In this document: in pieces, positions 1 to 64,000 of the stretch
Position numbering within the stretch: position 1 is the stretch's first letter
Layout: each line of letters starts with the position of its first letter
Assembly (NCBI RefSeq): GCF_003351045.1
Contig: NZ_QQZY01000002.1
Coordinates: forward strand, 432,001 to 496,000
DNA length: 64,000 nucleotides
Direction: 5' to 3'
DNA from: Gaiella occulta
GTDB taxonomy: Bacteria; Actinomycetota; Thermoleophilia; Gaiellales; Gaiellaceae
Made by a program: the position numbers and the translations under genes
The notes under the pieces: model-generated
Seen by the model: the letters and a program-made list of their open reading frames with translations, nothing else
Told to the model about the DNA's origin: nothing
Databases searched by the model: none

Positions 1-97
1 TGAGCGGCTCGGGCTCGCTCGGGCCGGTGGGCGTCGCCGCACCGACGCCGCCGCCCCGCCGGAGGGCCTCCTGCGGGAGCACTGGCCCGCCGCGGTC

Positions 98-1264
98 GTG
101 CACGGCGACCAGCTCGCTGTCCCCGCCGTCGTCATGCGCGGCGGCACGAGCAGGGGCGTCTTCTTCCACGCCGACGACCTGCCCCTCGACCCGCTCGTGC
201 GCGACCGGGTCATCCTCGCGGTGTTCGGCAGCCCCGACACGCGCCAGCTCGACGGCATCGGCGGCGCCACGCCGCTGACGAGCAAGGTAGCGATCGTCTC
301 CAGGTCGAGCGCCGACGACGCCGACGTCGACTACCTCTTCGGTCAGGTCGGCACCGACGAGCCGCGAATCGACTACGTCGGCAACTGCGGCAACATGCTC
401 GCCGCCGTCGGGCCGTTCGCCGTCGACGAGGGCCTCGTGCGACCACGGTCGCCGGCGACGTCCATCCGTATCCGCGTGGTCAACAGCGGCCAGACGGTCG
501 TCGCGCACGTGCTCACCGCCGGCACGAAGGCCCGCACCGCCGGAACCACCGCGATCGCCGGCGTGCCCGGAACCGGTGCGTCCGTGGCGATGGAGCTGAC
601 GGGGCTCGGCGCAACGCTGGGCCGCGGCCTGCTGCCGACCGGTCTCCGCCGCGAGACGATCACGTCGCTCGGGCGCCGGCACCCGGTGTCGCTCGTCGAC
701 GCCGGCAACCCGACCGTCTTCGTCGAGGCCTCGCAGATCGGCCTCGACGTCGAAGTGCTTCTCGCCGACCGGCTCGACGGAGTCGTGCTCGAGCGCCTCG
801 AGGCGCTCCGCGCGGCGGGCGCCGTGCGGCTCGGCCTCGTCCGCCGGGTCGAGAGGGCGCGGGCGGACAGTCCGACGATCCCCAAGATCTACGTCGTTCA
901 TCCTCCTGCGGCGTACGTCGACCGCGGCGGCGGGCGCGTCGAGGCCGCGGACGTGAGTCTCGTCGTGCGCGGGCTCTCGATGGGTGTTCCTCACCCCGCC
1001 GTCGCCACGACGGTCGCCGCCTGTGTCGGGGCCGCCGCGCGGATCCCCGGGACGGTCGTGGCGGACGCCCTCGTCGCGGCGGCCTCGGGCCCGATCCGGA
1101 TCGGGACTCCGAGCGGGGTCGTCGAGATCGAGAGCGTCGTCGACCTCACGGGCGAACCGCGCCTCGTGCATGCCCGCATCGAGCGCACCGCCCGCCGGCT
1201 GATGGCGGGCCTTGCTCACGTGCCGCTGTCGGTTCTCGCAGAGAATCGACGCGCCGCGCGCTGA
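98..1264 (+). CDS. PrpF-family isomerase (2-methylaconitate isomerase / 4-oxalomesaconate tautomerase type)
   Basis: Cofactor-independent isomerase of the PrpF/DapF fold, acting on the double bond of small di- or tricarboxylic acids. The N-terminal VPAVVMRGGTSRGVFF block is the PrpF family signature. The two half-site cysteines are visible: Cys97 in GNCGNM and Cys309 in the block just before RIPGT. About 388 residues is the normal family length. The GTG at 98 gives the expected N-terminus but has no convincing ribosome binding site, and the same frame stays open to the window edge, so the start may lie further upstream. No methylcitrate-cycle gene is visible nearby, so the substrate is not fixed. 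The gene is convergent with the ATP-grasp gene that follows. Confidence 0.85.
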   Translation: MHGDQLAVPAVVMRGGTSRGVFFHADDLPLDPLVRDRVILAVFGSPDTRQLDGIGGATPLTSKVAIVSRSSADDADVDYLFGQVGTDEPRIDYVGNCGNMLAAVGPFAVDEGLVRPRSPATSIRIRVVNSGQTVVAHVLTAGTKARTAGTTAIAGVPGTGASVAMELTGLGATLGRGLLPTGLRRETITSLGRRHPVSLVDAGNPTVFVEASQIGLDVEVLLADRLDGVVLERLEALRAAGAVRLGLVRRVERARADSPTIPKIYVVHPPAAYVDRGGGRVEAADVSLVVRGLSMGVPHPAVATTVAACVGAAARIPGTVVADALVAAASGPIRIGTPSGVVEIESVVDLTGEPRLVHARIERTARRLMAGLAHVPLSVLAENRRAAR

Positions 1265-1303
1265 TACGGCAGAGCCGCCCGAGAGGGCGGCGGCGGAGGT
1301 GCC

Positions 1304-2518
1304 CTACGCGCTCTTCGCCGGCTGGGCGGGATCCGGCGCGCTCGGCAGCTGCCTCGGCGAGCCTCGCCGGGCCGCCGTGAGGGCCGCGAGCGTCGGCAGC
1401 GGATCGGTGACGTCGAGCGGCGCCAGCTGCCGACCGGGCGCGACCACGGCGACTGCGAGCCCCGCGGCGATCCTCGCCGCCGAGCGGCCGACGCAGACGC
1501 CGCCGAGGGCGTCGCGAAGCGCAAGCACCTCCCCGTTCAGCTGCACGTGGCGTAGCGGCCGCGGTCGAGCCGATGCGAGGTCGGGAACGCGCCCGAGGGC
1601 GATCTCGACGGCAAACCGCGGCATGTCCAGACCTGCGGCGATGGTGGCGTCGACCGAGGACGGCATGCGCAGGTTGACGTCGTGCACGTACCAGACGCCT
1701 CCGCGCTCGACGTACTGGATCACGCCTGCGCCCTCGTATCCGCCCGCTTCGAGCAGGGCCACGCTGACCTCGACGAGCTCCGGCGGGCTCGGCAGGAACT
1801 GGGAAACCGTCGACTGGCCGACCCGGAACGGGTAGTTGGCGAGGGTGCGCGCTGCCAGGTGCGCCATCTTGCCGTGACGGCGCACGAAGTGGAAGCGCAG
1901 CTGACGGCCGACGACCTCTTCCTGGATCAGCACCACCTCCCCGCGCTCGACGAGACGGCGTACCTCCCGCTCGCACGACTCTGCGTCGCCGACACGCACG
2001 GGCCGCGGCACCGCCCGACCGGCATCCGGGCCGCTCACGACCTTCACGTACGCGGGCAGCGGCGGGAGCGGCCCGCTCACCCCCGCTGGCGTTACCACGG
2101 TGGACGCGGGCGACGCCAGGCCCGCCGCCGCCGCGGTCTCGAGGAGGACGGCCTTGTCGCAGAACCGGGTGAACTGTTCTGCGGTCGGTCCGACGACGGC
2201 CCAGGGGCCGCCCGACGCAGGCCCGAACAGCAATCCCCCCAGGATCTCGTCCGTCAGCGGCACGACGACGTCCACGCGCTCGCGCGCGCAGATCCGCTCG
2301 ATCCGTTCGGCGAACGCCTCCTGCTCGAGCGCGGGGGGGATCACGTGCCGCTCCGTGAAGTACCGGCTCCTCCCCGCCACGCGCCCTCCCACACCCGCTG
2401 CGAGCACCCGGAAGCCGGCGCGGGCGAGGGAACGCGCCGTCGGCTGCGCCGCCCACGCTCCCATGTCGACGACGAGCACCGTCTCGCGCCGTGTCCGCGC
2501 GCGGCCGCGGCGCGTCAT
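1304..2518 (-). CDS. ATP-grasp domain protein
   Basis: ATP-dependent carboxylate-amine/thiol ligase-like protein of about 404 residues. An N-terminal Rossmann-like pre-ATP-grasp region (VLVVDMGAWAAQPTARSLA) is followed by the ATP-grasp fold. The late metal-binding strand reads YVHDVNLRMPSS, with Asp where many members have Glu. Its look resembles uncharacterised ligases related to PylC, carbamoyl-phosphate synthase and D-aspartate ligase; no substrate can be assigned. ATG at 2518 was chosen. The frame stays open to a GTG at 2578, but the extra 20 residues are Arg-rich and look non-coding. It is divergent from the carboxylase gene at 2704, with about 185 bases between them. Confidence 0.8.
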   Translation of the reverse strand: MTRRGRARTRRETVLVVDMGAWAAQPTARSLARAGFRVLAAGVGGRVAGRSRYFTERHVIPPALEQEAFAERIERICARERVDVVVPLTDEILGGLLFGPASGGPWAVVGPTAEQFTRFCDKAVLLETAAAAGLASPASTVVTPAGVSGPLPPLPAYVKVVSGPDAGRAVPRPVRVGDAESCEREVRRLVERGEVVLIQEEVVGRQLRFHFVRRHGKMAHLAARTLANYPFRVGQSTVSQFLPSPPELVEVSVALLEAGGYEGAGVIQYVERGGVWYVHDVNLRMPSSVDATIAAGLDMPRFAVEIALGRVPDLASARPRPLRHVQLNGEVLALRDALGGVCVGRSAARIAAGLAVAVVAPGRQLAPLDVTDPLPTLAALTAARRGSPRQLPSAPDPAQPAKSA

Positions 2519-2703
2519 TCCACGTACGCCGGGCAGGAGGCGGCGCCGCGAGCGCGGCTGTCTGATCGCCTGAAGCACACGTGCACGTCGAACCTCCCCG
2601 TCTCCCTGCGTCCCTGCCTCACCCTACCCGGCGACCGTGGCGAGTCAAGGTTGCCCGCTGGCACTTGATCTCGCCGACGGTCTGCGCGAAGGTCGGCCGA
2701 GAC
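2519..2703. promoter_or_regulatory. Divergent intergenic region between ATP-grasp and carboxylase genes
   Basis: About 185 bases separate two divergently transcribed genes, so promoters for both must lie here or in the coding ends. I find no clear inverted repeat and no well-placed -10 hexamer. The carboxylase ATG has only a weak AAGG-type site about 13 bases upstream. Confidence 0.35.
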
Positions 2704-4263
2704 ATGACGGTGTTGACGAGCAGGGTCGATCGCTCCTCCGACGCGTTCGCGACGCGGCGGGCGCACATGGAAGCGCTCGTGGCAGAGCTCCGCGAGCGCA
2801 CGGCGCTCATCGCCGCCGGCGGCGGTGAGGCCGCCCGCGAGCGCCATCGCTCGCGCGGCAAGCTGACGGCGCGAGAGCGGATCGACCGCCTCGTCGACCC
2901 CGGCAGCGCGTTCCTCGAGCTCAACGCGCTTGCCGCGTGGGACCTCTACGACGGCCAGGCGCCGTCGGCCGGGATCGTGACGGGCATCGGCGCGATCGAA
3001 GGGCGTGCCTGCGTCGTCGTCGCGAACGACGCGACCGTGAAGGGCGGCTCGTACTTCCCCCTCACCGTCAAGAAGCACCTGCGAGCGCAGGAGGTGGCCG
3101 AGCAGAACCGCCTCCCATGCGTGTACCTCGTCGACTCCGGCGGCGCCTTCCTGCCGCTCCAGGCCGACGTCTTCCCCGACCGCGACCATTTCGGGCGCAT
3201 CTTCTACAACCAGGCCCGCATGTCGGCGCTGGGCATCCCGCAGATCGCGGTCGTGATGGGCTCGTGTACCGCCGGGGGCGCCTACGTGCCCGCCATGTGC
3301 GACGAGACGGTGATCGTCCGCGGCACCGGCACGATCTTCATCGGCGGCCCGCCGCTCGTGAAGGCGGCAACCGGCGAGGAGGTGACGGCGGAGGAGCTCG
3401 GCGGCGCCGACGTGCACGCCCGCCGCTCCGGCGTCGCCGACCACTACGCGACGAGCGACGAGCACGCGCTCGGGCTCGCGCGCCAGATCGTGCGCCACCT
3501 CGGCGACCCGGCCCCCGCCTCGTGGGAGGTCGCGGCTGCCGAGCCGCCGGCGCTCGACCCCGCCGACCTCTACGGCATCGTGCCCGAGCACTACCGGCAC
3601 GAGCTCGACCCGCTCGAGATCATCGCCCGTATCGTCGACGGGAGCCGGTTCCACGAGTTCAAGGCGCTCTACGGGGACACGCTCGTCTGCGGCTTCGCCC
3701 GCATCGAGGGGCATCCCGTCGGCATCCTCGCCAACCGCGGCATCCTCTTCCGGGAGTCGGCTCAGAAGGGTGCGCACTTCGTCGAGCTCGCCTGCAAGCG
3801 CCGCGTCCCGCTCGTCTTCCTCCAGAACATCACCGGCTTCATGGTCGGCAAGGACGTCGAGGCGGGCGGCATCGCCCGCGACGGGGCCAAGCTCGTCACC
3901 GCCGTCGCCTGCGCCGAGGTGCCGAAGTTCACCGTCGTCACGGGCGGCTCGTTCGGGGCGGGCAACTACGCCATGTGTGGTCGTGCCTACGGCCCGCGGC
4001 AGCTGTGGATGTGGCCGAACGCGCGTATCTCGGTCATGGGCGGCGAACAGGCCGCGACCGTGCTGACGATGGTCGGCGAGGCCGACGCGGACGAGATCCG
4101 CGCCGCCTACGAGCGCGAGGGCAGCCCGTACTTCTCCACGGCACGCCTCTGGGACGACGGCATCATCGACCCGCTCGACACGCGGCGCGTGCTGGCGCTC
4201 GGCCTCGCCGCGGCGGCGCACGCCCCGCTGCCGGAGACCACCTTCGGCGTGTTTCGCATGTGA
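2704..4263 (+). CDS. liuB: Methylcrotonyl-CoA carboxylase beta (carboxyltransferase) subunit
   Basis: Carboxyltransferase half of a biotin-dependent acyl-CoA carboxylase, 519 residues. It moves CO2 from carboxybiotin to 3-methylcrotonyl-CoA in leucine breakdown. Both crotonase-like lobes are present. The [20 protein letters not shown] and [19 protein letters not shown] blocks, and a C-terminus ending FGVFRM, are typical of the MCC rather than the propionyl-CoA (PccB) branch. The ATG at 2704 gives the usual N-terminus; upstream in-frame residues look non-coding. The likely partner is the biotin carboxylase-carrier protein at 9962, about 5.7 kb away rather than adjacent. A methylglutaconyl-CoA hydratase-like gene at 7881 supports a leucine pathway. 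Pathway assignment is inference from motifs and neighbours. Confidence 0.9.
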
Positions 4264-4329
4264 CACCGCGCTCGCGGGCGGCGCCGCGCCGCACGTCGAG
4301 GGCGCCGAGGCCGGGCCCGCGCCCGGCTG

Positions 4330-4869
4330 CTACGCGGCTGCCGACTGCGGTCGTGCTTCGGCGACGAGCTGCTCGAGCGCCTCGCGCAGGCGGCCGAGCA
4401 GCTCGTCGTCGGGCGGGGCGAGGCGCGTCGCCGCGTGGCCGACCGCCAGCTCCACGTCGGCGTTCCGCGCCCCCATCAACCCGAGCACCTTGCGCGTCTC
4501 CGCCTGGGCCCACACGGCGCCGAACGCCCCCGCGCTGGCGCCGATCACCGCCACCGGTTTGCCGCGGAACACGTTCGCCTCGACCGGGCGCGAGGCCCAG
4601 TCGAGCGCGTTCTTCAGCGCCCCGGGGATGGAGCCGTTGTACTCGGGCGTCGCGATCAGCACCGCGTCGGCCTCGCGCACCGCGGCGCGCAGGCGCTCGA
4701 CGGGCGGGTGCTCCAGCATCTCGGTGTCCTCGTCGAACGCCGGCAGCTCGCGCAAGCCGTCCCACTCGACGAGCTCGACGCCGGGCGGCAGCAGCGTGCG
4801 CGCAAGGCGGAGGAGCTCGCGGTTGTACGAGCCGGCGCGGAGGCTGCCGGCGATCCCGAGGATCCGCAT
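4330..4869 (-). CDS. NADPH-dependent FMN reductase family protein (quinone/chromate reductase type)
   Basis: Flavodoxin-fold FMN reductase, 179 residues. The N-terminal GIAGSLRAGSYNRELLRLA is the FMN-phosphate loop, and TPEYNGSIPGALKNALDW is the family signature around residues 95-115, followed by GAFGAVWAQ. Such enzymes reduce quinones, azo compounds or chromate with NAD(P)H and are soluble. It begins only 4 bases after the yceI stop, so the two genes form one operon. Their divergent neighbour is a MarR regulator, which fits control by a phenolic or oxidant ligand; that is inference. Confidence 0.9.
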   Translation of the reverse strand: MRILGIAGSLRAGSYNRELLRLARTLLPPGVELVEWDGLRELPAFDEDTEMLEHPPVERLRAAVREADAVLIATPEYNGSIPGALKNALDWASRPVEANVFRGKPVAVIGASAGAFGAVWAQAETRKVLGLMGARNADVELAVGHAATRLAPPDDELLGRLREALEQLVAEARPQSAAA

Positions 4870-4873
4870 CGAG

Positions 4874-5413
4874 CTACGCCTGCCCGACCAGCTCGAGCTC
4901 TACGTGCAGCTTGACGTCGTTGCCGACGGCGAAGCCGCCGCTCGGCAGGGGCGCGTTCCAGTCGAGCCCGAAGGCGGTCCGGTCGACGACCGTCTCGAGC
5001 TCGAGTCCGAGGCGCGGGTTGCCGTCCATGTGCGTCACGGGACCGCTCACCGTGCCGCCGATCGAGACCGGCTTCGTGATGCCCTTGATCGTCAGCTCGC
5101 CGTCGATGTCGACCCTGTCGCCTGCCACGCGGATCGCGGTGGAGCGGAAAGAGAGCTTGGGGTGGCGCTCGGCGTCGAAGAAGTCCGGCGACAGCAGATG
5201 GCCCTTGAGGTTGGGCTCGGACACGTCCACCGAGGAGACGTCGACCGTCCCGCGCAGCCCGTTCTCGTCCAGGGTGACGTCGAACGTCCCGAAGCCGCCG
5301 CGGAAGTTGGCGACGACCATGTGCTTGACCGAGAAGCCGACGGACGAGTGCACCGGGTCGACGGTCCACGTGCCGGCCGGAAGGTCTGTCCGCTGTTCGT
5401 GGAGAATGCTCAT
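4874..5413 (-). CDS. YceI-family lipocalin-like protein
   Basis: YceI-fold protein of 179 residues, a lipocalin-like beta barrel that in known members binds isoprenoid or polyprenyl chains. The motifs WTVDPVHSSVGFSVKHMVV near the N-terminus and the pairs LRGTVDVSS, LLSPDFFDAERHPKLSF are diagnostic. There is no signal peptide, so it is probably cytoplasmic, unlike E. coli YceI. ATG at 5413 is preceded by AAGGAAG six bases upstream, a good ribosome binding site that excludes the longer frame. It is the first gene of a two-gene operon with the FMN reductase and lies divergent from the MarR gene. Confidence 0.92.
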   Translation of the reverse strand: MSILHEQRTDLPAGTWTVDPVHSSVGFSVKHMVVANFRGGFGTFDVTLDENGLRGTVDVSSVDVSEPNLKGHLLSPDFFDAERHPKLSFRSTAIRVAGDRVDIDGELTIKGITKPVSIGGTVSGPVTHMDGNPRLGLELETVVDRTAFGLDWNAPLPSGGFAVGNDVKLHVELELVGQA

Positions 5414-5454
5414 TGCACTTCCTTTCGTTGCAGCTAGTATTTGAGAGCGCAACT

Positions 5455-5483
5455 ACCTTAGCCCACACCATTTGACTCGTCAA
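5455..5483 (-). promoter_or_regulatory. Promoter of yceI operon with a MarR-type operator
   Basis: On the minus strand TTGACG (5483-5478) and TAAGGT (5460-5455) are separated by exactly 17 bases, placing the start of transcription about 35 bases before yceI. The -35 box is part of the inverted repeat TTGAC-TC-GTCAA (5472-5483), a plausible operator for the adjacent MarR protein. Binding there would block the yceI operon and could also affect the MarR gene itself. Confidence 0.55.
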
Positions 5484-5969
5484 GTATTGACTCCACAAGC
5501 TTCCCTCGAGGTGACCGTGTTCGCCCGGCTCCTGCGCGCCCACGGCACCCTCATGCGGGAGCTCGAGACATGGCTCGTCGCCGAGCACGGGCTCACGATC
5601 AGCGACTTCGAGACGCTGCTGCACCTCTCGCACGAGGCGGAGCAGCGGATGCGGCGCGTCGACCTCGCCGACCGGCTCGCCCTGAGCCCCTCGGGCGTCA
5701 CGCGCCTGCTCGACGGCCTCACCGCCGCCGGGCTCGTCGAGAAGGCCACCTGCCCCGGCGATGCGCGCGTCTCCTACGCGGTGCTCACCGCGGCCGGGCG
5801 CGCGGTGCTCGCGGCGGCATCGCGCACGAACGAGCGCGTCTGCCGCGAGCTGCTCGGCGAGCATCTCTCGCGAGATGAGCTCGAGGAGCTCGCCTCGCTG
5901 CTCGGCCGGCTGCCGACGGTGGGCGCGGTCGACGGCTCCGCCTGCTCCGGCGGCGACGGCGCGCCGTAG
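5472..5969 (+). CDS. MarR-family transcriptional regulator
   Basis: Winged-helix MarR repressor of up to 165 residues. The dimerisation helix (FARLLRAHGTLMRELETWL), recognition helix region LADRLALSPSGVTRLLDGL and the wing KATCPGDARVSYAVLT with its Asp-Arg pair are all visible. The start is uncertain. TTG at 5472 is the longest choice but coincides with the putative operator; GTG at 5511 would give 152 residues, a normal MarR length. Neither has a clear ribosome binding site. Divergent placement next to yceI and an FMN reductase suggests local regulation. The ligand is unknown. Confidence 0.88.
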   Translation: MTRQVLTPQASLEVTVFARLLRAHGTLMRELETWLVAEHGLTISDFETLLHLSHEAEQRMRRVDLADRLALSPSGVTRLLDGLTAAGLVEKATCPGDARVSYAVLTAAGRAVLAAASRTNERVCRELLGEHLSRDELEELASLLGRLPTVGAVDGSACSGGDGAP

Positions 5970-5974
5970 CGCGG

Positions 5975-7027
5975 TCAGAGGATCGCCGTCTCCGGGAACA
6001 CCGCGCCTCCCTCGAAGCGACGCAGCCGGTAGGGCGAGATGTCGAAGTCGGCGCCGCCGTCGAGCAGCTCGTCGGCGACGATACGGCCCACCGCGGGCGC
6101 CTGCATGAACCCGTGCCCGGAGAAGCCGCAGGCGGCGTAGACGCCGTCGGCGACCGGGCCGATGATCGGGTGCGCGTCCGGCGTCATGTCGTACACGCCG
6201 GCCCACGCGCGAGCCACAGGCACCCCGGCGGCACGCGGGTAGCGACGCGCGATGCGGCCGAGCCAGTCCTGCACGAGACCGTCGTCGACGACCTCGTCGC
6301 TGCCCCAGCGCGGCACGGGCTCCGGCATCGCGAGCACGAGCGCGCCCCCGCGCCGGCGGAAGTGGAAGCCGGACTCGGACTCGATCGTCAACGGCAGGCC
6401 GGCCGGAAGACCGCGCACGGGGGCCGTCTCGACGAGCTGCCGCACGAGCGGCCGCAGAGGCAGATCGACGCCGAGCTTCGCGGCGAGAGCCGCGGACGAC
6501 GCCCCGGTTGCGAGCACCAGGGTGTCGGCGTCGAGCTCGAGCGCATCCACCCCTTCGCGCACGTCGACGCCGAGCGAGGCCGCGCGGCGCGCGAGCTCGT
6601 GCGTGATCGCGCCCGGGTCGGCGATCCCGTCCTCGGCGCAGAAGACCGCGGCGAGCACGTCGTCGACGGCGAGCCCCTCGACCCGTGACGGGTCGAACCG
6701 CTCGACGGGCACGCCGAGGGCGGACTGGACGGCGAGCCGCTCCTCGAGCTCGGCTCGGCCCCCGTCGGAGGTGGCGAGGAAGAGGTAGCCGACCGGCTCG
6801 AACAGGTCGCGGCCGAGCCCGTGGAAGAACGCGACGCTCTCGCGTGCGAGCCGCACCTCGGGCGCGGACGAGAACTGCTGGCGCACGCCGCCGAGCGCCT
6901 TGCCGCTCGCGCCGGACGCGATCGAGCCCGCCTCCGCGAGCACGACGTCGCGTGCGCCCCTGAGACCGAGGTGGTAGGCGATCGAGGCGCCGACGACGCC
7001 GCCGCCCGCTACGACGATGCGAGCCAG
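5975..7027 (-). CDS. FAD-dependent amino-acid oxidase/dehydrogenase (DAO family)
   Basis: DAO-type flavoprotein, about 350 residues. The N-terminal dinucleotide motif RIVVAGGGVVGASIAYHL binds FAD. The block SGASGKALGGVRQQF is typical of sarcosine oxidase beta and D-amino-acid dehydrogenases. TPDAHPIIGPV and AACGFSGHGFMQAPAVGR form the C-terminal FAD loop. No ATG, GTG or TTG lies just before the motif; the best candidate is CTG at 7027, inside the end of the DapA-family gene. The two genes overlap by 19 bases, so translation is probably coupled. Pairing with a DapA-type enzyme recalls hydroxyproline catabolism, but substrate specificity cannot be read from the sequence. Confidence 0.85.
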   Translation of the reverse strand: MARIVVAGGGVVGASIAYHLGLRGARDVVLAEAGSIASGASGKALGGVRQQFSSAPEVRLARESVAFFHGLGRDLFEPVGYLFLATSDGGRAELEERLAVQSALGVPVERFDPSRVEGLAVDDVLAAVFCAEDGIADPGAITHELARRAASLGVDVREGVDALELDADTLVLATGASSAALAAKLGVDLPLRPLVRQLVETAPVRGLPAGLPLTIESESGFHFRRRGGALVLAMPEPVPRWGSDEVVDDGLVQDWLGRIARRYPRAAGVPVARAWAGVYDMTPDAHPIIGPVADGVYAACGFSGHGFMQAPAVGRIVADELLDGGADFDISPYRLRRFEGGAVFPETAIL

Positions 7028-7857
7028 CGCTCGAGCTCCTGCGCCTCGTCCACCGTCAGGTCGCGAAGCGGGCCGCGCACGTCCGCCCGTAGCGGCACGC
7101 CCTTCCAGGCGAGAACCCGCTTCATCGCCGCCTGGCGCGGGAAGCGCTCGAGGCGGGCGCGCAGCCGCGCGAGGCCCGCGGCGCCCTCGGCCGTCGGCGC
7201 ATGGACGACGGCGGCGACCTCCCGCGGGAACGCCGCGGCGAGCGCGGAGACGGCACCGACGGCGCCGCCCGCGATGCCGCGGTGGATCAGCGCCTCCGGC
7301 CCGACGAAGACGTCCACGCCGAGCGAGAGGTACGGCTCGAAAGCCTCCCACGGGCTGTCGGAGACCTTCATGCCGGCGAAGTTCGGCGCCTCCTCGCGCA
7401 GCCGCCGCAGCACGTCGAGCGCCACGGGGTAGCCGCTCGTCCTCGCGAACTCGTACACGTAGAACGGCAACGGCGCGCAGGCCCGCGCCGCGGCGGCGAA
7501 ATGCGCGAACTGGGCCCGCTCGTCGAGGGGGAAGTACGGCGGCCCGATCACCGCGACCGCGGCTGCGCCCGCCTCGGCCGCGCCGGCGGCGAGAGCGACC
7601 GTGTCGGCGGTCGTCTGCGCGCCGCAGTGCGCGGCGACGTCGAGCCGTCCCGCCGCAGCCGCGACGAAGATCCGCAGCCCGCGCCGGCGCTCCTCGACGG
7701 AGAGGAGGACGCCCTCGCCGTTGCTGCCGAACGCGAGCACGCCGTCGAGCCCGGCATCGGCGTAGAGGTCGAGCAGCGGCCCGAACGCGTCGGCGTCGAG
7801 CTCCGCGCCCCCGGCGCGGAGCGGCGTCACTGCTGCGGCCAGCGTCCCCGTCAACAT
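7009..7857 (-). CDS. DapA-family class I aldolase/deaminase
   Basis: TIM-barrel enzyme of the dihydrodipicolinate synthase/N-acetylneuraminate lyase superfamily, 282 residues. The substrate-binding loop GSNGEGVLLSVEERR replaces the canonical GTTGE. The Schiff-base lysine is in FAGMKVSDS, and the proton-relay tyrosine lies in FYVYEFARTSGY. The divergence from true DapA in those loops and the coupled FAD oxidase argue for a catabolic aldolase or deaminase rather than lysine synthesis. The transcript appears leaderless: TAGAGT is six bases before the ATG. The gene is divergent from the hydratase gene at 7881 with only 23 bases between. Confidence 0.87.
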   Translation of the reverse strand: MLTGTLAAAVTPLRAGGAELDADAFGPLLDLYADAGLDGVLAFGSNGEGVLLSVEERRRGLRIFVAAAAGRLDVAAHCGAQTTADTVALAAGAAEAGAAAVAVIGPPYFPLDERAQFAHFAAAARACAPLPFYVYEFARTSGYPVALDVLRRLREEAPNFAGMKVSDSPWEAFEPYLSLGVDVFVGPEALIHRGIAGGAVGAVSALAAAFPREVAAVVHAPTAEGAAGLARLRARLERFPRQAAMKRVLAWKGVPLRADVRGPLRDLTVDEAQELERWLASS

Positions 7858-7863
7858 GGAGCG

Positions 7864-7869
7864 ACTCTA
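7864..7869 (-). promoter_or_regulatory. -10 box of the DapA-family gene
   Basis: TAGAGT on the minus strand with 6 bases to the ATG at 7857. It shares two bases with the -10 box of the divergent gene. Confidence 0.6.
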
Positions 7870-7873
7870 GACT
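7868..7873 (+). promoter_or_regulatory. -10 box of the hydratase gene
   Basis: TAGACT on the plus strand with 7 bases to the GTG at 7881. It interlocks with the minus-strand TAGAGT, forming ACTCTAGACT. Confidence 0.6.
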
Positions 7874-7880
7874 GCGGCCC

Positions 7881-8681
7881 GTGGAGGCGCTACGCATCGA
7901 ACGTGACGAGGACGTCCTCCGCGTCACGCTCTCCCGGCCGGGGACGCGCAACGCGTTCGACGCCGCCCTGGTCGCCGAGCTCGCCGACGCCTTCGTCGAC
8001 GTGGGCAAGGTGCGTGCGGTCGTGCTCGCCGGCGAAGGCGCGAGCTTCTGCGCCGGTGCCGACATCGAGTGGATGCGCGCCTCGGCCGGCCTCTCACCGG
8101 AGGAGAACGTCGCCGATGCGACCGCGCTGCGACGCATGCTCGAGGCGATCGACGAATGCCCCGCGCCCGTGATCTCGCTCGTGCAGGGGCATGCGCTCGG
8201 CGGCGGCGCGGGGCTCGTCGCCGTCTCCGACATCGCCGTCGCCCACGAGCGCGCCGCGTTCGCGTTCTCGGAGGTGAAGCTCGGGATCATCCCGGCCGTG
8301 ATCTCGCCGTTCGTGCTGCGCAGGATCGGCGAGAGCGCGGCCCGCCGCTACTTCGTCACGGGCGAGCGCTTCGACGCGCACACCGCCCTGCGCGTCGGCC
8401 TCGTCCACGAGGTCAGCGACGACCTCGACGGCGCCCTCTCCCGCATCCTCGCCGAGCTGCGCACCGCCGCGCCACGGGCCGCACGCGCCGCCAAGCGGCT
8501 CGTGCTCGACCGCCCGGACGGCCCCGAGACCGCGCGCCGCATCGCCGAGCGGCGCGCGAGCCCGGAAGGGCAGGAGGGCCTGCGGGCGTTCCTCGCGGGG
8601 CGCACGCCGGGACGACCCGGGTTCGCGTCGTGGTGCCCGCCGGACACGGACGAGGAGCGCGACGGCCCCGGCTATGCGTAG
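7881..8681 (+). CDS. liuC: Enoyl-CoA hydratase/isomerase family, probable methylglutaconyl-CoA hydratase
   Basis: Crotonase-fold protein of 266 residues. GEGASFCAGADIEWMRAS forms the first oxyanion-hole segment, and GHALGGGAGLVAVSDIAVA the second. FAFSEVKLGIIPAVISPFVL and ARRYFVTGERFDA closely resemble bacterial 3-methylglutaconyl-CoA hydratases, which act after methylcrotonyl-CoA carboxylase in leucine degradation. The catalytic Glu sits in the SEVKLGI block. GTG at 7881 is chosen because the coding signal starts there and a -10 box is seven bases upstream. Both carboxylase subunits are encoded within 6 kb. Specificity is inferred from similarity, so another short enoyl-CoA substrate is possible. 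Confidence 0.85.
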   Translation: MEALRIERDEDVLRVTLSRPGTRNAFDAALVAELADAFVDVGKVRAVVLAGEGASFCAGADIEWMRASAGLSPEENVADATALRRMLEAIDECPAPVISLVQGHALGGGAGLVAVSDIAVAHERAAFAFSEVKLGIIPAVISPFVLRRIGESAARRYFVTGERFDAHTALRVGLVHEVSDDLDGALSRILAELRTAAPRAARAAKRLVLDRPDGPETARRIAERRASPEGQEGLRAFLAGRTPGRPGFASWCPPDTDEERDGPGYA

Positions 8682-8956
8682 TAGTAGACGAGCAACGCAG
8701 CGGTGACGACGACGGCGAAGATCGCGCCGACCACCAGCGTGACGCCGAGCGTGAGCAGCAGCGGAGTCGTCGGGCTCTCTCCCTCGGCGACGACGTGTCC
8801 GAGACGCTCCATCTCCTCGACGGGGTGGTGCGCGAGGCGGCTCGCCTCGTCGCGGATCTCGTGGGCGAGAAGGGCCGCGCCGTCTCCTTCCGGTTCCGGG
8901 ACAGTCGGAGTGGCCATCAGCGACACCGTCCTTGTCGGAGGCGGGAACGCCTCCAT
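8672..8956 (-). CDS. Small single-pass membrane protein
   Basis: Unrecognised 94-residue protein. Residues 1-60 are acidic and hydrophilic with a possible amphipathic segment (HEIRDEASRLAHHPVEEMERL). A single hydrophobic helix follows (LLLTLGVTLVVGAIFAVVVTA), and the protein ends YYYA. The ATG at 8956 has a strong GGAGGAG site five bases upstream; an internal ATG at 8917 is a weaker alternative. Its 3' end overlaps the convergent hydratase gene by 10 bases. Function unknown. Confidence 0.7.
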   Translation of the reverse strand: MEAFPPPTRTVSLMATPTVPEPEGDGAALLAHEIRDEASRLAHHPVEEMERLGHVVAEGESPTTPLLLTLGVTLVVGAIFAVVVTAALLVYYYA

Positions 8957-8986
8957 CGTACTCCTCCGTCACCCCGGCGGCCAGCC

Positions 8987-9835
8987 GTGACCGCGCTGCT
9001 CGCGCTCGCCTCCGCCGTGCTCGTCGGCGGCGCCGACTTCCTCGGCGGGTTCGCGTCCCGAACCGCGGCCGGCATCCGCGTCGCCGCGCTCGCCCAGGCG
9101 GCGGGTCTTCCCGTCGCGCTCGTGCTCTCGATCGCCTACGGCTACGAGCGCCTCTCCGGCCCGGACGTGACCTGGTCGTTCGCAAGCGGCGCCGCCGTCG
9201 CGGTCGGTCTCGGGTGCTTCTACACGGCGATGGGCCGCGGTCTGATCAGCGTCGTCGCCCCGGTCGCGGCGGTGACCGGTGCGCTTCTCCCCGTCGGGTA
9301 CGCGCTGGTCCGGGGCGAGCGCCCCGGGCTCGCCGCCCTCGCGGGCATCGGCATCGCGCTCGCCGCCGTGGCCGTGATCTCGATCGCCCCGTCGGATCCG
9401 GCCCATGCCCATGTCGCCGTGACCCCCGCCGTCGTCGGGCTCGCGGTTCTCGCCGGCGCGTTCTTCGGGCTCTTCTACGTGTTCTTCTCGCGCATCTCCG
9501 CAGACGCCGGCATGTGGCCCGTGACGCTCGAGCGCATCGCCTCCACCTGCACGCTCGCGACGCTCGCGCCGGCGCTGACGCGAGGAGGCTTCGCAGGCCT
9601 CCGCCCCGTCGCCCCGTTCGCGTTCGGCGTCGGCGCGCTCGAGGTGGCGGCGACGGTGCCGCTCCTGCTCGCTCTGCAGCGCGGGCCCGTCGCGATCGCG
9701 TCGGTGATGGCCTCGCTCTACCCCGTGATGACGGTGCTGCTCGCGGGCATCGTGCTGCGCGAGCGCATGTCGCGGATGCAGCTCGCGGGCGTCGTGTGCG
9801 CGCTCGCCGCGGTCGTGCTCATCTCCGCTTCCTAG
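8987..9835 (+). CDS. EamA/DMT-superfamily membrane transporter
   Basis: About 282 residues of almost continuous hydrophobic helices, arranged as two EamA repeats of five segments each, with the second repeat starting near HVAVTPAVVGLAV. The motif pattern (FYTAMGRGLISVVAPVAAVTG and later ALQRGPVAIASVMASLYPV) is typical of drug/metabolite exporters. GTG at 8987 begins directly at the first helix. The cargo is unknown. A GC-rich hairpin lies 30 bases after the stop. The divergent neighbour is the small membrane protein at 8956. Confidence 0.85.
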   Translation: MTALLALASAVLVGGADFLGGFASRTAAGIRVAALAQAAGLPVALVLSIAYGYERLSGPDVTWSFASGAAVAVGLGCFYTAMGRGLISVVAPVAAVTGALLPVGYALVRGERPGLAALAGIGIALAAVAVISIAPSDPAHAHVAVTPAVVGLAVLAGAFFGLFYVFFSRISADAGMWPVTLERIASTCTLATLAPALTRGGFAGLRPVAPFAFGVGALEVAATVPLLLALQRGPVAIASVMASLYPVMTVLLAGIVLRERMSRMQLAGVVCALAAVVLISAS

Positions 9836-9865
9836 TGCGCCGCCTCCAGACGTTCGACCCGAAAC

Positions 9866-9884
9866 GGGCGCGCGAAGCGCGCCC
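9866..9884 (+). terminator. GC-rich hairpin after the DMT transporter gene
   Basis: GGGCGCGC-GAA-GCGCGCCC is a perfect 8-bp stem with a 3-base loop, 30 bases after the stop codon. There is no T run, so termination strength is uncertain. Confidence 0.5.
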
Positions 9885-9961
9885 CTTCAGGCCCCGCACG
9901 CGAGCCGGGAGCGTCCGCCCACGAGCTCGAGACGCGCCACGGCCGTAGAGTTGCGGCTGCC

Positions 9962-11578
9962 GTGGCCGTGAGAACCCTCCTCGTCGCCAACCGCGGAGAG
10001 ATCGCTCTCCGCGTCTTCCGCACCTGCCGCAGGCTGGGGATCCGCACGGTCGCCGTGGCGACCCGCGCCGACCGCGGCTCCCTCCATGCCCGCTCCGCCG
10101 ACGCCACCGTCGAGATCTCCTCCTACCTCTCCGGCGCCGAGCACCTGCGCGCCGCCGCCGCCGCCGCAGCGGACGCCGTCCATCCCGGCTACGGGTTCCT
10201 GGCCGAGTCGGCCGCGTTCGCCGCCTCCGTGGAGGAGGCAGGGCTGACCTGGGTCGGCCCGCCGCCCGCCGCGCTCCGGCTCGGCGGCGACAAGCTCGCG
10301 GCGAAGCGCGTCGCCCGCGAGGCCGGCGTGCCGACGCTCCCCGAGGGTGTGCCCGAGCTGGTCGGCTACCCGCTTCTCGTGAAGGCGGCGGCGGGCGGCG
10401 GCGGGCGCGGCATGCGCGTCGTCCGCTCGCCCGACGCGCTCGAGGAGAGCCTCGCGGCGGCGCGGCGCGAGGCCGAGGCGGCCTTCGGCGACGGGACGGT
10501 CTACTGCGAGCGCTTCCTCGAGCGCCCGCGGCATGTCGAGGCGCAGCTGCTCGCCGACGCCGCGGTGGTGTACGTGCTCGGGCTGCGCGACTGCTCCGTG
10601 CAGCGCCGCCACCAGAAGGTCGTCGAGGAGGCGCCGCCGAACCTCGACGCCGAGGCCGCGCGCTCGATCCGCGCGGCCGCCGCCGCGTTCGCCGCAGCGA
10701 TCGGCTACCGCGGCGCCGGCACGGCCGAGTTCCTCGTCGACGGGCGCGACGTGTACTTCCTCGAGCTCAACGGTCGCATCCAGGTCGAGCACCCGGTCAC
10801 CGAGTCGGTCACGGGGCTCGATCTCGTCGAGCTCCAGCTCCGCGTCGCCACGGGAGAGCTGCTCGAGCTCGGAGAGGTCGGCGAGCGCGGGCACGCCGTC
10901 GAAGTGCGGCTCTACGCCGAGGATCCCGTGACGTTCCTGCCCCAGGCCGGCCGGCTCGTGTCGCTCGTACTTCCGCAGGGGATCCGCGTCGACGCGGGCG
11001 TCGAGTCGGGGGACGAGATCGGCACCGCCTACGACCCGCTGCTCGCGAAGCTGATCGCGCACGGCGCCACGCGGGACGAGGCGCTCGACCGGCTCGGGGC
11101 GGCACTCGACGCGACGCGAGCGGACGGCCTGACAACCAACCTGCCGTTCCTGCGCTGGCTCGTCGCGCACCCCGCATTCCGCGCCGCGGAGCTGTCGACC
11201 GCTTTCCTCGTCGACCACCCGCCGCTCTCGGCGCCGCCGCTGCGACGCCTGCCGCCGCCGTTCGCCGGCGCGTGGCGGCTCAACCTTCCCGCACCGGCAC
11301 CGGCACCGGCTCCTCCGCCCTCCGCGGAAGGCGGCGGCGCAGCGCCCGGGCCGGGCGTGGCGAACGCCGTCACGGCCGCGATGCCCGGCACGGTGATCCG
11401 CGTCGAGGTCGAGGCCGGCGAGACGGTCGAGGCCCGGCAGACGCTCGTCGTGCTCGAGGCGATGAAGATGGAGATGCCCGTTCCGGCGCCGTTTGCCGCG
11501 ACCGTGACGGCGGTGCGTGTCGCTCCCGGTGACCAGGTGGCGTCGGGAGCAGCGCTCGTGGAGCTCGAGCCCGCGTAG
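9962..11578 (+). CDS. liuD: Acyl-CoA carboxylase alpha subunit: biotin carboxylase fused to biotin carrier domain
   Basis: 538-residue protein that carboxylates its own biotin using ATP and bicarbonate. The biotin carboxylase region spans about residues 1-445: NRGEIALRVFRTCR, HPGYGFLAES and KAAAGGGGRGMR are visible. The late ATP-grasp motif reads LNGRIQVEHPVTE, with Gly where Thr is usual, and the catalytic Arg is kept. An Ala-Pro hinge (about 440-455) leads to a carrier domain with biotinylated Lys502 in EAMKMEM. At 538 residues it is over 100 shorter than typical MCC alpha subunits, and the interposed BT domain seems to be missing. GTG at 9962 is used. The likely partner is the beta subunit at 2704. 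Confidence 0.9.
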   Translation: MAVRTLLVANRGEIALRVFRTCRRLGIRTVAVATRADRGSLHARSADATVEISSYLSGAEHLRAAAAAAADAVHPGYGFLAESAAFAASVEEAGLTWVGPPPAALRLGGDKLAAKRVAREAGVPTLPEGVPELVGYPLLVKAAAGGGGRGMRVVRSPDALEESLAAARREAEAAFGDGTVYCERFLERPRHVEAQLLADAAVVYVLGLRDCSVQRRHQKVVEEAPPNLDAEAARSIRAAAAAFAAAIGYRGAGTAEFLVDGRDVYFLELNGRIQVEHPVTESVTGLDLVELQLRVATGELLELGEVGERGHAVEVRLYAEDPVTFLPQAGRLVSLVLPQGIRVDAGVESGDEIGTAYDPLLAKLIAHGATRDEALDRLGAALDATRADGLTTNLPFLRWLVAHPAFRAAELSTAFLVDHPPLSAPPLRRLPPPFAGAWRLNLPAPAPAPAPPPSAEGGGAAPGPGVANAVTAAMPGTVIRVEVEAGETVEARQTLVVLEAMKMEMPVPAPFAATVTAVRVAPGDQVASGAALVELEPA

Positions 11579-11592
11579 GGGCGCGACCGGGC

Positions 11593-11970
11593 CTACCCGC
11601 CGAAGCGCTCGCTCCACGTGCGCAGGCCGAGCACCGAGCCCACGACCCAGTTGACGAGCCAGACGACGATCGTCGCGCCGATGTACGTCCAGAAGCCGTC
11701 GATCGAGAAGTCCGGCACGACCCACTCGGTGAACAGGAGCATCGCCACGTTGACGAAGAAGTAGGCGATGCCGAGCGTGAGGATGATGAGCGGGATCGCG
11801 ACGAACGTGAGCAGCGGCTTGAGGACCGTGTTCGCGAAGCCGAGCACCGCGCCGGCGAACAGGATCGGCCCCGAGCGGGCGATCGTGAGGCCGGCGAAGG
11901 CCCAGTCGGCGACGATCAACGCGAGCACGTTGATGCCCCAGCCGACGGCGAGTCGGATCGCGACGTTCAC
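11593..11970 (-). CDS. Phage holin family 4-type membrane protein
   Basis: 125-residue protein with about four membrane helices, matching the widespread family of small membrane proteins labelled 'mycobacterial four-TMS phage holin'. Visible features are FAGAVLGFANTVLKPLLTFVAIPLIILTLG split across two helices and a final W-rich helix (WTYIGATIVVWLVNWVV). Despite the label these are chromosomal proteins of unknown role and no phage genes are nearby. GTG at 11970 is supported by TAGGAT seven bases upstream. It is convergent with the biotin carboxylase gene, whose stop is 14 bases away. Confidence 0.8.
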   Translation of the reverse strand: MNVAIRLAVGWGINVLALIVADWAFAGLTIARSGPILFAGAVLGFANTVLKPLLTFVAIPLIILTLGIAYFFVNVAMLLFTEWVVPDFSIDGFWTYIGATIVVWLVNWVVGSVLGLRTWSERFGG

Positions 11971-11977
11971 GACCTGG

Positions 11978-11983
11978 ATCCTA
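11978..11983 (-). promoter_or_regulatory. -10 box of the four-TMS protein gene
   Basis: TAGGAT, 7 bases before the GTG at 11970. Confidence 0.5.
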
Positions 11984-12020
11984 GTCCGGACAGACGCTCC
12001 CGTGCCGTCGCGGCGCGCGC

Positions 12021-12323
12021 TCAGAACAGCTTCTGCAGCTTCAGCGCGGCTCCCATGTCGCCCTTGATCTTGAGCTTGCCGGTCATGTACGCCGTCGTCG
12101 CGTTGGCCTCTCCCGCCGCGATCTTGAGCAGCGTCTCCTCGCTGGCGGAGAGCGTGCAGTCGGCGTCGTTCACGCCCTCGACGACGGTGACGGCGCCGTC
12201 GACGACGGAGACGGTCCACGCCCCGGTGCCCTCGATGTCGAAGACGTAGCTGTTGTTCATGCCGGCCGTCTTCGCCGGGTCGACCTTCGACGGCAGCTGC
12301 TCGAAGAACTCCTGCACGGTCAT
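12021..12323 (-). CDS. SCP2 sterol-binding domain protein
   Basis: Compact 100-residue protein consisting of a single SCP2-like lipid-binding domain: an N-terminal helix (TVQEFFEQLPSKV), a central beta sheet, and the closing block TAYMTGKLKIKGDMGAALKLQKLF. Such proteins bind acyl-CoAs or other hydrophobic ligands. ATG at 12323 has GGGAG nine bases upstream. It lies 37 bases after the MFS transporter gene and could be cotranscribed with it. The ligand is unknown. The nearby acyl-CoA enzymes fit a lipid or acyl-CoA role, which is inference. Confidence 0.9.
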   Translation of the reverse strand: MTVQEFFEQLPSKVDPAKTAGMNNSYVFDIEGTGAWTVSVVDGAVTVVEGVNDADCTLSASEETLLKIAAGEANATTAYMTGKLKIKGDMGAALKLQKLF

Positions 12324-12360
12324 ACGCGCTCCCTGGATGTCGTCGCTGTTGATTGAACGG

Positions 12361-13560
12361 TCAGTCGAGTAGAGGGTACGTCGCTTGGGACTCGGGGGCA
12401 AGGCGCGACTCCGGCGCGGGCGCGGGGAGGAACAGGCACAGGACGACGCCGAGCGCCGGCGCGAAGGCGCTGCCGACGAGCGCGGTACGGAGGTCGACCG
12501 CGTCGGCCACCGCACCGAGGCCGACCGCGGCGATGCCGCCGAGACCCATCGCGAGCCCGATCGAGAGGCCCGAGGCCATGCCGACGTGCCGGGGCAGGTA
12601 CATCTGGCTCAGCACCATCGTCACGCCGAACGTGCCGACGACGCACATGCCGACGATCATCAGCGCCAGCGCGCCGGGAATGCCGCCGACGAGCACGAAC
12701 ACGAGGATCATCGGCGCCAGCAGCGCCTGCGCGCCGAGCAGCGTGCGGCGCAGCCCGATCCGGTCGGCGAGAGGGCCCAGGAGCAGCGTGCCGGCGGCGC
12801 CGGAGAGGAGCATCAGCGAGAGCAGGCGGTTGCCCGCCGCCTCGGAGTCGCCGAGTGAGACGACCCACAGCGGCACGAAGGTCAGCAGCCCGAACCAGGC
12901 GACGCTGCGCAGCCCGATCACGGCGGCGAGGAGCGCCATCGCGCGCACGTCGTCCCTTCCGGGGGCGACCGCCCCCCTCCCCGCCGCATCGGGCCGGAGG
13001 GTCGACAGGTAGGGGAGCGCGCGCAGCAGCGCGAACGCCACCGCGAGCACGGGCACGGCGGCCACGAGCCCGCCCCAGCCGAGCCCGAGCCAGAGGACGA
13101 GCGGCGTCACGACGATCGGGCCGAGCGCGTAGCCGGTGTTGCCGCCGATGTTGAACAGGGACATGCCGCTCGCCCGTTTGCTCCCGCTCGCGAAGACGGC
13201 GAACTTCGCCCCCTCCGGGTGGAAGGCGGCAATCCCGATTCCGCACAGGAAGACGAGCACGAGCACGAGCAGGTAGCTCGGAGCCACGGTGGAGAGCCCG
13301 AGCCCGCCGGCGGCGAGCGCGAGCCCGCCGGGCAGCAGCCACAGCGCGCCGCGCCGGTCGGACCAGAGCCCGAACAGCGGCTGCACGAGCGACGAGGAGA
13401 CGAGCACGGACAGCATCAGGAGGGCGGTGAGCGTGTAGCTGAGGCCGAACTTGCCGGTGAAGAACGGCAGCAGCGCGGGCACGCTTCCGGAGGCGAAATC
13501 CGTCGCCAGGTGCGCGCCGGAGAGCGTGCCCATCGCCCGTCTGTCGATGCCCTCGCGCAT
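12361..13560 (-). CDS. MFS transporter, fosmidomycin-resistance-like
   Basis: 399-residue major facilitator with twelve predicted membrane helices. The loop FHPEGAKFAVFASGSKRASG followed by MSLFNIGGNTGYALGPI is characteristic of the Fsr (fosmidomycin resistance) branch. The loop after helix 2 (FGLWSDRRGALWLLPGG) and LADRIGLRRTLLG in the second half are the usual MFS charged loops. ATG at 13560 is chosen because TACGCT sits six bases before it. The substrate cannot be inferred; in the family it is typically a small drug or metabolite exported by proton antiport. The 171 bases between this gene and the divergent acyl-CoA dehydrogenase hold only the two -10 boxes. Confidence 0.88.
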   Translation of the reverse strand: MREGIDRRAMGTLSGAHLATDFASGSVPALLPFFTGKFGLSYTLTALLMLSVLVSSSLVQPLFGLWSDRRGALWLLPGGLALAAGGLGLSTVAPSYLLVLVLVFLCGIGIAAFHPEGAKFAVFASGSKRASGMSLFNIGGNTGYALGPIVVTPLVLWLGLGWGGLVAAVPVLAVAFALLRALPYLSTLRPDAAGRGAVAPGRDDVRAMALLAAVIGLRSVAWFGLLTFVPLWVVSLGDSEAAGNRLLSLMLLSGAAGTLLLGPLADRIGLRRTLLGAQALLAPMILVFVLVGGIPGALALMIVGMCVVGTFGVTMVLSQMYLPRHVGMASGLSIGLAMGLGGIAAVGLGAVADAVDLRTALVGSAFAPALGVVLCLFLPAPAPESRLAPESQATYPLLD

Positions 13561-13566
13561 CTTCGG

Positions 13567-13572
13567 AGCGTA
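13567..13572 (-). promoter_or_regulatory. -10 box of the MFS gene
   Basis: TACGCT, 6 bases before the ATG at 13560. Confidence 0.5.
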
Positions 13573-13717
13573 GCGGCGCTCCCGGTGCGGCCGCCGCGGC
13601 GAGGCACCAACTCCCCGGCCTCCGAGAGAAGACGTTCCTCGACGAGACCCGCGCACGACCGCCGCCGGACCCCTGCCCGCCGAGCTCCGCGCCCATGCGC
13701 AGCCCGCGAACGCCGGG

Positions 13718-13723
13718 TACGAT
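13718..13723 (+). promoter_or_regulatory. -10 box of the acyl-CoA dehydrogenase gene
   Basis: TACGAT, 8 bases before the GTG at 13732. Confidence 0.5.
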
Positions 13724-13731
13724 CGCCCCGC

Positions 13732-14868
13732 GTGGACCTCGACCTCTCGCCCGAGCACGAGCTCTTCCGGGACACCGTGCGCTCGTTCGCGCGCGAGCGC
13801 GTGGCCCCGGTCGCCGAGGAGCTCGACCGCGAGTCGCGCTTCCCGTACGGCCTCGTGGCGGAGATGGCCGAGCTGGGGCTGATGGGGATCCCGTTCCCCG
13901 AGGCGCTCGGCGGCGCCGGCGGCGACACCCTCTCGTACGCGATCGCAGTCGAGGAGCTGACCCGTGTCGACTCGTCGGTCGCGATCACGCTCGCCGCGCA
14001 CACGTCCCTGGGGACGATGCCGATCTACCTGTTCGGCACCGACGCACAGAAGGCCGAGTGGCTGCCGCCGCTCGCGTCGGGCCGGCGGCTCGCAGCCTTC
14101 GGCCTCACCGAGCCCGGCGCCGGCTCCGACGCCGGCGCGACCCGCACGACCGCGGAGCTGCGCGACGGGCAGTGGGTCGTCAACGGCTCGAAGATCTTCA
14201 TCACGAACGCAGGCACGGAGATCACGCAGTGCGTCACGATCACCGCGCTCACGGGCGACGGCGAGATCTCCAACATCGTCGTTCCCAACGGTACGCCCGG
14301 CTACGAGATCTCCGCGCCGATCCACAAGATCGGGTGGAAGGCGTCCGACACGCGCGCGCTCTCGTTCACCGACTGCGCCGTGCCCGAGGGCAATCTGCTC
14401 GGTGCGCGCGGGCAGGGGTTCCACCAGTTCCTCGCGATCCTCGACGGCGGCCGCATCTCCGTGGCGGCGATGGGAGTCGGCCTCGCGCAGGGGGCCTACG
14501 ACCTCGCCTACGCGTACGCACGCGAGCGCGAGCAGTTCGGGCGGCCGATCTCGTCGTTCCAGGCGGTGCAGTTCAAGCTCGCCGACATGGCCACCGAGAT
14601 CGAGGCCGCGCGCGGCCTCGTCTGGAAGGCGGCCTGGCTGAAGGACCGGGGGCGCCCGTTCGCCCGCGAGGCGGCGATGGCGAAGCTCTACACGGGCGAG
14701 CTCTCCAACAGGGCCGTCAACGCAGCCCTGCAGATCCACGGCGGCTACGGCTACACGGACGAGTTCGCGATCTCCCGCCTCTACCGCGACCAGAAGATCC
14801 TCGAGATCGGCGAGGGCACGAACGAGGTGCAGCGCATGGTGATCGCCCGGCACCTCGGGCTGCCGTGA
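13732..14868 (+). CDS. Acyl-CoA dehydrogenase
   Basis: FAD enzyme of 378 residues that introduces the 2,3 double bond into an acyl-CoA and passes electrons to ETF. Visible features are the FAD/substrate block FGLTEPGAGSDAGATRTTA, WVVNGSKIFITNAG, and the C-terminal RDQKILEIGEGTNEVQRMV, where Glu361 occupies the usual catalytic-base position of short- and medium-chain enzymes. Isovaleryl-CoA dehydrogenases have Ala there, so this is more likely a short or branched-short-chain enzyme than true LiuA despite the leucine genes nearby. Its stop overlaps the start of the YcnI gene by four bases. Electrons would go to the ETF encoded at 55499-57228. Confidence 0.9.
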   Translation: MDLDLSPEHELFRDTVRSFARERVAPVAEELDRESRFPYGLVAEMAELGLMGIPFPEALGGAGGDTLSYAIAVEELTRVDSSVAITLAAHTSLGTMPIYLFGTDAQKAEWLPPLASGRRLAAFGLTEPGAGSDAGATRTTAELRDGQWVVNGSKIFITNAGTEITQCVTITALTGDGEISNIVVPNGTPGYEISAPIHKIGWKASDTRALSFTDCAVPEGNLLGARGQGFHQFLAILDGGRISVAAMGVGLAQGAYDLAYAYAREREQFGRPISSFQAVQFKLADMATEIEAARGLVWKAAWLKDRGRPFAREAAMAKLYTGELSNRAVNAALQIHGGYGYTDEFAISRLYRDQKILEIGEGTNEVQRMVIARHLGLP

Positions 14869-15395
14869 GGTGCCTCGCTCTCGTGGCGCTCGCGCTGCTC
14901 GCGCTCCCCCCCGCCGCCTCCGCCCACATCTCCTTCTCGCCGCCGTTCGTCTCGGCCGGCATGGACACCCGTCTCGAGGTCTCGGTGCCGAACGAGCGCC
15001 CGGGCCATGCGGCCGTCGCGGTGACGATGACCGCGCCGGCGGGCTTCGAGGTCACCGACGCGACGGCGCCGCCGGGCTGGACGGCCACGGTCGACGGCGA
15101 GCGCGTCACGTGGAAGGGGCGTGCGCTCGCGAGCGGCGCGGTCGTGCGCCTGGGCGTCGGCGTGGTCGCACGCGTGCGGGCGGGCGCCGCGCCGGTGTCG
15201 TTCGACCAGCGCTACGACGACGGCGAGGTCGTCCGCTGGACGACCTCCCTGAGCGTGCTTCCGGCCGCCGGTGCGAGCGCGCCCGCCGAGCATCCGTGGG
15301 CCGCGGCGGTCGCCGGCGCCGTCGGTCTCGTCGTCATCGTCGCCACGCTCGTCGGCCGCCGGCGCCTGCGCCGCCGCTCACTTCAAGAGCGATAG
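14865..15395 (+). CDS. YcnI-family copper-binding exported protein
   Basis: 176-residue exported, membrane-anchored protein. A signal peptide (about 1-20) ends in ASA, and the mature protein would begin with His (HISFSPPFVSAG), the N-terminal copper ligand of known YcnI proteins. The conserved Glu appears in SVPNERPGHA. A DUF1775 beta-sandwich fills about 21-140, followed by a low-complexity linker and one C-terminal helix (WAAAVAGAVGLVVIVATLV) with a basic tail. GTG at 14865 overlaps the previous stop as GTGA. YcnI genes usually sit with copD or other copper genes; none is seen here, and coupling to an acyl-CoA dehydrogenase is unusual. Confidence 0.87.
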   Translation: MRCLALVALALLALPPAASAHISFSPPFVSAGMDTRLEVSVPNERPGHAAVAVTMTAPAGFEVTDATAPPGWTATVDGERVTWKGRALASGAVVRLGVGVVARVRAGAAPVSFDQRYDDGEVVRWTTSLSVLPAAGASAPAEHPWAAAVAGAVGLVVIVATLVGRRRLRRRSLQER

Positions 15396-15408
15396 CGGAT
15401 CGCGGTGC

Positions 15409-15414
15409 TACCGT
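15409..15414 (+). promoter_or_regulatory. -10 box of the persulfide dioxygenase gene
   Basis: TACCGT, 7 bases before the GTG at 15422. Confidence 0.5.
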
Positions 15415-15421
15415 CGGCGCC

Positions 15422-16762
15422 GTGATCTTCCACCAGTTCCTCGACGGCGATCTCGGGTGCGCCTGCTACCTCGTCGGCGACGAGGACGCGGGGGTCGCCG
15501 TCGTCGTCGACCCCCCGTACGCCGTCGAGCCCGTGCTTGCCGAGGCCGAGCGCCGGGGCCTGCGTCTCGTGCGCGTGATCGAGACGCACACCCACGCGGA
15601 TCACGTCTCCGGGCACGGCCGGCTCGCGCTCGAGCACGGCATCCCGATCAGCATCCACGCGGACGCCGGCGTGGAGTATTCGCACGACCCGATGCGGGAC
15701 GGCGACGAGATCGAGGTCGGCGCGGTCGCGCTCCGCGTCATCCACACCCCGGGCCACCGGCCGGAGCACTGCTGCCTCTCCGTGATCGACCGCTCGCGCG
15801 CCGGCGAGCCGTGGCTCGTGCTCACGGGCGACTCGCTGTTCGTCGGGGATGCGGCGCGGCCCGACCTCGCCGTCGGCGCGGTCGAGGGTGCGGAAGGGCT
15901 GTTCTCCTCGCTCGGCCGGCTGATGGAGCTCGCCGACGGCGTCGAGGTGTTCCCCGGACACGTCGCCGGCTCGCTCTGCGGCAAGGCGATGAGCTCGAAG
16001 CCCTCGACGACGATCGGCTTCGAACGGCGCTTCAACCCGGCGCTCCAGTTCACCGAGGTGGACGCCTTCATCGCGGATGCGGCCGCGATCGTGGCGCCCA
16101 AGCCGCCGAACCTCGCGCGCATCGTCGAGCTCAACCGCGGGCCCTTCCTCGGCGCGCAGCCCGCGGCCGAGGAGCTCGCGGCGCCGCCGGCCGGCACGCA
16201 GCTCCTCGACGTGCGCCCCGTCGCCTCCTACCTGGCGGGGCACCGGCCCGGGGCCGTCAACGTCCCCGTGGCGGGCACCAGCTTCGCCACGAAGGCCGGG
16301 TTCGTGCTCGACGGCGGCCGGCCCGTGACGGTGCTGGCGGCGGCGCGAGACGAGGCCGAGGAAGCGGTGCGCGGCCTGCGCTCGGTGGCGTTCCTCGACG
16401 TCGAGGGCTACGTGCTCGGCGCGGGCGAGGAGCGCGTCGAGGCGGTCGCCGTCGACGAGCTGGAGGAGCTGATGGCGGCGGGCGCCGAGGTGATCGACGT
16501 GCGCGAGAAGGACGAGCGCGACACCGGCTACATCCCCGGTAGCCGCAACGTGCCCTACCGGCTGATGAAGACGTGCTGTCCCGACATGCCGACCGACCGG
16601 CCCGTCGTCACGATCTGCGAGTCGGGCGCCCGGGCGGCGATCGCCGCGAGCATCCTCCGCGGCCGCGGCTACGACGCGCGCCCCGTGGTCGAGGGCGGCA
16701 TGGCCGCCTGGCGGGCGCGAGGCGGTGACACGATCGAGTTCAGGCGCTGCGGGTCGGGCTAG
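15422..16762 (+). CDS. Persulfide dioxygenase-rhodanese fusion (MBL fold plus two rhodanese domains)
   Basis: 446-residue fusion. Residues 1-240 are a metallo-beta-lactamase fold of the ETHE1/persulfide dioxygenase branch: ETHTHADHVSGH binds iron, with further ligands in TPGHRPEHC, LTGDSLFVGD and FPGHVAG. A rhodanese domain at about 265-345 has no active-site Cys (VLAAARDEAEE). The second, at about 355-446, has the active loop ICESGARA with Cys and Arg in place. The protein should oxidise glutathione- or CoA-type persulfides and shuttle sulfane sulfur, detoxifying sulfide. It is convergent with ilvA, overlapping by 4 bases. The physiological thiol is unknown. Confidence 0.9.
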   Translation: MIFHQFLDGDLGCACYLVGDEDAGVAVVVDPPYAVEPVLAEAERRGLRLVRVIETHTHADHVSGHGRLALEHGIPISIHADAGVEYSHDPMRDGDEIEVGAVALRVIHTPGHRPEHCCLSVIDRSRAGEPWLVLTGDSLFVGDAARPDLAVGAVEGAEGLFSSLGRLMELADGVEVFPGHVAGSLCGKAMSSKPSTTIGFERRFNPALQFTEVDAFIADAAAIVAPKPPNLARIVELNRGPFLGAQPAAEELAAPPAGTQLLDVRPVASYLAGHRPGAVNVPVAGTSFATKAGFVLDGGRPVTVLAAARDEAEEAVRGLRSVAFLDVEGYVLGAGEERVEAVAVDELEELMAAGAEVIDVREKDERDTGYIPGSRNVPYRLMKTCCPDMPTDRPVVTICESGARAAIAASILRGRGYDARPVVEGGMAAWRARGGDTIEFRRCGSG

Positions 16763-17949
16763 CGCAGGCGCCGCACCGTGAAGCCGGCCGCGCCGAGCGC
16801 GGCGATGACAGCCTGCGAGTGCTCCTCGTCGCGGGTCTCGAGCGTCAGCTCGGCCTCCGTCTCGAGCACGCCGATGTTGCGGCCCTCGCGGTGGTGGGCG
16901 ACCGAGAGGACGTTCGCACGCTGGCCTGCGATCACCTGCACGATCTTCGCAAGCTGCCCGGGGCGGTCGGGAATGACGATCGCGACGACGAGGTAGCGGC
17001 CCGAGGACGTGAGGCCGTAGCGGGTGACGGACATCAGCGTCGTCGCGTCGATGTTGCCGCCCGCGAGCACGGCGCACACCGGCCCCTCGCCGGGCACGAG
17101 GCCGCCGAGCAGCGCCGCCACCGGCGCCGCTCCCGCTCCTTCCACGACGAGCTTCGAGCGCTCGAGCAGCAGCACCATCGCCCGCGAGATGGCAGCGTCG
17201 TCGACGACGACGACGACGTCGAGGAGGTCGCGCAGGATCCCGGCCGTGAGCTCGGCCGGCTGCTTGACGGCGATCCCGTCGGCGATCGTCGGGCCGGTGG
17301 GAGCGAGGCCCGCGAGCGGCGCGCACGCGGCCGCCTGCACGCCGACGAGCGCCAGCTCGGGCCGGAGGGCGCGCAGCGCGATCGCGATGCCCGCGGCGAG
17401 CCCTCCTCCACCGACGGGGATCACCACCGTGCCGGCGCCGGGAGCGAGCTGCTCGGCGAGCTCGAGGCCGAGCGTTCCCTGACCGGCGACGACGCGCGGA
17501 TCGTCGAAGGCGTGCACGAAGGTGGCCCCGGTGCGCGCGACATGCGCGCGGGCGGCCTCGACGGCCTCGTCGAACCCCTCGCCGGCCAGCTCGAGGCTCG
17601 CGCCGTACCCGCGCGCGGCCTCGATCTTCGCCATCGGCGCGCCCTCCGGCACGAAGATCGTCGCCGCGATCCCCGCCTGGCGCGCAGCCCAGGCGACCGC
17701 CTGACCGTGGTTGCCGGCACTCGCGGTGACGACACCGGCCTCACGCTCGGCGGCCGACAGCTGCACGATCGTGTTGTAGGCGCCCCGGATCTTGAACGCG
17801 CCCGTGAGCTGCAGGTTCTCGGCCTTCAGGGACACCGTGCGCCCGACGAGCCGCTCGAGCGTTCCCGACGCGAACACCGGCGTCACGCGGGAGATCCCCT
17901 CGAGGCGCTCACGCGCCGCCTGCACGTCCGCGAGCTCAGGCCGCCGCAT
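16759..17949 (-). CDS. ilvA: Threonine ammonia-lyase with ACT domain
   Basis: PLP enzyme of 396 residues that deaminates threonine to 2-oxobutanoate. Lys53 in TGAFKIRGAYN is the PLP lysine, VTASAGNHGQAVAWAA and the glycine loop PVGGGGLAAGIA bind the cofactor, and SKLVVEGAGA lies near the active site. Residues 315-396 are a single ACT domain (VVAIVIPDRPGQLAKIVQVI). This architecture matches the short, ACT-containing bacterial form with one regulatory domain. It overlaps the start of meaB, which lies upstream on the same strand, by 14 bases. A second homologue without ACT is at 49044. 2-Oxobutanoate leads to propionyl-CoA, which meets the MeaB/mutase system. Confidence 0.9.
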   Translation of the reverse strand: MRRPELADVQAARERLEGISRVTPVFASGTLERLVGRTVSLKAENLQLTGAFKIRGAYNTIVQLSAAEREAGVVTASAGNHGQAVAWAARQAGIAATIFVPEGAPMAKIEAARGYGASLELAGEGFDEAVEAARAHVARTGATFVHAFDDPRVVAGQGTLGLELAEQLAPGAGTVVIPVGGGGLAAGIAIALRALRPELALVGVQAAACAPLAGLAPTGPTIADGIAVKQPAELTAGILRDLLDVVVVVDDAAISRAMVLLLERSKLVVEGAGAAPVAALLGGLVPGEGPVCAVLAGGNIDATTLMSVTRYGLTSSGRYLVVAIVIPDRPGQLAKIVQVIAGQRANVLSVAHHREGRNIGVLETEAELTLETRDEEHSQAVIAALGAAGFTVRRLR

Positions 17950-18916
17950 CGCCCGCCCCGCCGAGCACCGCCGCCACGATCGCGTCGACCGCCGTCAGCG
18001 GATCGACCTCGCGTCGCTGTACCGCCGTGAGCAGCTCCGTCAGGCCCGCGTCCGCCGCGATCGCGTCCTCGATACGGGCGCGGGCGCGACCCGTCGCCAC
18101 GGCAAGCACCTCGCCGACGAGGTTGCGCCTCCGCCGCTCCTCGAGCTCGCCCGCCTCCCCGAGCTCGGTGCGCGTGGCTTCGAGCGTCTCCCACAGCGCC
18201 GGCACCCCCTCGCCGCGCAGCGCTTCGGTGAGCAGGATCGGCGGCCTGCGGGCAGGATCGGGATCGAGCGCGACGATAGCGCGGACGTCGTTCAGCATCG
18301 TCTTGGCAGCGGGATGGTCCATCTTGTTGATCGCTATCACGTCGGGGATCTCCATGATCCCGGCCTTCAGCGCCTGCACCGAGTCGCCCGAGCCGGGCAT
18401 GAGAACGAGCAGCACCGCGTCTGCGATGCCGATCACCTCGACCTCGCTCTGCCCCGTGCCGACCGTCTCCAGGAAGACGATATCCTTCCCGGACGCGTCG
18501 AGCAGCAGGAGCGCCTGCAGCGCGGCCTCGGCGAGCCCGCCCAGGTGACCGCGCGTCCCCATCGAGCGGATGAAGACGCCGGGGTCGAGGAAATGGTCGG
18601 AGAGCCGGATCCGATCCCCGAGCAGCGCTCCCTGCGTGAACGGGCTCGACGGGTCGACCGAGATGACGCCGACCGAGCGTCCCAGCGCCCGCGCCTGCCG
18701 CACGAGCGCGGCGATGAGGGACGACTTCCCTACCCCGGGCGGGCCCGTGACGCCGATCGCAAACGTCCGTCCCGTCTCGGGGTACAGCTCCGCCACGAGG
18801 TCGTGGGCCCCCGGATCGCGGTTCTCGGCGAGCGAGATCGCACGGGCGAGCGCGCGCCGGTCGCCGCGGCGCACGCCGGAGACGAGCTGGTCGTGGGTCA
18901 ACGCGCGGCGCGCCAT
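17936..18916 (-). CDS. meaB: Methylmalonyl-CoA mutase chaperone GTPase MeaB/ArgK
   Basis: G3E-family P-loop GTPase of 326 residues that protects and gates adenosylcobalamin loading of methylmalonyl-CoA mutase. The Walker A motif GPPGVGKSS is at residues 58-66, GVISVDPSSPFTQGALLGDR follows, the base motif NKMDHP is present, and FLETVGTGQSE is the signature of the family. ATG at 18916 is preferred over the GTG nine bases upstream because TAGAGT lies seven bases before it. It is followed by ilvA with a 14-base overlap. The mutase B12-binding subunit is encoded at 58290, 40 kb away; the large subunit is not in the window. Confidence 0.93.
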   Translation of the reverse strand: MARRALTHDQLVSGVRRGDRRALARAISLAENRDPGAHDLVAELYPETGRTFAIGVTGPPGVGKSSLIAALVRQARALGRSVGVISVDPSSPFTQGALLGDRIRLSDHFLDPGVFIRSMGTRGHLGGLAEAALQALLLLDASGKDIVFLETVGTGQSEVEVIGIADAVLLVLMPGSGDSVQALKAGIMEIPDVIAINKMDHPAAKTMLNDVRAIVALDPDPARRPPILLTEALRGEGVPALWETLEATRTELGEAGELEERRRRNLVGEVLAVATGRARARIEDAIAADAGLTELLTAVQRREVDPLTAVDAIVAAVLGGAGDAAA

Positions 18917-18923
18917 CGGCGCC

Positions 18924-18929
18924 ACTCTA
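18924..18929 (-). promoter_or_regulatory. -10 box of meaB
   Basis: TAGAGT, 7 bases before the ATG at 18916. Confidence 0.5.
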
Positions 18930-18939
18930 CGTCACACCC

Positions 18940-18956
18940 CTGTCCGAAACGGACAG
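18940..18956. promoter_or_regulatory. Perfect 17-bp inverted repeat between meaB and MFS genes
   Basis: CTGTCCG-AAA-CGGACAG has 7-bp arms and a 3-base centre. It lies 11 bases upstream of the meaB -10 box and 39 bases before the MFS start, well placed as an operator for both divergent genes. No regulator gene is adjacent. Confidence 0.6.
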
Positions 18957-18994
18957 CAGACGCGGGTCGGCCGGGGCTGTAGGCTGCCGCCGCG

Positions 18995-20357
18995 ATGGTC
19001 GGAAAGCTCTTCGCGCAATTCGCGATCGTCCGCGTCCCCGAGCACCGCGCCTACCGCGACCTGCTCGTCGCGCGGCTGATCTCCGCGCTCGGCACCTGGA
19101 CCGCGTTCTTCGCGGTCCGCATCGCGCTCTACGAGCAGACGCAGTCGGCACTGTGGGTGTCCATCCTCCTCTTCTCCGAGCTCGTGCCGGGCGTCATCCT
19201 CGGCATCGCGGTGGGACCGCTGATCGACCGCTGGCCGCGCCAGCGGATGATGGTGCTCTCCGACCTCGGCGGCGCCGTGACCTTCGGCGCCCTGCCGTTC
19301 GTGCACTCGCCCGCCGGCATCTGCGCCCTCTCCGCCGCGGCCGGCTTCGCCGCCGCCTTCTTCCGGCCGGGCTGCTATGCGTCGATCCCGAACCTCGTCG
19401 CGGAGGACTCGCTGGTCGCGGCGAACGCGCTCATGCAGGGCGTCGAGAACCTCGCGACGCTGATGGGGCCCGTGCTCGCGGGCGTCGGCGTCCTCCTGCT
19501 CGGCGCCGGCACCGTGTACGGCGTCAACGCCGTCAGCTTCGTCGTCTCGGCTCTCCTCATCGTGCGCATCGGCTCGCGGCTGCAGGCGAGCGTGCCGGCA
19601 CGGATCGGACAGACGCACTGGAAGGAGGTTCGCGCAGGGCTCTCGCTCGTCCGCCACGACCTCCACCTGTCATCGATCTTCCTCATCTGGAGCTGGGCGA
19701 CGCTCGCCTACACCGGCGTCAACGTCGCCGAGATCGTGCTGGCACGCGACGCCTACGGCACGGGGAACGTCGGCTTCGGCATCTTCGTGGCGTTCTCGGC
19801 GCTCGGCATCCTGCTCGGCAACATCGGCTCGATGTGGTTCATCGAGCGCCTGGGGGTGTTCGGCGCCTACCGCGCCTCCTTCCTGATCACCGCCGCGGGC
19901 GTCGCCCTCTCCGCGGTGAGCCCCGGCCTCGCCCTCGGCTCCGTCGGCGCGGTGATCTTCGGGGCCGGCAACGGGATCGGCCTCGTGTGCAACGTGACGC
20001 TGATCCAGCAGACCGTGACCGACGACCGGCGCGGCCAGATCTTCGCCGTGCTCGGCAGCCTGGTGCAGATGTTCACGCTCGTCGGCACGCTGGCGGCCGG
20101 CCCCGTCACGGAGGCGATCGGGCCGCGGCTCACGTGGGGTCTGAGCGCGGCGCTGCTCGTGCTCGGCTACGTCAACGCCGTCGTGCTGACCGCGGTGCGC
20201 ACCCGGCGCGGCCGGGCCGCATCCGCCGCGCAGCCCGCCGCGGCTCAGGCCGCCGCGGACGGCGGGGGCCCCGGCAGCCCTGCGAGCGCGTTCGAGCGCA
20301 TCGCCACGCTGATGGACGAGATCGAGAGCACGCGCGAGGACGAGAAGAGGCGCAGGA

Positions 20358-20383
<26 letters not shown>
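18995..20383 (+). CDS. MFS transporter (EntS-like MFS_3 family)
   Basis: 462-residue permease with about eleven or twelve membrane helices. It begins with a cytoplasmic stretch ending in [20 protein letters not shown], typical of the MFS_3/EntS group of exporters. The charged loop [17 protein letters not shown] lies between helices 2 and 3, and [15 protein letters not shown] in the second half. A C-terminal tail of about 60 residues is rich in Ala and ends in a basic, possibly coiled segment ([14 protein letters not shown]). The start codon follows TAGGCT by nine bases. The 3' end overlaps convergent metH by 26 bases. The exported substrate is unknown. Confidence 0.87.
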
Positions 20384-23972
<3,589 letters not shown>

Positions 23973-24296
23973 TTCGCCTCCTCTGACGGCTGCGACCCTG
24001 CGCATACGGAGAGCGAGACCGTATCGACCGCGGGCTCTTTAGGCGTTTTTTCTCCTGGTCGCCAAGCCGCCTCAAAGCTGTCCAGGCGGCGCCAGATTAG
24101 CTGATAGACGCCCGTGGCGAGCCGCGCCGCCCGTGCCCGCGGGCCGGGACAGGGTGCATCGTCCGCGATCTCGGCGACGAGCCTCCGCATCGCAACACGG
24201 GCGCGGCGACGCCGATCTCGACCGGATCGTGTGCGCGGCCGCGGACGACTGCGACGGGAGCGCGACCATGGCTCGGCGTGAACCGCGCGGAGATGC
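23973..24296 (-). promoter_or_regulatory. metH leader and intergenic region
   Basis: 324 bases without a supported gene. A perfect 6-bp stem with a 9-base loop (ATACGG...CCGTAT, 24004-24024) lies about 30 bases before the metH start, preceded by an A6 run. I looked for cobalamin and SAM riboswitch cores and saw no convincing match, but a structured leader remains possible. A frame of about 79 codons (23951-24190) crosses it and has no recognisable features. Confidence 0.4.
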
Positions 24297-25457
24297 CTAG
24301 ACGCCCGGGCACGGCGCGGACGGGTGCGGGGGCCGGAAGGCCGGGAGCAGGACGAGGAGCTCCGCGCCCGCGGGAGCGAGGGATCGTGCCGAGATCCGGC
24401 CGCCGGCCTGGCTCACGAGCTCGTAGACGATCGACAGGCCGATGCCTGTGCCGCCCGGCTTCGTCGTGTAGAACGGATCGAAGAGACACGCCAGCGTGTC
24501 CTCGGACATGCCGGGGCCGGTGTCGACGACGGCGATCTCGACAGCCTCCTCCTCGACGGAGGGCAAGGAGTCGGGCCGCAGCCTGGCACGCGTGTCCGCG
24601 ACCCGGACGGTCACCTCGCCGTCGCCCTCGATCGCCTCACCGGCGTTGACGACGAGGTTCATGAGGATCTGCTCGAGGTGCACGCGGGAGACGCAGACGC
24701 CGGCGACGTCGGGCGGACACTCGATGCGCACTTCGACGCGCTTCGGCACGAATCGCCTGAGCACGGGGAGGAGCTCCGCCAGCTCCCGCTGCAGGTCGAG
24801 AAGCTCGGGTGCTCCCGCGTCGGGCCGGCCGAACATGAGCAACTGCGAGGTGAGCTCGCGGCCCTGCGCGGCCGAGGCGACGATCGTCTCGAGGTCCTCG
24901 CGGAGCCGGCCGTCGGCGTGCTCCAGCGCGAGCGCCGCGGTCCCGCCGACCGCCTGCAGGATGTTGTTGAAATCGTGGGCGACGCCACGGGCGAGGCGCC
25001 CGAGCGCCTCCATCTTCCTCGCCTGCAACAGATCTCGTTCGAGCCTGCGTCTCGCGGCCTCCGATCTGCGCCGCTCCGAGACATCGCGGACGACCGCCAC
25101 GACGCGCATCTCGCTCCCGGCGCCGAACGAGGAGAGCCCGACCTCGACGGGAACGACGCGCCCGCAGCGATGGCGCGCGGCAAGCTCCAGTCCGACTCCC
25201 ATGCTTCGGGTCGCCGGCGACTCGACGTACTCGCGCCGCAGCCCCTCGTGGCGCGCCGCCAGACGATCGGGGACGATCGTCTCCAGCGGCTGGGAGACGA
25301 GCTCGTCCGGTCGGTAGCCGAGGAGCACGGCGAGCCCCTCGCTGGCGTAGACGATCGTCCCGTGGCGGTCGCAGACCACGACACCGTCGGCCATGGTGTC
25401 GACGACCCGACCGAGATCGATCGACGCATGCCCCGACCTCGCCGAACGACGGTCCAT
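24297..25457 (-). CDS. PAS-domain sensor histidine kinase
   Basis: 386-residue soluble kinase. A PAS domain (about 15-130) contains GVVVCDRHGTIVYASEGLAVLLGY. The phosphoacceptor His161 is in GVAHDFNN, followed by an HATPase domain with NLVVNAGEAI (N box), DTGPGMSE (G1), FDPFYTTKPGGTGIGLSIV (F/G2). The HDFNN type is common in hybrid PAS kinases. There is no membrane segment. It starts 4 bases after the stop of the PAS-LuxR gene, so both are cotranscribed. No receiver-domain protein lies next to it, so its phosphotransfer partner is unclear. Confidence 0.92.
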   Translation of the reverse strand: MDRRSARSGHASIDLGRVVDTMADGVVVCDRHGTIVYASEGLAVLLGYRPDELVSQPLETIVPDRLAARHEGLRREYVESPATRSMGVGLELAARHRCGRVVPVEVGLSSFGAGSEMRVVAVVRDVSERRRSEAARRRLERDLLQARKMEALGRLARGVAHDFNNILQAVGGTAALALEHADGRLREDLETIVASAAQGRELTSQLLMFGRPDAGAPELLDLQRELAELLPVLRRFVPKRVEVRIECPPDVAGVCVSRVHLEQILMNLVVNAGEAIEGDGEVTVRVADTRARLRPDSLPSVEEEAVEIAVVDTGPGMSEDTLACLFDPFYTTKPGGTGIGLSIVYELVSQAGGRISARSLAPAGAELLVLLPAFRPPHPSAPCPGV

Positions 25458-25461
25458 CCCG

Positions 25462-26022
25462 CTACAGGAGCCCGAGGCTGCGGGCGCGGTTGATCGCGCG
25501 AGCCCGTGTCGGCACCCCGAGCGCCCGCAGGATCGACTGCACGTGGTTGCGCACCGTGTGCGGCGAGAGCCCGAGCTCCCCGGCGATCTCCTTCGTCGCC
25601 AGCCCGGCCTCGAGGTGGCGCAGGACCTCCAGCTGCCGCGGGCTCAATGCGACCGCCTGCTCGCCGTCCATGCCCGGCGCAGGGGCGGGAATGAGGACAT
25701 GAGCGACCATCCGCGAGGAGCCGGCGTCGAGTGGCATCGTGACGACACTCACCTCGCGCCCGCCGGCGACATCCGGCCGGAGCAGCGCGCGCGACTCGAT
25801 CGCGCACGTGCCCGCGAGCGCACGCTGGTGGACGGCGCACTCGGCCGCGCAGATCGCCTTCCCGTCGGCGCGGCGCAGTCGCAGGACGTCCCAGCACGCC
25901 TTCCCCTCGACCTCGCGGCGGGGAAGCCCGGTGAGCTCCTCGGCGCCAACCGACCACCCGGCGATCGTCAGCTCTCCGCTGACGACGATGACCGGAACCA
26001 ACCTGTCGATATCCCCATGCAC
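25462..26022 (-). CDS. PAS-LuxR transcriptional regulator with conserved cysteines
   Basis: 186-residue regulator. The N-terminal part (1-115) is PAS-like and carries Cys43, Cys58 and Cys62 in a GKACWDV...AICAAECAVHQ pattern, seen in a family of cysteine-bearing PAS domains linked to LuxR helices. The C-terminal HTH (LSPRQLEVLRHLEAGLATKE then GELGLSPHTVRNHVQSILR) is complete. There is no receiver domain, so it is not a classical response regulator. GTG at 26022 is a best guess, directly after a G-rich GAGGGGG tract; upstream frame is low-complexity. It is the first gene of an operon with the kinase. Confidence 0.8.
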   Translation of the reverse strand: MHGDIDRLVPVIVVSGELTIAGWSVGAEELTGLPRREVEGKACWDVLRLRRADGKAICAAECAVHQRALAGTCAIESRALLRPDVAGGREVSVVTMPLDAGSSRMVAHVLIPAPAPGMDGEQAVALSPRQLEVLRHLEAGLATKEIAGELGLSPHTVRNHVQSILRALGVPTRARAINRARSLGLL

Positions 26023-26453
26023 CCCCCTCAAGCCGACACGCCCAGCGTGAACGACGATTCCATCTCCGGGCAATGACGCAATCGGACTACGGGAGCGCGC
26101 GCATGACGAGCGGCTGCACACGGCCCGGCGCGGTCGCGGCCGTGGCGCTCGCCGGGTTCGCGCGTATCGCCGGGCCTCTCGGCGACGACCCCTCCGGCTC
26201 GCGCGGGCAGGACGGTGGAAGAAACGGACGGTTGCATGCGAGGTACTACGGTCGGCCCTCGGGCTGCCTTGATGATGCGTTTGAACTACCCGGTTCCGGG
26301 AACGATCCGGATCGTCTCGAGGTGCGGCGATCGATCGCGCCGTCGCCCTCTCCATCTCTAGCGAGAGGATCTCGACGGCATGCCAGGCAGCGACGGCGCG
26401 CGGGAGCTACGCCCCGAGAGGCTCGATATGAGCGTCGCGTGCAGGTCGAGCCG
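26023..26453. other. Intergenic region between PAS-LuxR gene and atpC
   Basis: About 430 bases without a credible gene. It should contain the PAS-LuxR promoter and the end of the ATP synthase transcript. A 7-bp inverted repeat (GGCTCGA at 26420, TCGAGCC at 26446) lies just beyond the atpC stop and may help termination, but has no T run. Confidence 0.4.
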
Positions 26454-26885
26454 CTAGCCGATCGTGCGCCCGGAGACCGCGAGCTGGTTCTCGGCGTGGC
26501 GGACGCGCTGCTCGAGCTGCCAGCGGTCGACCGTCGACTCGCCGGCCTCGATCTTCTCGAGCTCGGCCTTCGCGGCGGCGAGCTGCGCCTGGGCGCGGGC
26601 GTCGTCGATCTCCTTGACGTTGACGGCGTCGTCGACGAGGGCGAGTGCCCTGTCGGTCTCGACCTTGAAGAAGCCGGGGCCGGTCGCGAACTCGAGCACC
26701 TCGTTGTTGCCGAGATGCACGCGCGTCGACCCCGCCTTCAACGTCGCCACGAGCGGCGCATGGCGGGCGAGCACACCGATCTCCCCGGCGGCGCCGGGGA
26801 CGATCAGCATCTCCGCCTCGCCCTCGAACGCGGGCCCGTCGGGGGTGACGACGGAGACGTCGAACTTGGGATGGACGTCTGCCAT
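26454..26885 (-). CDS. atpC: ATP synthase F1 epsilon subunit
   Basis: 143 residues. The N-terminal beta-sandwich (FDVSVVTPDGPAFEGEAEML, VPGAAGEIGVLARHAPLVA) is followed by a C-terminal helical hairpin (ARAQAQLAAAKAELEKIEAG). Epsilon links the rotor to the catalytic head and can inhibit ATP hydrolysis. It follows atpD by 10 bases and is the last gene of the divided operon. Confidence 0.96.
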   Translation of the reverse strand: MADVHPKFDVSVVTPDGPAFEGEAEMLIVPGAAGEIGVLARHAPLVATLKAGSTRVHLGNNEVLEFATGPGFFKVETDRALALVDDAVNVKEIDDARAQAQLAAAKAELEKIEAGESTVDRWQLEQRVRHAENQLAVSGRTIG

Positions 26886-26895
26886 GGAACCGGCC

Positions 26896-28548
<1,653 letters not shown>

Positions 28549-29052
28549 CTACAGCGGCTGCGAGCCGGGGCGCTTGCCGAGCCTGGGGGCTGCCGGGGTC
28601 TCGCTGAGCAGCGCGGAGCGGCGGAAGGCGCGCAGCTCGCGCACCTCGGCGTCCGCCGACGCGAGCTCGGAGGGAGTGATGAAGATCGGGCGCGGCGCGG
28701 CGACGCTCGGCACCTCACCGGGCGAGCGCGTCCCGAGCGTGAAGCCGACCACGCCCACCGCCGCGACGGCAGCGACGCGTCCTGCGAGGCCGAGACCGGG
28801 TACGCGACGACACAGAGGGCGGCGGCGCGCTGCCGCGTACAGGCCGATCGCGGCCGGCGGCGGCTCCTGCGGCGCCGTCCGCACCGCGTTCGTGAACGCC
28901 TGGATGTCGGCGGCGACGCGCGCACAGCGGGGGCAGCGCGCCGTGTGCGCGTGCAGCAGCCGCGTCTCGAGCGTCGACAACTCGGCGTCGGGGGCGAGCG
29001 CGGCCCAGCGGCGCGCCCGTTCGCAGGCGTGGGGAAGCTGATCGTGTGTCAC
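28549..29052 (-). CDS. Putative zinc-finger anti-sigma-like membrane protein
   Basis: 167 residues. The N-terminus carries a ZAS-like zinc motif (HAHTARCPRCARV, His-x-x-x-Cys-x-x-Cys around residues 34-42), as in anti-sigma factors. One membrane helix (about 90-107, LAGRVAAVAAVGVVGFTLG) follows, and the rest is a non-cytoplasmic tail. Anti-sigma genes normally sit beside an ECF sigma gene, but none is present here, so its partner is unknown. GTG at 29052 is used. It lies between the peptide transporter block and atpD, 43 bases after the small membrane protein gene. Confidence 0.7.
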   Translation of the reverse strand: MTHDQLPHACERARRWAALAPDAELSTLETRLLHAHTARCPRCARVAADIQAFTNAVRTAPQEPPPAAIGLYAAARRRPLCRRVPGLGLAGRVAAVAAVGVVGFTLGTRSPGEVPSVAAPRPIFITPSELASADAEVRELRAFRRSALLSETPAAPRLGKRPGSQPL

Positions 29053-29094
29053 GATCGATGAGACGCGCGGCCGGCGATCCGGTTAGTCGTCGCC

Positions 29095-29449
29095 TCAGAC
29101 GAGCCGGTAGCGGCTGTCGACGGCGACGCCGAGCGCCAGCAGCACCAGGCCGAGCACGACGAGCAGCACCGACATGTTGATCGAGGTGCGCACGTCGTCG
29201 GCGCTGGCACGGCGCAGCGAGCGCCCCCGCCACAGGGCGACGCCGTCATCTGCGGACCGGTACGGGCCACGGTTTCCGAACACGAAGCCGCCGAGCACGA
29301 GGAAGGCGCCGGCGGCGTAGAAGCCGAGCGAGACGGAGCGGTCGGGGGCCGACCCGACGAGAGCCCCGAGCCCGAGCGCGACGACGACGACGGCGGCACT
29401 GATCGACGCGAGGAGAACGGCGAAGCGACGCGCCGCGCCGAAGAGGACG

Positions 29450-29460
<11 letters not shown>
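29095..29460 (-). CDS. Small four-helix membrane protein of unknown function
   Basis: 121 residues with about three membrane segments: residues 12-37, 44-63 and 92-115. The central loop (NRGPYRSADDGVALWRGRSLRRASADD) is hydrophilic and basic. The TTG start at 29460 overlaps the end of dppF by 11 bases, so it is likely translated by coupling as the last gene of the transporter operon. I do not recognise the family. Confidence 0.65.
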
Positions 29461-31508
<2,048 letters not shown>

Positions 31509-31509
<1 letters not shown>

Positions 31510-32480
31510 CAGGTGAGACGGATCCTGGGGTCGAACCACGCGTAGACGACGTCGACGACGAGGTTGAAGATGATGATGGCGATCGTGGAGAACACGGTGA
31601 TGCCGAGGATCACCGGCAGGTCGAAGTTCTCGTAGCTGACGAGGATCTGCCGGCCGAGCCCGGGCAGGCTGTAGATCGACTCGGTGAAGATGGCGCCGCC
31701 GAGCGCGAGTCCGATGTCCATGCCGAGGATGGTGATCACCGGCAGCAGGCTGTTGCGCAGGATGTGCGAGCGCATGACGCGGCCCTCCGGGGCACCCTTG
31801 GCCCGCGCGGTGCGCACGTAGTCCTCGTTCATCGTCTCCATCACATTGGCGCGGATGAGCCGGACGTACAGCGCGGCGAAGAGGATCATGAACGTGAGCC
31901 AGGGCAGGATCATGTGGTAGGCCCACTGCACCGGCCCGCCGCACTCGGCGCCGACGGCAGGGTTGATGAAGTCGCAGTACCCCGTGATCGGCGTCAGGCC
32001 CCACTTGTAGCCGATGAAGTAGGCGAAGATGAGCCCGATCCAGACGGGGTGGGCCGAAACGCCGACGAGGACGAACACCATCGCGGCGCGGTCGATCAGG
32101 GATCGAGGCCGCACCGCCGAGATGATCCCGATCGGCAGCGAGATCAGCAGCCAGAAGACGGCGCCGCCGAACACGAGCGACGCGGTCACCGGCGCCGCGC
32201 GCAACACGATGTCGTTGACGTCCTGGCGGTTGACGAACGACTCGCCGAGCGACTGCTGCCACACGAGCTGCTTGAGGAACAGCCCGTACTGCTTCCACAG
32301 CGGATCGTTGAGGTGCAGACGCTCGGCGACCCGCTGCACCTCCGCCGGCGACGCGCCCTGGCCCGCCGCCAGCCGCGCCGGGTCGGACGGGGTGACGAAG
32401 AAGATGACGTAGGTCACCACCGTCACGGCCATGAACAGGAACACGGCCCAGAGGAGGCGTCTGACGAGGTAGCGGGCCAT
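31509..32480 (-). CDS. dppB: Peptide ABC transporter permease (DppB/OppB type)
   Basis: 323 residues with six membrane helices. It starts YLVRRLLWAVFLFMAVTVVTY as in all DppB/OppB proteins. The EAA-type loop ARAKGAPEGRVMRSHILRNS, contacting the ATPase, is near residue 230. ESIYSLPGLGRQILVSY is the family signature before the last helix. A cysteine pair in the large external loop (CDFINPAVGAEC) could form a disulfide. It is separated from dppA by about 100 bases containing a strong stem-loop. Confidence 0.95.
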
Positions 32481-32524
32481 GAAGTGCGAGGAGTCTAGCC
32501 GGAGTCGGTGACGGGCAAGGACAG

Positions 32525-32556
32525 GGGAGGGAGCGGGCCGCAGCCCACTCCCTCCC
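32525..32556 (-). terminator. Stem-loop between dppA and dppB
   Basis: GGGAGGGAG and CTCCCTCCC form a perfect 9-bp stem with a 14-base loop, 24 bases after the dppA stop on the minus strand. It has no clear T run. Such structures after binding-protein genes often cause partial termination or protect the 3' end, giving more binding protein than permease. Confidence 0.6.
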
Positions 32557-32579
32557 GTCGTTCGTACGTGCCGCTCGCG

Positions 32580-34226
32580 CTACTTCTTGATCGCGAGGGC
32601 GTTGAGGATGGCGTGGCCGTACACGGGCTGGAAGATGAAGTTCTCCACCCGCGGACCGATGAAGTCACGCGACGTGAAGTTGAAGACCGGAGCCCACGGG
32701 GCGGCGTTCTTCATGATGTCCACGTCGAGCTTCCCGTAGGCCTTGTAGCGAGCCTCGCCGGTCAGCTTGGCCGCGGCCTTCATCGCGGCGTTGTACTTCG
32801 GGTTGTTGAAGTACGCGTAGTTGTTGTTGTTCGTGTCCTGGATGTTGGTGCCGTCCAGCAGCACGTTGATGAAGTCGAAGGGATCGAAGTAGTCCGCGAT
32901 CCACCCGATGGCGAAGATGTCGATGTCGTTGCCCTTCGTGCCCATCGTCTTGATGGCGACACCGAACGGCTGCGGCTTCAGGTTGACCTTGAAGCCGGCC
33001 TGCTCGAGGTTGAACTTCGCGATCTGGGCGTAGTTGACCGAGGCGGCGCTGGTCGTGTGCAGGAAGTTGATCTCGCCGCCTTTGCTCCAGATCTGCTTCG
33101 CCTTCGTCGGGTTCGCACCCTTGATCGGGTACAGGTCCGCCGGGACGTAGCCGGGCAGCGAGGGCGGCAGGATCTGATCCGTGCGCTGGCCGCCGAACTT
33201 GCCACGCGTGCGCAGCAGGGCCGGACGGTCGATCGCGTAGTTGACGGCCTGGCGGGCCTTCGCGTTGGAGAGCGTCGGACGCGACGTGTTCAGCGCGAGG
33301 TACCCGGTGCCGACGAGCGGGTTGACGAAGTAGCGGCCCTTGTTGACGCCGAACTCCTCCGACAGCGGCCCGTTCTGCACGGCGGGGATGCCGCCGAGGT
33401 CGTAGTCGGCCTGACCCGCCTTCACCTGCAGCAGGCTCTGGTTCTGATCCGTGTTCGTCGTGATCACGATCCGGTCGGGGTTCGCCGGCCGGTTGCCCTT
33501 GTAGAATTTGTTGCGCTCGAGCACGACCGAGCGGCCGGGCTCACGGCTGACGATGCGGTACGGGCCGCCCGAGGGGTACACGTCGACGCCCTTCGGGTTG
33601 ATCGGCATGGTCGGCTTCACCGCTGCGAAGAACGGCATCGACACCTGGGCGACGAAGGTCGGGTCGGCCTGGATGAGCTTGACCGTCAGCTTCTGGCCGT
33701 TCGCCCTGACGCCGGTGAGGTTGCCCTTCTTCTCGTTGAACGCCGTGCAGCCCGCGATGTTGCTCGCGAACGCGACCGCCGGGGAGCCCTGGTCGGGATG
33801 GCAGACGCGGACGATCGCCCGTGCGAACGCCGCCGCGGTGATCGGCGAGCCGTCGCTGAACTTCAGCCCCGGCCTGACCGTGAACGTGTAGGTCTTGCCG
33901 TCCTTCGAGACGACCGGGAAGCCGGTCGCCGCCTCGGGCACGAGCTGGTTGCCGCCCGCCTTGGCCGGCTTGTCCGGGTAGTTCAGCAGCTGCATGTTGA
34001 CCGTGTAGAGCGTCGCCCAGCCGATCGAGTCGTAGGCGAGCGCCGGGTCGAGGTACTCGTAGTCGGTGTCGGACACGTTGACGCGCAGCGTGCCGCCCCG
34101 CGTGACCTGCGACGACTGGGCCTTCGCCGGGGCCGCCGTGCCCGCCGTGCCCGCAACCGCGGCCGCGACGATCAGGCTGGCTCCGACGGCAGCAAGGCTC
34201 AGAGCGAGCAAGAGCCGTTTGTACAT
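32580..34226 (-). CDS. dppA: Peptide ABC transporter substrate-binding protein (family 5)
   Basis: 548-residue exported binding protein of SBP family 5. The Sec signal (MYKRLLLALSLAAVGASL..., cleavage near residue 35 after AKA) has no lipobox Cys, unusual for a binding protein of a monoderm-type cell. Mature features are TRGGTLRVNVSDTDYEYLDP, the family block ITAAAFARAIVRV and YDLGGIPAVQNGPL. ATG at 34226 has GGGAG seven bases upstream, so the longer upstream frame is rejected. Its ligand is presumably a di- or oligopeptide, not proven. Confidence 0.93.
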   Translation of the reverse strand: MYKRLLLALSLAAVGASLIVAAAVAGTAGTAAPAKAQSSQVTRGGTLRVNVSDTDYEYLDPALAYDSIGWATLYTVNMQLLNYPDKPAKAGGNQLVPEAATGFPVVSKDGKTYTFTVRPGLKFSDGSPITAAAFARAIVRVCHPDQGSPAVAFASNIAGCTAFNEKKGNLTGVRANGQKLTVKLIQADPTFVAQVSMPFFAAVKPTMPINPKGVDVYPSGGPYRIVSREPGRSVVLERNKFYKGNRPANPDRIVITTNTDQNQSLLQVKAGQADYDLGGIPAVQNGPLSEEFGVNKGRYFVNPLVGTGYLALNTSRPTLSNAKARQAVNYAIDRPALLRTRGKFGGQRTDQILPPSLPGYVPADLYPIKGANPTKAKQIWSKGGEINFLHTTSAASVNYAQIAKFNLEQAGFKVNLKPQPFGVAIKTMGTKGNDIDIFAIGWIADYFDPFDFINVLLDGTNIQDTNNNNYAYFNNPKYNAAMKAAAKLTGEARYKAYGKLDVDIMKNAAPWAPVFNFTSRDFIGPRVENFIFQPVYGHAILNALAIKK

Positions 34227-34338
34227 CGGACTCCCTTCCATGGATTGTGATGCCGAACCACGCCGGCCCACCTGTTGGATTCCACCGTTGCGTTGAGACG
34301 CATGTGTGCCGGACTTGTTAGTCGACCGTGCCTCGCGC

Positions 34339-35406
34339 TCACACGGTATGACGCGGGTCGAAGGCGTCACGCAAGCCGTCGCCGAGCAAGTTGAACGCGA
34401 GCGTCGTGAGCAGGATCATCAGCCCGGGCCAGACCATCAGCCACGGCTGCGTGAGGTAGTAGGTCGGCCCCGCCGAGAGCAGGTTGCCCCAGCTCGCGGT
34501 GGGCGCCTGGATGCCGAGGCCGAGGAACGACAGCCCCGCCTCGGCGACGATGTTGCTGGCGACGATGAGGGTCGAGTAGACGATGATGGGGGCGACCAGG
34601 TGCGGCAGCAGGTGCGACCGCATGATGCGCCAGTCTCCCGCGCCGGTCATCCGCGCCGCCTCGATGAACTCCTTCTCGCGCAGCGACAGCACCTGCCCGC
34701 GGATGATGCGGGCGGGATAGAACCACCCGAAGAGCGCGAAGATCACGGTGAGGGTGAACACCCCGGGCGCGAGGAACCCGAACGTGATCTTGTTCAGCCG
34801 CTCGCCCACCGTCGCCGCGACGGCGATGATGAAGAGCAGCACCGGGAAGGCCATCGCGATCTCGGTGAGCCGGGAGATGACCGTGTCGACCGCTCCCCGG
34901 AAGTAGCCGGCGAGCAGGCCGAGGAACACACCGAGCGAGACGGAGAGCAGCGTGGCGAGAACGGCCACCTCGAGCGACGTCTGCGCGCCGTAGAGGATGC
35001 GCAGGAACATGTCGCGCCCGAGCTGGCCGTCGGCGCCGAGGACGAGGAACGTGTCGGCGAAGCCCTTCGTCCCCGGCGCGGTCGGGAACGGCGCCGTGCT
35101 GATCGTGGTGAAGGGCCCGACCGGCTGCTCGGTCGTCACGTCGAGGCCGTTGGCGAAGATCTCGTTCGGCCCGTGCCCGAGGACGCGCGCGGCGATCGGC
35201 CCCCCGACGAAGGCGGCGACGACGAGCGCGACGATGAAGACGCCGCCCGCGATCGCGACCCGGTCCTGACGGAAGCGGCGCCAGACCTGCTCCCAGTAGC
35301 CTCGCGCCCTGATCTCGACAGCGGCGGCGGGCAGGCCGTCCGCGACGATCGAGCCGCCGTCCGCCCCGGCTCCGGCGAGCTGTTTCGCCTGCGCGTCCGT
35401 CTTCAT
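34339..35406 (-). CDS. dppC: Peptide ABC transporter permease (DppC/OppC type)
   Basis: 355 residues with six helices. The N-terminal cytoplasmic segment (WRRFRQDRVAIAGGVFIV) and the loop EAARMTGAGDWRIMRSHLLPH are typical of DppC. A long external insertion (about 85-125) follows helix 1. It is placed before dppA, with dppB after it, unlike the usual A-B-C-D-F order. TATCCT lies nine bases before the ATG, so the transporter block may have its own promoter in the 76-base gap after atpG. Confidence 0.94.
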   Translation of the reverse strand: MKTDAQAKQLAGAGADGGSIVADGLPAAAVEIRARGYWEQVWRRFRQDRVAIAGGVFIVALVVAAFVGGPIAARVLGHGPNEIFANGLDVTTEQPVGPFTTISTAPFPTAPGTKGFADTFLVLGADGQLGRDMFLRILYGAQTSLEVAVLATLLSVSLGVFLGLLAGYFRGAVDTVISRLTEIAMAFPVLLFIIAVAATVGERLNKITFGFLAPGVFTLTVIFALFGWFYPARIIRGQVLSLREKEFIEAARMTGAGDWRIMRSHLLPHLVAPIIVYSTLIVASNIVAEAGLSFLGLGIQAPTASWGNLLSAGPTYYLTQPWLMVWPGLMILLTTLAFNLLGDGLRDAFDPRHTV

Positions 35407-35482
35407 GGCGCGACGAGGATAGCGGACGCGGCGGCGCGCATCATCTCGACCCGGGACGGCGCCGCCGCCGATATGTCGGGGC

Positions 35483-36373
35483 TCAGCTGAGCGCCTCGGC
35501 GCCGGCGACGACCTCGAGGATCTCCTGCGTGATCTCGGCCTGGCGGGCGCGGTTCATCTGCAGGGTGAGACGGTCGATGAGCTCGCCTGCGTTCTTCGAC
35601 GCGTTGCGCATCGCGGTCATGCGGGCGCCCTGCTCGGACGCGGTCGACTCCAGCAGGGCACGGTACACCTGCGTCTCGACGACGACGGGCAGGAGCCGCT
35701 CGAGGATCTCCTCCGGCTCCGGCTCGAAGATGAAGTCGCCGCGGAGCGCGTCGTCGCGGCGCTCCTCGTCGTCGGTCTCGAGCACGTCGGCAGAGATCGG
35801 CAGCACGTCCTGCACCGTCACCTTCTGGGTGAGCGCCGACACGAACGTGTTGTAGACGAGCACGACCCGGTCGACGTCCTGCTCGACGTACAGTTCCGCG
35901 ACGCGGTGGGCGATCGCCTGCGCGTCCGCGTAGGCGGGGCTGTCCGTGAAGCCGGCGTAGGCGCCCGCAAGCTCGCGGCCGCGGAAGGCGAGCGTCGAGC
36001 GGCCCTTCTTGCCGACGGCGAGCCAGCGCACCGTCTTGCCCTCGGCCTGCAGCTGCCGCTCCAGCGCGAACGCGCGCCGCAGCACCTGGGCGTTGAACGC
36101 CCCGGCGAGGCCGCGGTCGCCCGTCAGCGGCACGAGCAGCACGCGCTCGATCGACTCGCGCTGCTGCAGCAGCGGCAGGCTCCGCACCGACGCGGCCGCA
36201 CGGCCGACGCCCGCGATGAGCTGGCTCATCGTGTCCGCGTACGGCCGCATCGACTCGATGCGCGTCTGCGCCCGCCGCAGCTTCGCCGCCGCCACGAGCT
36301 CCATCGCACGCGTGATCTTGCGCGTGTTCTTGACGGAGCGGATCCGCCGCTTGTAGTCCTGGGTCGAGGCCAT
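35483..36373 (-). CDS. atpG: ATP synthase F1 gamma subunit
   Basis: 296-residue central rotor shaft. The terminal coiled-coil helices are clear: YKRRIRSVKNTRKITRAMELV at the N-terminus and MRNASKNAGELIDRLTLQMN near the C-terminus, with GDRGLAGAFNAQVLR between. The start is 13 bases after the atpA stop. It is the last gene of the upstream ATP synthase block before the inserted transporter genes. Confidence 0.97.
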   Translation of the reverse strand: MASTQDYKRRIRSVKNTRKITRAMELVAAAKLRRAQTRIESMRPYADTMSQLIAGVGRAAASVRSLPLLQQRESIERVLLVPLTGDRGLAGAFNAQVLRRAFALERQLQAEGKTVRWLAVGKKGRSTLAFRGRELAGAYAGFTDSPAYADAQAIAHRVAELYVEQDVDRVVLVYNTFVSALTQKVTVQDVLPISADVLETDDEERRDDALRGDFIFEPEPEEILERLLPVVVETQVYRALLESTASEQGARMTAMRNASKNAGELIDRLTLQMNRARQAEITQEILEVVAGAEALS

Positions 36374-36386
36374 CGCCGCAGCCGGG

Positions 36387-37916
<1,530 letters not shown>

Positions 37917-37940
37917 GTTTGCTCCTTCGCTCCTCTTCGA

Positions 37941-38471
37941 CTATCGGGTGACGAGCTCGTGGCGGAGGCGCTCCAGGCGGCCGCGCACGCTCGCGTCGAC
38001 GCGCAGCGAGCCCGCCTGCAGGATGAGGCCGCCGACCAGCTCGGGATCGACCTTCCGGGTCGCCTCGACCGTGCGGCCGGAGGCGTTCTCGATCTGCTTC
38101 ACGATTGCGGCGGCCTCGTCGTCGGAGAGCTCGAACGCCGTGGTGAGCTCGACCGCGACGCGCCCCTGCGCCTGGTCGACGAGCGCCTGCAGCTCCGCGT
38201 GGATCGCCGGGATCTGGCCCGAGCGCCCCTTCTCCGCGATCAGCCGCAGGAAGTTGCGCACGAGCTCTTCGGCGCCTTCGGCCAGCTCGCCCAGCACGCT
38301 CGCCTTCGCCGACCGGTCGACCTGCGGGTTGGCGAGGAATGCCGCCAGCTCGGGCGACGACGCGACGGCCTCGGCGAACGCGCCGAGGTCTGCGAGGACG
38401 GCGTCCACGCGCTGCTTCTCGTCCGCGGCCCGGAAGAGGGCGCGGGCGTACAGGCGCTCGGCGACGGCCAC
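37941..38471 (-). CDS. atpH: ATP synthase F1 delta subunit
   Basis: 176 residues, the normal length for stand-alone delta. AERLYARALFRAADE at the N-terminus and the C-terminal GGLILQAGSLRVDASVRGRLERL are diagnostic. It joins the peripheral stalk to the F1 head. Unlike mycobacteria there is no b-delta fusion. Confidence 0.95.
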   Translation of the reverse strand: MAVAERLYARALFRAADEKQRVDAVLADLGAFAEAVASSPELAAFLANPQVDRSAKASVLGELAEGAEELVRNFLRLIAEKGRSGQIPAIHAELQALVDQAQGRVAVELTTAFELSDDEAAAIVKQIENASGRTVEATRKVDPELVGGLILQAGSLRVDASVRGRLERLRHELVTR

Positions 38472-38477
38472 GGGGCG

Positions 38478-39038
38478 CTAGCTCCTCCCCCGCTCCAGCA
38501 CGGAGAAGTCGAGCCCCTCGATCGCCTCGTCGATGAGGCGGCGCTGGTCGGCGTCGTCGAGCACCTTCCCGACGACGCGCTGCGTCGCCTCGACCGTGAG
38601 GTCGGCGACCTCGCGGCGGATCTGGTCGATCGCGCGCACCGTCTCGGCGTCGATCTGCTTGCGCGTGTCCTCGAGGCGGCGCTGGCGCTCCGCCTCGGCC
38701 TCCACCTTCGCGCGCTGGATCTGCGCGTCGGCGACCTTGCGCGCCTCCGCGAGGATGCCCGCGGACTCCGCCTTCGCCTGCGCGAGGATGGCACGGTTCT
38801 GCTCGAGCAGCTCGCGCGCCTCGCGGCGGGCGTTGTCCGCCTCTTCGACGGCCTCGCGAATCCGGTCGCGGCGCGCCTCGATGGTCTTCTGGATCGGGCC
38901 GAACGCGTACTTCCTGAGCACGAAGAACGTGATCGCGAACGCGATCAGCGTCCAGATCATGAGGCCGGGGACGACCTTGATGAGATCGTTGCTCGACCCG
39001 GCTGCGTTGCTCGACTCGGCTGCGAGGAGGTCCAGCAT
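38478..39038 (-). CDS. atpF: ATP synthase Fo b subunit
   Basis: 186 residues. One N-terminal membrane helix (VVPGLMIWTLIAFAITFFVL, about 24-44) is followed by a long charged helix of the peripheral stalk (about 50-175). Six bases separate it from atpH. There is a single b gene and no b' copy. Confidence 0.95.
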   Translation of the reverse strand: MLDLLAAESSNAAGSSNDLIKVVPGLMIWTLIAFAITFFVLRKYAFGPIQKTIEARRDRIREAVEEADNARREARELLEQNRAILAQAKAESAGILAEARKVADAQIQRAKVEAEAERQRRLEDTRKQIDAETVRAIDQIRREVADLTVEATQRVVGKVLDDADQRRLIDEAIEGLDFSVLERGRS

Positions 39039-39042
39039 CGGA

Positions 39043-39309
39043 TCAGATCAGGACGTAGGCGAGGAGGCCGCCGATGAGGCCGTAGAACACGACCGCCTCG
39101 GTGAGGGCGAAGCCGAGCCACTGGATGCCCTGCAGCTCGCCGCGCAGCTCCGGCTGCCGGGCGACGGCCTGGATCATCGAGCCGAAGATGTTGCCGATGC
39201 CGATGCCGGCGCCGAGCGAGCCGAGGCCGATGCCGAGCGCGAGCGCGATCGCCTTGCCGGCGTCTGCGACGTTGCCGTCAACCGCGGCGACGAGTGAGAG
39301 AGCGGACAT
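39043..39309 (-). CDS. atpE: ATP synthase Fo c subunit
   Basis: 88-residue hairpin proteolipid. Helix 1 has GLGSLGAGIGIGN, the polar loop ARQPELR, and helix 2 carries the ion-binding Glu71 in FALTEAVVFYG. There is no Gln in helix 1 and no Ser after Glu71, arguing for a proton rather than sodium ring. Confidence 0.97.
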   Translation of the reverse strand: MSALSLVAAVDGNVADAGKAIALALGIGLGSLGAGIGIGNIFGSMIQAVARQPELRGELQGIQWLGFALTEAVVFYGLIGGLLAYVLI

Positions 39310-39325
39310 GTGGTGTCGTTCCTCC

Positions 39326-40213
39326 TTAGTGCTCCGGCTCGATCGCCGAGCCGATGTAGATGGCGGACAGTGCAGCGAAGATGTAGGCCTGGATCGAGAC
39401 GACGATCACGACCTCGAACAGGTAGAACGCCGCCGCCGCGGGGACGGCGACGACCGCGAGCACCACGTTCTCGAGCACGAAGATGAGCCCGATGAACGTG
39501 AGGATGAGCATGTGGCCCGCGAGCATGTTGGCGTAGAGACGGATGGAGAGGCTGATCAGGCGCATGAACTGCCCGAGGATCTCGAGCGGGATGATGAGCG
39601 GGTACAGCGCCTTCGGCACGTCCGGGATCCAGCTCTTGAAGTACTTGACGGGGCCGTTCGCGCGGATCCCCTCGACGTGCGTGAAGACCCAGGTCATGAG
39701 CGCGAGCGCGAGCGTCACCGAGAGGGTCGACGTGGCCGCGAAGATCGCGAGCGTTGGTACGCGGAGGCCGCCGATCTCGACCTTCTCGTCGGACAGAGGC
39801 AGCGGGATGAACCCGAGCATGTTGACGACCCAGATGAAGATCATCAGCGAGGCGACGTAGGGGAACCAGCGGCCGATCGCCTTCGTCGGCAGCCCCTGCT
39901 CGGCCACCTGCACCTGTGCGACCTCGTAGATCGTCTCCCCGAGCGCCTGCTTCTTCGTCGGATCCGAGCCGACCTTGACGCGCATGAGCACGATCCCGAG
40001 CAGGCACGAGACGAGCGCGCCGAGCAGCAGGTACGCGACGGCCTTGTTGATCGACATGTCGAGCGGGCCGAGGTGGATCGGCACCCACTCGTGCAGCGTC
40101 CACTCGGAGGCCGGGTTGAACTTCTCGGGCTTGCCGCCCGGCCCCTCGGCCGCGAGCGCGACCGCCGGCAGCCCGAGCAGGAGCGTGAGGGCGAGGCCGA
40201 GCAGCCGTTTCAT
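39326..40213 (-). CDS. atpB: ATP synthase Fo a subunit
   Basis: 295 residues. An N-terminal signal-like helix (LLGLALTLLLGLPAVALA) precedes a short outside segment and five membrane helices. The essential Arg is in LSIRLYANMLAGH, and the final helix holds QAYIFAALSAIYIG. The signal-like extension is longer than in most a subunits. It overlaps atpI by four bases. Confidence 0.96.
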   Translation of the reverse strand: MKRLLGLALTLLLGLPAVALAAEGPGGKPEKFNPASEWTLHEWVPIHLGPLDMSINKAVAYLLLGALVSCLLGIVLMRVKVGSDPTKKQALGETIYEVAQVQVAEQGLPTKAIGRWFPYVASLMIFIWVVNMLGFIPLPLSDEKVEIGGLRVPTLAIFAATSTLSVTLALALMTWVFTHVEGIRANGPVKYFKSWIPDVPKALYPLIIPLEILGQFMRLISLSIRLYANMLAGHMLILTFIGLIFVLENVVLAVVAVPAAAAFYLFEVVIVVSIQAYIFAALSAIYIGSAIEPEH

Positions 40214-40605
40214 GCCCGTCTCTCCGAGCCGAAGTAGGCGAGCAGCGAGACCGCGAGCTCCAGCGTGTACGCGAGCGCGTACAGCAGTGCCGCGGCGACG
40301 CCGACGCGCGCGTCGGCGACGGTGACCGCCACCAGTGGGATGCCCACGATGAATGCTCTGAAGCTCATGCCGATTCCCCTCACGCCTGACGCGGCGAGGT
40401 TACCGTCACCGAGCGGCAGGCGCGTCAGTAGCACGGCGAGCCCCTGCGCGCCGAGCCAGAGCACGGCGGCGAGAGCCCAGCCCCGCAGCGGCCAGCCGGC
40501 GACCGCGAACACGGGCAGCGCGAGCAGGACGAGCCCGCTGCCTGCGAGCGCGGGCGCGAAGCGCCCCGGCACGGGGCGCGGCGTCGAGAACACACGGGCG
40601 TTCAC
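40210..40605 (-). CDS. atpI: AtpI-like ATP synthase-associated membrane protein
   Basis: 131 residues with four membrane helices, the arrangement expected of AtpI, which helps assemble the c ring. Sequence conservation in this family is low, so the call rests on topology and position: it overlaps atpZ by four bases (GTGA) and atpB by four bases (ATGA). GTG at 40605 is fixed by that coupling. Confidence 0.78.
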   Translation of the reverse strand: MNARVFSTPRPVPGRFAPALAGSGLVLLALPVFAVAGWPLRGWALAAVLWLGAQGLAVLLTRLPLGDGNLAASGVRGIGMSFRAFIVGIPLVAVTVADARVGVAAALLYALAYTLELAVSLLAYFGSERRA

Positions 40606-40805
40606 GGCTTCGCCCGCGTATAGACCCTGTAGACGACAGCCACCGCCGCGGGGATGCCGACGACGGCGCCGCCGAGCAGGCCGAGGGCGGTGGCTCCCAG
40701 CGCCCAGCCGATCAGCGTGCCGAGCGCCATGCAGGCGCCCGTCGTCCCGAGCAGAAGGCCCGAAGCGGTGGCGAGCGAGTGCGGCGAAGCGGCGGTCTGG
40801 GCCAT
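40602..40805 (-). CDS. atpZ: AtpZ/AtpQ-like small membrane protein
   Basis: 67-residue protein with two membrane helices, GLLLGTTGACMALGTLIGWAL and LGLLGGAVVGIPAAVAVVYRV, matching the AtpZ family found at the head of many ATP synthase operons and thought to aid Fo assembly or divalent-ion transport. ATG at 40805 follows TATGCT by nine bases, so it is probably the first gene of the atp transcript. Confidence 0.8.
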   Translation of the reverse strand: MAQTAASPHSLATASGLLLGTTGACMALGTLIGWALGATALGLLGGAVVGIPAAVAVVYRVYTRAKP

Positions 40806-40898
40806 CCCGGCGGCAGCATACCAGTCTGCTTGTGACACTCGGAAACCGCGTCCGAGCACGGTTTCGACCCGAGTTCGTCACACCGATACGATGGGCCT
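40806..40898. promoter_or_regulatory. Divergent promoter region of atp operon and hydrolase gene
   Basis: Holds two inverted repeats. GAAACCG/CGGTTTC (40842-40848, 40859-40865) has a 10-base loop. CGATACG/CGTATCG (40884-40890, 40905-40911) spans the hydrolase start. Both could be operators. Confidence 0.45.
40887..40892 (+). promoter_or_regulatory. -10 box of the alpha/beta hydrolase gene
   Basis: TACGAT, 6 bases before the GTG at 40899. Confidence 0.5.
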
Positions 40899-41609
40899 GT
40901 GGAGCGTATCGTGCTGGTACACGGCAGCGTCATGGGCGGCCGCCCCACGTGGAGCCGCCAGCGTGAGCTGCGACGGCGCTTCGCGCTCGAGATCCTCGAA
41001 CGGCCGGGGTTCCCCCCGGGCCCGCCGGTCGATCGTGTCGACTTCGACGAGCACGCGGCGCTCGTCGCGGCGGCGCTCGACGGCGGCGCCCATCTCGTCG
41101 GCCACTCCTACGGCGGCGTCATCGCGCTGCTCGCCGCGGCGCTGCGGACATCCGACGTGCGTTCGCTGACCGTGATCGAGCCGCCGGCGCTGGACGTCGC
41201 CCGTGGCGTTCCCGCGGTCGACGCGTTCATCCGGGAAGGCGAGGACTGGTGGCTGCACGGCCCGACCGGCGACCCGGAGGCGTTCCTGCGCGGCTTCCTG
41301 CGCTTCGTCGGCTCGGCCTTCGAGCCGCCCTCGCCCTTGACCGCGCAGCTCGAGCAGGGAGCGCGCACGCTCGTCGTCGAGCGCCGGCCGTGGGAGGCGA
41401 AGATCCCGCTCGACGAGCTCGCCGCGGCGCCCTTCCCCAAGCTCGTCGTCTCCGGCGGGCATCATGCGGCGTTCGACGCCGTCTGCGACGTCCTCGAGGA
41501 GCGCCTCGCCGCGGAGAGGCTCGTGCTCGCGGGATACGGGCACTCGGCGCAGCGGCACCCGGACTTCAACGACCTGCTCGCGGCGTTCGTGGAGCGAGCG
41601 TCGACGTAG
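40899..41609 (+). CDS. Alpha/beta-fold hydrolase
   Basis: 236-residue soluble hydrolase. The oxyanion segment VLVHGSVMGGRPTW, nucleophile elbow GHSYGG (Ser near residue 69) and a C-terminal His in GYGHSAQRHPDF are present. The acid is probably the Asp in EIPLDEL or the loop after KLVVSGGH, unclear. It is the only plus-strand gene between rpmE and atpC and interrupts the usual wecA-atpI junction. Its substrate is unknown; its position next to the atp promoter may be accidental. Confidence 0.85.
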   Translation: MERIVLVHGSVMGGRPTWSRQRELRRRFALEILERPGFPPGPPVDRVDFDEHAALVAAALDGGAHLVGHSYGGVIALLAAALRTSDVRSLTVIEPPALDVARGVPAVDAFIREGEDWWLHGPTGDPEAFLRGFLRFVGSAFEPPSPLTAQLEQGARTLVVERRPWEAKIPLDELAAAPFPKLVVSGGHHAAFDAVCDVLEERLAAERLVLAGYGHSAQRHPDFNDLLAAFVERAST

Positions 41610-41639
41610 CAGCCTGTCCGACGATCCGCGCGGCGGCGC

Positions 41640-42761
41640 CTACGCGGTGCGCCGCTGCTGCGCCTCGCGCTCTGCGACGCGGCGGCGCACGCGGGGGTTG
41701 CCGAGCTTGACGATCTCCAGCAGGTAGACGATGTAGACCGAGAACGCGAGCGCCACGAGCGCGATCGCGGCGACCGCGACGGTCTCCCACGCGTGCCAGC
41801 GCCCACCCTGGCGGAACGGGATGAACCGGGTCGCGAGCGCCGCGGCGCCGAGCGTCGCCGTCCACGCCCACATCGTCAGGGCGGCGCGGCGCTGGCTGAA
41901 GCCGATGTTGATGAAGCGGTGATGGAGGTGCGAGCGGTCCGCGCTCGAGATCGGCTGCCGGTACTTGAGGCGCTTGGCGACGACGAAGGACGTGTCGATG
42001 ATGGGCACCGCGAGCACGAGCAGCGGCAGGAACAGCACCACGGTGGACGCCGTCTTCAGCAGGCCCACGACCGAGACGGCGGCGAGTGTGAATCCCAGCA
42101 CGAGAGCGCCGGAATCGCCCATGAAGATGCGCGCCGGGAAGAAGTTGTGGCGCAGGAAGCCGGCGCACGCGCCCGCGACGATGGCCGACAGCACCGCCGC
42201 GTCCACCTTGCCGAGCGACAGCGCGATCACGGCGAAGGTGATGCCCGCGATCCCGCACACGCCGGCAGCGAGCCCGTCCAGGCCGTCGAGGAAGTTGACC
42301 ATGTTCATCACCGCGACGATCCAGATCACCGTCGTCGGGACGCCGACCCAGCCCGGCAGGTCGACGGCGCCGACGAACGGGAACGTGAAGTGGTCGATCC
42401 AGACGCCGAACGCCGTCGGGATCGACGCCGCCACGACCTGCCCGGCGAGCTTCGGCAACGGCGCCAGGCCGCGGAAGTCGTCGACGGCGCCGACGACACA
42501 GGCGACCGCGACGCCGAGCAGGATGCCGCGCATCTCGCCCGTCAGGTCGAGGAACGCGAGCGCCGGCACGACGATGCCGAGAAAGATCGCGAGGCCGCCG
42601 AGCCGCGGGATCGGCCGCCGGTTGAGCCGGCGCTCGTCGGGGGCGTCGACGACGCCGAGCAGCCGCGCCATGCCGCCGACGGCCGGCGTCAGCGCGACGA
42701 CGATGAGGAGCGCGATCGCTGCGCCGTAGAGAACCTCCGGGTCGTCCCGAAGCTCGTTCAT
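41640..42761 (-). CDS. wecA: Undecaprenyl-phosphate N-acetylhexosamine-1-phosphate transferase (WecA/TagO/Rfe type)
   Basis: 373-residue polytopic enzyme, about eleven helices, transferring a sugar-1-phosphate to undecaprenyl phosphate at the inner membrane face. VVGAVDDFRGLAPLPKL, MVNFLDGLDGLAAG and FFPARIFMGDSGAL are the three catalytic Asp-rich loops, and SSADRSHLHHRFINIGFSQ is the C-terminal HIHH-type motif. It lies 10 bases after upp. In mycobacteria the equivalent gene (rfe) also precedes atpI. Confidence 0.95.
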   Translation of the reverse strand: MNELRDDPEVLYGAAIALLIVVALTPAVGGMARLLGVVDAPDERRLNRRPIPRLGGLAIFLGIVVPALAFLDLTGEMRGILLGVAVACVVGAVDDFRGLAPLPKLAGQVVAASIPTAFGVWIDHFTFPFVGAVDLPGWVGVPTTVIWIVAVMNMVNFLDGLDGLAAGVCGIAGITFAVIALSLGKVDAAVLSAIVAGACAGFLRHNFFPARIFMGDSGALVLGFTLAAVSVVGLLKTASTVVLFLPLLVLAVPIIDTSFVVAKRLKYRQPISSADRSHLHHRFINIGFSQRRAALTMWAWTATLGAAALATRFIPFRQGGRWHAWETVAVAAIALVALAFSVYIVYLLEIVKLGNPRVRRRVAEREAQQRRTA

Positions 42762-42771
42762 CCGCTGTGCG

Positions 42772-43431
42772 CTACTTCGTGCCGTACAGGCGGTCGCCTG
42801 CGTCCCCGAGCCCGGGAACGATGAAGCCCTTCTCGTTGAGACCGCGGTCGACTGCCGCGACGACGATGGCGACGTCGGGATGATCGCGATGGATGCGCTC
42901 GATCCCCTCCGGAGCCGCGATCAGGGCGATGAGGCGCACCGACGTGGCACCCGCCGCCTTCACCGTCGCCACGGCCGCCGCCGTCGAGTTCCCCGTCGCA
43001 AGCATCGGGTCGAGCAGGATCACGTCGCGGTCGGCGATGTCGTTCGGAAGCTTCACGAAGTACTCGATCGGCTGCAGCGTCTCCTCGTCGCGGTACATAC
43101 CGATGAAGCCGACGCGCGCGCCCGGGATCAGCGAGAGCACCCCGTCGAGCATGCCCATGCCGGCCCGCAGGATCGGGCACACCGCCACCTTCTTGCCGGA
43201 GATGCGGCGGGCCGCCATCCGCTCCAGCGGCGTCTCGATCTCGACCTCCTCGTCGGCGAGCGTCTTCGTCGCCTCGTAGGTGAGAAGCAGCGTCAGCTCG
43301 TTGACGAGCTGGCGGAACATCTGCGTCGTCGTGGTGACGTCCCGCAGTAGGCCCAGCTTGTGCCGCACGAGCGGGTGATCCGGCTCGACGACGACTCCCG
43401 TCGTCGACGCGCTCGTCGATGCCGGCGGCAC
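42772..43431 (-). CDS. upp: Uracil phosphoribosyltransferase
   Basis: 219 residues, making UMP from uracil and [17 protein letters not shown] begins the conserved core, [13 protein letters not shown] lies in the middle, the PRPP loop is [16 protein letters not shown], and the uracil site [12 protein letters not shown] is at the end. GTG at 43431 with GGGAAG nine bases upstream gives a slightly long but normal protein. It sits 14 bases after glyA. Confidence 0.96.
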
Positions 43432-43445
43432 GCCCGTCTTCCCGT

Positions 43446-44756
43446 CTAGCCGCTTCCCCCGCCGAAGGCGGGAAACGCGGCCCTGCCGGGATACAGCGGG
43501 CGGCGTTCGCACAGCGCCACGCTGCGCGCCGCGAGCGCGGCGATATCGACGGCGCCGGCGCCGTCGGCGAGCGCCCCGACGATGATGCGCCCGACCTCGC
43601 GGAAGTCCTCCTCGTCGAAGCCGCGCATCGTTGCCGCCGGCGTGCCGATGCGGATGCCGGAGGCGATCGTCGGCGGGCGCTCGTCGTAGGGCACGGTGTT
43701 GCGGTTGACGGTGAGCTTGACCTCGTGCAGGCGCTCCTCCGCGTCCTTTCCCGTCCACTCGGTGCCGCGCAGGTCGAGCTGGAGCACGTGCGTGTCGGTG
43801 CCGCCGGTGAGGACGTCGAGACCGCCGCTCATGAGCTCGTCGGCGAGTGCGTCGGCGTTCGCCCGCACCTGGCTCTGGTAGGCCCGGAACGCGTCGGAGG
43901 CGGCGAACCTGAAGCACGTCGCCTTGGCCGCGATCACGTGCTCGAGCGGGCCGCCCTGCAATCCGGGGAAGACGGCGCGGTCGATCGCCTGCGCGTGCTC
44001 CTCGCGGCAGAGGACGAAGCCCGAGCGTGGGCCCGCGAGCGTCTTGTGGGTCGTCGAGGTGACGACGTCGCAGTCGTCGACCGGGTTCGGGTGCAGGCCG
44101 GCGGCGACGAGGCCGGCGAAGTGCGCCATGTCGCACCACAGGAGCGCGCCGACCTCGTCGGCGATCTTGCGGAACTCCCACGTCTCGACGGTGCGCGGGT
44201 AGGCGGAGCCGCCGCAGAGGATCAGCCGCGGGCGGTGCTCCCTGGCCAGTGCGAGCACCTCGTCGTAGTCGACGAGGCTCGTCTCGCGCGAGACGCCGTA
44301 GTGGACGATCGTGTAGAGCCGGCCGGAGAAGTTGACCTTGAGCCCGTGCGTGAGGTGGCCGCCGTGGTCGAGCCGCAGCGACAGCACCGTGTCGCCGGGC
44401 TGCAGCAGCCCGAGGTAGACGGCCATGTTCGCCTGTGCGCCTGCGTGCGGCTGCACGTTCGCGTGCTCTGCGCGAAACAGCTCCTTCGCGCGGTCGATCG
44501 CCAGCTGCTCGATCTCGTCGACGACCTCGCAGCCGCCGTAGTAGCGCTTGCCCGGGTATCCCTCCGCGTACTTGTTCGTCACCACCGACCCGACCGCCTC
44601 GAGCACGGCCGGCCACGTGAAGTTCTCGGACGCGATCAGCTCGATCTGGCCGCGCTGGCGCTCGAGCTCGCGGCCGAGCAGCGCGGCGACCTCGGGGTCG
44701 GCCTCGGCGAGGCCGGCGCTGCACAGCCTTTCGAACGTGTCGGCGGCGATTGCCAT
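43446..44756 (-). CDS. glyA: Serine hydroxymethyltransferase
   Basis: 436-residue PLP enzyme interconverting serine and glycine with tetrahydrofolate. [34 protein letters not shown] and the PLP Lys238 in [12 protein letters not shown] are canonical. It begins with a leaderless signal, TACGAT seven bases before the ATG, so glyA-upp-wecA may be a sub-operon. The product methylene-tetrahydrofolate ultimately supplies MetH. Confidence 0.97.
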
Positions 44757-44763
44757 GACGCCG

Positions 44764-44769
44764 ATCGTA
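44764..44769 (-). promoter_or_regulatory. -10 box of glyA
   Basis: TACGAT, 7 bases before the ATG at 44756. Confidence 0.55.
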
Positions 44770-44809
44770 CTGGACCCCGCGCAGGCGCATGACGGCACCC
44801 GCACGACGG

Positions 44810-45427
44810 TCACGCGATGCGGGCGAGGGCGGCGGCGACGCGCTCGACGGCCGCGCGGGCATCGGCGGCCCCCTGCCGCAGGACGACGGGCTCCGCTCCG
44901 CTGAAGTCGAGCACGGTGGAGGGAATCCCCGGCAGCGGGCCGCCGTCGACGGCGACGGCGCTGCCGGCGAGCAGCTGCGCCGGCACGTCTGCGAGAGTGC
45001 GCGCCTCGCGCTCCCCGGGCAGGTTGGCGCTCGTCGCCACGACCGCGCCCGCGCCCTCGAGGACGGCTTTGCCGACCCCGTCGAGCGCCGGCACGCGAAC
45101 CCCGATCGCCTCGGGCCTGTCCCCGTTGAGCCAGCGGAAGCGGCGGGCCGGGTTCGGCAGGACGAGCGTGTACGGCCCCGGCAAGAGCGTCCGCGCGATC
45201 GTTCCGGAGCGCCCCCGCAGCTCCGGCACGCACTCGAGCAGCAGGTCGACGCTCGCGGCGACGAGCGCCGTCGGCTGGATCTCCTCGCGCCCCTTGAGCC
45301 GATACAGCCGCCGCGCCGCCTCCTCGCGGTAGGCCGTCGCGGCGAGCCCGTAGACGGTGTCGGTCGGGAGCACCACGACCTCGCCCGCCCGCAGGGCGGC
45401 GACGGCCGCCTCGACGACGCCGCTCAC
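44810..45427 (-). CDS. tsaC: L-threonylcarbamoyladenylate synthase (Sua5/YrdC/YwlC)
   Basis: 205 residues, the YrdC-domain form without the Sua5 tail. It makes the intermediate for t6A modification of tRNAs reading ANN codons. [20 protein letters not shown] at the N-terminus, [30 protein letters not shown] and [12 protein letters not shown] are conserved. The start overlaps the prmC stop by four bases. Confidence 0.95.
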
Positions 45428-46251
45428 GGTCGCACTCCCTCGACGATGCGGTCACGCCCGCTCAGGTCGGCCGTGACCGCGACCGAGCCGTAGCCGAGCG
45501 CGCACAGCAGCGCAGACACCGCCGGCGTCTGACCGTCACCGACTTCGAGCGCGAGCGCGCCCCCCGGCGCGAGCACGGCGAGGGCGCCGCGCGCGACGGC
45601 CTCCACCGCTCCCTCGGCGACGAGCGCGCCGCGCGGCTCCCAGTCGCGCACCTCCGGCGCGAGCCCGTCGATCTCGGCCGGGTCGACGTACGGCGGGTTC
45701 GAGACGACGAGATCCCACGGCCCCGCAGGCAGGCCGTCGAAGAGGTCGTGGCGCACGAGCTCGACGCGCAGCCCGGTGCGGTGCACGTTCTCGGCGGCAA
45801 GCGCGAGCGCCTCCGCCGACACGTCGATGGAGGCGACGTGCGCGCCCGGGTGCTCGTCGGCGATCGCGAGCGCGACCGCTCCGCTGCCGGTGCCGACGTC
45901 GAGCACGCGCGGTGCCCGGAGGCCGGCGACGAGCGAGAGAGCGCGCTCGACGAGCGTCTCCGTCTCGGGTCGCGGGATCAGCGCGCGGCGGTCGACGCCG
46001 AGCGTCAGCCTGCGGAACCCCCACTCCCCGAGCACGTACTGCAGCGGCTCGCGCGCCGCCCGGCGTGCGAGCAGCGCCCGGGCGGCAGCGAGCTCTGCCG
46101 CCGTCAGCGGCCGCTCGAGCGCCATGTAGAGCTCGATCCGCTGCAGCCCGAGGGCACGGCCGAGCAGGAGCTCGGCGTCGAGCCGGGGTGTTCCCGAGCC
46201 CTTCGCCGCGAGATGCTCCGTCGACCGGCGCAGCGCCTCGCCGAGCGTCAT
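45424..46251 (-). CDS. prmC: Release factor glutamine methyltransferase
   Basis: 275 residues. An N-terminal helical domain (1-75) is followed by a SAM methyltransferase fold with [15 protein letters not shown] and the catalytic NPPY at residues 185-188. It methylates the GGQ glutamine of release factors. It overlaps prfA by four bases, so substrate and modifying enzyme are coupled. Confidence 0.97.
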
Positions 46252-47297
46252 GCGCCCGCGGCCTCCAGCGACAGGCGTCTGTCCTCCGCCTGGATCGCGT
46301 CGGTGAACTCGGCGAGGTCGCCGTCGAGGACCTGGTCGAGACGGTGCGCGGTGAGCTTGATGCGGTGGTCGGTGAGCCGGTTCTCGGGGTAGTTGTAGGT
46401 TCGGATCTTCTCGGCGCGCTCGCCCGACCCGATCTGCGACTTCCGCGTCGCCGACAGCTCGGCCTGCTGCTTCTCGCGCTCGAGCTCGTAGAGGCGCGCA
46501 CGGAGCACGCGCAGGGCCTTCTGCTTGTTCTGGAGCTGCGACTTCTCGTCCTGCATCGCCACGACGAGCCCGGTCGGCACGTGCGTGATACGGACGGCCG
46601 AGTCGGTCGTGTTGACGCTCTGCCCTCCCGGCCCGGTCGAGCGGTAGACGTCGATCTTGAGGTCGTTCTCGTCGAGCTCGACCTCCACCTCCTCGACCTC
46701 GGGCATCACGGCCACCGTCGCGGTCGAGGTGTGGATACGACCCTGCGACTCCGTCTCGGGGACGCGCTGCACGCGGTGGGTGCCGCCCTCGTACTTGAAC
46801 ACGGAGTACGCGCCGTCGCCCTTGACGGCGAACACGACCTCTTTGTAGCCGCCCGTCTCGCTCTCGTTGGCGCTCAGGATCTCGGTCTTGAACCCGCGCC
46901 GCTCGGCGTACCGCGTCAGCATGCGGAAGACGTCGCCGGCCCAGATCGCGGCCTCGTCGCCGCCGACGCCCTGGCGTACCTCGACGATCACGTCCTTGGC
47001 GTCGGCCGGGTCGCGCTCGACGAGCGCGAGCTTGAGCTCCTCCTCCAGGCGGGTGACCTCCGACTCGAGCTCTGCCGCCATCGACGCGAGCTCGGGGTCG
47101 GCCTTCGCGGCAGCGAGGTCGGCGCGCGCCAGCGACCAGTCGCGCGCGAGCCGGTGCGCGGCCTCGAGCTCCTTCAGCCGGCGGCCGATGTCGGCCGCCT
47201 CCCGGTGGTCGTTGTAGACCGCCGGGTCGGCGAGGCGCGCCTGCAGGTCCGCGTAGGAGCGGTCGAGCTCCTGCACGAGCTGTTCGATGCCGGCCAC
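46248..47297 (-). CDS. prfA: Peptide chain release factor 1
   Basis: 349 residues. GGQ at 224-226 ([15 protein letters not shown]) catalyses peptide release, and the PxT stop-codon motif appears as PET at 180-182, marking RF1 (UAA/UAG). The GTG start is preceded by TACCAT six bases upstream, so prfA-prmC-tsaC looks like a leaderless operon. Confidence 0.97.
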
Positions 47298-47303
47298 GCG
47301 TCG

Positions 47304-47309
47304 ATGGTA
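47304..47309 (-). promoter_or_regulatory. -10 box of prfA
   Basis: TACCAT, 6 bases before the GTG at 47297. Confidence 0.5.
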
Positions 47310-47328
47310 GCCGGGAGGTGCCGGCGCG

Positions 47329-47775
47329 TCAGGCGAGCGACGCGCTCACGGCGACCGTGGCGCTCGCCCGGATCAGCGCCGAGAACGGGCAGCCGGCGTC
47401 GGCGGCCTCCGCCGCCTGCGCGAACGCCGCGTCGTCGCACCCGGGCACGACGCCGCGCGCCTCGAGCGACGAATGGACGATCTGGTGACCCTTCCCCTCC
47501 ACCTCGTCCATCGTCACGACGCAACGGACGTCGAGCCGCTCGGGCGGCGTGCCGGCCTTCGTCAGCTCGCTCGCCAGGGACATCGTGAAGCAGCCGCCGT
47601 GCGCGGCGGCGAGCAGCTCCTCCGGGCTCGTCTTGCCCTCCGGCACCCCGATGCGGGTCGCGGCGCTGTAGGGGAGAGCGCCGAAGGCGCCCGACGAGGC
47701 TGCGGAGATCGTCCCGGCTCCACGAGCGAGGTTGCCCTCCCAGGTGATCCCGGCTTCGCGGACGATCCTCGGCAT
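47329..47775 (-). CDS. OsmC-family peroxiredoxin-like protein
   Basis: 148 residues. The two redox cysteines are in [16 protein letters not shown] (near residue 62) and [14 protein letters not shown] (near 129), as in OsmC, which reduces organic hydroperoxides. [14 protein letters not shown] is typical of OsmC rather than Ohr. It is inserted between the DUF1385 gene and prfA; such insertions in the rpmE-prfA stretch are not part of the conserved order. Confidence 0.93.
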
Positions 47776-47821
47776 TGCTCTCTCTCCTTCCCTCGTGGGT
47801 GCCGGGCGTAGGCGGCGCGGC

Positions 47822-48760
47822 CTACGCCATCACTTCGACCTTCGAGCCGGCACGCTCCTCACCCGGCGTCTCGGCCTGCTCGCGCCGGATCACCTCCTCG
47901 AGCGCGCGGATCGACACCTCGATCTGGTCGAGCGTCGGCTGCCGCGTCGTCAGGCGCTGCAGCCAAAGCCCGGGCGCGAGCAGCGCCATCAGCACCCTGT
48001 TGGCCTGGTGGCGGCCCGCATAGCGGATGAGCTCGTAGGCGAGCCCGGCGATCACGGGCAGGAGCGCGACGCGACTCACGACGAGCCAGTACCAGACCGG
48101 ACGGCCGACGAGCGCGAAGACGAAGATGCCGATCACCATCACCCATAGCAAAAAAGCAGTTCCGCAGCGAGGATGGATCAAGCTGTACTTCTGCACGTTC
48201 ACGGGCGTGAGCTCCGACCCCGCCTCGAGCGCGTTGATCGCCTTGTGCTCGGCGCCGTGATACTGGAACACGCGCTTGAGATCGGGGAGCAACCCGATCA
48301 GGACGATGTAGAGGACGAAGACGGCGACCCGGATGCCCCCCTCGACGATCACGAACCAGGTCGTCCCGTCGATCGGCAGCCAGCTCGTCAGCAGCGCCGG
48401 GCCGACCTTGAACAGCATCAGCGCGAAGCCGATCGCGATCACGAACGAGAAGATGATCTGGCCGCGCGAGATCTCCGTCGCGACCTCGCCGTCCTCTCCG
48501 CGCTCGCCCTCCGCCTGCGCGGCGTAGTTCGCCGAGATCGCGAGCGCGCGGAACCCGATCGCGAGCGACTCGCCGAGCGCGACGACGCCGCGGATGACCG
48601 GGAGCCGCCACACGCGATGGCGCTGCATCGGCGAGGTGATCGGCTTCGTCACCTCGGCCATCTCGCCGTTCGGCCTGCGCACGGCGACCGACCACACGGT
48701 CGGGCCGCGCATCATCACGCCCTCGAGCACGGCCTGGCCGCCGTAGGAGACGCCGCTCAC
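47822..48760 (-). CDS. DUF1385 (YqhQ-like) membrane protein
   Basis: 312 residues. The N-terminal block YGGQAVLEGVMMRGPTVWS and the central FQYHGAEHKAINALEAG are the family hallmarks, with four membrane helices and the motif SLIHPRCGTAFLL. DUF1385 proteins commonly lie between rpmE and prfA in Actinomycetota and Firmicutes; their function is unknown. GTG at 48760 gives the conserved N-terminus and has AAGG upstream. Confidence 0.92.
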   Translation of the reverse strand: MSGVSYGGQAVLEGVMMRGPTVWSVAVRRPNGEMAEVTKPITSPMQRHRVWRLPVIRGVVALGESLAIGFRALAISANYAAQAEGERGEDGEVATEISRGQIIFSFVIAIGFALMLFKVGPALLTSWLPIDGTTWFVIVEGGIRVAVFVLYIVLIGLLPDLKRVFQYHGAEHKAINALEAGSELTPVNVQKYSLIHPRCGTAFLLWVMVIGIFVFALVGRPVWYWLVVSRVALLPVIAGLAYELIRYAGRHQANRVLMALLAPGLWLQRLTTRQPTLDQIEVSIRALEEVIRREQAETPGEERAGSKVEVMA

Positions 48761-48828
48761 ACGCGCACCTTCGCAGCCGACGCGGGCGTCGGCGTGTGCG
48801 CGCGGGAGGTCACGGGAAGAGAGAGCCT

Positions 48829-49047
48829 CTAGCCGCGGCGGGCGCCGCCGGCCTTCTCGAGCCGCTTCTGGAAGCGCTCGACCCGGCCGCCGGTGTCCAT
48901 GAGCTTCTGCTTGCCCGTGTAGAACGGGTGGCAGTTCGAGCAGATCTCGACATGGAGCTCGGACTTGGTGGAGCGGGTGGTGAACTCGTTCCCGCACGAG
49001 CAGGTGACGTGCGCGAGGACGTAGTCTGGATGGATCTCGGCCTTCAT
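48829..49047 (-). CDS. rpmE: 50S ribosomal protein L31
   Basis: 72 residues, zinc-binding (C+) type. The cysteines are in VTCSCGNEF and [15 protein letters not shown]. The start overlaps the PLP dehydratase stop by four bases (ATGA), so L31 translation appears coupled to an amino-acid catabolic enzyme, an unusual upstream partner; rho is the common one. Confidence 0.97.
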
Positions 49048-49985
49048 CGTGCGGCCAGGATAGCAGAGGCGGTATCGGGGCTGACGTTGCCTCCGGAGAC
49101 GACGGCGACGACCGTGCCGCCGTCGACGCGGCCCGTGAGCACGGCCGCCACGGCGGCGGCCGCCGCCGGCTCTGCCGCGAGCTTCGCGCGCGCGTAGAGG
49201 AAGCGGAACGCCTCGCGGATCTCGTCCTCGGAGACGAGCACGACGTCGACGCCGAGCGCGGAGCAGATCTCGAGCGGCAGCGCGCCCGCGAACGGCGCGG
49301 TGAGGCCGTCGGCGATCGTGTCGGGGGTGATCGGCACGGGCGCCCCGGCCGCGAGGCCGAGCGCGAGCGCGTTCGCGCCCTCGGGCTCGACCGCGACGAC
49401 GCGGACGCCCGCCGGCACGCAGGCCGCCGCGATCCCGGAGACGAGCCCGCCGCCGCCCGTGGCGACGACGATGGTGTCGACGCCGGGGACGTCCTCGAGG
49501 ATCTCGAGGCCGACCGTTCCGGCACCCGCCAGCACGACCGCGTCGTCGAAGGGGTGCACGAACACGCGGCCGCTCTCGTCGCGCAGGCGATGCAGCCGGG
49601 CGAAGGCATCCGCCGGCCCGGAAGCCTCGTCGTCGACCTCGGCGCCGTAGCCGCGGGTCGCGTCGAGCTTCGCCCGGCTCGCCCCCTTCCAGGTCACGAC
49701 GAGGGCGTCGATCTCCTCCACGGCGGCCGCCCACGCGAGCGCCTGCGCATGGTTGCCGGCCGAGACGCCGATCACGCCGCGCGCGCGCTCCTCCGCCGTC
49801 AGCGAGCGCAGCTTGTTGAGAGCGCCGCGCGGCTTGAACGAGCCCGTGCGCTGGAACAGCTCCGCCTTCAGGTGCCTCCCCGCGCCGAGGCTGCGCGAGC
49901 TGAACGTCGGCGTCCGCTCGACGGCGCCCCGGATCGTCTCCGCGGCACGGCGCACGTCGTCCGGCGTGATCGGCATCCCGGCCAC
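49044..49985 (-). CDS. Threonine/serine dehydratase family (PLP fold type II)
   Basis: 313-residue PLP enzyme. Lys51 in [10 protein letters not shown] forms the Schiff base, [15 protein letters not shown] and [13 protein letters not shown] are cofactor loops, and no ACT domain follows, unlike the homologue at 16759. It may deaminate threonine or serine or racemise serine. The start is taken as GTG 49985 because TACCAT lies six bases before it; the in-frame ATG three codons later is the alternative. Translationally coupled to rpmE. Confidence 0.87.
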
Positions 49986-49991
49986 CGCGGG

Positions 49992-49997
49992 ATGGTA
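49992..49997 (-). promoter_or_regulatory. -10 box of the dehydratase-rpmE unit
   Basis: TACCAT, 6 bases before the GTG at 49985. Confidence 0.5.
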
Positions 49998-50027
49998 GAC
50001 GACCGGCCCGGGCAACAGAATGCTGCC

Positions 50028-51332
50028 GTGGAGTCCGCCGGCCGCCGTCCTGTGCGCCTCGTCGTCGCCGACGACCTGCGGCGCCCGCGCGTGACGGTCC
50101 TGCCGCGGCTCCTCCTCGCCGTCCCGCACCTGCTCTGGCTCGCGCTGTGGACGCTCGCCGTGCTCGTGCCGGCGCCCGTCCTCTGGCTCGCGGTTCTGGC
50201 CCGGGGCCGCGCGCCGCGCGCGCCCCACCGCTTCGTCGCCGCGTACGTGCGCTACTCGACGCACGTCTCGGCCTACCTCTCCCTCGTCGCCGGACCCTAT
50301 CCCTCCTTCACCGGCGCCGCCGGCTACCCGGTCGACATCGAGATCGATCCGCCCGCCCGGCAGGGGCGCCTCGGCGCGGCCTTCCGCCTCGTGCTCGCGG
50401 TGCCCGCCCTCATGCTCTCGGCATCCCTCGCCGGCGCGCCCGCGATCGCCGGCGGCGGCGCGGCCCTGTCCTTCGCCACGGGCGCCGGAGGAGTGCTCTT
50501 CGTCGTCGCGCTGCTCGGCTGGTGCGCCGGCCTCGCCGCCGGGCGCATGCCGCGCGGGCTGCGCGACGTCGGCGCCTACGCGATCGGCTATGCCGCCCAG
50601 ACGACCGCGTACGTCCTGCTCCTCAGCGACCGCTACCCGAGCGCCGACCCCGCGCTCGTGCGCCCTCCGCTGCAGCTACCGGCGCATCCCGTCCGCATCG
50701 CCGCGGGCGGGACGCTCGAGCGCTCACGCCTGACGGTGCTGTTCCGCTGGCTGCTCGCGACGCCGCACCTCCTCTGGCTCGCCCTCTGGAGCACTGCCGT
50801 CGTGCCCGCGGCCGCCCTCGCCTGGCTCGCGGCGCTCGTCAGCGGCACGGTGCCCGGGCCGCTGTTCCGCTTCCTGGCGGCGTGGACGCGATACGCCGCG
50901 CACGTGAGCGCGTTCGTGTTCCTCGTCGGCGGCCCGTTCCCGGGCTTCGTCGGCGCCCGCGGCTCGTACCCGGTCGACGTGGAGATAGACGGGTCGCGGC
51001 GCCGGCGCCGCGTGCTCGTGCTCGTGCGGATCCCGGCGGCGATTCCGGCGCTGCTCATGAGCACGGCGCTGACCGGGACGCTTTCCGTCGTCGCTCTCCT
51101 CGGCTGGTGGCATGCGCTCGTGACGGGACGGATGCCGGAGGGCATCCGCAACCTCGGCGCCGCCTGCATCCGCTACAACGCCCAGACGGCGGCCTACCTG
51201 TTCCTGCTCGGCGAGCGCTACCCGTACGCGGGCCCGGTACTGCGCGCGCAGCCCGGCGACGAGCAGCTCTCCCTGCTCGAAGATCCCGGCCGGGCGCCGG
51301 CGCCCTCCGCATCCCTCGGGGAGCCCGCCTGA
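50028..51332 (+). CDS. Duplicated DUF4389 membrane protein
   Basis: 434 residues made of two similar halves. Each begins with [20 protein letters not shown]-type residues, then two helices, a RYxxHVSAY/F segment and PYPSF/PFPGF..YPVDxEID, at roughly 18-108 and 230-322. Each half then has a further helix pair and [19 protein letters not shown]-type ending with ERYPxA. Single-domain DUF4389 proteins are common; a tandem repeat suggests a pseudo-dimeric membrane protein. GTG at 50028 follows CAGAAT by six bases. It is followed within 15 bases by an M48 protease gene. Function unknown. Confidence 0.8.
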
Positions 51333-51346
51333 GCCGGCTCCGCCTC

Positions 51347-52525
51347 GTGCTCGTCGCCGCCGTCGCGGCGGCGTGGGTCGCGTGCGCGGTGCTCCTCTCG
51401 CGCACTGCCGTGCCCGCCGGCCTCGACCTGCCCGACGTCGACACGCGGTCGGTGTTCGGCGCCGCGCTCGTCGACAAGGCCGCGCACGTCGAGCGCTTCT
51501 TCCTCGTCACCTGGGCGCTCGAGCAGATCGCGCTGCTTGCGACGCTGTGGGCCTACGCCCGTCGCGGCGCCGGCTACGCGCGCGAGTCGGCGGCGGGTCC
51601 GATCGGCACGGGGATGCTGCTCGGGATGCTCGGGCTCGCGATCGTCTGGCTCGTGCAGCTGCCGTTCCGGCTCGCCGACGTGTGGTGGGCGCGGCGCTAC
51701 GGCCTGACGGAGATGGGATACGTCGAGTGGGCGTTCGGCCACTGGTTCGAGCTCGGGGCGGCGTTCGTCTCGATCTGCGTGGCGCTGCTCGTCGTGATGT
51801 TCCTCGCCCGCGCCGTCGGCGAGTGGTGGTGGGTGCCCGGAGCGGGCGTGTTCGTCCTCGTCGGAGCCCTCTTCGCCTTCGCCCAGCCGTATCTCGTTAC
51901 CGGCACGACGCCGCTGCGGGATCCGGCCCTGCGCCGCGCCGCCGCCGAGATCGAGCGGGCGCAGGGCATCGCAGGCGTCCCCGTCGGGGTCGAGGACGTG
52001 AGCGGGACGACAAGCCAGGCAAACGCCTACGCGGTCGGGTTCGGTGCGTCGCGCAAGGTGGTGCTGTGGAGCACGATGGTCGACGGCACGTTCTCGGACG
52101 CGGAGGTGCGCGTCGTGCTCGCCCACGAGATCGCCCATCACTCGAGCCGCCACATCCCGAAGGGGCTCGCCTGGTTCGCCCTCTTCGCGCTGCCGGGGGC
52201 GTGGCTGCTGATGCGGCTCACGCGCGGCCGGGGCGGCATGGGACGGCCCGAAGCGGTGCCGCTGGCGCTGCTCGTCGTCGCGGCGATCCAGCTCGCGCTC
52301 GCCCCCGCGCAGAATCGGATCAGCCGCGGCATGGAGGCGGAGGCGGACTGGAAGGCCCTGCAGACGGCACGCGACCCGGCTGCCGCACGCAGCCTCTTCG
52401 TCGGGTTCGCGCGCTCGTCGCTCGGCGATCCCGACCCGCCCGCCTGGGCGCAGGCGCTCCTCGGCACCCACCCCACGCTGCGGCAGCGCGTGGCAATGGT
52501 GGAGGCGTGGACGGCGCGGCGCTAG
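51347..52525 (+). CDS. M48-family membrane metallopeptidase (Ste24/HtpX type)
   Basis: 392 residues with about five or six membrane helices. The zinc motif HEIAHH is near residues 260-265, preceded by NAYAVGFGASRKVVLWSTM, and a second ligand Glu is in GMEAEADWKAL. The order of helices resembles CAAX protease 1 (Ste24). The start is uncertain: GTG at 51347 is canonical, and a CTG at 51329 overlaps the preceding stop. Tight linkage to the DUF4389 gene suggests joint function in membrane protein quality control, which is inference. Confidence 0.88.
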   Translation: MLVAAVAAAWVACAVLLSRTAVPAGLDLPDVDTRSVFGAALVDKAAHVERFFLVTWALEQIALLATLWAYARRGAGYARESAAGPIGTGMLLGMLGLAIVWLVQLPFRLADVWWARRYGLTEMGYVEWAFGHWFELGAAFVSICVALLVVMFLARAVGEWWWVPGAGVFVLVGALFAFAQPYLVTGTTPLRDPALRRAAAEIERAQGIAGVPVGVEDVSGTTSQANAYAVGFGASRKVVLWSTMVDGTFSDAEVRVVLAHEIAHHSSRHIPKGLAWFALFALPGAWLLMRLTRGRGGMGRPEAVPLALLVVAAIQLALAPAQNRISRGMEAEADWKALQTARDPAAARSLFVGFARSSLGDPDPPAWAQALLGTHPTLRQRVAMVEAWTARR

Positions 52526-52533
52526 AGCCCGGT

Positions 52534-53778
52534 CTAGAGGCCGAACGCCTCGCCGGCCAGATCGGAGAGGCGCTCGGCGATCGCGAGCGACGACGTCGCC
52601 CCGGGGGACGGCGCGTTGCGCACGTGGATGGCCCCGTCGCGGTGCTCGAGCACGAAGTCGTCCACGAGCGTGCCGTCGGCGGCGAGCGCCTGCGCGCGAA
52701 TGCCCGCCGGCCCGGGCACGACGTCCGAGGGCTCGAGCTCGGGGATCAGCCTGCGCGCCGAGGCGACGAACAAGCGCTTGCTGTAGTCGCGCACCGTCTC
52801 GCCGAGCCCGGTGCGCCAGTAGCGCCGCGCGATGCGACGGAACCCGGGCGCGCGCAGCGTCTCGGCGAGGTCGCCGAGGCTCACGTCGAAGCGCCCGTAG
52901 CCCTCGCGCGCGAAGGCGAGCACCGCGTTGGGCCCGAGCAGTACCGACCCGTCGACGCGCAGCGTCGTGTGGATGCCGAGGAACGGGAAGCCGGGGTCGG
53001 GGACGGGATAGACGAGCGCGTTGACGAGATGCCGCCGCTCCGGCTTGAGCGCGTAGTAGTCGCCGCGGAACGGGACGATGCGCGGCTCGGGGTCTCCACC
53101 GCCGAGCCGCGCGACCCGGTCGGCGTAGACGCCGGCGCAGGCGACGACGTGCCGCGCCTCGACGCTGCCGGCGCCGGTCTCGAGCAGAACGCGGCCGCGC
53201 ACGCGGCGGATGCCGGTCACCTCGCGGCCGAGGAGCACCTCGCCGCCTGCGGCCGCGAAGTCTTCCGCGTAGGCGGATGCGACGCGGCCGTAGTCGACGA
53301 CCCCGGTACCGGGAACGTGCAGCGCGCGCACGCCGGCGACGTGCGGCTCCAGCTCTCGCAGCCGCTCGCGTCCGATCAGCTCGAGCCCCGCGACGCCGTT
53401 CGCGACGCCGCGCCGGTGCAGCTCCTCGAGGCGCGGCAGCTCCTGCGGCAGCCTCGCCACGACGACCTTCCCGCAGCGCAGGGTGGGAATCCCCTTCTCG
53501 TCGCAGTATGCGCTGAGAGCGGCGGCACCGCGCACGCACAGCTCCGCCTTCAGCGAGCCGGGCGCGTAGTAGATGCCGGAGTGGATGACGCCGCTGTTGC
53601 GGCCCGTCTGGTGCCGGGCGATCGCCTGCTCCTTGTCGAGCACGACGATGCGCAGCCGTGGATGGCGCAGCGCGAGCAGCCGCGCCGTGGAGAGGCCGAC
53701 GATGCCGGCCCCGATCACAGCCACGTCGGCGCGGCGGTCGGCGGCGGCGGCCGTCCCGGCGGGCAGGGGGTCGTCCAC
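52534..53778 (-). CDS. lhgO: L-2-hydroxyglutarate dehydrogenase/oxidase
   Basis: 414-residue FAD enzyme oxidising L-2-hydroxyglutarate to 2-oxoglutarate. The dinucleotide motif DVAVIGAGIVGLSTARLL is followed by HQTGRNSGVIHSGIYYAPGS, the hallmark of LhgO/L2HGDH, with PFRGDYYAL and FPFLGIHTTLRVDG later. GTG at 53778 precedes the FAD motif by about 20 residues. It is last in an etfB-etfA-ETF-QO-lhgO cluster (11 bases after ETF-QO). This suggests its electrons pass through ETF-QO or directly to the quinone pool. Confidence 0.92.
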   Translation of the reverse strand: MDDPLPAGTAAAADRRADVAVIGAGIVGLSTARLLALRHPRLRIVVLDKEQAIARHQTGRNSGVIHSGIYYAPGSLKAELCVRGAAALSAYCDEKGIPTLRCGKVVVARLPQELPRLEELHRRGVANGVAGLELIGRERLRELEPHVAGVRALHVPGTGVVDYGRVASAYAEDFAAAGGEVLLGREVTGIRRVRGRVLLETGAGSVEARHVVACAGVYADRVARLGGGDPEPRIVPFRGDYYALKPERRHLVNALVYPVPDPGFPFLGIHTTLRVDGSVLLGPNAVLAFAREGYGRFDVSLGDLAETLRAPGFRRIARRYWRTGLGETVRDYSKRLFVASARRLIPELEPSDVVPGPAGIRAQALAADGTLVDDFVLEHRDGAIHVRNAPSPGATSSLAIAERLSDLAGEAFGL

Positions 53779-53789
53779 GGCAGGCGCCT

Positions 53790-55445
53790 CTACGTCAACG
53801 TGTACTCGGGGCCGGAGCCGCCCTCGGGCGGGGTCAAGCGGCCGCCGCGGGCGCTGATCGCGCCGCACTGGACGCAGTTCGACGGCGTCATCCTCACCTC
53901 CACCGTCCCGTCGCCCAGCTCGTCTCCCACCTCGTACACCTGCGCCGGGCACATCCATGCCCACATCTCCGCGACGTCGCGCGGCACGCGACGCTCGATG
54001 CGCACGTGGTTCGGCTGGTCGTCGCGCGTGCGGTTGCCCGAGGCGAACACCGACGAGAGCTTGTCGAACGTGAGCGCTCCGTCGGGAACCGGGTAGCGCG
54101 CCGCACGTCCTGAGCGCAGCAGCGGCACCGCGTCGTTGCGTTCGTTGTGGAACTCCTTCGGCGGCAGCTTCCCCTTCGTCACCGTCATCGCGCTCGCAAG
54201 CGCGCCGCCGACGAAGAAGCCCTTCTCGAACGCCTGCCGCATGTTCCGCACCTGCCGCAGGCTCTGCCCCACGTAGCCGCCGCGCAGCTCCTCGTCGTAG
54301 GAGTCGAAGACGCCGATGCGTCCGGGGCTCTCGCCTCGCTCGAGCGAGCGGAAGGCAGCTTCGGCAGCGAGGCGCCCCGACTCGATCGCCAGGTGCACCC
54401 CTTTGAGCCGGGCGAGGTCGACGAGGCCGGCGCTCTCGCCGACGAGCAGCAGGCCGGGGGCGTTGAGCTTTCGCGGCAGGGCGTGCCAGCCACCGCTCGT
54501 GATCGTCTTCGCCCCCCACGCGAGGCGCTCGCCGCCCTCGAGGATGCGCCGCACGAAGGGATGCGTCTTGAACTCCTGCAGGAGGTCGTGCGCGGAGAGC
54601 TCGAGGTCGCGGTAGTCGAGCCCGATCACGAACCCGATCGACACCATCTCCTCGCCCATCGGGTAGATCCACGAGCCGCCGAACTCCCGGTAGGCGGCGC
54701 GCTTGCGCAGCGGCCAGCCGAGCGTGTGCACGATCTTGTCGAGGGGCCGCGCGACCCGCCACACCTCCTTGACGCCGAGCTCCCACATCTGCGGCTCGCG
54801 CCCGTGCAGGCCGAAGTGGTCGATCGCCGCATAGGTGAGGTGTCCGGCCGTGCCCTCGGCGAGCACGGTGACCTTGGCGACGATGTCGGAGCCGGGCTCG
54901 AAGTTGCCGAGCGGCTCGCCCTCCTTGCCACGGCCCTTGTCGCCCGTGCGCACGCCGGCGACGCGGCCGTGCTCGACGAGCAGCCGCTCGGCGCTCGTCT
55001 CCGGGAGGATGAACGTGCCGCCCGCTTCGGCCTGCTCGGCCAGGGTTCGGGCCATCTGCGAGATCGAGACGATCCAGTTGCCGTGGTTGCGCAGCGTCGG
55101 CGGCGGTGGGATCCGGAGCGCCCGCCTGCGCGTCAGCAGGTACACGCCCTCCCCCGGCACCTCGCCGTAGGTCGGCACGGCGGCGAGCTGCTCGGGCCGG
55201 CCCCTGAACAGGCGGCGCAGCGCGCGCGGGTTCATGACCGCGCCGGAGAGCAGGTGGGAGCCCGGCTGCTTGCCCTTGTCGACGAGCGCGACGGGAACCT
55301 CGCCCAGGCGCTCCGCGACGTCGGGCCGCTCCTCGAGCAGCTGTCCGAGCCGCAGCGCGCACGCGAGCCCGCCGGGGCCACCGCCGACGATGAGCACGCC
55401 GACCTCGATGCGCTCGCCGGGCGCGTCCGTCGGGGCCGCGATCAC
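53790..55445 (-). CDS. Electron transfer flavoprotein-quinone oxidoreductase, three-cysteine variant
   Basis: About 551 residues, membrane-associated, passing electrons from ETF to menaquinone. FAD binding uses VLIVGGGPGGLACALRLGQLL. GSWIYPMGEEMVSIGFVIGL and APGLLLVGESAGLVDLARLKG match ETF-QO. The C-terminal ferredoxin-like part has Cys499, Cys524 and Cys527 (CPAQVY...NCVQCGAIS) but Ile530 stands where the fourth [4Fe-4S] Cys is expected. GTG at 55445 is the first conventional start; homologous-looking sequence (FPPPFSDAE) continues upstream, so the true start may be non-canonical and overlap etfA. Confidence 0.9.
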   Translation of the reverse strand: MIAAPTDAPGERIEVGVLIVGGGPGGLACALRLGQLLEERPDVAERLGEVPVALVDKGKQPGSHLLSGAVMNPRALRRLFRGRPEQLAAVPTYGEVPGEGVYLLTRRRALRIPPPPTLRNHGNWIVSISQMARTLAEQAEAGGTFILPETSAERLLVEHGRVAGVRTGDKGRGKEGEPLGNFEPGSDIVAKVTVLAEGTAGHLTYAAIDHFGLHGREPQMWELGVKEVWRVARPLDKIVHTLGWPLRKRAAYREFGGSWIYPMGEEMVSIGFVIGLDYRDLELSAHDLLQEFKTHPFVRRILEGGERLAWGAKTITSGGWHALPRKLNAPGLLLVGESAGLVDLARLKGVHLAIESGRLAAEAAFRSLERGESPGRIGVFDSYDEELRGGYVGQSLRQVRNMRQAFEKGFFVGGALASAMTVTKGKLPPKEFHNERNDAVPLLRSGRAARYPVPDGALTFDKLSSVFASGNRTRDDQPNHVRIERRVPRDVAEMWAWMCPAQVYEVGDELGDGTVEVRMTPSNCVQCGAISARGGRLTPPEGGSGPEYTLT

Positions 55446-55498
55446 CTCGGCGTCCGAGAACGGTGGTGGGAAGTCGGCGGCGCGGATCGCCGTCCCAC

Positions 55499-56455
55499 CT
55501 AGGCCTTGCGCCGGCGCACGAGCTCGGCGAGCCTGGGCGCGACGTCCTCGACCTTGCCCACGATGCCGAAGTCGGCGAAGTCGAAGATGGGCGCGTTCGG
55601 ATCCTTGTTGATCGCGACGATCGTGCCCGAGCTCTGCATGCCGACCTTGTGCTGGATCGCCCCGGAGATACCGAGCGCGATGTAGAGCCTCGGCGACACC
55701 GACTTGCCCGTCTGCCCGACCTGGGTCGAGTACGGGTACCAGCCGGCGTCGACGACCGCGCGCGTGGCGGCGACGGCTCCGCCGAGCGCCTCCGCGAGCT
55801 CCTCGGCGAGCCTGAACCCCTCGGGGGCGCCGAGCCCGCGGCCGCCCGCGACGATCACGTCGGCGTCCTCGATCGACGGCCCACTCGACTGCTCGTGGGC
55901 CTGCTCGACCATGCGCGCCGCCGTCGAGTAGTCGCGCAGCTCGGCGGCGACCTCCTGCACGGTCGCAGTGCCGCCCGTCTCGACGGCCTCGAACGCGCCG
56001 GAGCGGACGAGCGCGATGCGCGGCGTGCTCGTCCATCCCACGTCGACGAGCACGGTGTCGCCGAGTGCCGGGCGCTTGGCGACGAGCGTGCCGCCGTCGA
56101 GCGCGAGGTCGGTCACGTCCCAGTTGAGGCCGGCGTCGAGCCGCGCCGCGAGCCCTGCGGCGACGTCGGCGGAGAGGACGGAAGCGGCGAAGAGGACGTT
56201 CTCCGCGCCGGAGGCGCGCACCACGGCCTCGAGCGCGTCGACGCGCGGCTGCGGCAGCGGCGCCTCGAGCGCCGGGTCGTCGACCACGTACACGGTCGAG
56301 GCGCCGTAGTTGCCTGCGGCGGCAGCGGCGGCGCGGACGCCGTGGCCGACGACGACCGCGGCCACCTCGCCTCCGAGCGATGCGGCCTTGGCGAGAACGC
56401 CGAGCCCGCCCTTCTGCAGCTCGCCGTCGTGATGCTCGAGGAACACGAGCGTCAT
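55499..56455 (-). CDS. etfA: Electron transfer flavoprotein alpha subunit
   Basis: 318 residues. The C-terminal FAD domain has VIVAGGRGLGAPEGF, QVGQTGKSVSPRLYIALGIS, GAIQHKVGMQSS and VAINKDPNAPIFDFADFGIVG. The protein accepts electrons from acyl-CoA dehydrogenases such as that at 13732. It overlaps etfB by four bases (ATGA). Confidence 0.97.
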   Translation of the reverse strand: MTLVFLEHHDGELQKGGLGVLAKAASLGGEVAAVVVGHGVRAAAAAAGNYGASTVYVVDDPALEAPLPQPRVDALEAVVRASGAENVLFAASVLSADVAAGLAARLDAGLNWDVTDLALDGGTLVAKRPALGDTVLVDVGWTSTPRIALVRSGAFEAVETGGTATVQEVAAELRDYSTAARMVEQAHEQSSGPSIEDADVIVAGGRGLGAPEGFRLAEELAEALGGAVAATRAVVDAGWYPYSTQVGQTGKSVSPRLYIALGISGAIQHKVGMQSSGTIVAINKDPNAPIFDFADFGIVGKVEDVAPRLAELVRRRKA

Positions 56456-57228
56456 AGCAGCTTCCTCTCCGCGAGGAACTCGACGAGCCGCTCGGCGGCG
56501 CTGCCGTCGTCCTCGAGCTTGATCTGGTCGCCCTTCGGCGGCGGCGGCGCGAGCGCGATCACCGTGGTGCGCGAGCCGGCCGCGCCCGCGCGGTCGGCCT
56601 CGACAGCGATGTCGGCGAGGGAGAGCGTCTCGGTCGGCTTCGACTTCGCGCTCATGATCCCCTTGAGCGACGGGTAGCGAGGCTCGTTGATGGCGTCGGA
56701 GACGGCGACGACGGCCGGAAGCGGCGCGGAGATGACGTCGTAGCCGAACTCCGTCTGGCGCTTGCCGGTCACCGAGCCGCCGTCGACGGTGAGCTCGGCG
56801 ACCTGCGAGACCATCGGCCGGCGCAGCCGCTCGGCGACGGCCGCCCACAGCACGGCGCCGTCGGAGTCGGACGACTGCTGCCCGAACAGGACGAGGTCGG
56901 CGCTCTCGCGCTCGAGCGCCTTCGCGAGCACGTAGCTCGTCGCCACGAGATCGGAGCCGGCGGCGTCCGGGTCGGAGACGAGCACGGCGCGGTCGGCGCC
57001 CATCGCGAGCGCCTTGCGCAGCGAGTCCAGCGCCTTCTCGGGGCCGAGCGACACGACGACCACCTCGCCGCCCGCGGCCTCCTTGATGCGCAGGGCCTCC
57101 TCGACGGCATTGACGTCGGTGGCGTTGAGCGCGCTCTCGCCCGAGCGGTCGAGGCGCCGCGTGACCGGGTCGAGCCGCTTCGCGGCGGTCGCGTCCGGGA
57201 CCTGCTTGACACAGACGGCGATCTTCAT
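56452..57228 (-). CDS. etfB: Electron transfer flavoprotein beta subunit
   Basis: 258 residues binding [21 protein letters not shown] at the N-terminus, [32 protein letters not shown] and the recognition loop [16 protein letters not shown] are canonical. TAGAGT lies seven bases before the ATG, so the etf operon transcript is likely leaderless. Confidence 0.97.
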
Positions 57229-57235
57229 GGCCGAG

Positions 57236-57241
57236 ACTCTA
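57236..57241 (-). promoter_or_regulatory. -10 box of the etf operon
   Basis: TAGAGT, 7 bases before the ATG at 57228. Confidence 0.55.
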
Positions 57242-57337
57242 ACGACCGCCGCAGCGGCGAGTGCGCACAGGCGACGACGGGCCGTGCGTCCGCGCGCGCA
57301 TGGTAGGGTCACCGCTTCGAGCGCGAACCGGAGCCTT

Positions 57338-58261
57338 ATGCGACGCCACCGGACGACAGCCCGAGGAGCTCTCCTTCTCCTCCTCCTCGCCGCCCTCTGC
57401 ACGGGTGCGGCGTCAGCGTCGACGGCGCGCGACGGTCCGGCGACGGCGAGGAGGGCGGCGCGCGTCGTGCCGATCGTGTTCCCGATCGTCGGAGCCGCAC
57501 GCTACGGCGACGACTACCGCGACCCGCGCGCCAACGCCGAGCATGCCGGCAACGACATCCTCACGACCTGGCGCTCGCCCGCCGTCGCCGCCGAGGACGG
57601 CACCGTGACGTTCTGGACGCGCTCGGCGCGCGCCGGCTGCATGCTCTACCTCCACGGCGCGAGCGGCACCACCTACCTCTACGTCCACCTCAACAACGAC
57701 CTCACGCCACGGCGCGACAACCGCGGCGCGTGCGTGCCCGGCGTCGCGTACGCCGACGGCCTCGAAGACGGCGCGAAGGTGAAGGCGGGCCAGCAGATCG
57801 GCTACAACGGCGACTCGGGCGACGCGGAAGGCACCTACCACCTGCACTTCGAGGTGCATCCGAATGGCGGCGCCGACGTGAACCCGTTCCCGTCCCTCAA
57901 CGCGGCGACGCGGCTGCTGTTCCCCCTCCCGGCGAACCCCGCGCGGAAGGTCGCGCTCGGGCTCAGGGGCGTGCCGGTCTCCGCGGGCGCGGGAGTGCTC
58001 GAGCTCTCCGTCACCGCCGTGCGGGTGTGGCCCGGCGGACGCTGGACGGCGATCGCTCCACGCTCGGTCGAGCTCGCCGTGCCCGACGGCGCACAGCTCG
58101 ACGAGTCGGCGGCGGCACAGCTCGCGACCCTCACGCCTCGGGCGCCCGCGTCGCGCGCCGCAACGCGGCTGACGGTGATCACGGTGCCGGCGCCGGTGTC
58201 GCCCGAGATGATGGCCGGCGCCCCGGGCGCGCTCGCGGTCGACCGCGTCCGGCACGGCTGA
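57338..58261 (+). CDS. M23-family (LytM) metallopeptidase, exported
   Basis: 307 residues. A signal peptide (1-28, ending ASAS) is followed by an LytM domain at about 45-195. The zinc ligands are His and Asp in EHAGNDILTTW and the HLHFEVH motif; YLYVHLNND supplies the middle His. The remainder (200-307) is unrecognised, Ala-rich. It probably cuts cell-wall peptides or acts as a regulator of another hydrolase. ATG at 57338 has GGAG six bases upstream; TAGGGT about 30 bases upstream may be its -10. Confidence 0.87.
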   Translation: MRRHRTTARGALLLLLLAALCTGAASASTARDGPATARRAARVVPIVFPIVGAARYGDDYRDPRANAEHAGNDILTTWRSPAVAAEDGTVTFWTRSARAGCMLYLHGASGTTYLYVHLNNDLTPRRDNRGACVPGVAYADGLEDGAKVKAGQQIGYNGDSGDAEGTYHLHFEVHPNGGADVNPFPSLNAATRLLFPLPANPARKVALGLRGVPVSAGAGVLELSVTAVRVWPGGRWTAIAPRSVELAVPDGAQLDESAAAQLATLTPRAPASRAATRLTVITVPAPVSPEMMAGAPGALAVDRVRHG

Positions 58262-58289
58262 CGGCCGATCTGCGGCGCCGGGGCGGACG

Positions 58290-58685
58290 TCAGGCGCCGA
58301 CGGCGCCGCGGAGGAAGTCGACGATCTCGCTCGTCGGCGCGCCCGGCGTGAACACCGCCGCGACGCCGAGCTGCTTCAGCTCGTCGGCGTCGTCGTCCGG
58401 GATCGTCCCGCCGACGACGACGAGCACGTCGTCCGCCTCGTTCGCGCGCAGCCCGTCGAGGATGCGCGGCACGAGCGTCATGTGGGCGCCGGAGAGGATC
58501 GAGATCCCGACCGCGTCGGCGTCCTCCTGGACCGCCGTCTCGACGATCTGCTCGGGGGTCTGGTGGAGCCCGGTGTAGATCACCTCCATGCCGGCGTCGC
58601 GCAGCGCGCGGGCGATGATCTTGGCGCCGCGGTCGTGACCGTCGAGGCCGGGCTTGGCGATCACCACGCGTATCTTCCGATCCAC
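58290..58685 (-). CDS. Methylmalonyl-CoA mutase B12-binding subunit
   Basis: 131 residues: a stand-alone cobalamin-binding domain. The DxHxxG motif is LDGHDRGAK, with the cobalt ligand His17, followed by [13 protein letters not shown] and [19 protein letters not shown]. This is the small subunit of a split methylmalonyl-CoA mutase; the large (substrate-binding) subunit is not in the window. The GTG start follows TATACT by six bases. MeaB at 17936 and the adenosyltransferase at 63373 are functional partners. Confidence 0.93.
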
Positions 58686-58691
58686 GAGGGC

Positions 58692-58697
58692 AGTATA
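58692..58697 (-). promoter_or_regulatory. -10 box of the mutase subunit gene
   Basis: TATACT, 6 bases before the GTG at 58685, the closest match to consensus seen in the window. The hexamer sits in the 17-base gap before the divergent gene at 58703. Confidence 0.6.
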
Positions 58698-58702
58698 CGA
58701 GC

Positions 58703-59425
58703 GTGAAGTTGACCGTCATCGGCTGCTCGCCGGCGTGGCCCAACCCCGGCGGGGCGCAGTCGGGATACCTCGTGGAGTCGGACGGGACGCGCGTGCTGCT
58801 CGACTGCGGGCCGGGCGTACTCGCCCGCTTGCGCGAGGCCGAGCCCTGGCCGACCCCCGACGCGATCGTGATCTCGCACTTCCATCTCGACCACTGGGGA
58901 GACCTCGTTCCCTGGGTGTGGGGATCGATGTTCCAGGCCGGCGGGCATACGCCTCCCGCGCTCTGGCTTCCCCCCGGCGGCAGGGCGGCGCTCGCCGACC
59001 ACGGCAGCAGGCTGGGCTTCGCGAGCATGTTCGAGCAGGTGTTCGCAGCGCGCGAATACGCGCCGCAGGCGCCGTTCGCCGTCGGCGCGCTGACGCTGAC
59101 GATGGCGCCGATGCTCCACTACCGCATGCCCGCGTACGGCGCGCGCGTGGAGGCCGGCGGGGCGACGCTCGCCTACTCGGCGGACACGGGGCCGACCGAT
59201 GCCCTCTCCGAGCTCGGGCGCGACGCCGACCTGTTCCTGTGCGAGGCGACGCTGCGCGACGCCGCCGCGGACGGCGTGCCGCGGGGACATCTCTGCGCCG
59301 CCGAGGCGGTCGCGGCGGCGCAGCGCGCCGGCGCGCGAAGGCTCTTGATCACGCACCGCCCGTACGAGCTGCCGCTCGACGAGGGTCTCGAGCTCGCCTA
59401 CGACGGGCTCGAGACACCGGTCTGA
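58703..59425 (+). CDS. MBL-fold metal-dependent hydrolase (RNase Z-like)
   Basis: 240 residues. [23 protein letters not shown] begins the fold, [11 protein letters not shown] is the metal motif, [11 protein letters not shown] supplies the bridging Asp, and a final His lies in [10 protein letters not shown]. This branch resembles RNase Z and cyclic-nucleotide phosphodiesterase-like proteins of Actinomycetota; the substrate is unknown. The GTG start lies 17 bases from the divergent mutase subunit gene. Confidence 0.88.
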
Positions 59426-59426
59426 G

Positions 59427-60161
59427 CTACGGCGTGCGGGCGCCGAGGCGGCGCCGCATCCGTCGCTCCGCGCGCCGCTCGCGCACGAGGAACACGATCG
59501 GCACGACGAACACGAGACCCAGGAGCGCGACGGGGATCGCGAGCCACAGCGTGCTCGCCTGCGTCGACACGCGCTCGAGCTCGCCGGAGGCGATGCCGGC
59601 AAGCGCGTCCGCGGGAGAGCTCGAGGTGCGCCCGGCCGGCGGCTGCGGGCCTCCCTGCGGACCCCAGGCGTCGACGAGCCAGCGGGTGGCATCGCCGAGC
59701 CTGCGTGGGACGACGCGCATCGTGAACACGGTCGGCTGCTCGCGCGCGCCGCCGGCGGGGTAGAGCAGCACGAGCAGGCCGACCGCCTCCTCGTTGGCGT
59801 ACTGCACCTTCCAGCGGGCGCCGTCGACCGGGTAGGGCACGACCGGGATCTCCCCGCTCGCCCACTGCTTCCGTGACAGGCCGCCGCGCAGCGTCGCCGT
59901 GACGACGTCGAACGCGCGCTCGGGATGGTCGCGCGCGACGGCGGTCGACACGAAGCGCTGCGCCACGGAGACGAGAGCCGCCCGCTCGCCCGCGGTGAGC
60001 GTGCGCTCGGCAGGGGCGGTGAAGATCTGCGCGGGCCCGCCCGAGAACGTCTCGCGCGTGCCGGCCGTGTTCCAGAAGAAGGTCGCCGTGAGGACGAGCG
60101 CGCCCGCGGCGGCGGTGGCGGCGGCGAGGACGACGAGGCGACGCCGGGCGCGGTACGACAT
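59427..60161 (-). CDS. Membrane-anchored protein of unknown function (tandem paralogue A)
   Basis: 244 residues. An N-terminal helix (LVVLAAATAAAGALVLTATFF) anchors the protein. An outside domain contains AVARDHPERAFDVVTATLRGG and SRKQWASGEIPVVPYPVDG, and a second helix (STLWLAIPVALLGLVFVVPIVF) precedes a basic tail. The outside domain resembles the neighbouring protein at 60170 (shared ETFS, RKQW, IPVV, YP patterns), so the pair arose by duplication. The start lies 8 bases after the paralogue's stop. I do not recognise the family. Confidence 0.75.
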   Translation of the reverse strand: MSYRARRRLVVLAAATAAAGALVLTATFFWNTAGTRETFSGGPAQIFTAPAERTLTAGERAALVSVAQRFVSTAVARDHPERAFDVVTATLRGGLSRKQWASGEIPVVPYPVDGARWKVQYANEEAVGLLVLLYPAGGAREQPTVFTMRVVPRRLGDATRWLVDAWGPQGGPQPPAGRTSSSPADALAGIASGELERVSTQASTLWLAIPVALLGLVFVVPIVFLVRERRAERRMRRRLGARTP

Positions 60162-60169
60162 CGGGCGCG

Positions 60170-60733
60170 CTAGCCCGGGTCGGGAACCGCGGGCCGGTAG
60201 CGCGGCACCCAGTAGAAGACCTTCCACGGCCCGTCGTCGCCGCCGACGCGCTTGAGTCCGATGAAGAAGATCGCGGGCTTGACGCCGGATCCCGGCCTCG
60301 GGACCATGAACACCTGCAGGACGACCTCGCGCTTGTACGAGCGGTCGACCTTGAACGTCGCGATCTGGATGTCGCCCGTCGGGTAGAAGACGACCGGGAT
60401 GTTCCCCGTCTCCCACTGCTTCCTCGTGAAGCCCTGCCGCAGCTCCGGATGCACGAGGTCGTACGAGGCGGCGAGATCCTTGCGCGCGACGGCGGTCTTG
60501 ATGAACTCCCCGGCGACGCGGCGGGCGGCCGGGTCGACCTTCACCGTCTTCTGCGGCTTGAAGATGTCCGCCGGCTTGTTCGAGAACGTCTCCGCCGGGT
60601 TGCCCGTGTTGCGGAAGAACGCGAACGTGAACGCGGCGGCCCCGATGACGAGCACGACGATCCCGGTCCACAGCGCGTAGCGCTGGTTGCGCGGTGACGC
60701 AAGGAACGAGCGCCGCTCGGGGGTCACCGCCAT
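60170..60733 (-). CDS. Membrane-anchored protein of unknown function (tandem paralogue B)
   Basis: 187 residues. A cytoplasmic segment and one helix (YALWTGIVVLVIGAAAFTFAFF) precede an outside domain with AETFSNKPADIF, FIKTAVARKDLAASYDLV, TRKQWETGNIPVVFYPTGD and a W-rich end (WKVFYWVPRY). Only paralogue A has a second helix. The ATG follows TACCCT by six bases. It is divergent from a CAP-domain protein across a region rich in inverted repeats. Confidence 0.75.
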   Translation of the reverse strand: MAVTPERRSFLASPRNQRYALWTGIVVLVIGAAAFTFAFFRNTGNPAETFSNKPADIFKPQKTVKVDPAARRVAGEFIKTAVARKDLAASYDLVHPELRQGFTRKQWETGNIPVVFYPTGDIQIATFKVDRSYKREVVLQVFMVPRPGSGVKPAIFFIGLKRVGGDDGPWKVFYWVPRYRPAVPDPG

Positions 60734-60739
60734 ACCGCA

Positions 60740-60745
60740 AGGGTA
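60740..60745 (-). promoter_or_regulatory. -10 box of the tandem paralogue operon
   Basis: TACCCT, 6 bases before the ATG at 60733. Confidence 0.5.
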
Positions 60746-60814
60746 GACGCCGACGAGGCGGGAAGTGTTAGCGCCGGCGCAGGACGACGCTTCGTCGCCG
60801 GCACGAGGCCTCGT

Positions 60815-60851
60815 CCCGGATCGACCGCCCCCACGGCACGGTCGATCCGGG
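60815..60851. promoter_or_regulatory. Long perfect inverted repeat in a divergent promoter region
   Basis: CCCGGATCGACCG (60815-60827) and CGGTCGATCCGGG (60839-60851) form a perfect 13-bp inverted repeat with an 11-base centre. It lies between the divergent paralogue operon and the CAP gene, suited to a dimeric regulator or a stable hairpin. Confidence 0.65.
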
Positions 60852-60877
60852 TTCGCTCTCCGGTACGCTCGCCGACC

Positions 60878-60895
60878 CTCGTTCGAGGGAACGAG
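60878..60895. promoter_or_regulatory. Second inverted repeat upstream of the CAP gene
   Basis: CTCGTTC-GAGG-GAACGAG, 7-bp arms with a 4-base centre, 20 bases before the CAP-domain gene start. Confidence 0.5.
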
Positions 60896-60914
60896 CCGGT
60901 CGCCGCTCCGACCG

Positions 60915-61502
60915 ATGGCTCTCCCAAGCATGCGGCGGACGGCAGTCATCGGCGCGCTCCTGCTCGCGCTCAGCGGCGTTGTCGCCGGGACGTCGGGAGC
61001 GTCGGCACGCGCCGAGACGAGCGCGGTCAGGCTCCCCGGCCTCGAGCAGGGCATCTTCTCGAAGCTCAACCAGCTGCGGCGGAGCCGTGGCCTCGCGACC
61101 TTGAGCGTCTCCCGCGCGCTCGACGCGTCCGCCGTCATGCACTCGAAGGCGATGGCCGCCGGCGGGTTCTTCGCCCACTCCTCCGCCGACGGGACACCGT
61201 TCTCGGATCGCATCAAGCGCTTCTACCCGCCGATGCCGGGCGGCGCGTGGTCGGTCGGGGAGAACCTCCTCTACAACACGGCCGCGGTCGACGCGGACGC
61301 CGCGCTCGCGTCCTGGCTCGCCTCGCCGCCGCACCGCGAGATCCTGCTCGGCGTTCGCTGGCGCGAGGTCGGCGTCGGCGCCGTCCGCGCCCCGTCGTCG
61401 ACGGGCACATTCGGCGAAGGGCCGGTGTGGATCATCACGATGGACTTCGGCGCGCGTGGCTCCGTCCCGAGCCGCACCCTCGCCAAGCCCCGACCGAAGT
61501 AG
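60915..61502 (+). CDS. CAP/SCP-domain secreted protein
   Basis: 195 residues. A signal peptide (about 6-34, cleavage after ASARA) is followed by a CAP domain: LNQLRRSRGLATLSVS, HSKAMAAGGFFAHSSADGTPF, GENLLYNTAA and SPPHREILLGVRWREVGVG. The His and Glu residues of the CAP cavity are kept. These secreted proteins occur widely in spore-forming and actinobacterial lineages with poorly known roles. The ATG at 60915 or the one at 60930 could be the start; neither has a clear ribosome binding site. Confidence 0.88.
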   Translation: MALPSMRRTAVIGALLLALSGVVAGTSGASARAETSAVRLPGLEQGIFSKLNQLRRSRGLATLSVSRALDASAVMHSKAMAAGGFFAHSSADGTPFSDRIKRFYPPMPGGAWSVGENLLYNTAAVDADAALASWLASPPHREILLGVRWREVGVGAVRAPSSTGTFGEGPVWIITMDFGARGSVPSRTLAKPRPK

Positions 61503-61708
61503 TCACCCCGGGCGAAGCCCTCGGGCCGCGAGCCCCCGGCGGGTCGGGCAACGGCCGGTCGCCGCGCGGGCCCCGGAACACGTGCGAGCACTCGTGAGGC
61601 AGGAGCGCCCGTCAGACCGTCGAATCGCAAGGGGCGCCGGCGGCACGGCTCCGAACTCGACGGCTTAGGTAGGCGGGCCGCCGGCGCGACCGTCCGAGGA
61701 GCCACGTG
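61503..61708. other. Intergenic region
   Basis: About 205 bases between two plus-strand genes. I find no gene. It ends with the GAGGAG site of the following coding sequence. Confidence 0.4.
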
Positions 61709-62770
61709 ATGCAGGGACAGCCCCGTAGGGATCGCGAGTGGGACCACTGGCCGGGGCGCAGAGCCCCGGACGAGCGTCTGCGCAACCGCCTCCGCGGCCT
61801 GTTCGCGGCCACCGACGGGCACGGCACGGACGTGGAGGCGCTGATCGCCGAGCGCGGCCGGGAGATCGAGGAGCGCAGCGAGCAGCTTGCGAGGACGATC
61901 GCCGATCTCGAGCGGCGCGAGGAGCAGACCGCCCGGCTGCGTGCCGCCGTCGAGGAGATGCTCCGGCACGGCTCCGCAGAACTCGACGAGCGCCACGCCG
62001 AGCTGACGCTGCTCGCGCGGCAGCTCGGGGACCGCGACGAGCGTCTCGCCGCGAGCGAGCGGGAGCTCGCCGAGCGCAGGCGAGAGCTCGGCGCCGTCGA
62101 GCTGCGCCGTGCCGCAGCCGAACGCAAGGAGGCGGCACTCGCCGAGCGCGAAGCCGCCCTCGACCGCATCGCGGAGACGCTCGCCGGGCGGGAGCGGAAG
62201 CTGGCAGAGAGCGAGCGCCAGGTCGCAGACCTGCTCGCGCGCGCCGCGCAGCTGGACGCGCGCGAGCTGAGCCTCGAGCAGCTCGTGGCCGAGACGGAGG
62301 CGGCACGCCGCTCCCTCGCCGCCGCCCAGGCCGCGCTGCTGCAGCGCGAGAGCCGCCTCGTCGACCTCGAGCAGCGGGAGCGAGAGCTCGCGCTGCGGGA
62401 GACGCAGGTGGAGGCAGCGACGCATGACCTCGCCACCCGCGAGGCTGCCCTGGCGGCGGAACGGGATGCCGTCAGCGCGGGCCGCGGCGCGCTCACGCAG
62501 GCGGTCGCCGCCGTCGCCGGAGGCCTCGGCATCGAGGGGATGCCGCAGGCGCACACGGAGGCCCGCGCGGACACGCACGTGCTCTTCGTGCCCGGCGAGC
62601 GCTACCGCATGGTCGAGAGCTCCGGCCCTGCGCCCGCGGTGGGAAGCGAGATCGAGGTCGACCTGGAGCGCTTCCGGGTCGTCCGCGCCGGGAGCGCACC
62701 GCTCCCGGGCGACGCGCGCTCGTACGCCTATCTCGAGCCGGCCGGGACGCCCGACCCACCGGAAGCCTGA
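61709..62770 (+). CDS. Coiled-coil protein of unknown function
   Basis: 353 residues. Residues 40-270 are a nearly uninterrupted Glu/Arg/Ala-rich coiled coil with short repeats (RERELALRE, LAERERxL types). A small C-terminal globular domain at about 285-345 has HVLFVPGERYRMVE and EVDLERFRVVRAG, possibly SH3-like. There is no signal or membrane segment. GAGGAG lies seven bases before ATG 61709, deciding against the GTG three bases earlier. A structural or scaffold role is likely; nothing more can be said. Confidence 0.8.
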   Translation: MQGQPRRDREWDHWPGRRAPDERLRNRLRGLFAATDGHGTDVEALIAERGREIEERSEQLARTIADLERREEQTARLRAAVEEMLRHGSAELDERHAELTLLARQLGDRDERLAASERELAERRRELGAVELRRAAAERKEAALAEREAALDRIAETLAGRERKLAESERQVADLLARAAQLDARELSLEQLVAETEAARRSLAAAQAALLQRESRLVDLEQRERELALRETQVEAATHDLATREAALAAERDAVSAGRGALTQAVAAVAGGLGIEGMPQAHTEARADTHVLFVPGERYRMVESSGPAPAVGSEIEVDLERFRVVRAGSAPLPGDARSYAYLEPAGTPDPPEA

Positions 62771-62786
62771 AGGCGGGCGAGGCCCG

Positions 62787-63317
62787 TTACGGGCGCAGCC
62801 ACCAGTCGAGCAGCGGCTCGCCGAGGAAGAGGGCGACCACGGCTCCGGCGGCGAGGAAGGGCGCGAACGGGATTCCCACCTTGCGCCCTGCCGCGCCCGC
62901 GCGGACGAGGATCGCGATCGCGGGGACGAGCGACAACACGGAGGCGGCGAACAGCGCCACGACGACGTCGACCCCGAGCCACGCGCCGAGGAACGCCGCC
63001 AGCTTGACGTCGCCCATTCCCATCCCCGCGGGATACACGAGCGCGGCGAGCAGGAAGAACCCGCCCGCCCCGAGTGCGGCGAGAGCCGGCTCCAACCCCG
63101 GGTCGCGTAGCGTCTGGACGGCGAGCGCGCCGGCGAGCGCCGGCACGACGATGCGATTCGGCACGATGCGCCGCTCGAGGTCGGTGACGGTCACGGCGAC
63201 GAGCACCGCGCAGCCCAGGGCTGCAACGGCGGCCTCGACCGTGATGCCGAAGACGGCGAAGCAGGAGGCGGCGAGCGTCGCCCAGGCAGCGCCCGCAAGT
63301 GGCCTGCTCACGTGCAT
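62787..63317 (-). CDS. Prepilin peptidase (A24, short form)
   Basis: 176 residues with six or so membrane helices and no N-terminal methylase domain. The catalytic aspartates are in VTDLERRIVPN and GMGMGDVKLAAFLG (GxGD). It processes type IV pilin or Flp/Tad-like precursors. No pilin genes are in the window. The ATG at 63317 has GGAG immediately upstream. Confidence 0.9.
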   Translation of the reverse strand: MHVSRPLAGAAWATLAASCFAVFGITVEAAVAALGCAVLVAVTVTDLERRIVPNRIVVPALAGALAVQTLRDPGLEPALAALGAGGFFLLAALVYPAGMGMGDVKLAAFLGAWLGVDVVVALFAASVLSLVPAIAILVRAGAAGRKVGIPFAPFLAAGAVVALFLGEPLLDWWLRP

Positions 63318-63372
63318 CTCCGCTGCGTTCAGCCCCGCCGGGTGCGATCCTGCCCCGGCGAGATCGATCCCG

Positions 63373-63954
63373 CTACCGTGACGCGCCGGGCTTCCAGAGC
63401 GGCTCGCCGGCTCCGGCGAGCGCGTTCGCCGCGCGCGCCATGATGAACAGCAGGTCGGAGAGGCGGTTCAGGTAGACGAGCACGAGCGGGTTGACGTCGT
63501 GCTCGCCGGCGGCGAGCAGCGTCTCGCGCTCCGCACGGCGGCAGACCGTGCGCGCGACGTGGAGCCGTGCGGACGCCTCGGTGCCGCCGGGCAGCACGAA
63601 GCTCTTGAGCTCGGGCAGCGGCTCGTTGAAGCGGTCGCACAGCCGCTCCAGCTCGTCGATCATGCTCTGCTCGACGCGAAGCCGCCCCTCGATCCCCCAC
63701 GGGACGGACAGGTCGGCGCCGACGTCGAACAGCTCGTTCTGGATGCGCTCGAGCGGGGCGCGCAGCGCGGCGGGGCAGTCGCCGGCGAGCACGGCGCCGA
63801 GGTGGGCGTTGAGCTCGTCGGTGCCGCCGTAGGCGGCGATGCGGCGGTCGAGCTTGGAGACGCGCGAGCCGTCCCCGAGCGAGGTCTCCCCCGCGTCGCC
63901 GCCGCGGGTGTAGATCCGCGTCAGGCGGACAGGCTCGTCGGCCGAGCGGGGCAC
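63373..63954 (-). CDS. Cob(I)alamin adenosyltransferase (PduO/MMAB type)
   Basis: 193 residues making adenosylcobalamin from ATP. TRIYTRGGDAGETSLGDGSRVSK binds ATP at the N-terminus. YGGTDELNAHLG, FVLPGGTEASARLHVARTVCRRAER and YLNRLSDLLFIMAR form the helical bundle. The product is the cofactor of methylmalonyl-CoA mutase, whose B12 subunit is at 58290. The GTG start follows TAGGCT by six bases. Confidence 0.95.
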   Translation of the reverse strand: MPRSADEPVRLTRIYTRGGDAGETSLGDGSRVSKLDRRIAAYGGTDELNAHLGAVLAGDCPAALRAPLERIQNELFDVGADLSVPWGIEGRLRVEQSMIDELERLCDRFNEPLPELKSFVLPGGTEASARLHVARTVCRRAERETLLAAGEHDVNPLVLVYLNRLSDLLFIMARAANALAGAGEPLWKPGASR

Positions 63955-63960
63955 GCCGTG

Positions 63961-63966
63961 AGCCTA
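63961..63966 (-). promoter_or_regulatory. -10 box of the adenosyltransferase gene
   Basis: TAGGCT, 6 bases before the GTG at 63954. Confidence 0.5.
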
Positions 63967-64000
63967 TCCGCCCGAGCCCGGCTCGCGCGTCGCCTCGACC

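Follow-up and report, generated by a model that had tools for sequence, protein, structure and literature searches.

A clade-wide ETF-quinone oxidoreductase variant of Thermoleophilia with isoleucine at the position of the fourth cluster cysteine

Within the window, the 64,000-nucleotide stretch of Gaiella occulta DNA that was analysed, lies a gene whose product is, by homology, an ETF-quinone oxidoreductase (ETF-QO), with transfer of electrons from ETF to quinone as its predicted function (Table 1). The translated protein ends in MCPAQVYEVGDELGDGTVEVRMTPSNCVQCGAISARGGRLTPPEGGSGPEYTLT and combines three domains in one chain: FAD_binding_2 (32.6 bits, Pfam cut-off 20.4), ETFQO_UQ-bd (PF21162; 86.2 bits, cut-off 27.7) and Fer4_ETF_QO (PF05187; 45.6 bits, cut-off 24). 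Pig ETF-QO (2gmh) is its best solved relative, with an E-value of 8.7e-88 over residues 14-548. An AlphaFold model aligns with 2gmh over 507 residues (VIA-align Z 36.2, rmsd 3.3), the cluster tail being of low confidence, and scores lower against FixC (7koe_C; Z 33.3). The gene is the only PF05187 match of a genome that is 97.9% complete, and the same search found no second, complete ETF-QO copy there.

Table 1. Features of the ETF-QO locus and codons of its cluster site (window positions)
Feature	Position	Strand	Evidence or remark
FAD-dependent oxidoreductase (DAO family), downstream; start approximate	52534..53748	(-)	PF01266 219.1 bits
ETF-quinone oxidoreductase gene	53790..55445	(-)	551 aa, GTG start, TAG stop, open frame; Pfam, pig 2gmh relative
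Variant cluster motif C-V-Q-C-G-A-I-S-A-R-G-G (canonical C-V-H-C-K-T-C-D...)	53841..53876	(-)	Tail comparison
Ile530 codon ATC, replacing the fourth cluster cysteine	53856..53858	(-)	Codon reading and alignment
Ala529 codon; canonical enzymes have Thr before the fourth Cys	53859..53861	(-)	Alignment
Cys527 codon, presumed cluster ligand	53865..53867	(-)	Codon reading and alignment
Cys524 codon, presumed cluster ligand	53874..53876	(-)	Codon reading and alignment
Cys499 codon, first presumed cluster ligand (MCPAQVY)	53949..53951	(-)	Invariant in 126/126 full-length members
etfA, ETF alpha subunit, directly upstream of ETF-QO	55499..56455	(-)	PF00766 120.7 bits, PF01012 114.5 bits; solved relatives
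etfB, ETF beta subunit, overlaps etfA by 4 bases	56452..57228	(-)	PF01012 144.9 bits; solved relatives

The gene sits in an etfB-etfA-ETF-QO operon. As in the window, etfB-etfA lies directly upstream in five of the eight named relative loci that share the variant cluster site described below (L002, L003, L004, L008 and L009). The upstream DNA is short in L005 and L007 (Miltoncostaea). The operon is not universal, since L006 has neither etfA nor etfB within 5 kb on either side. By E-value, the best solved relatives of EtfB are the bifurcating Etf subunits 6fah, 5ol2 and 7qh2, although its gene adjoins ETF-QO. The downstream DAO-family gene presumably encodes an L-2-hydroxyglutarate-oxidase-like enzyme. 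Elsewhere in the genome lies a 706-residue homologue of EtfD (L183:1054-3171, minus strand; G000:C1 near 537908-538534), which matches mycobacterial EtfD (9ojn) with an E-value of 3.9e-155. This homologue may provide a second exit for ETF electrons, in which case ETF-QO would possibly not be the sole ETF dehydrogenase. A short distance from it lies a DAO-GCV_T fusion resembling dimethylglycine dehydrogenase.

Canonical ETF-QO, represented by the pig enzyme and three proteobacterial copies (L192-L194), has the same fold and length as the window protein, the same FAD and ubiquinone-binding domains, the CPAxVY and NCVxC half-motifs and a C-terminal GP-x-Y. It differs at the cluster. The canonical ligand set consists of the cysteine of CPA together with C-x2-C-x2-C, and the third cysteine of this triplet is isoleucine in the window protein. 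A sequence-only reading had described Cys499, Cys524 and Cys527 with isoleucine at position 530, and had excluded a frameshift; the codon coordinates agree on each residue, and the frame is intact through the conserved C-terminus. That reading had treated the change as the loss of one residue. The fourth cysteine is indeed gone, but the alteration is larger: three adjacent residues differ together, Lys-Thr-Cys (within CKTCD) becoming Gly-Ala-Ile (within CGAI[TSN]), and in the alignment the loop leading to EGG is four residues shorter. Conversion of a cysteine codon (TGY) to an isoleucine codon (ATH) takes at least two base changes. As the same isoleucine recurs in independent genomes, Ile530 is more than a chance state; its codon is ATC in 139 motif matches, ATT in 8 and ATA in 4, some of these loci overlapping.

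The extent of this variant was defined with 172 translated relative loci: 149 with three cysteines (C-x2-C-x2-not-C), 14 canonical four-cysteine loci and 9 without the motif. The last group was left out of the counts and comprises eight FixC-like loci and L106 (G159:C16). In L106, a three-cysteine tail is found in a frame other than that of the N-terminal part, most likely through an assembly frameshift. Weak PF05187 matches known only by their genomes, mostly in class families f6, f7 and f9, also lie outside these counts. Because some loci repeat one gene, the 149 loci give 135 distinct tails; the column alignment took in 126 distinct proteins of full length (at least 530 aa).

All 135 distinct three-cysteine tails contain N-C-[VI]-[QH]-C-G-A-I-[TSN]-A-[KR]-G-G, and all 14 four-cysteine loci contain C-[VL]-H-C-K-T-C-D. 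The variant is genuine and extends across the clade, with nearly all relatives read from the class sharing this form of an otherwise known enzyme. Across the 126 aligned proteins, which are ~52-87% identical to the window protein, 81 of its 551 positions do not vary. These include Cys499, Cys524, Cys527, Gly528, Ala529 and Ile530, along with Pro500, Ala501, Val503 and Tyr504 beside the first cysteine. Position 531 holds a polar residue in every protein (Thr 116, Asn 6, Ser 4) and position 533 a basic one in every protein (Lys 117, Arg 9), and the tail comparison shows CPAxVY and EGGxGPxY to be conserved. Exactly three cysteines are thus conserved, and a residue of non-ligating type occupies the fourth position.

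Could another cysteine of the same chain refill the site, as the earlier reading had allowed for a nearby one? There is no other conserved cysteine column among the 126 proteins: the next best, position 29 in the N-terminal FAD-binding part, holds cysteine in 69. Moreover, eight of the 126 possess only the three ligand cysteines in the whole chain. Together, these observations rule out a spare chain cysteine, and the site is not refilled from its own chain; another protein might still donate a ligand.

Among the matches listed, three-cysteine proteins score ~44-66 bits against PF05187, with a few near 40, and same-class four-cysteine proteins score 131-146. In one three-cysteine subgroup (L076-L085, class family f1), the PF05187 match is about six residues shorter; the stretch from CPA to NCVQC is trimmed, and the cluster motif is unchanged.

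The distribution of the motif follows the class. An exact degenerate-codon scan of 396 Actinomycetota genomes finds it in 27. All of these belong to the 38 Thermoleophilia genomes of the draw; the 358 genomes of other classes lack it, and the reversed pattern, used as a control, matches none of the 396. Beyond Actinomycetota, motif scans covered Acidobacteriota and Planctomycetota, and the motif is absent from all 199 and 149 genomes, respectively. The Pseudomonadota sample stood at 3/422 plasmid records. In a protein search of the same Actinomycetota draw, matches outside Thermoleophilia are FixC-like (E 1e-21 to 1e-23), with no full-length ETF-QO-like match among them.

The trait is not claimed for every Thermoleophilia genome, because class family f7 has canonical four-cysteine enzymes (L016-L022, with L073 a repeat of the L022 gene). 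A tree was built from 48 of 130 three-cysteine rows (a random sample plus the named loci), 13 four-cysteine rows and 3 FixC rows. In this tree, the f7 enzymes cluster with four-cysteine enzymes from other phyla (support 100/98), and a branch (92/96; present in 88% of bootstrap trees) has all the sampled three-cysteine rows on the same side. This topology fits one origin of the three-cysteine variant and a separate acquisition of the four-cysteine enzyme in f7. Among open-licence PMC texts, no title or abstract opening that we found describes a three-cysteine ETF-QO.

The four-cysteine enzymes of f7, Acidobacteriota, Planctomycetota and Eisenbacteria are ~35-42% identical to the window protein and have the same domain order. 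They differ in their four ligand cysteines, in their separate branch and in extra cysteines just before CPA (L010-L015 and L016-L022; C-x3-C ... P-C-x3-C-P-A). These extra cysteines are absent from the pig enzyme, the three proteobacterial copies and the three-cysteine clade. They perhaps mark a second cluster as in FixX, which has two [4Fe-4S] motifs (PMC6085437). The Fix/EtfABCX system resembles the window protein in the flavoprotein fold of FixC and in a PF05187-related cluster domain; FixC and FixX are split subunits, whereas the window protein is one chain with a single three-cysteine motif. EtfD of M. smegmatis (9ojn) is similar in its proposed role in passing electrons from ETF to menaquinone. 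EtfD is a membrane protein with CCG domains, is stated not to be homologous with mammalian ETF-QO, and carries a linear [3Fe-4S] and a noncubane [4Fe-4S] cluster (PMC13083937). The window protein has no Pfam match to the CCG domain; the CCG and 9ojn matches belong to L183.

Taken in aggregate, the comparisons bear on the nature of the cluster. As the loss of the fourth cysteine is common to nearly all class relatives read, the cluster probably differs in type from the textbook [4Fe-4S]. With the motif in every distinct tail, three cysteines and isoleucine in every full-length protein and no other cysteine column above 69 of 126, selection appears to hold the number of ligands at exactly three. 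Elsewhere the enzyme is intact, as judged by both ETF-QO domains, the structural match to 2gmh and the conserved flanking motifs. The sequence-only reading had left three options, namely a [3Fe-4S] cluster, another ligand, or cluster loss. A retained three-cysteine cluster fits the conservation best, and cluster loss is less likely. We therefore lean, with modest confidence, towards an ETF:menaquinone oxidoreductase whose cluster would be held by three cysteine ligands and would most likely be [3Fe-4S].

In canonical ETF-QO, the cluster is the electron entry point. If the same holds here, electrons from ETF would pass through the cluster domain to FAD and on to the menaquinone pool. The lineage has rebuilt the site by exchanging the fourth ligand cysteine for isoleucine and Lys-Thr for Gly-Ala and by removing four loop residues, while keeping the other three cysteines. 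A cubane [3Fe-4S] would most likely rest on Cys499, Cys524 and Cys527, and Ile530 would cover the corner left without iron.

Fumarate reductase offers a comparable arrangement. In its [3Fe-4S] site, which lies beside the quinone, an aliphatic residue sits over the empty iron corner, and E. coli FrdB has valine at the vacant ligand place. With three strictly kept ligands and an aliphatic side chain where the fourth would be, the window protein has an anatomy resembling native [3Fe-4S] sites. The likeness to the FrdB/SdhB site of complex II extends to a quinone-linked enzyme that uses three cysteines, of which two belong to a loop and the other lies far from it, as in FrdB (PMC1459171). It has limits: going by the numbering C204/C210, FrdB lacks the middle cysteine of the loop rather than the third, and the site belongs to a helical ferredoxin domain of another protein family. 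A second precedent is FAD glucose dehydrogenase, in which a surface [3Fe-4S] on three cysteines, 12-13 A from the flavin, takes electrons from FAD and delivers them to a partner subunit (PMC6719666). A regular-expression look for a [3Fe-4S] site in the genome's own SdhB returns only a four-cysteine-type stretch. In the AlphaFold model, the flavin domains are good and pLDDT falls below 50 at 521-551. A canonical four-cysteine control (L013), run with the same 15 rows, has means of 53, 64, 51 and 38 in its last blocks, which is better but still weak, so the difference in pLDDT is not evidence.

The main rival to a [3Fe-4S] cluster is a [4Fe-4S] cluster retained on the three cysteines and a non-cysteine fourth ligand, which we consider appreciably less probable. 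The ligand would be water or hydroxide, Thr/Ser/Asn531 or Lys/Arg533, with a site-differentiated iron as in aconitase and radical-SAM enzymes. [4Fe-4S] clusters on three cysteines, in which one coordination site stays free, are well known (PMC5352715). The invariant residues would fit such a cluster with a solvent or side-chain ligand, and the always polar position 531 and always basic position 533 directly follow the missing cysteine. Against this, the interchange of Thr, Ser and Asn at 531 is unusual for a metal ligand, and the ligand position itself is occupied in every case by aliphatic isoleucine. An exposed, labile iron would also be a poor choice for an electron relay.

The earlier reading had further suggested that the loss of the ligand matches a lower-potential menaquinone pool. 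The genome contains two matches to PF02621 (MqnA/MqnD; E 5.0e-70 and 5.5e-60), no match to menA and only sub-cut-off matches to ubiA_proteo. Together, this points to menaquinone made by the futalosine route, and menaquinone is probably the quinone of the window ETF-QO. The suggestion is thus half borne out, for the likely quinone; a link between the quinone and the lost ligand would be conjectural. That the isoleucine substitution tunes the cluster down to this pool, a proposal compatible with any cluster type, seems rather doubtful. Beyond the menaquinone markers, it would draw on Ala529, which stands where canonical enzymes have a threonine hydrogen-bonded to the cluster; in R. sphaeroides ETF-QO, the equivalent substitution T525A reportedly lowers the potential. 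Four-cysteine enzymes nevertheless persist in f7 and in Acidobacteriota, which are expected menaquinone users. In addition, the potential of [3Fe-4S] clusters is commonly rather high, so that the threonine-to-alanine change and a [3Fe-4S] would pull in opposite directions. For both reasons, we give the causal claim little weight.

Loss of the cluster is unlikely. Here, the ETF flavin would reduce the FAD of ETF-QO directly, and the three cysteines would be relics or would be structural, in a disulfide or a zinc site. The missing ligand, the shortened loop and the PF05187 scores far below those of same-class four-cysteine enzymes would all be expected. A relic site should drift in a clade of this divergence, yet the three cysteines, Pro500, Ala501, Val503, Tyr504 and Gly528-Ala529-Ile530 do not vary in any of the 126 proteins. 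The cluster of R. sphaeroides ETF-QO is also said to be the electron acceptor from ETF, which counts against a direct flavin route. Finally, a base-call error at the isoleucine codon, which the earlier reading had named as a possible refutation, a frameshift or a decaying pseudogene could explain one missing ligand in one genome, but is refuted by the same isoleucine in all 135 distinct tails from many genomes and by the open frame to the conserved C-terminus, and has next to no chance of being correct.

The standard link from fatty-acid oxidation to the quinone pool is ETF-QO, which is regarded as a [4Fe-4S] flavoenzyme. With a natural three-ligand variant spread across a clade, the relay's need for [4Fe-4S] becomes testable, and CGAI[TSN]A[KR]GG provides a simple annotation signature for a distinct ETF-QO subfamily. 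The data suggest that Thermoleophilia, within Actinomycetota, are not reliant only on the mycobacterial EtfD route. The chances seem evenly balanced that, in most of the class, ETF-linked respiration depends on an ETF-QO whose cluster is a native [3Fe-4S] or an open-iron-site [4Fe-4S], fixed once in an ancestor. If so, an enzyme known elsewhere as a [4Fe-4S] protein would have a second cofactor state in nature, and the clade would offer a natural experiment on the importance of cluster type for electron transfer from ETF to menaquinone.
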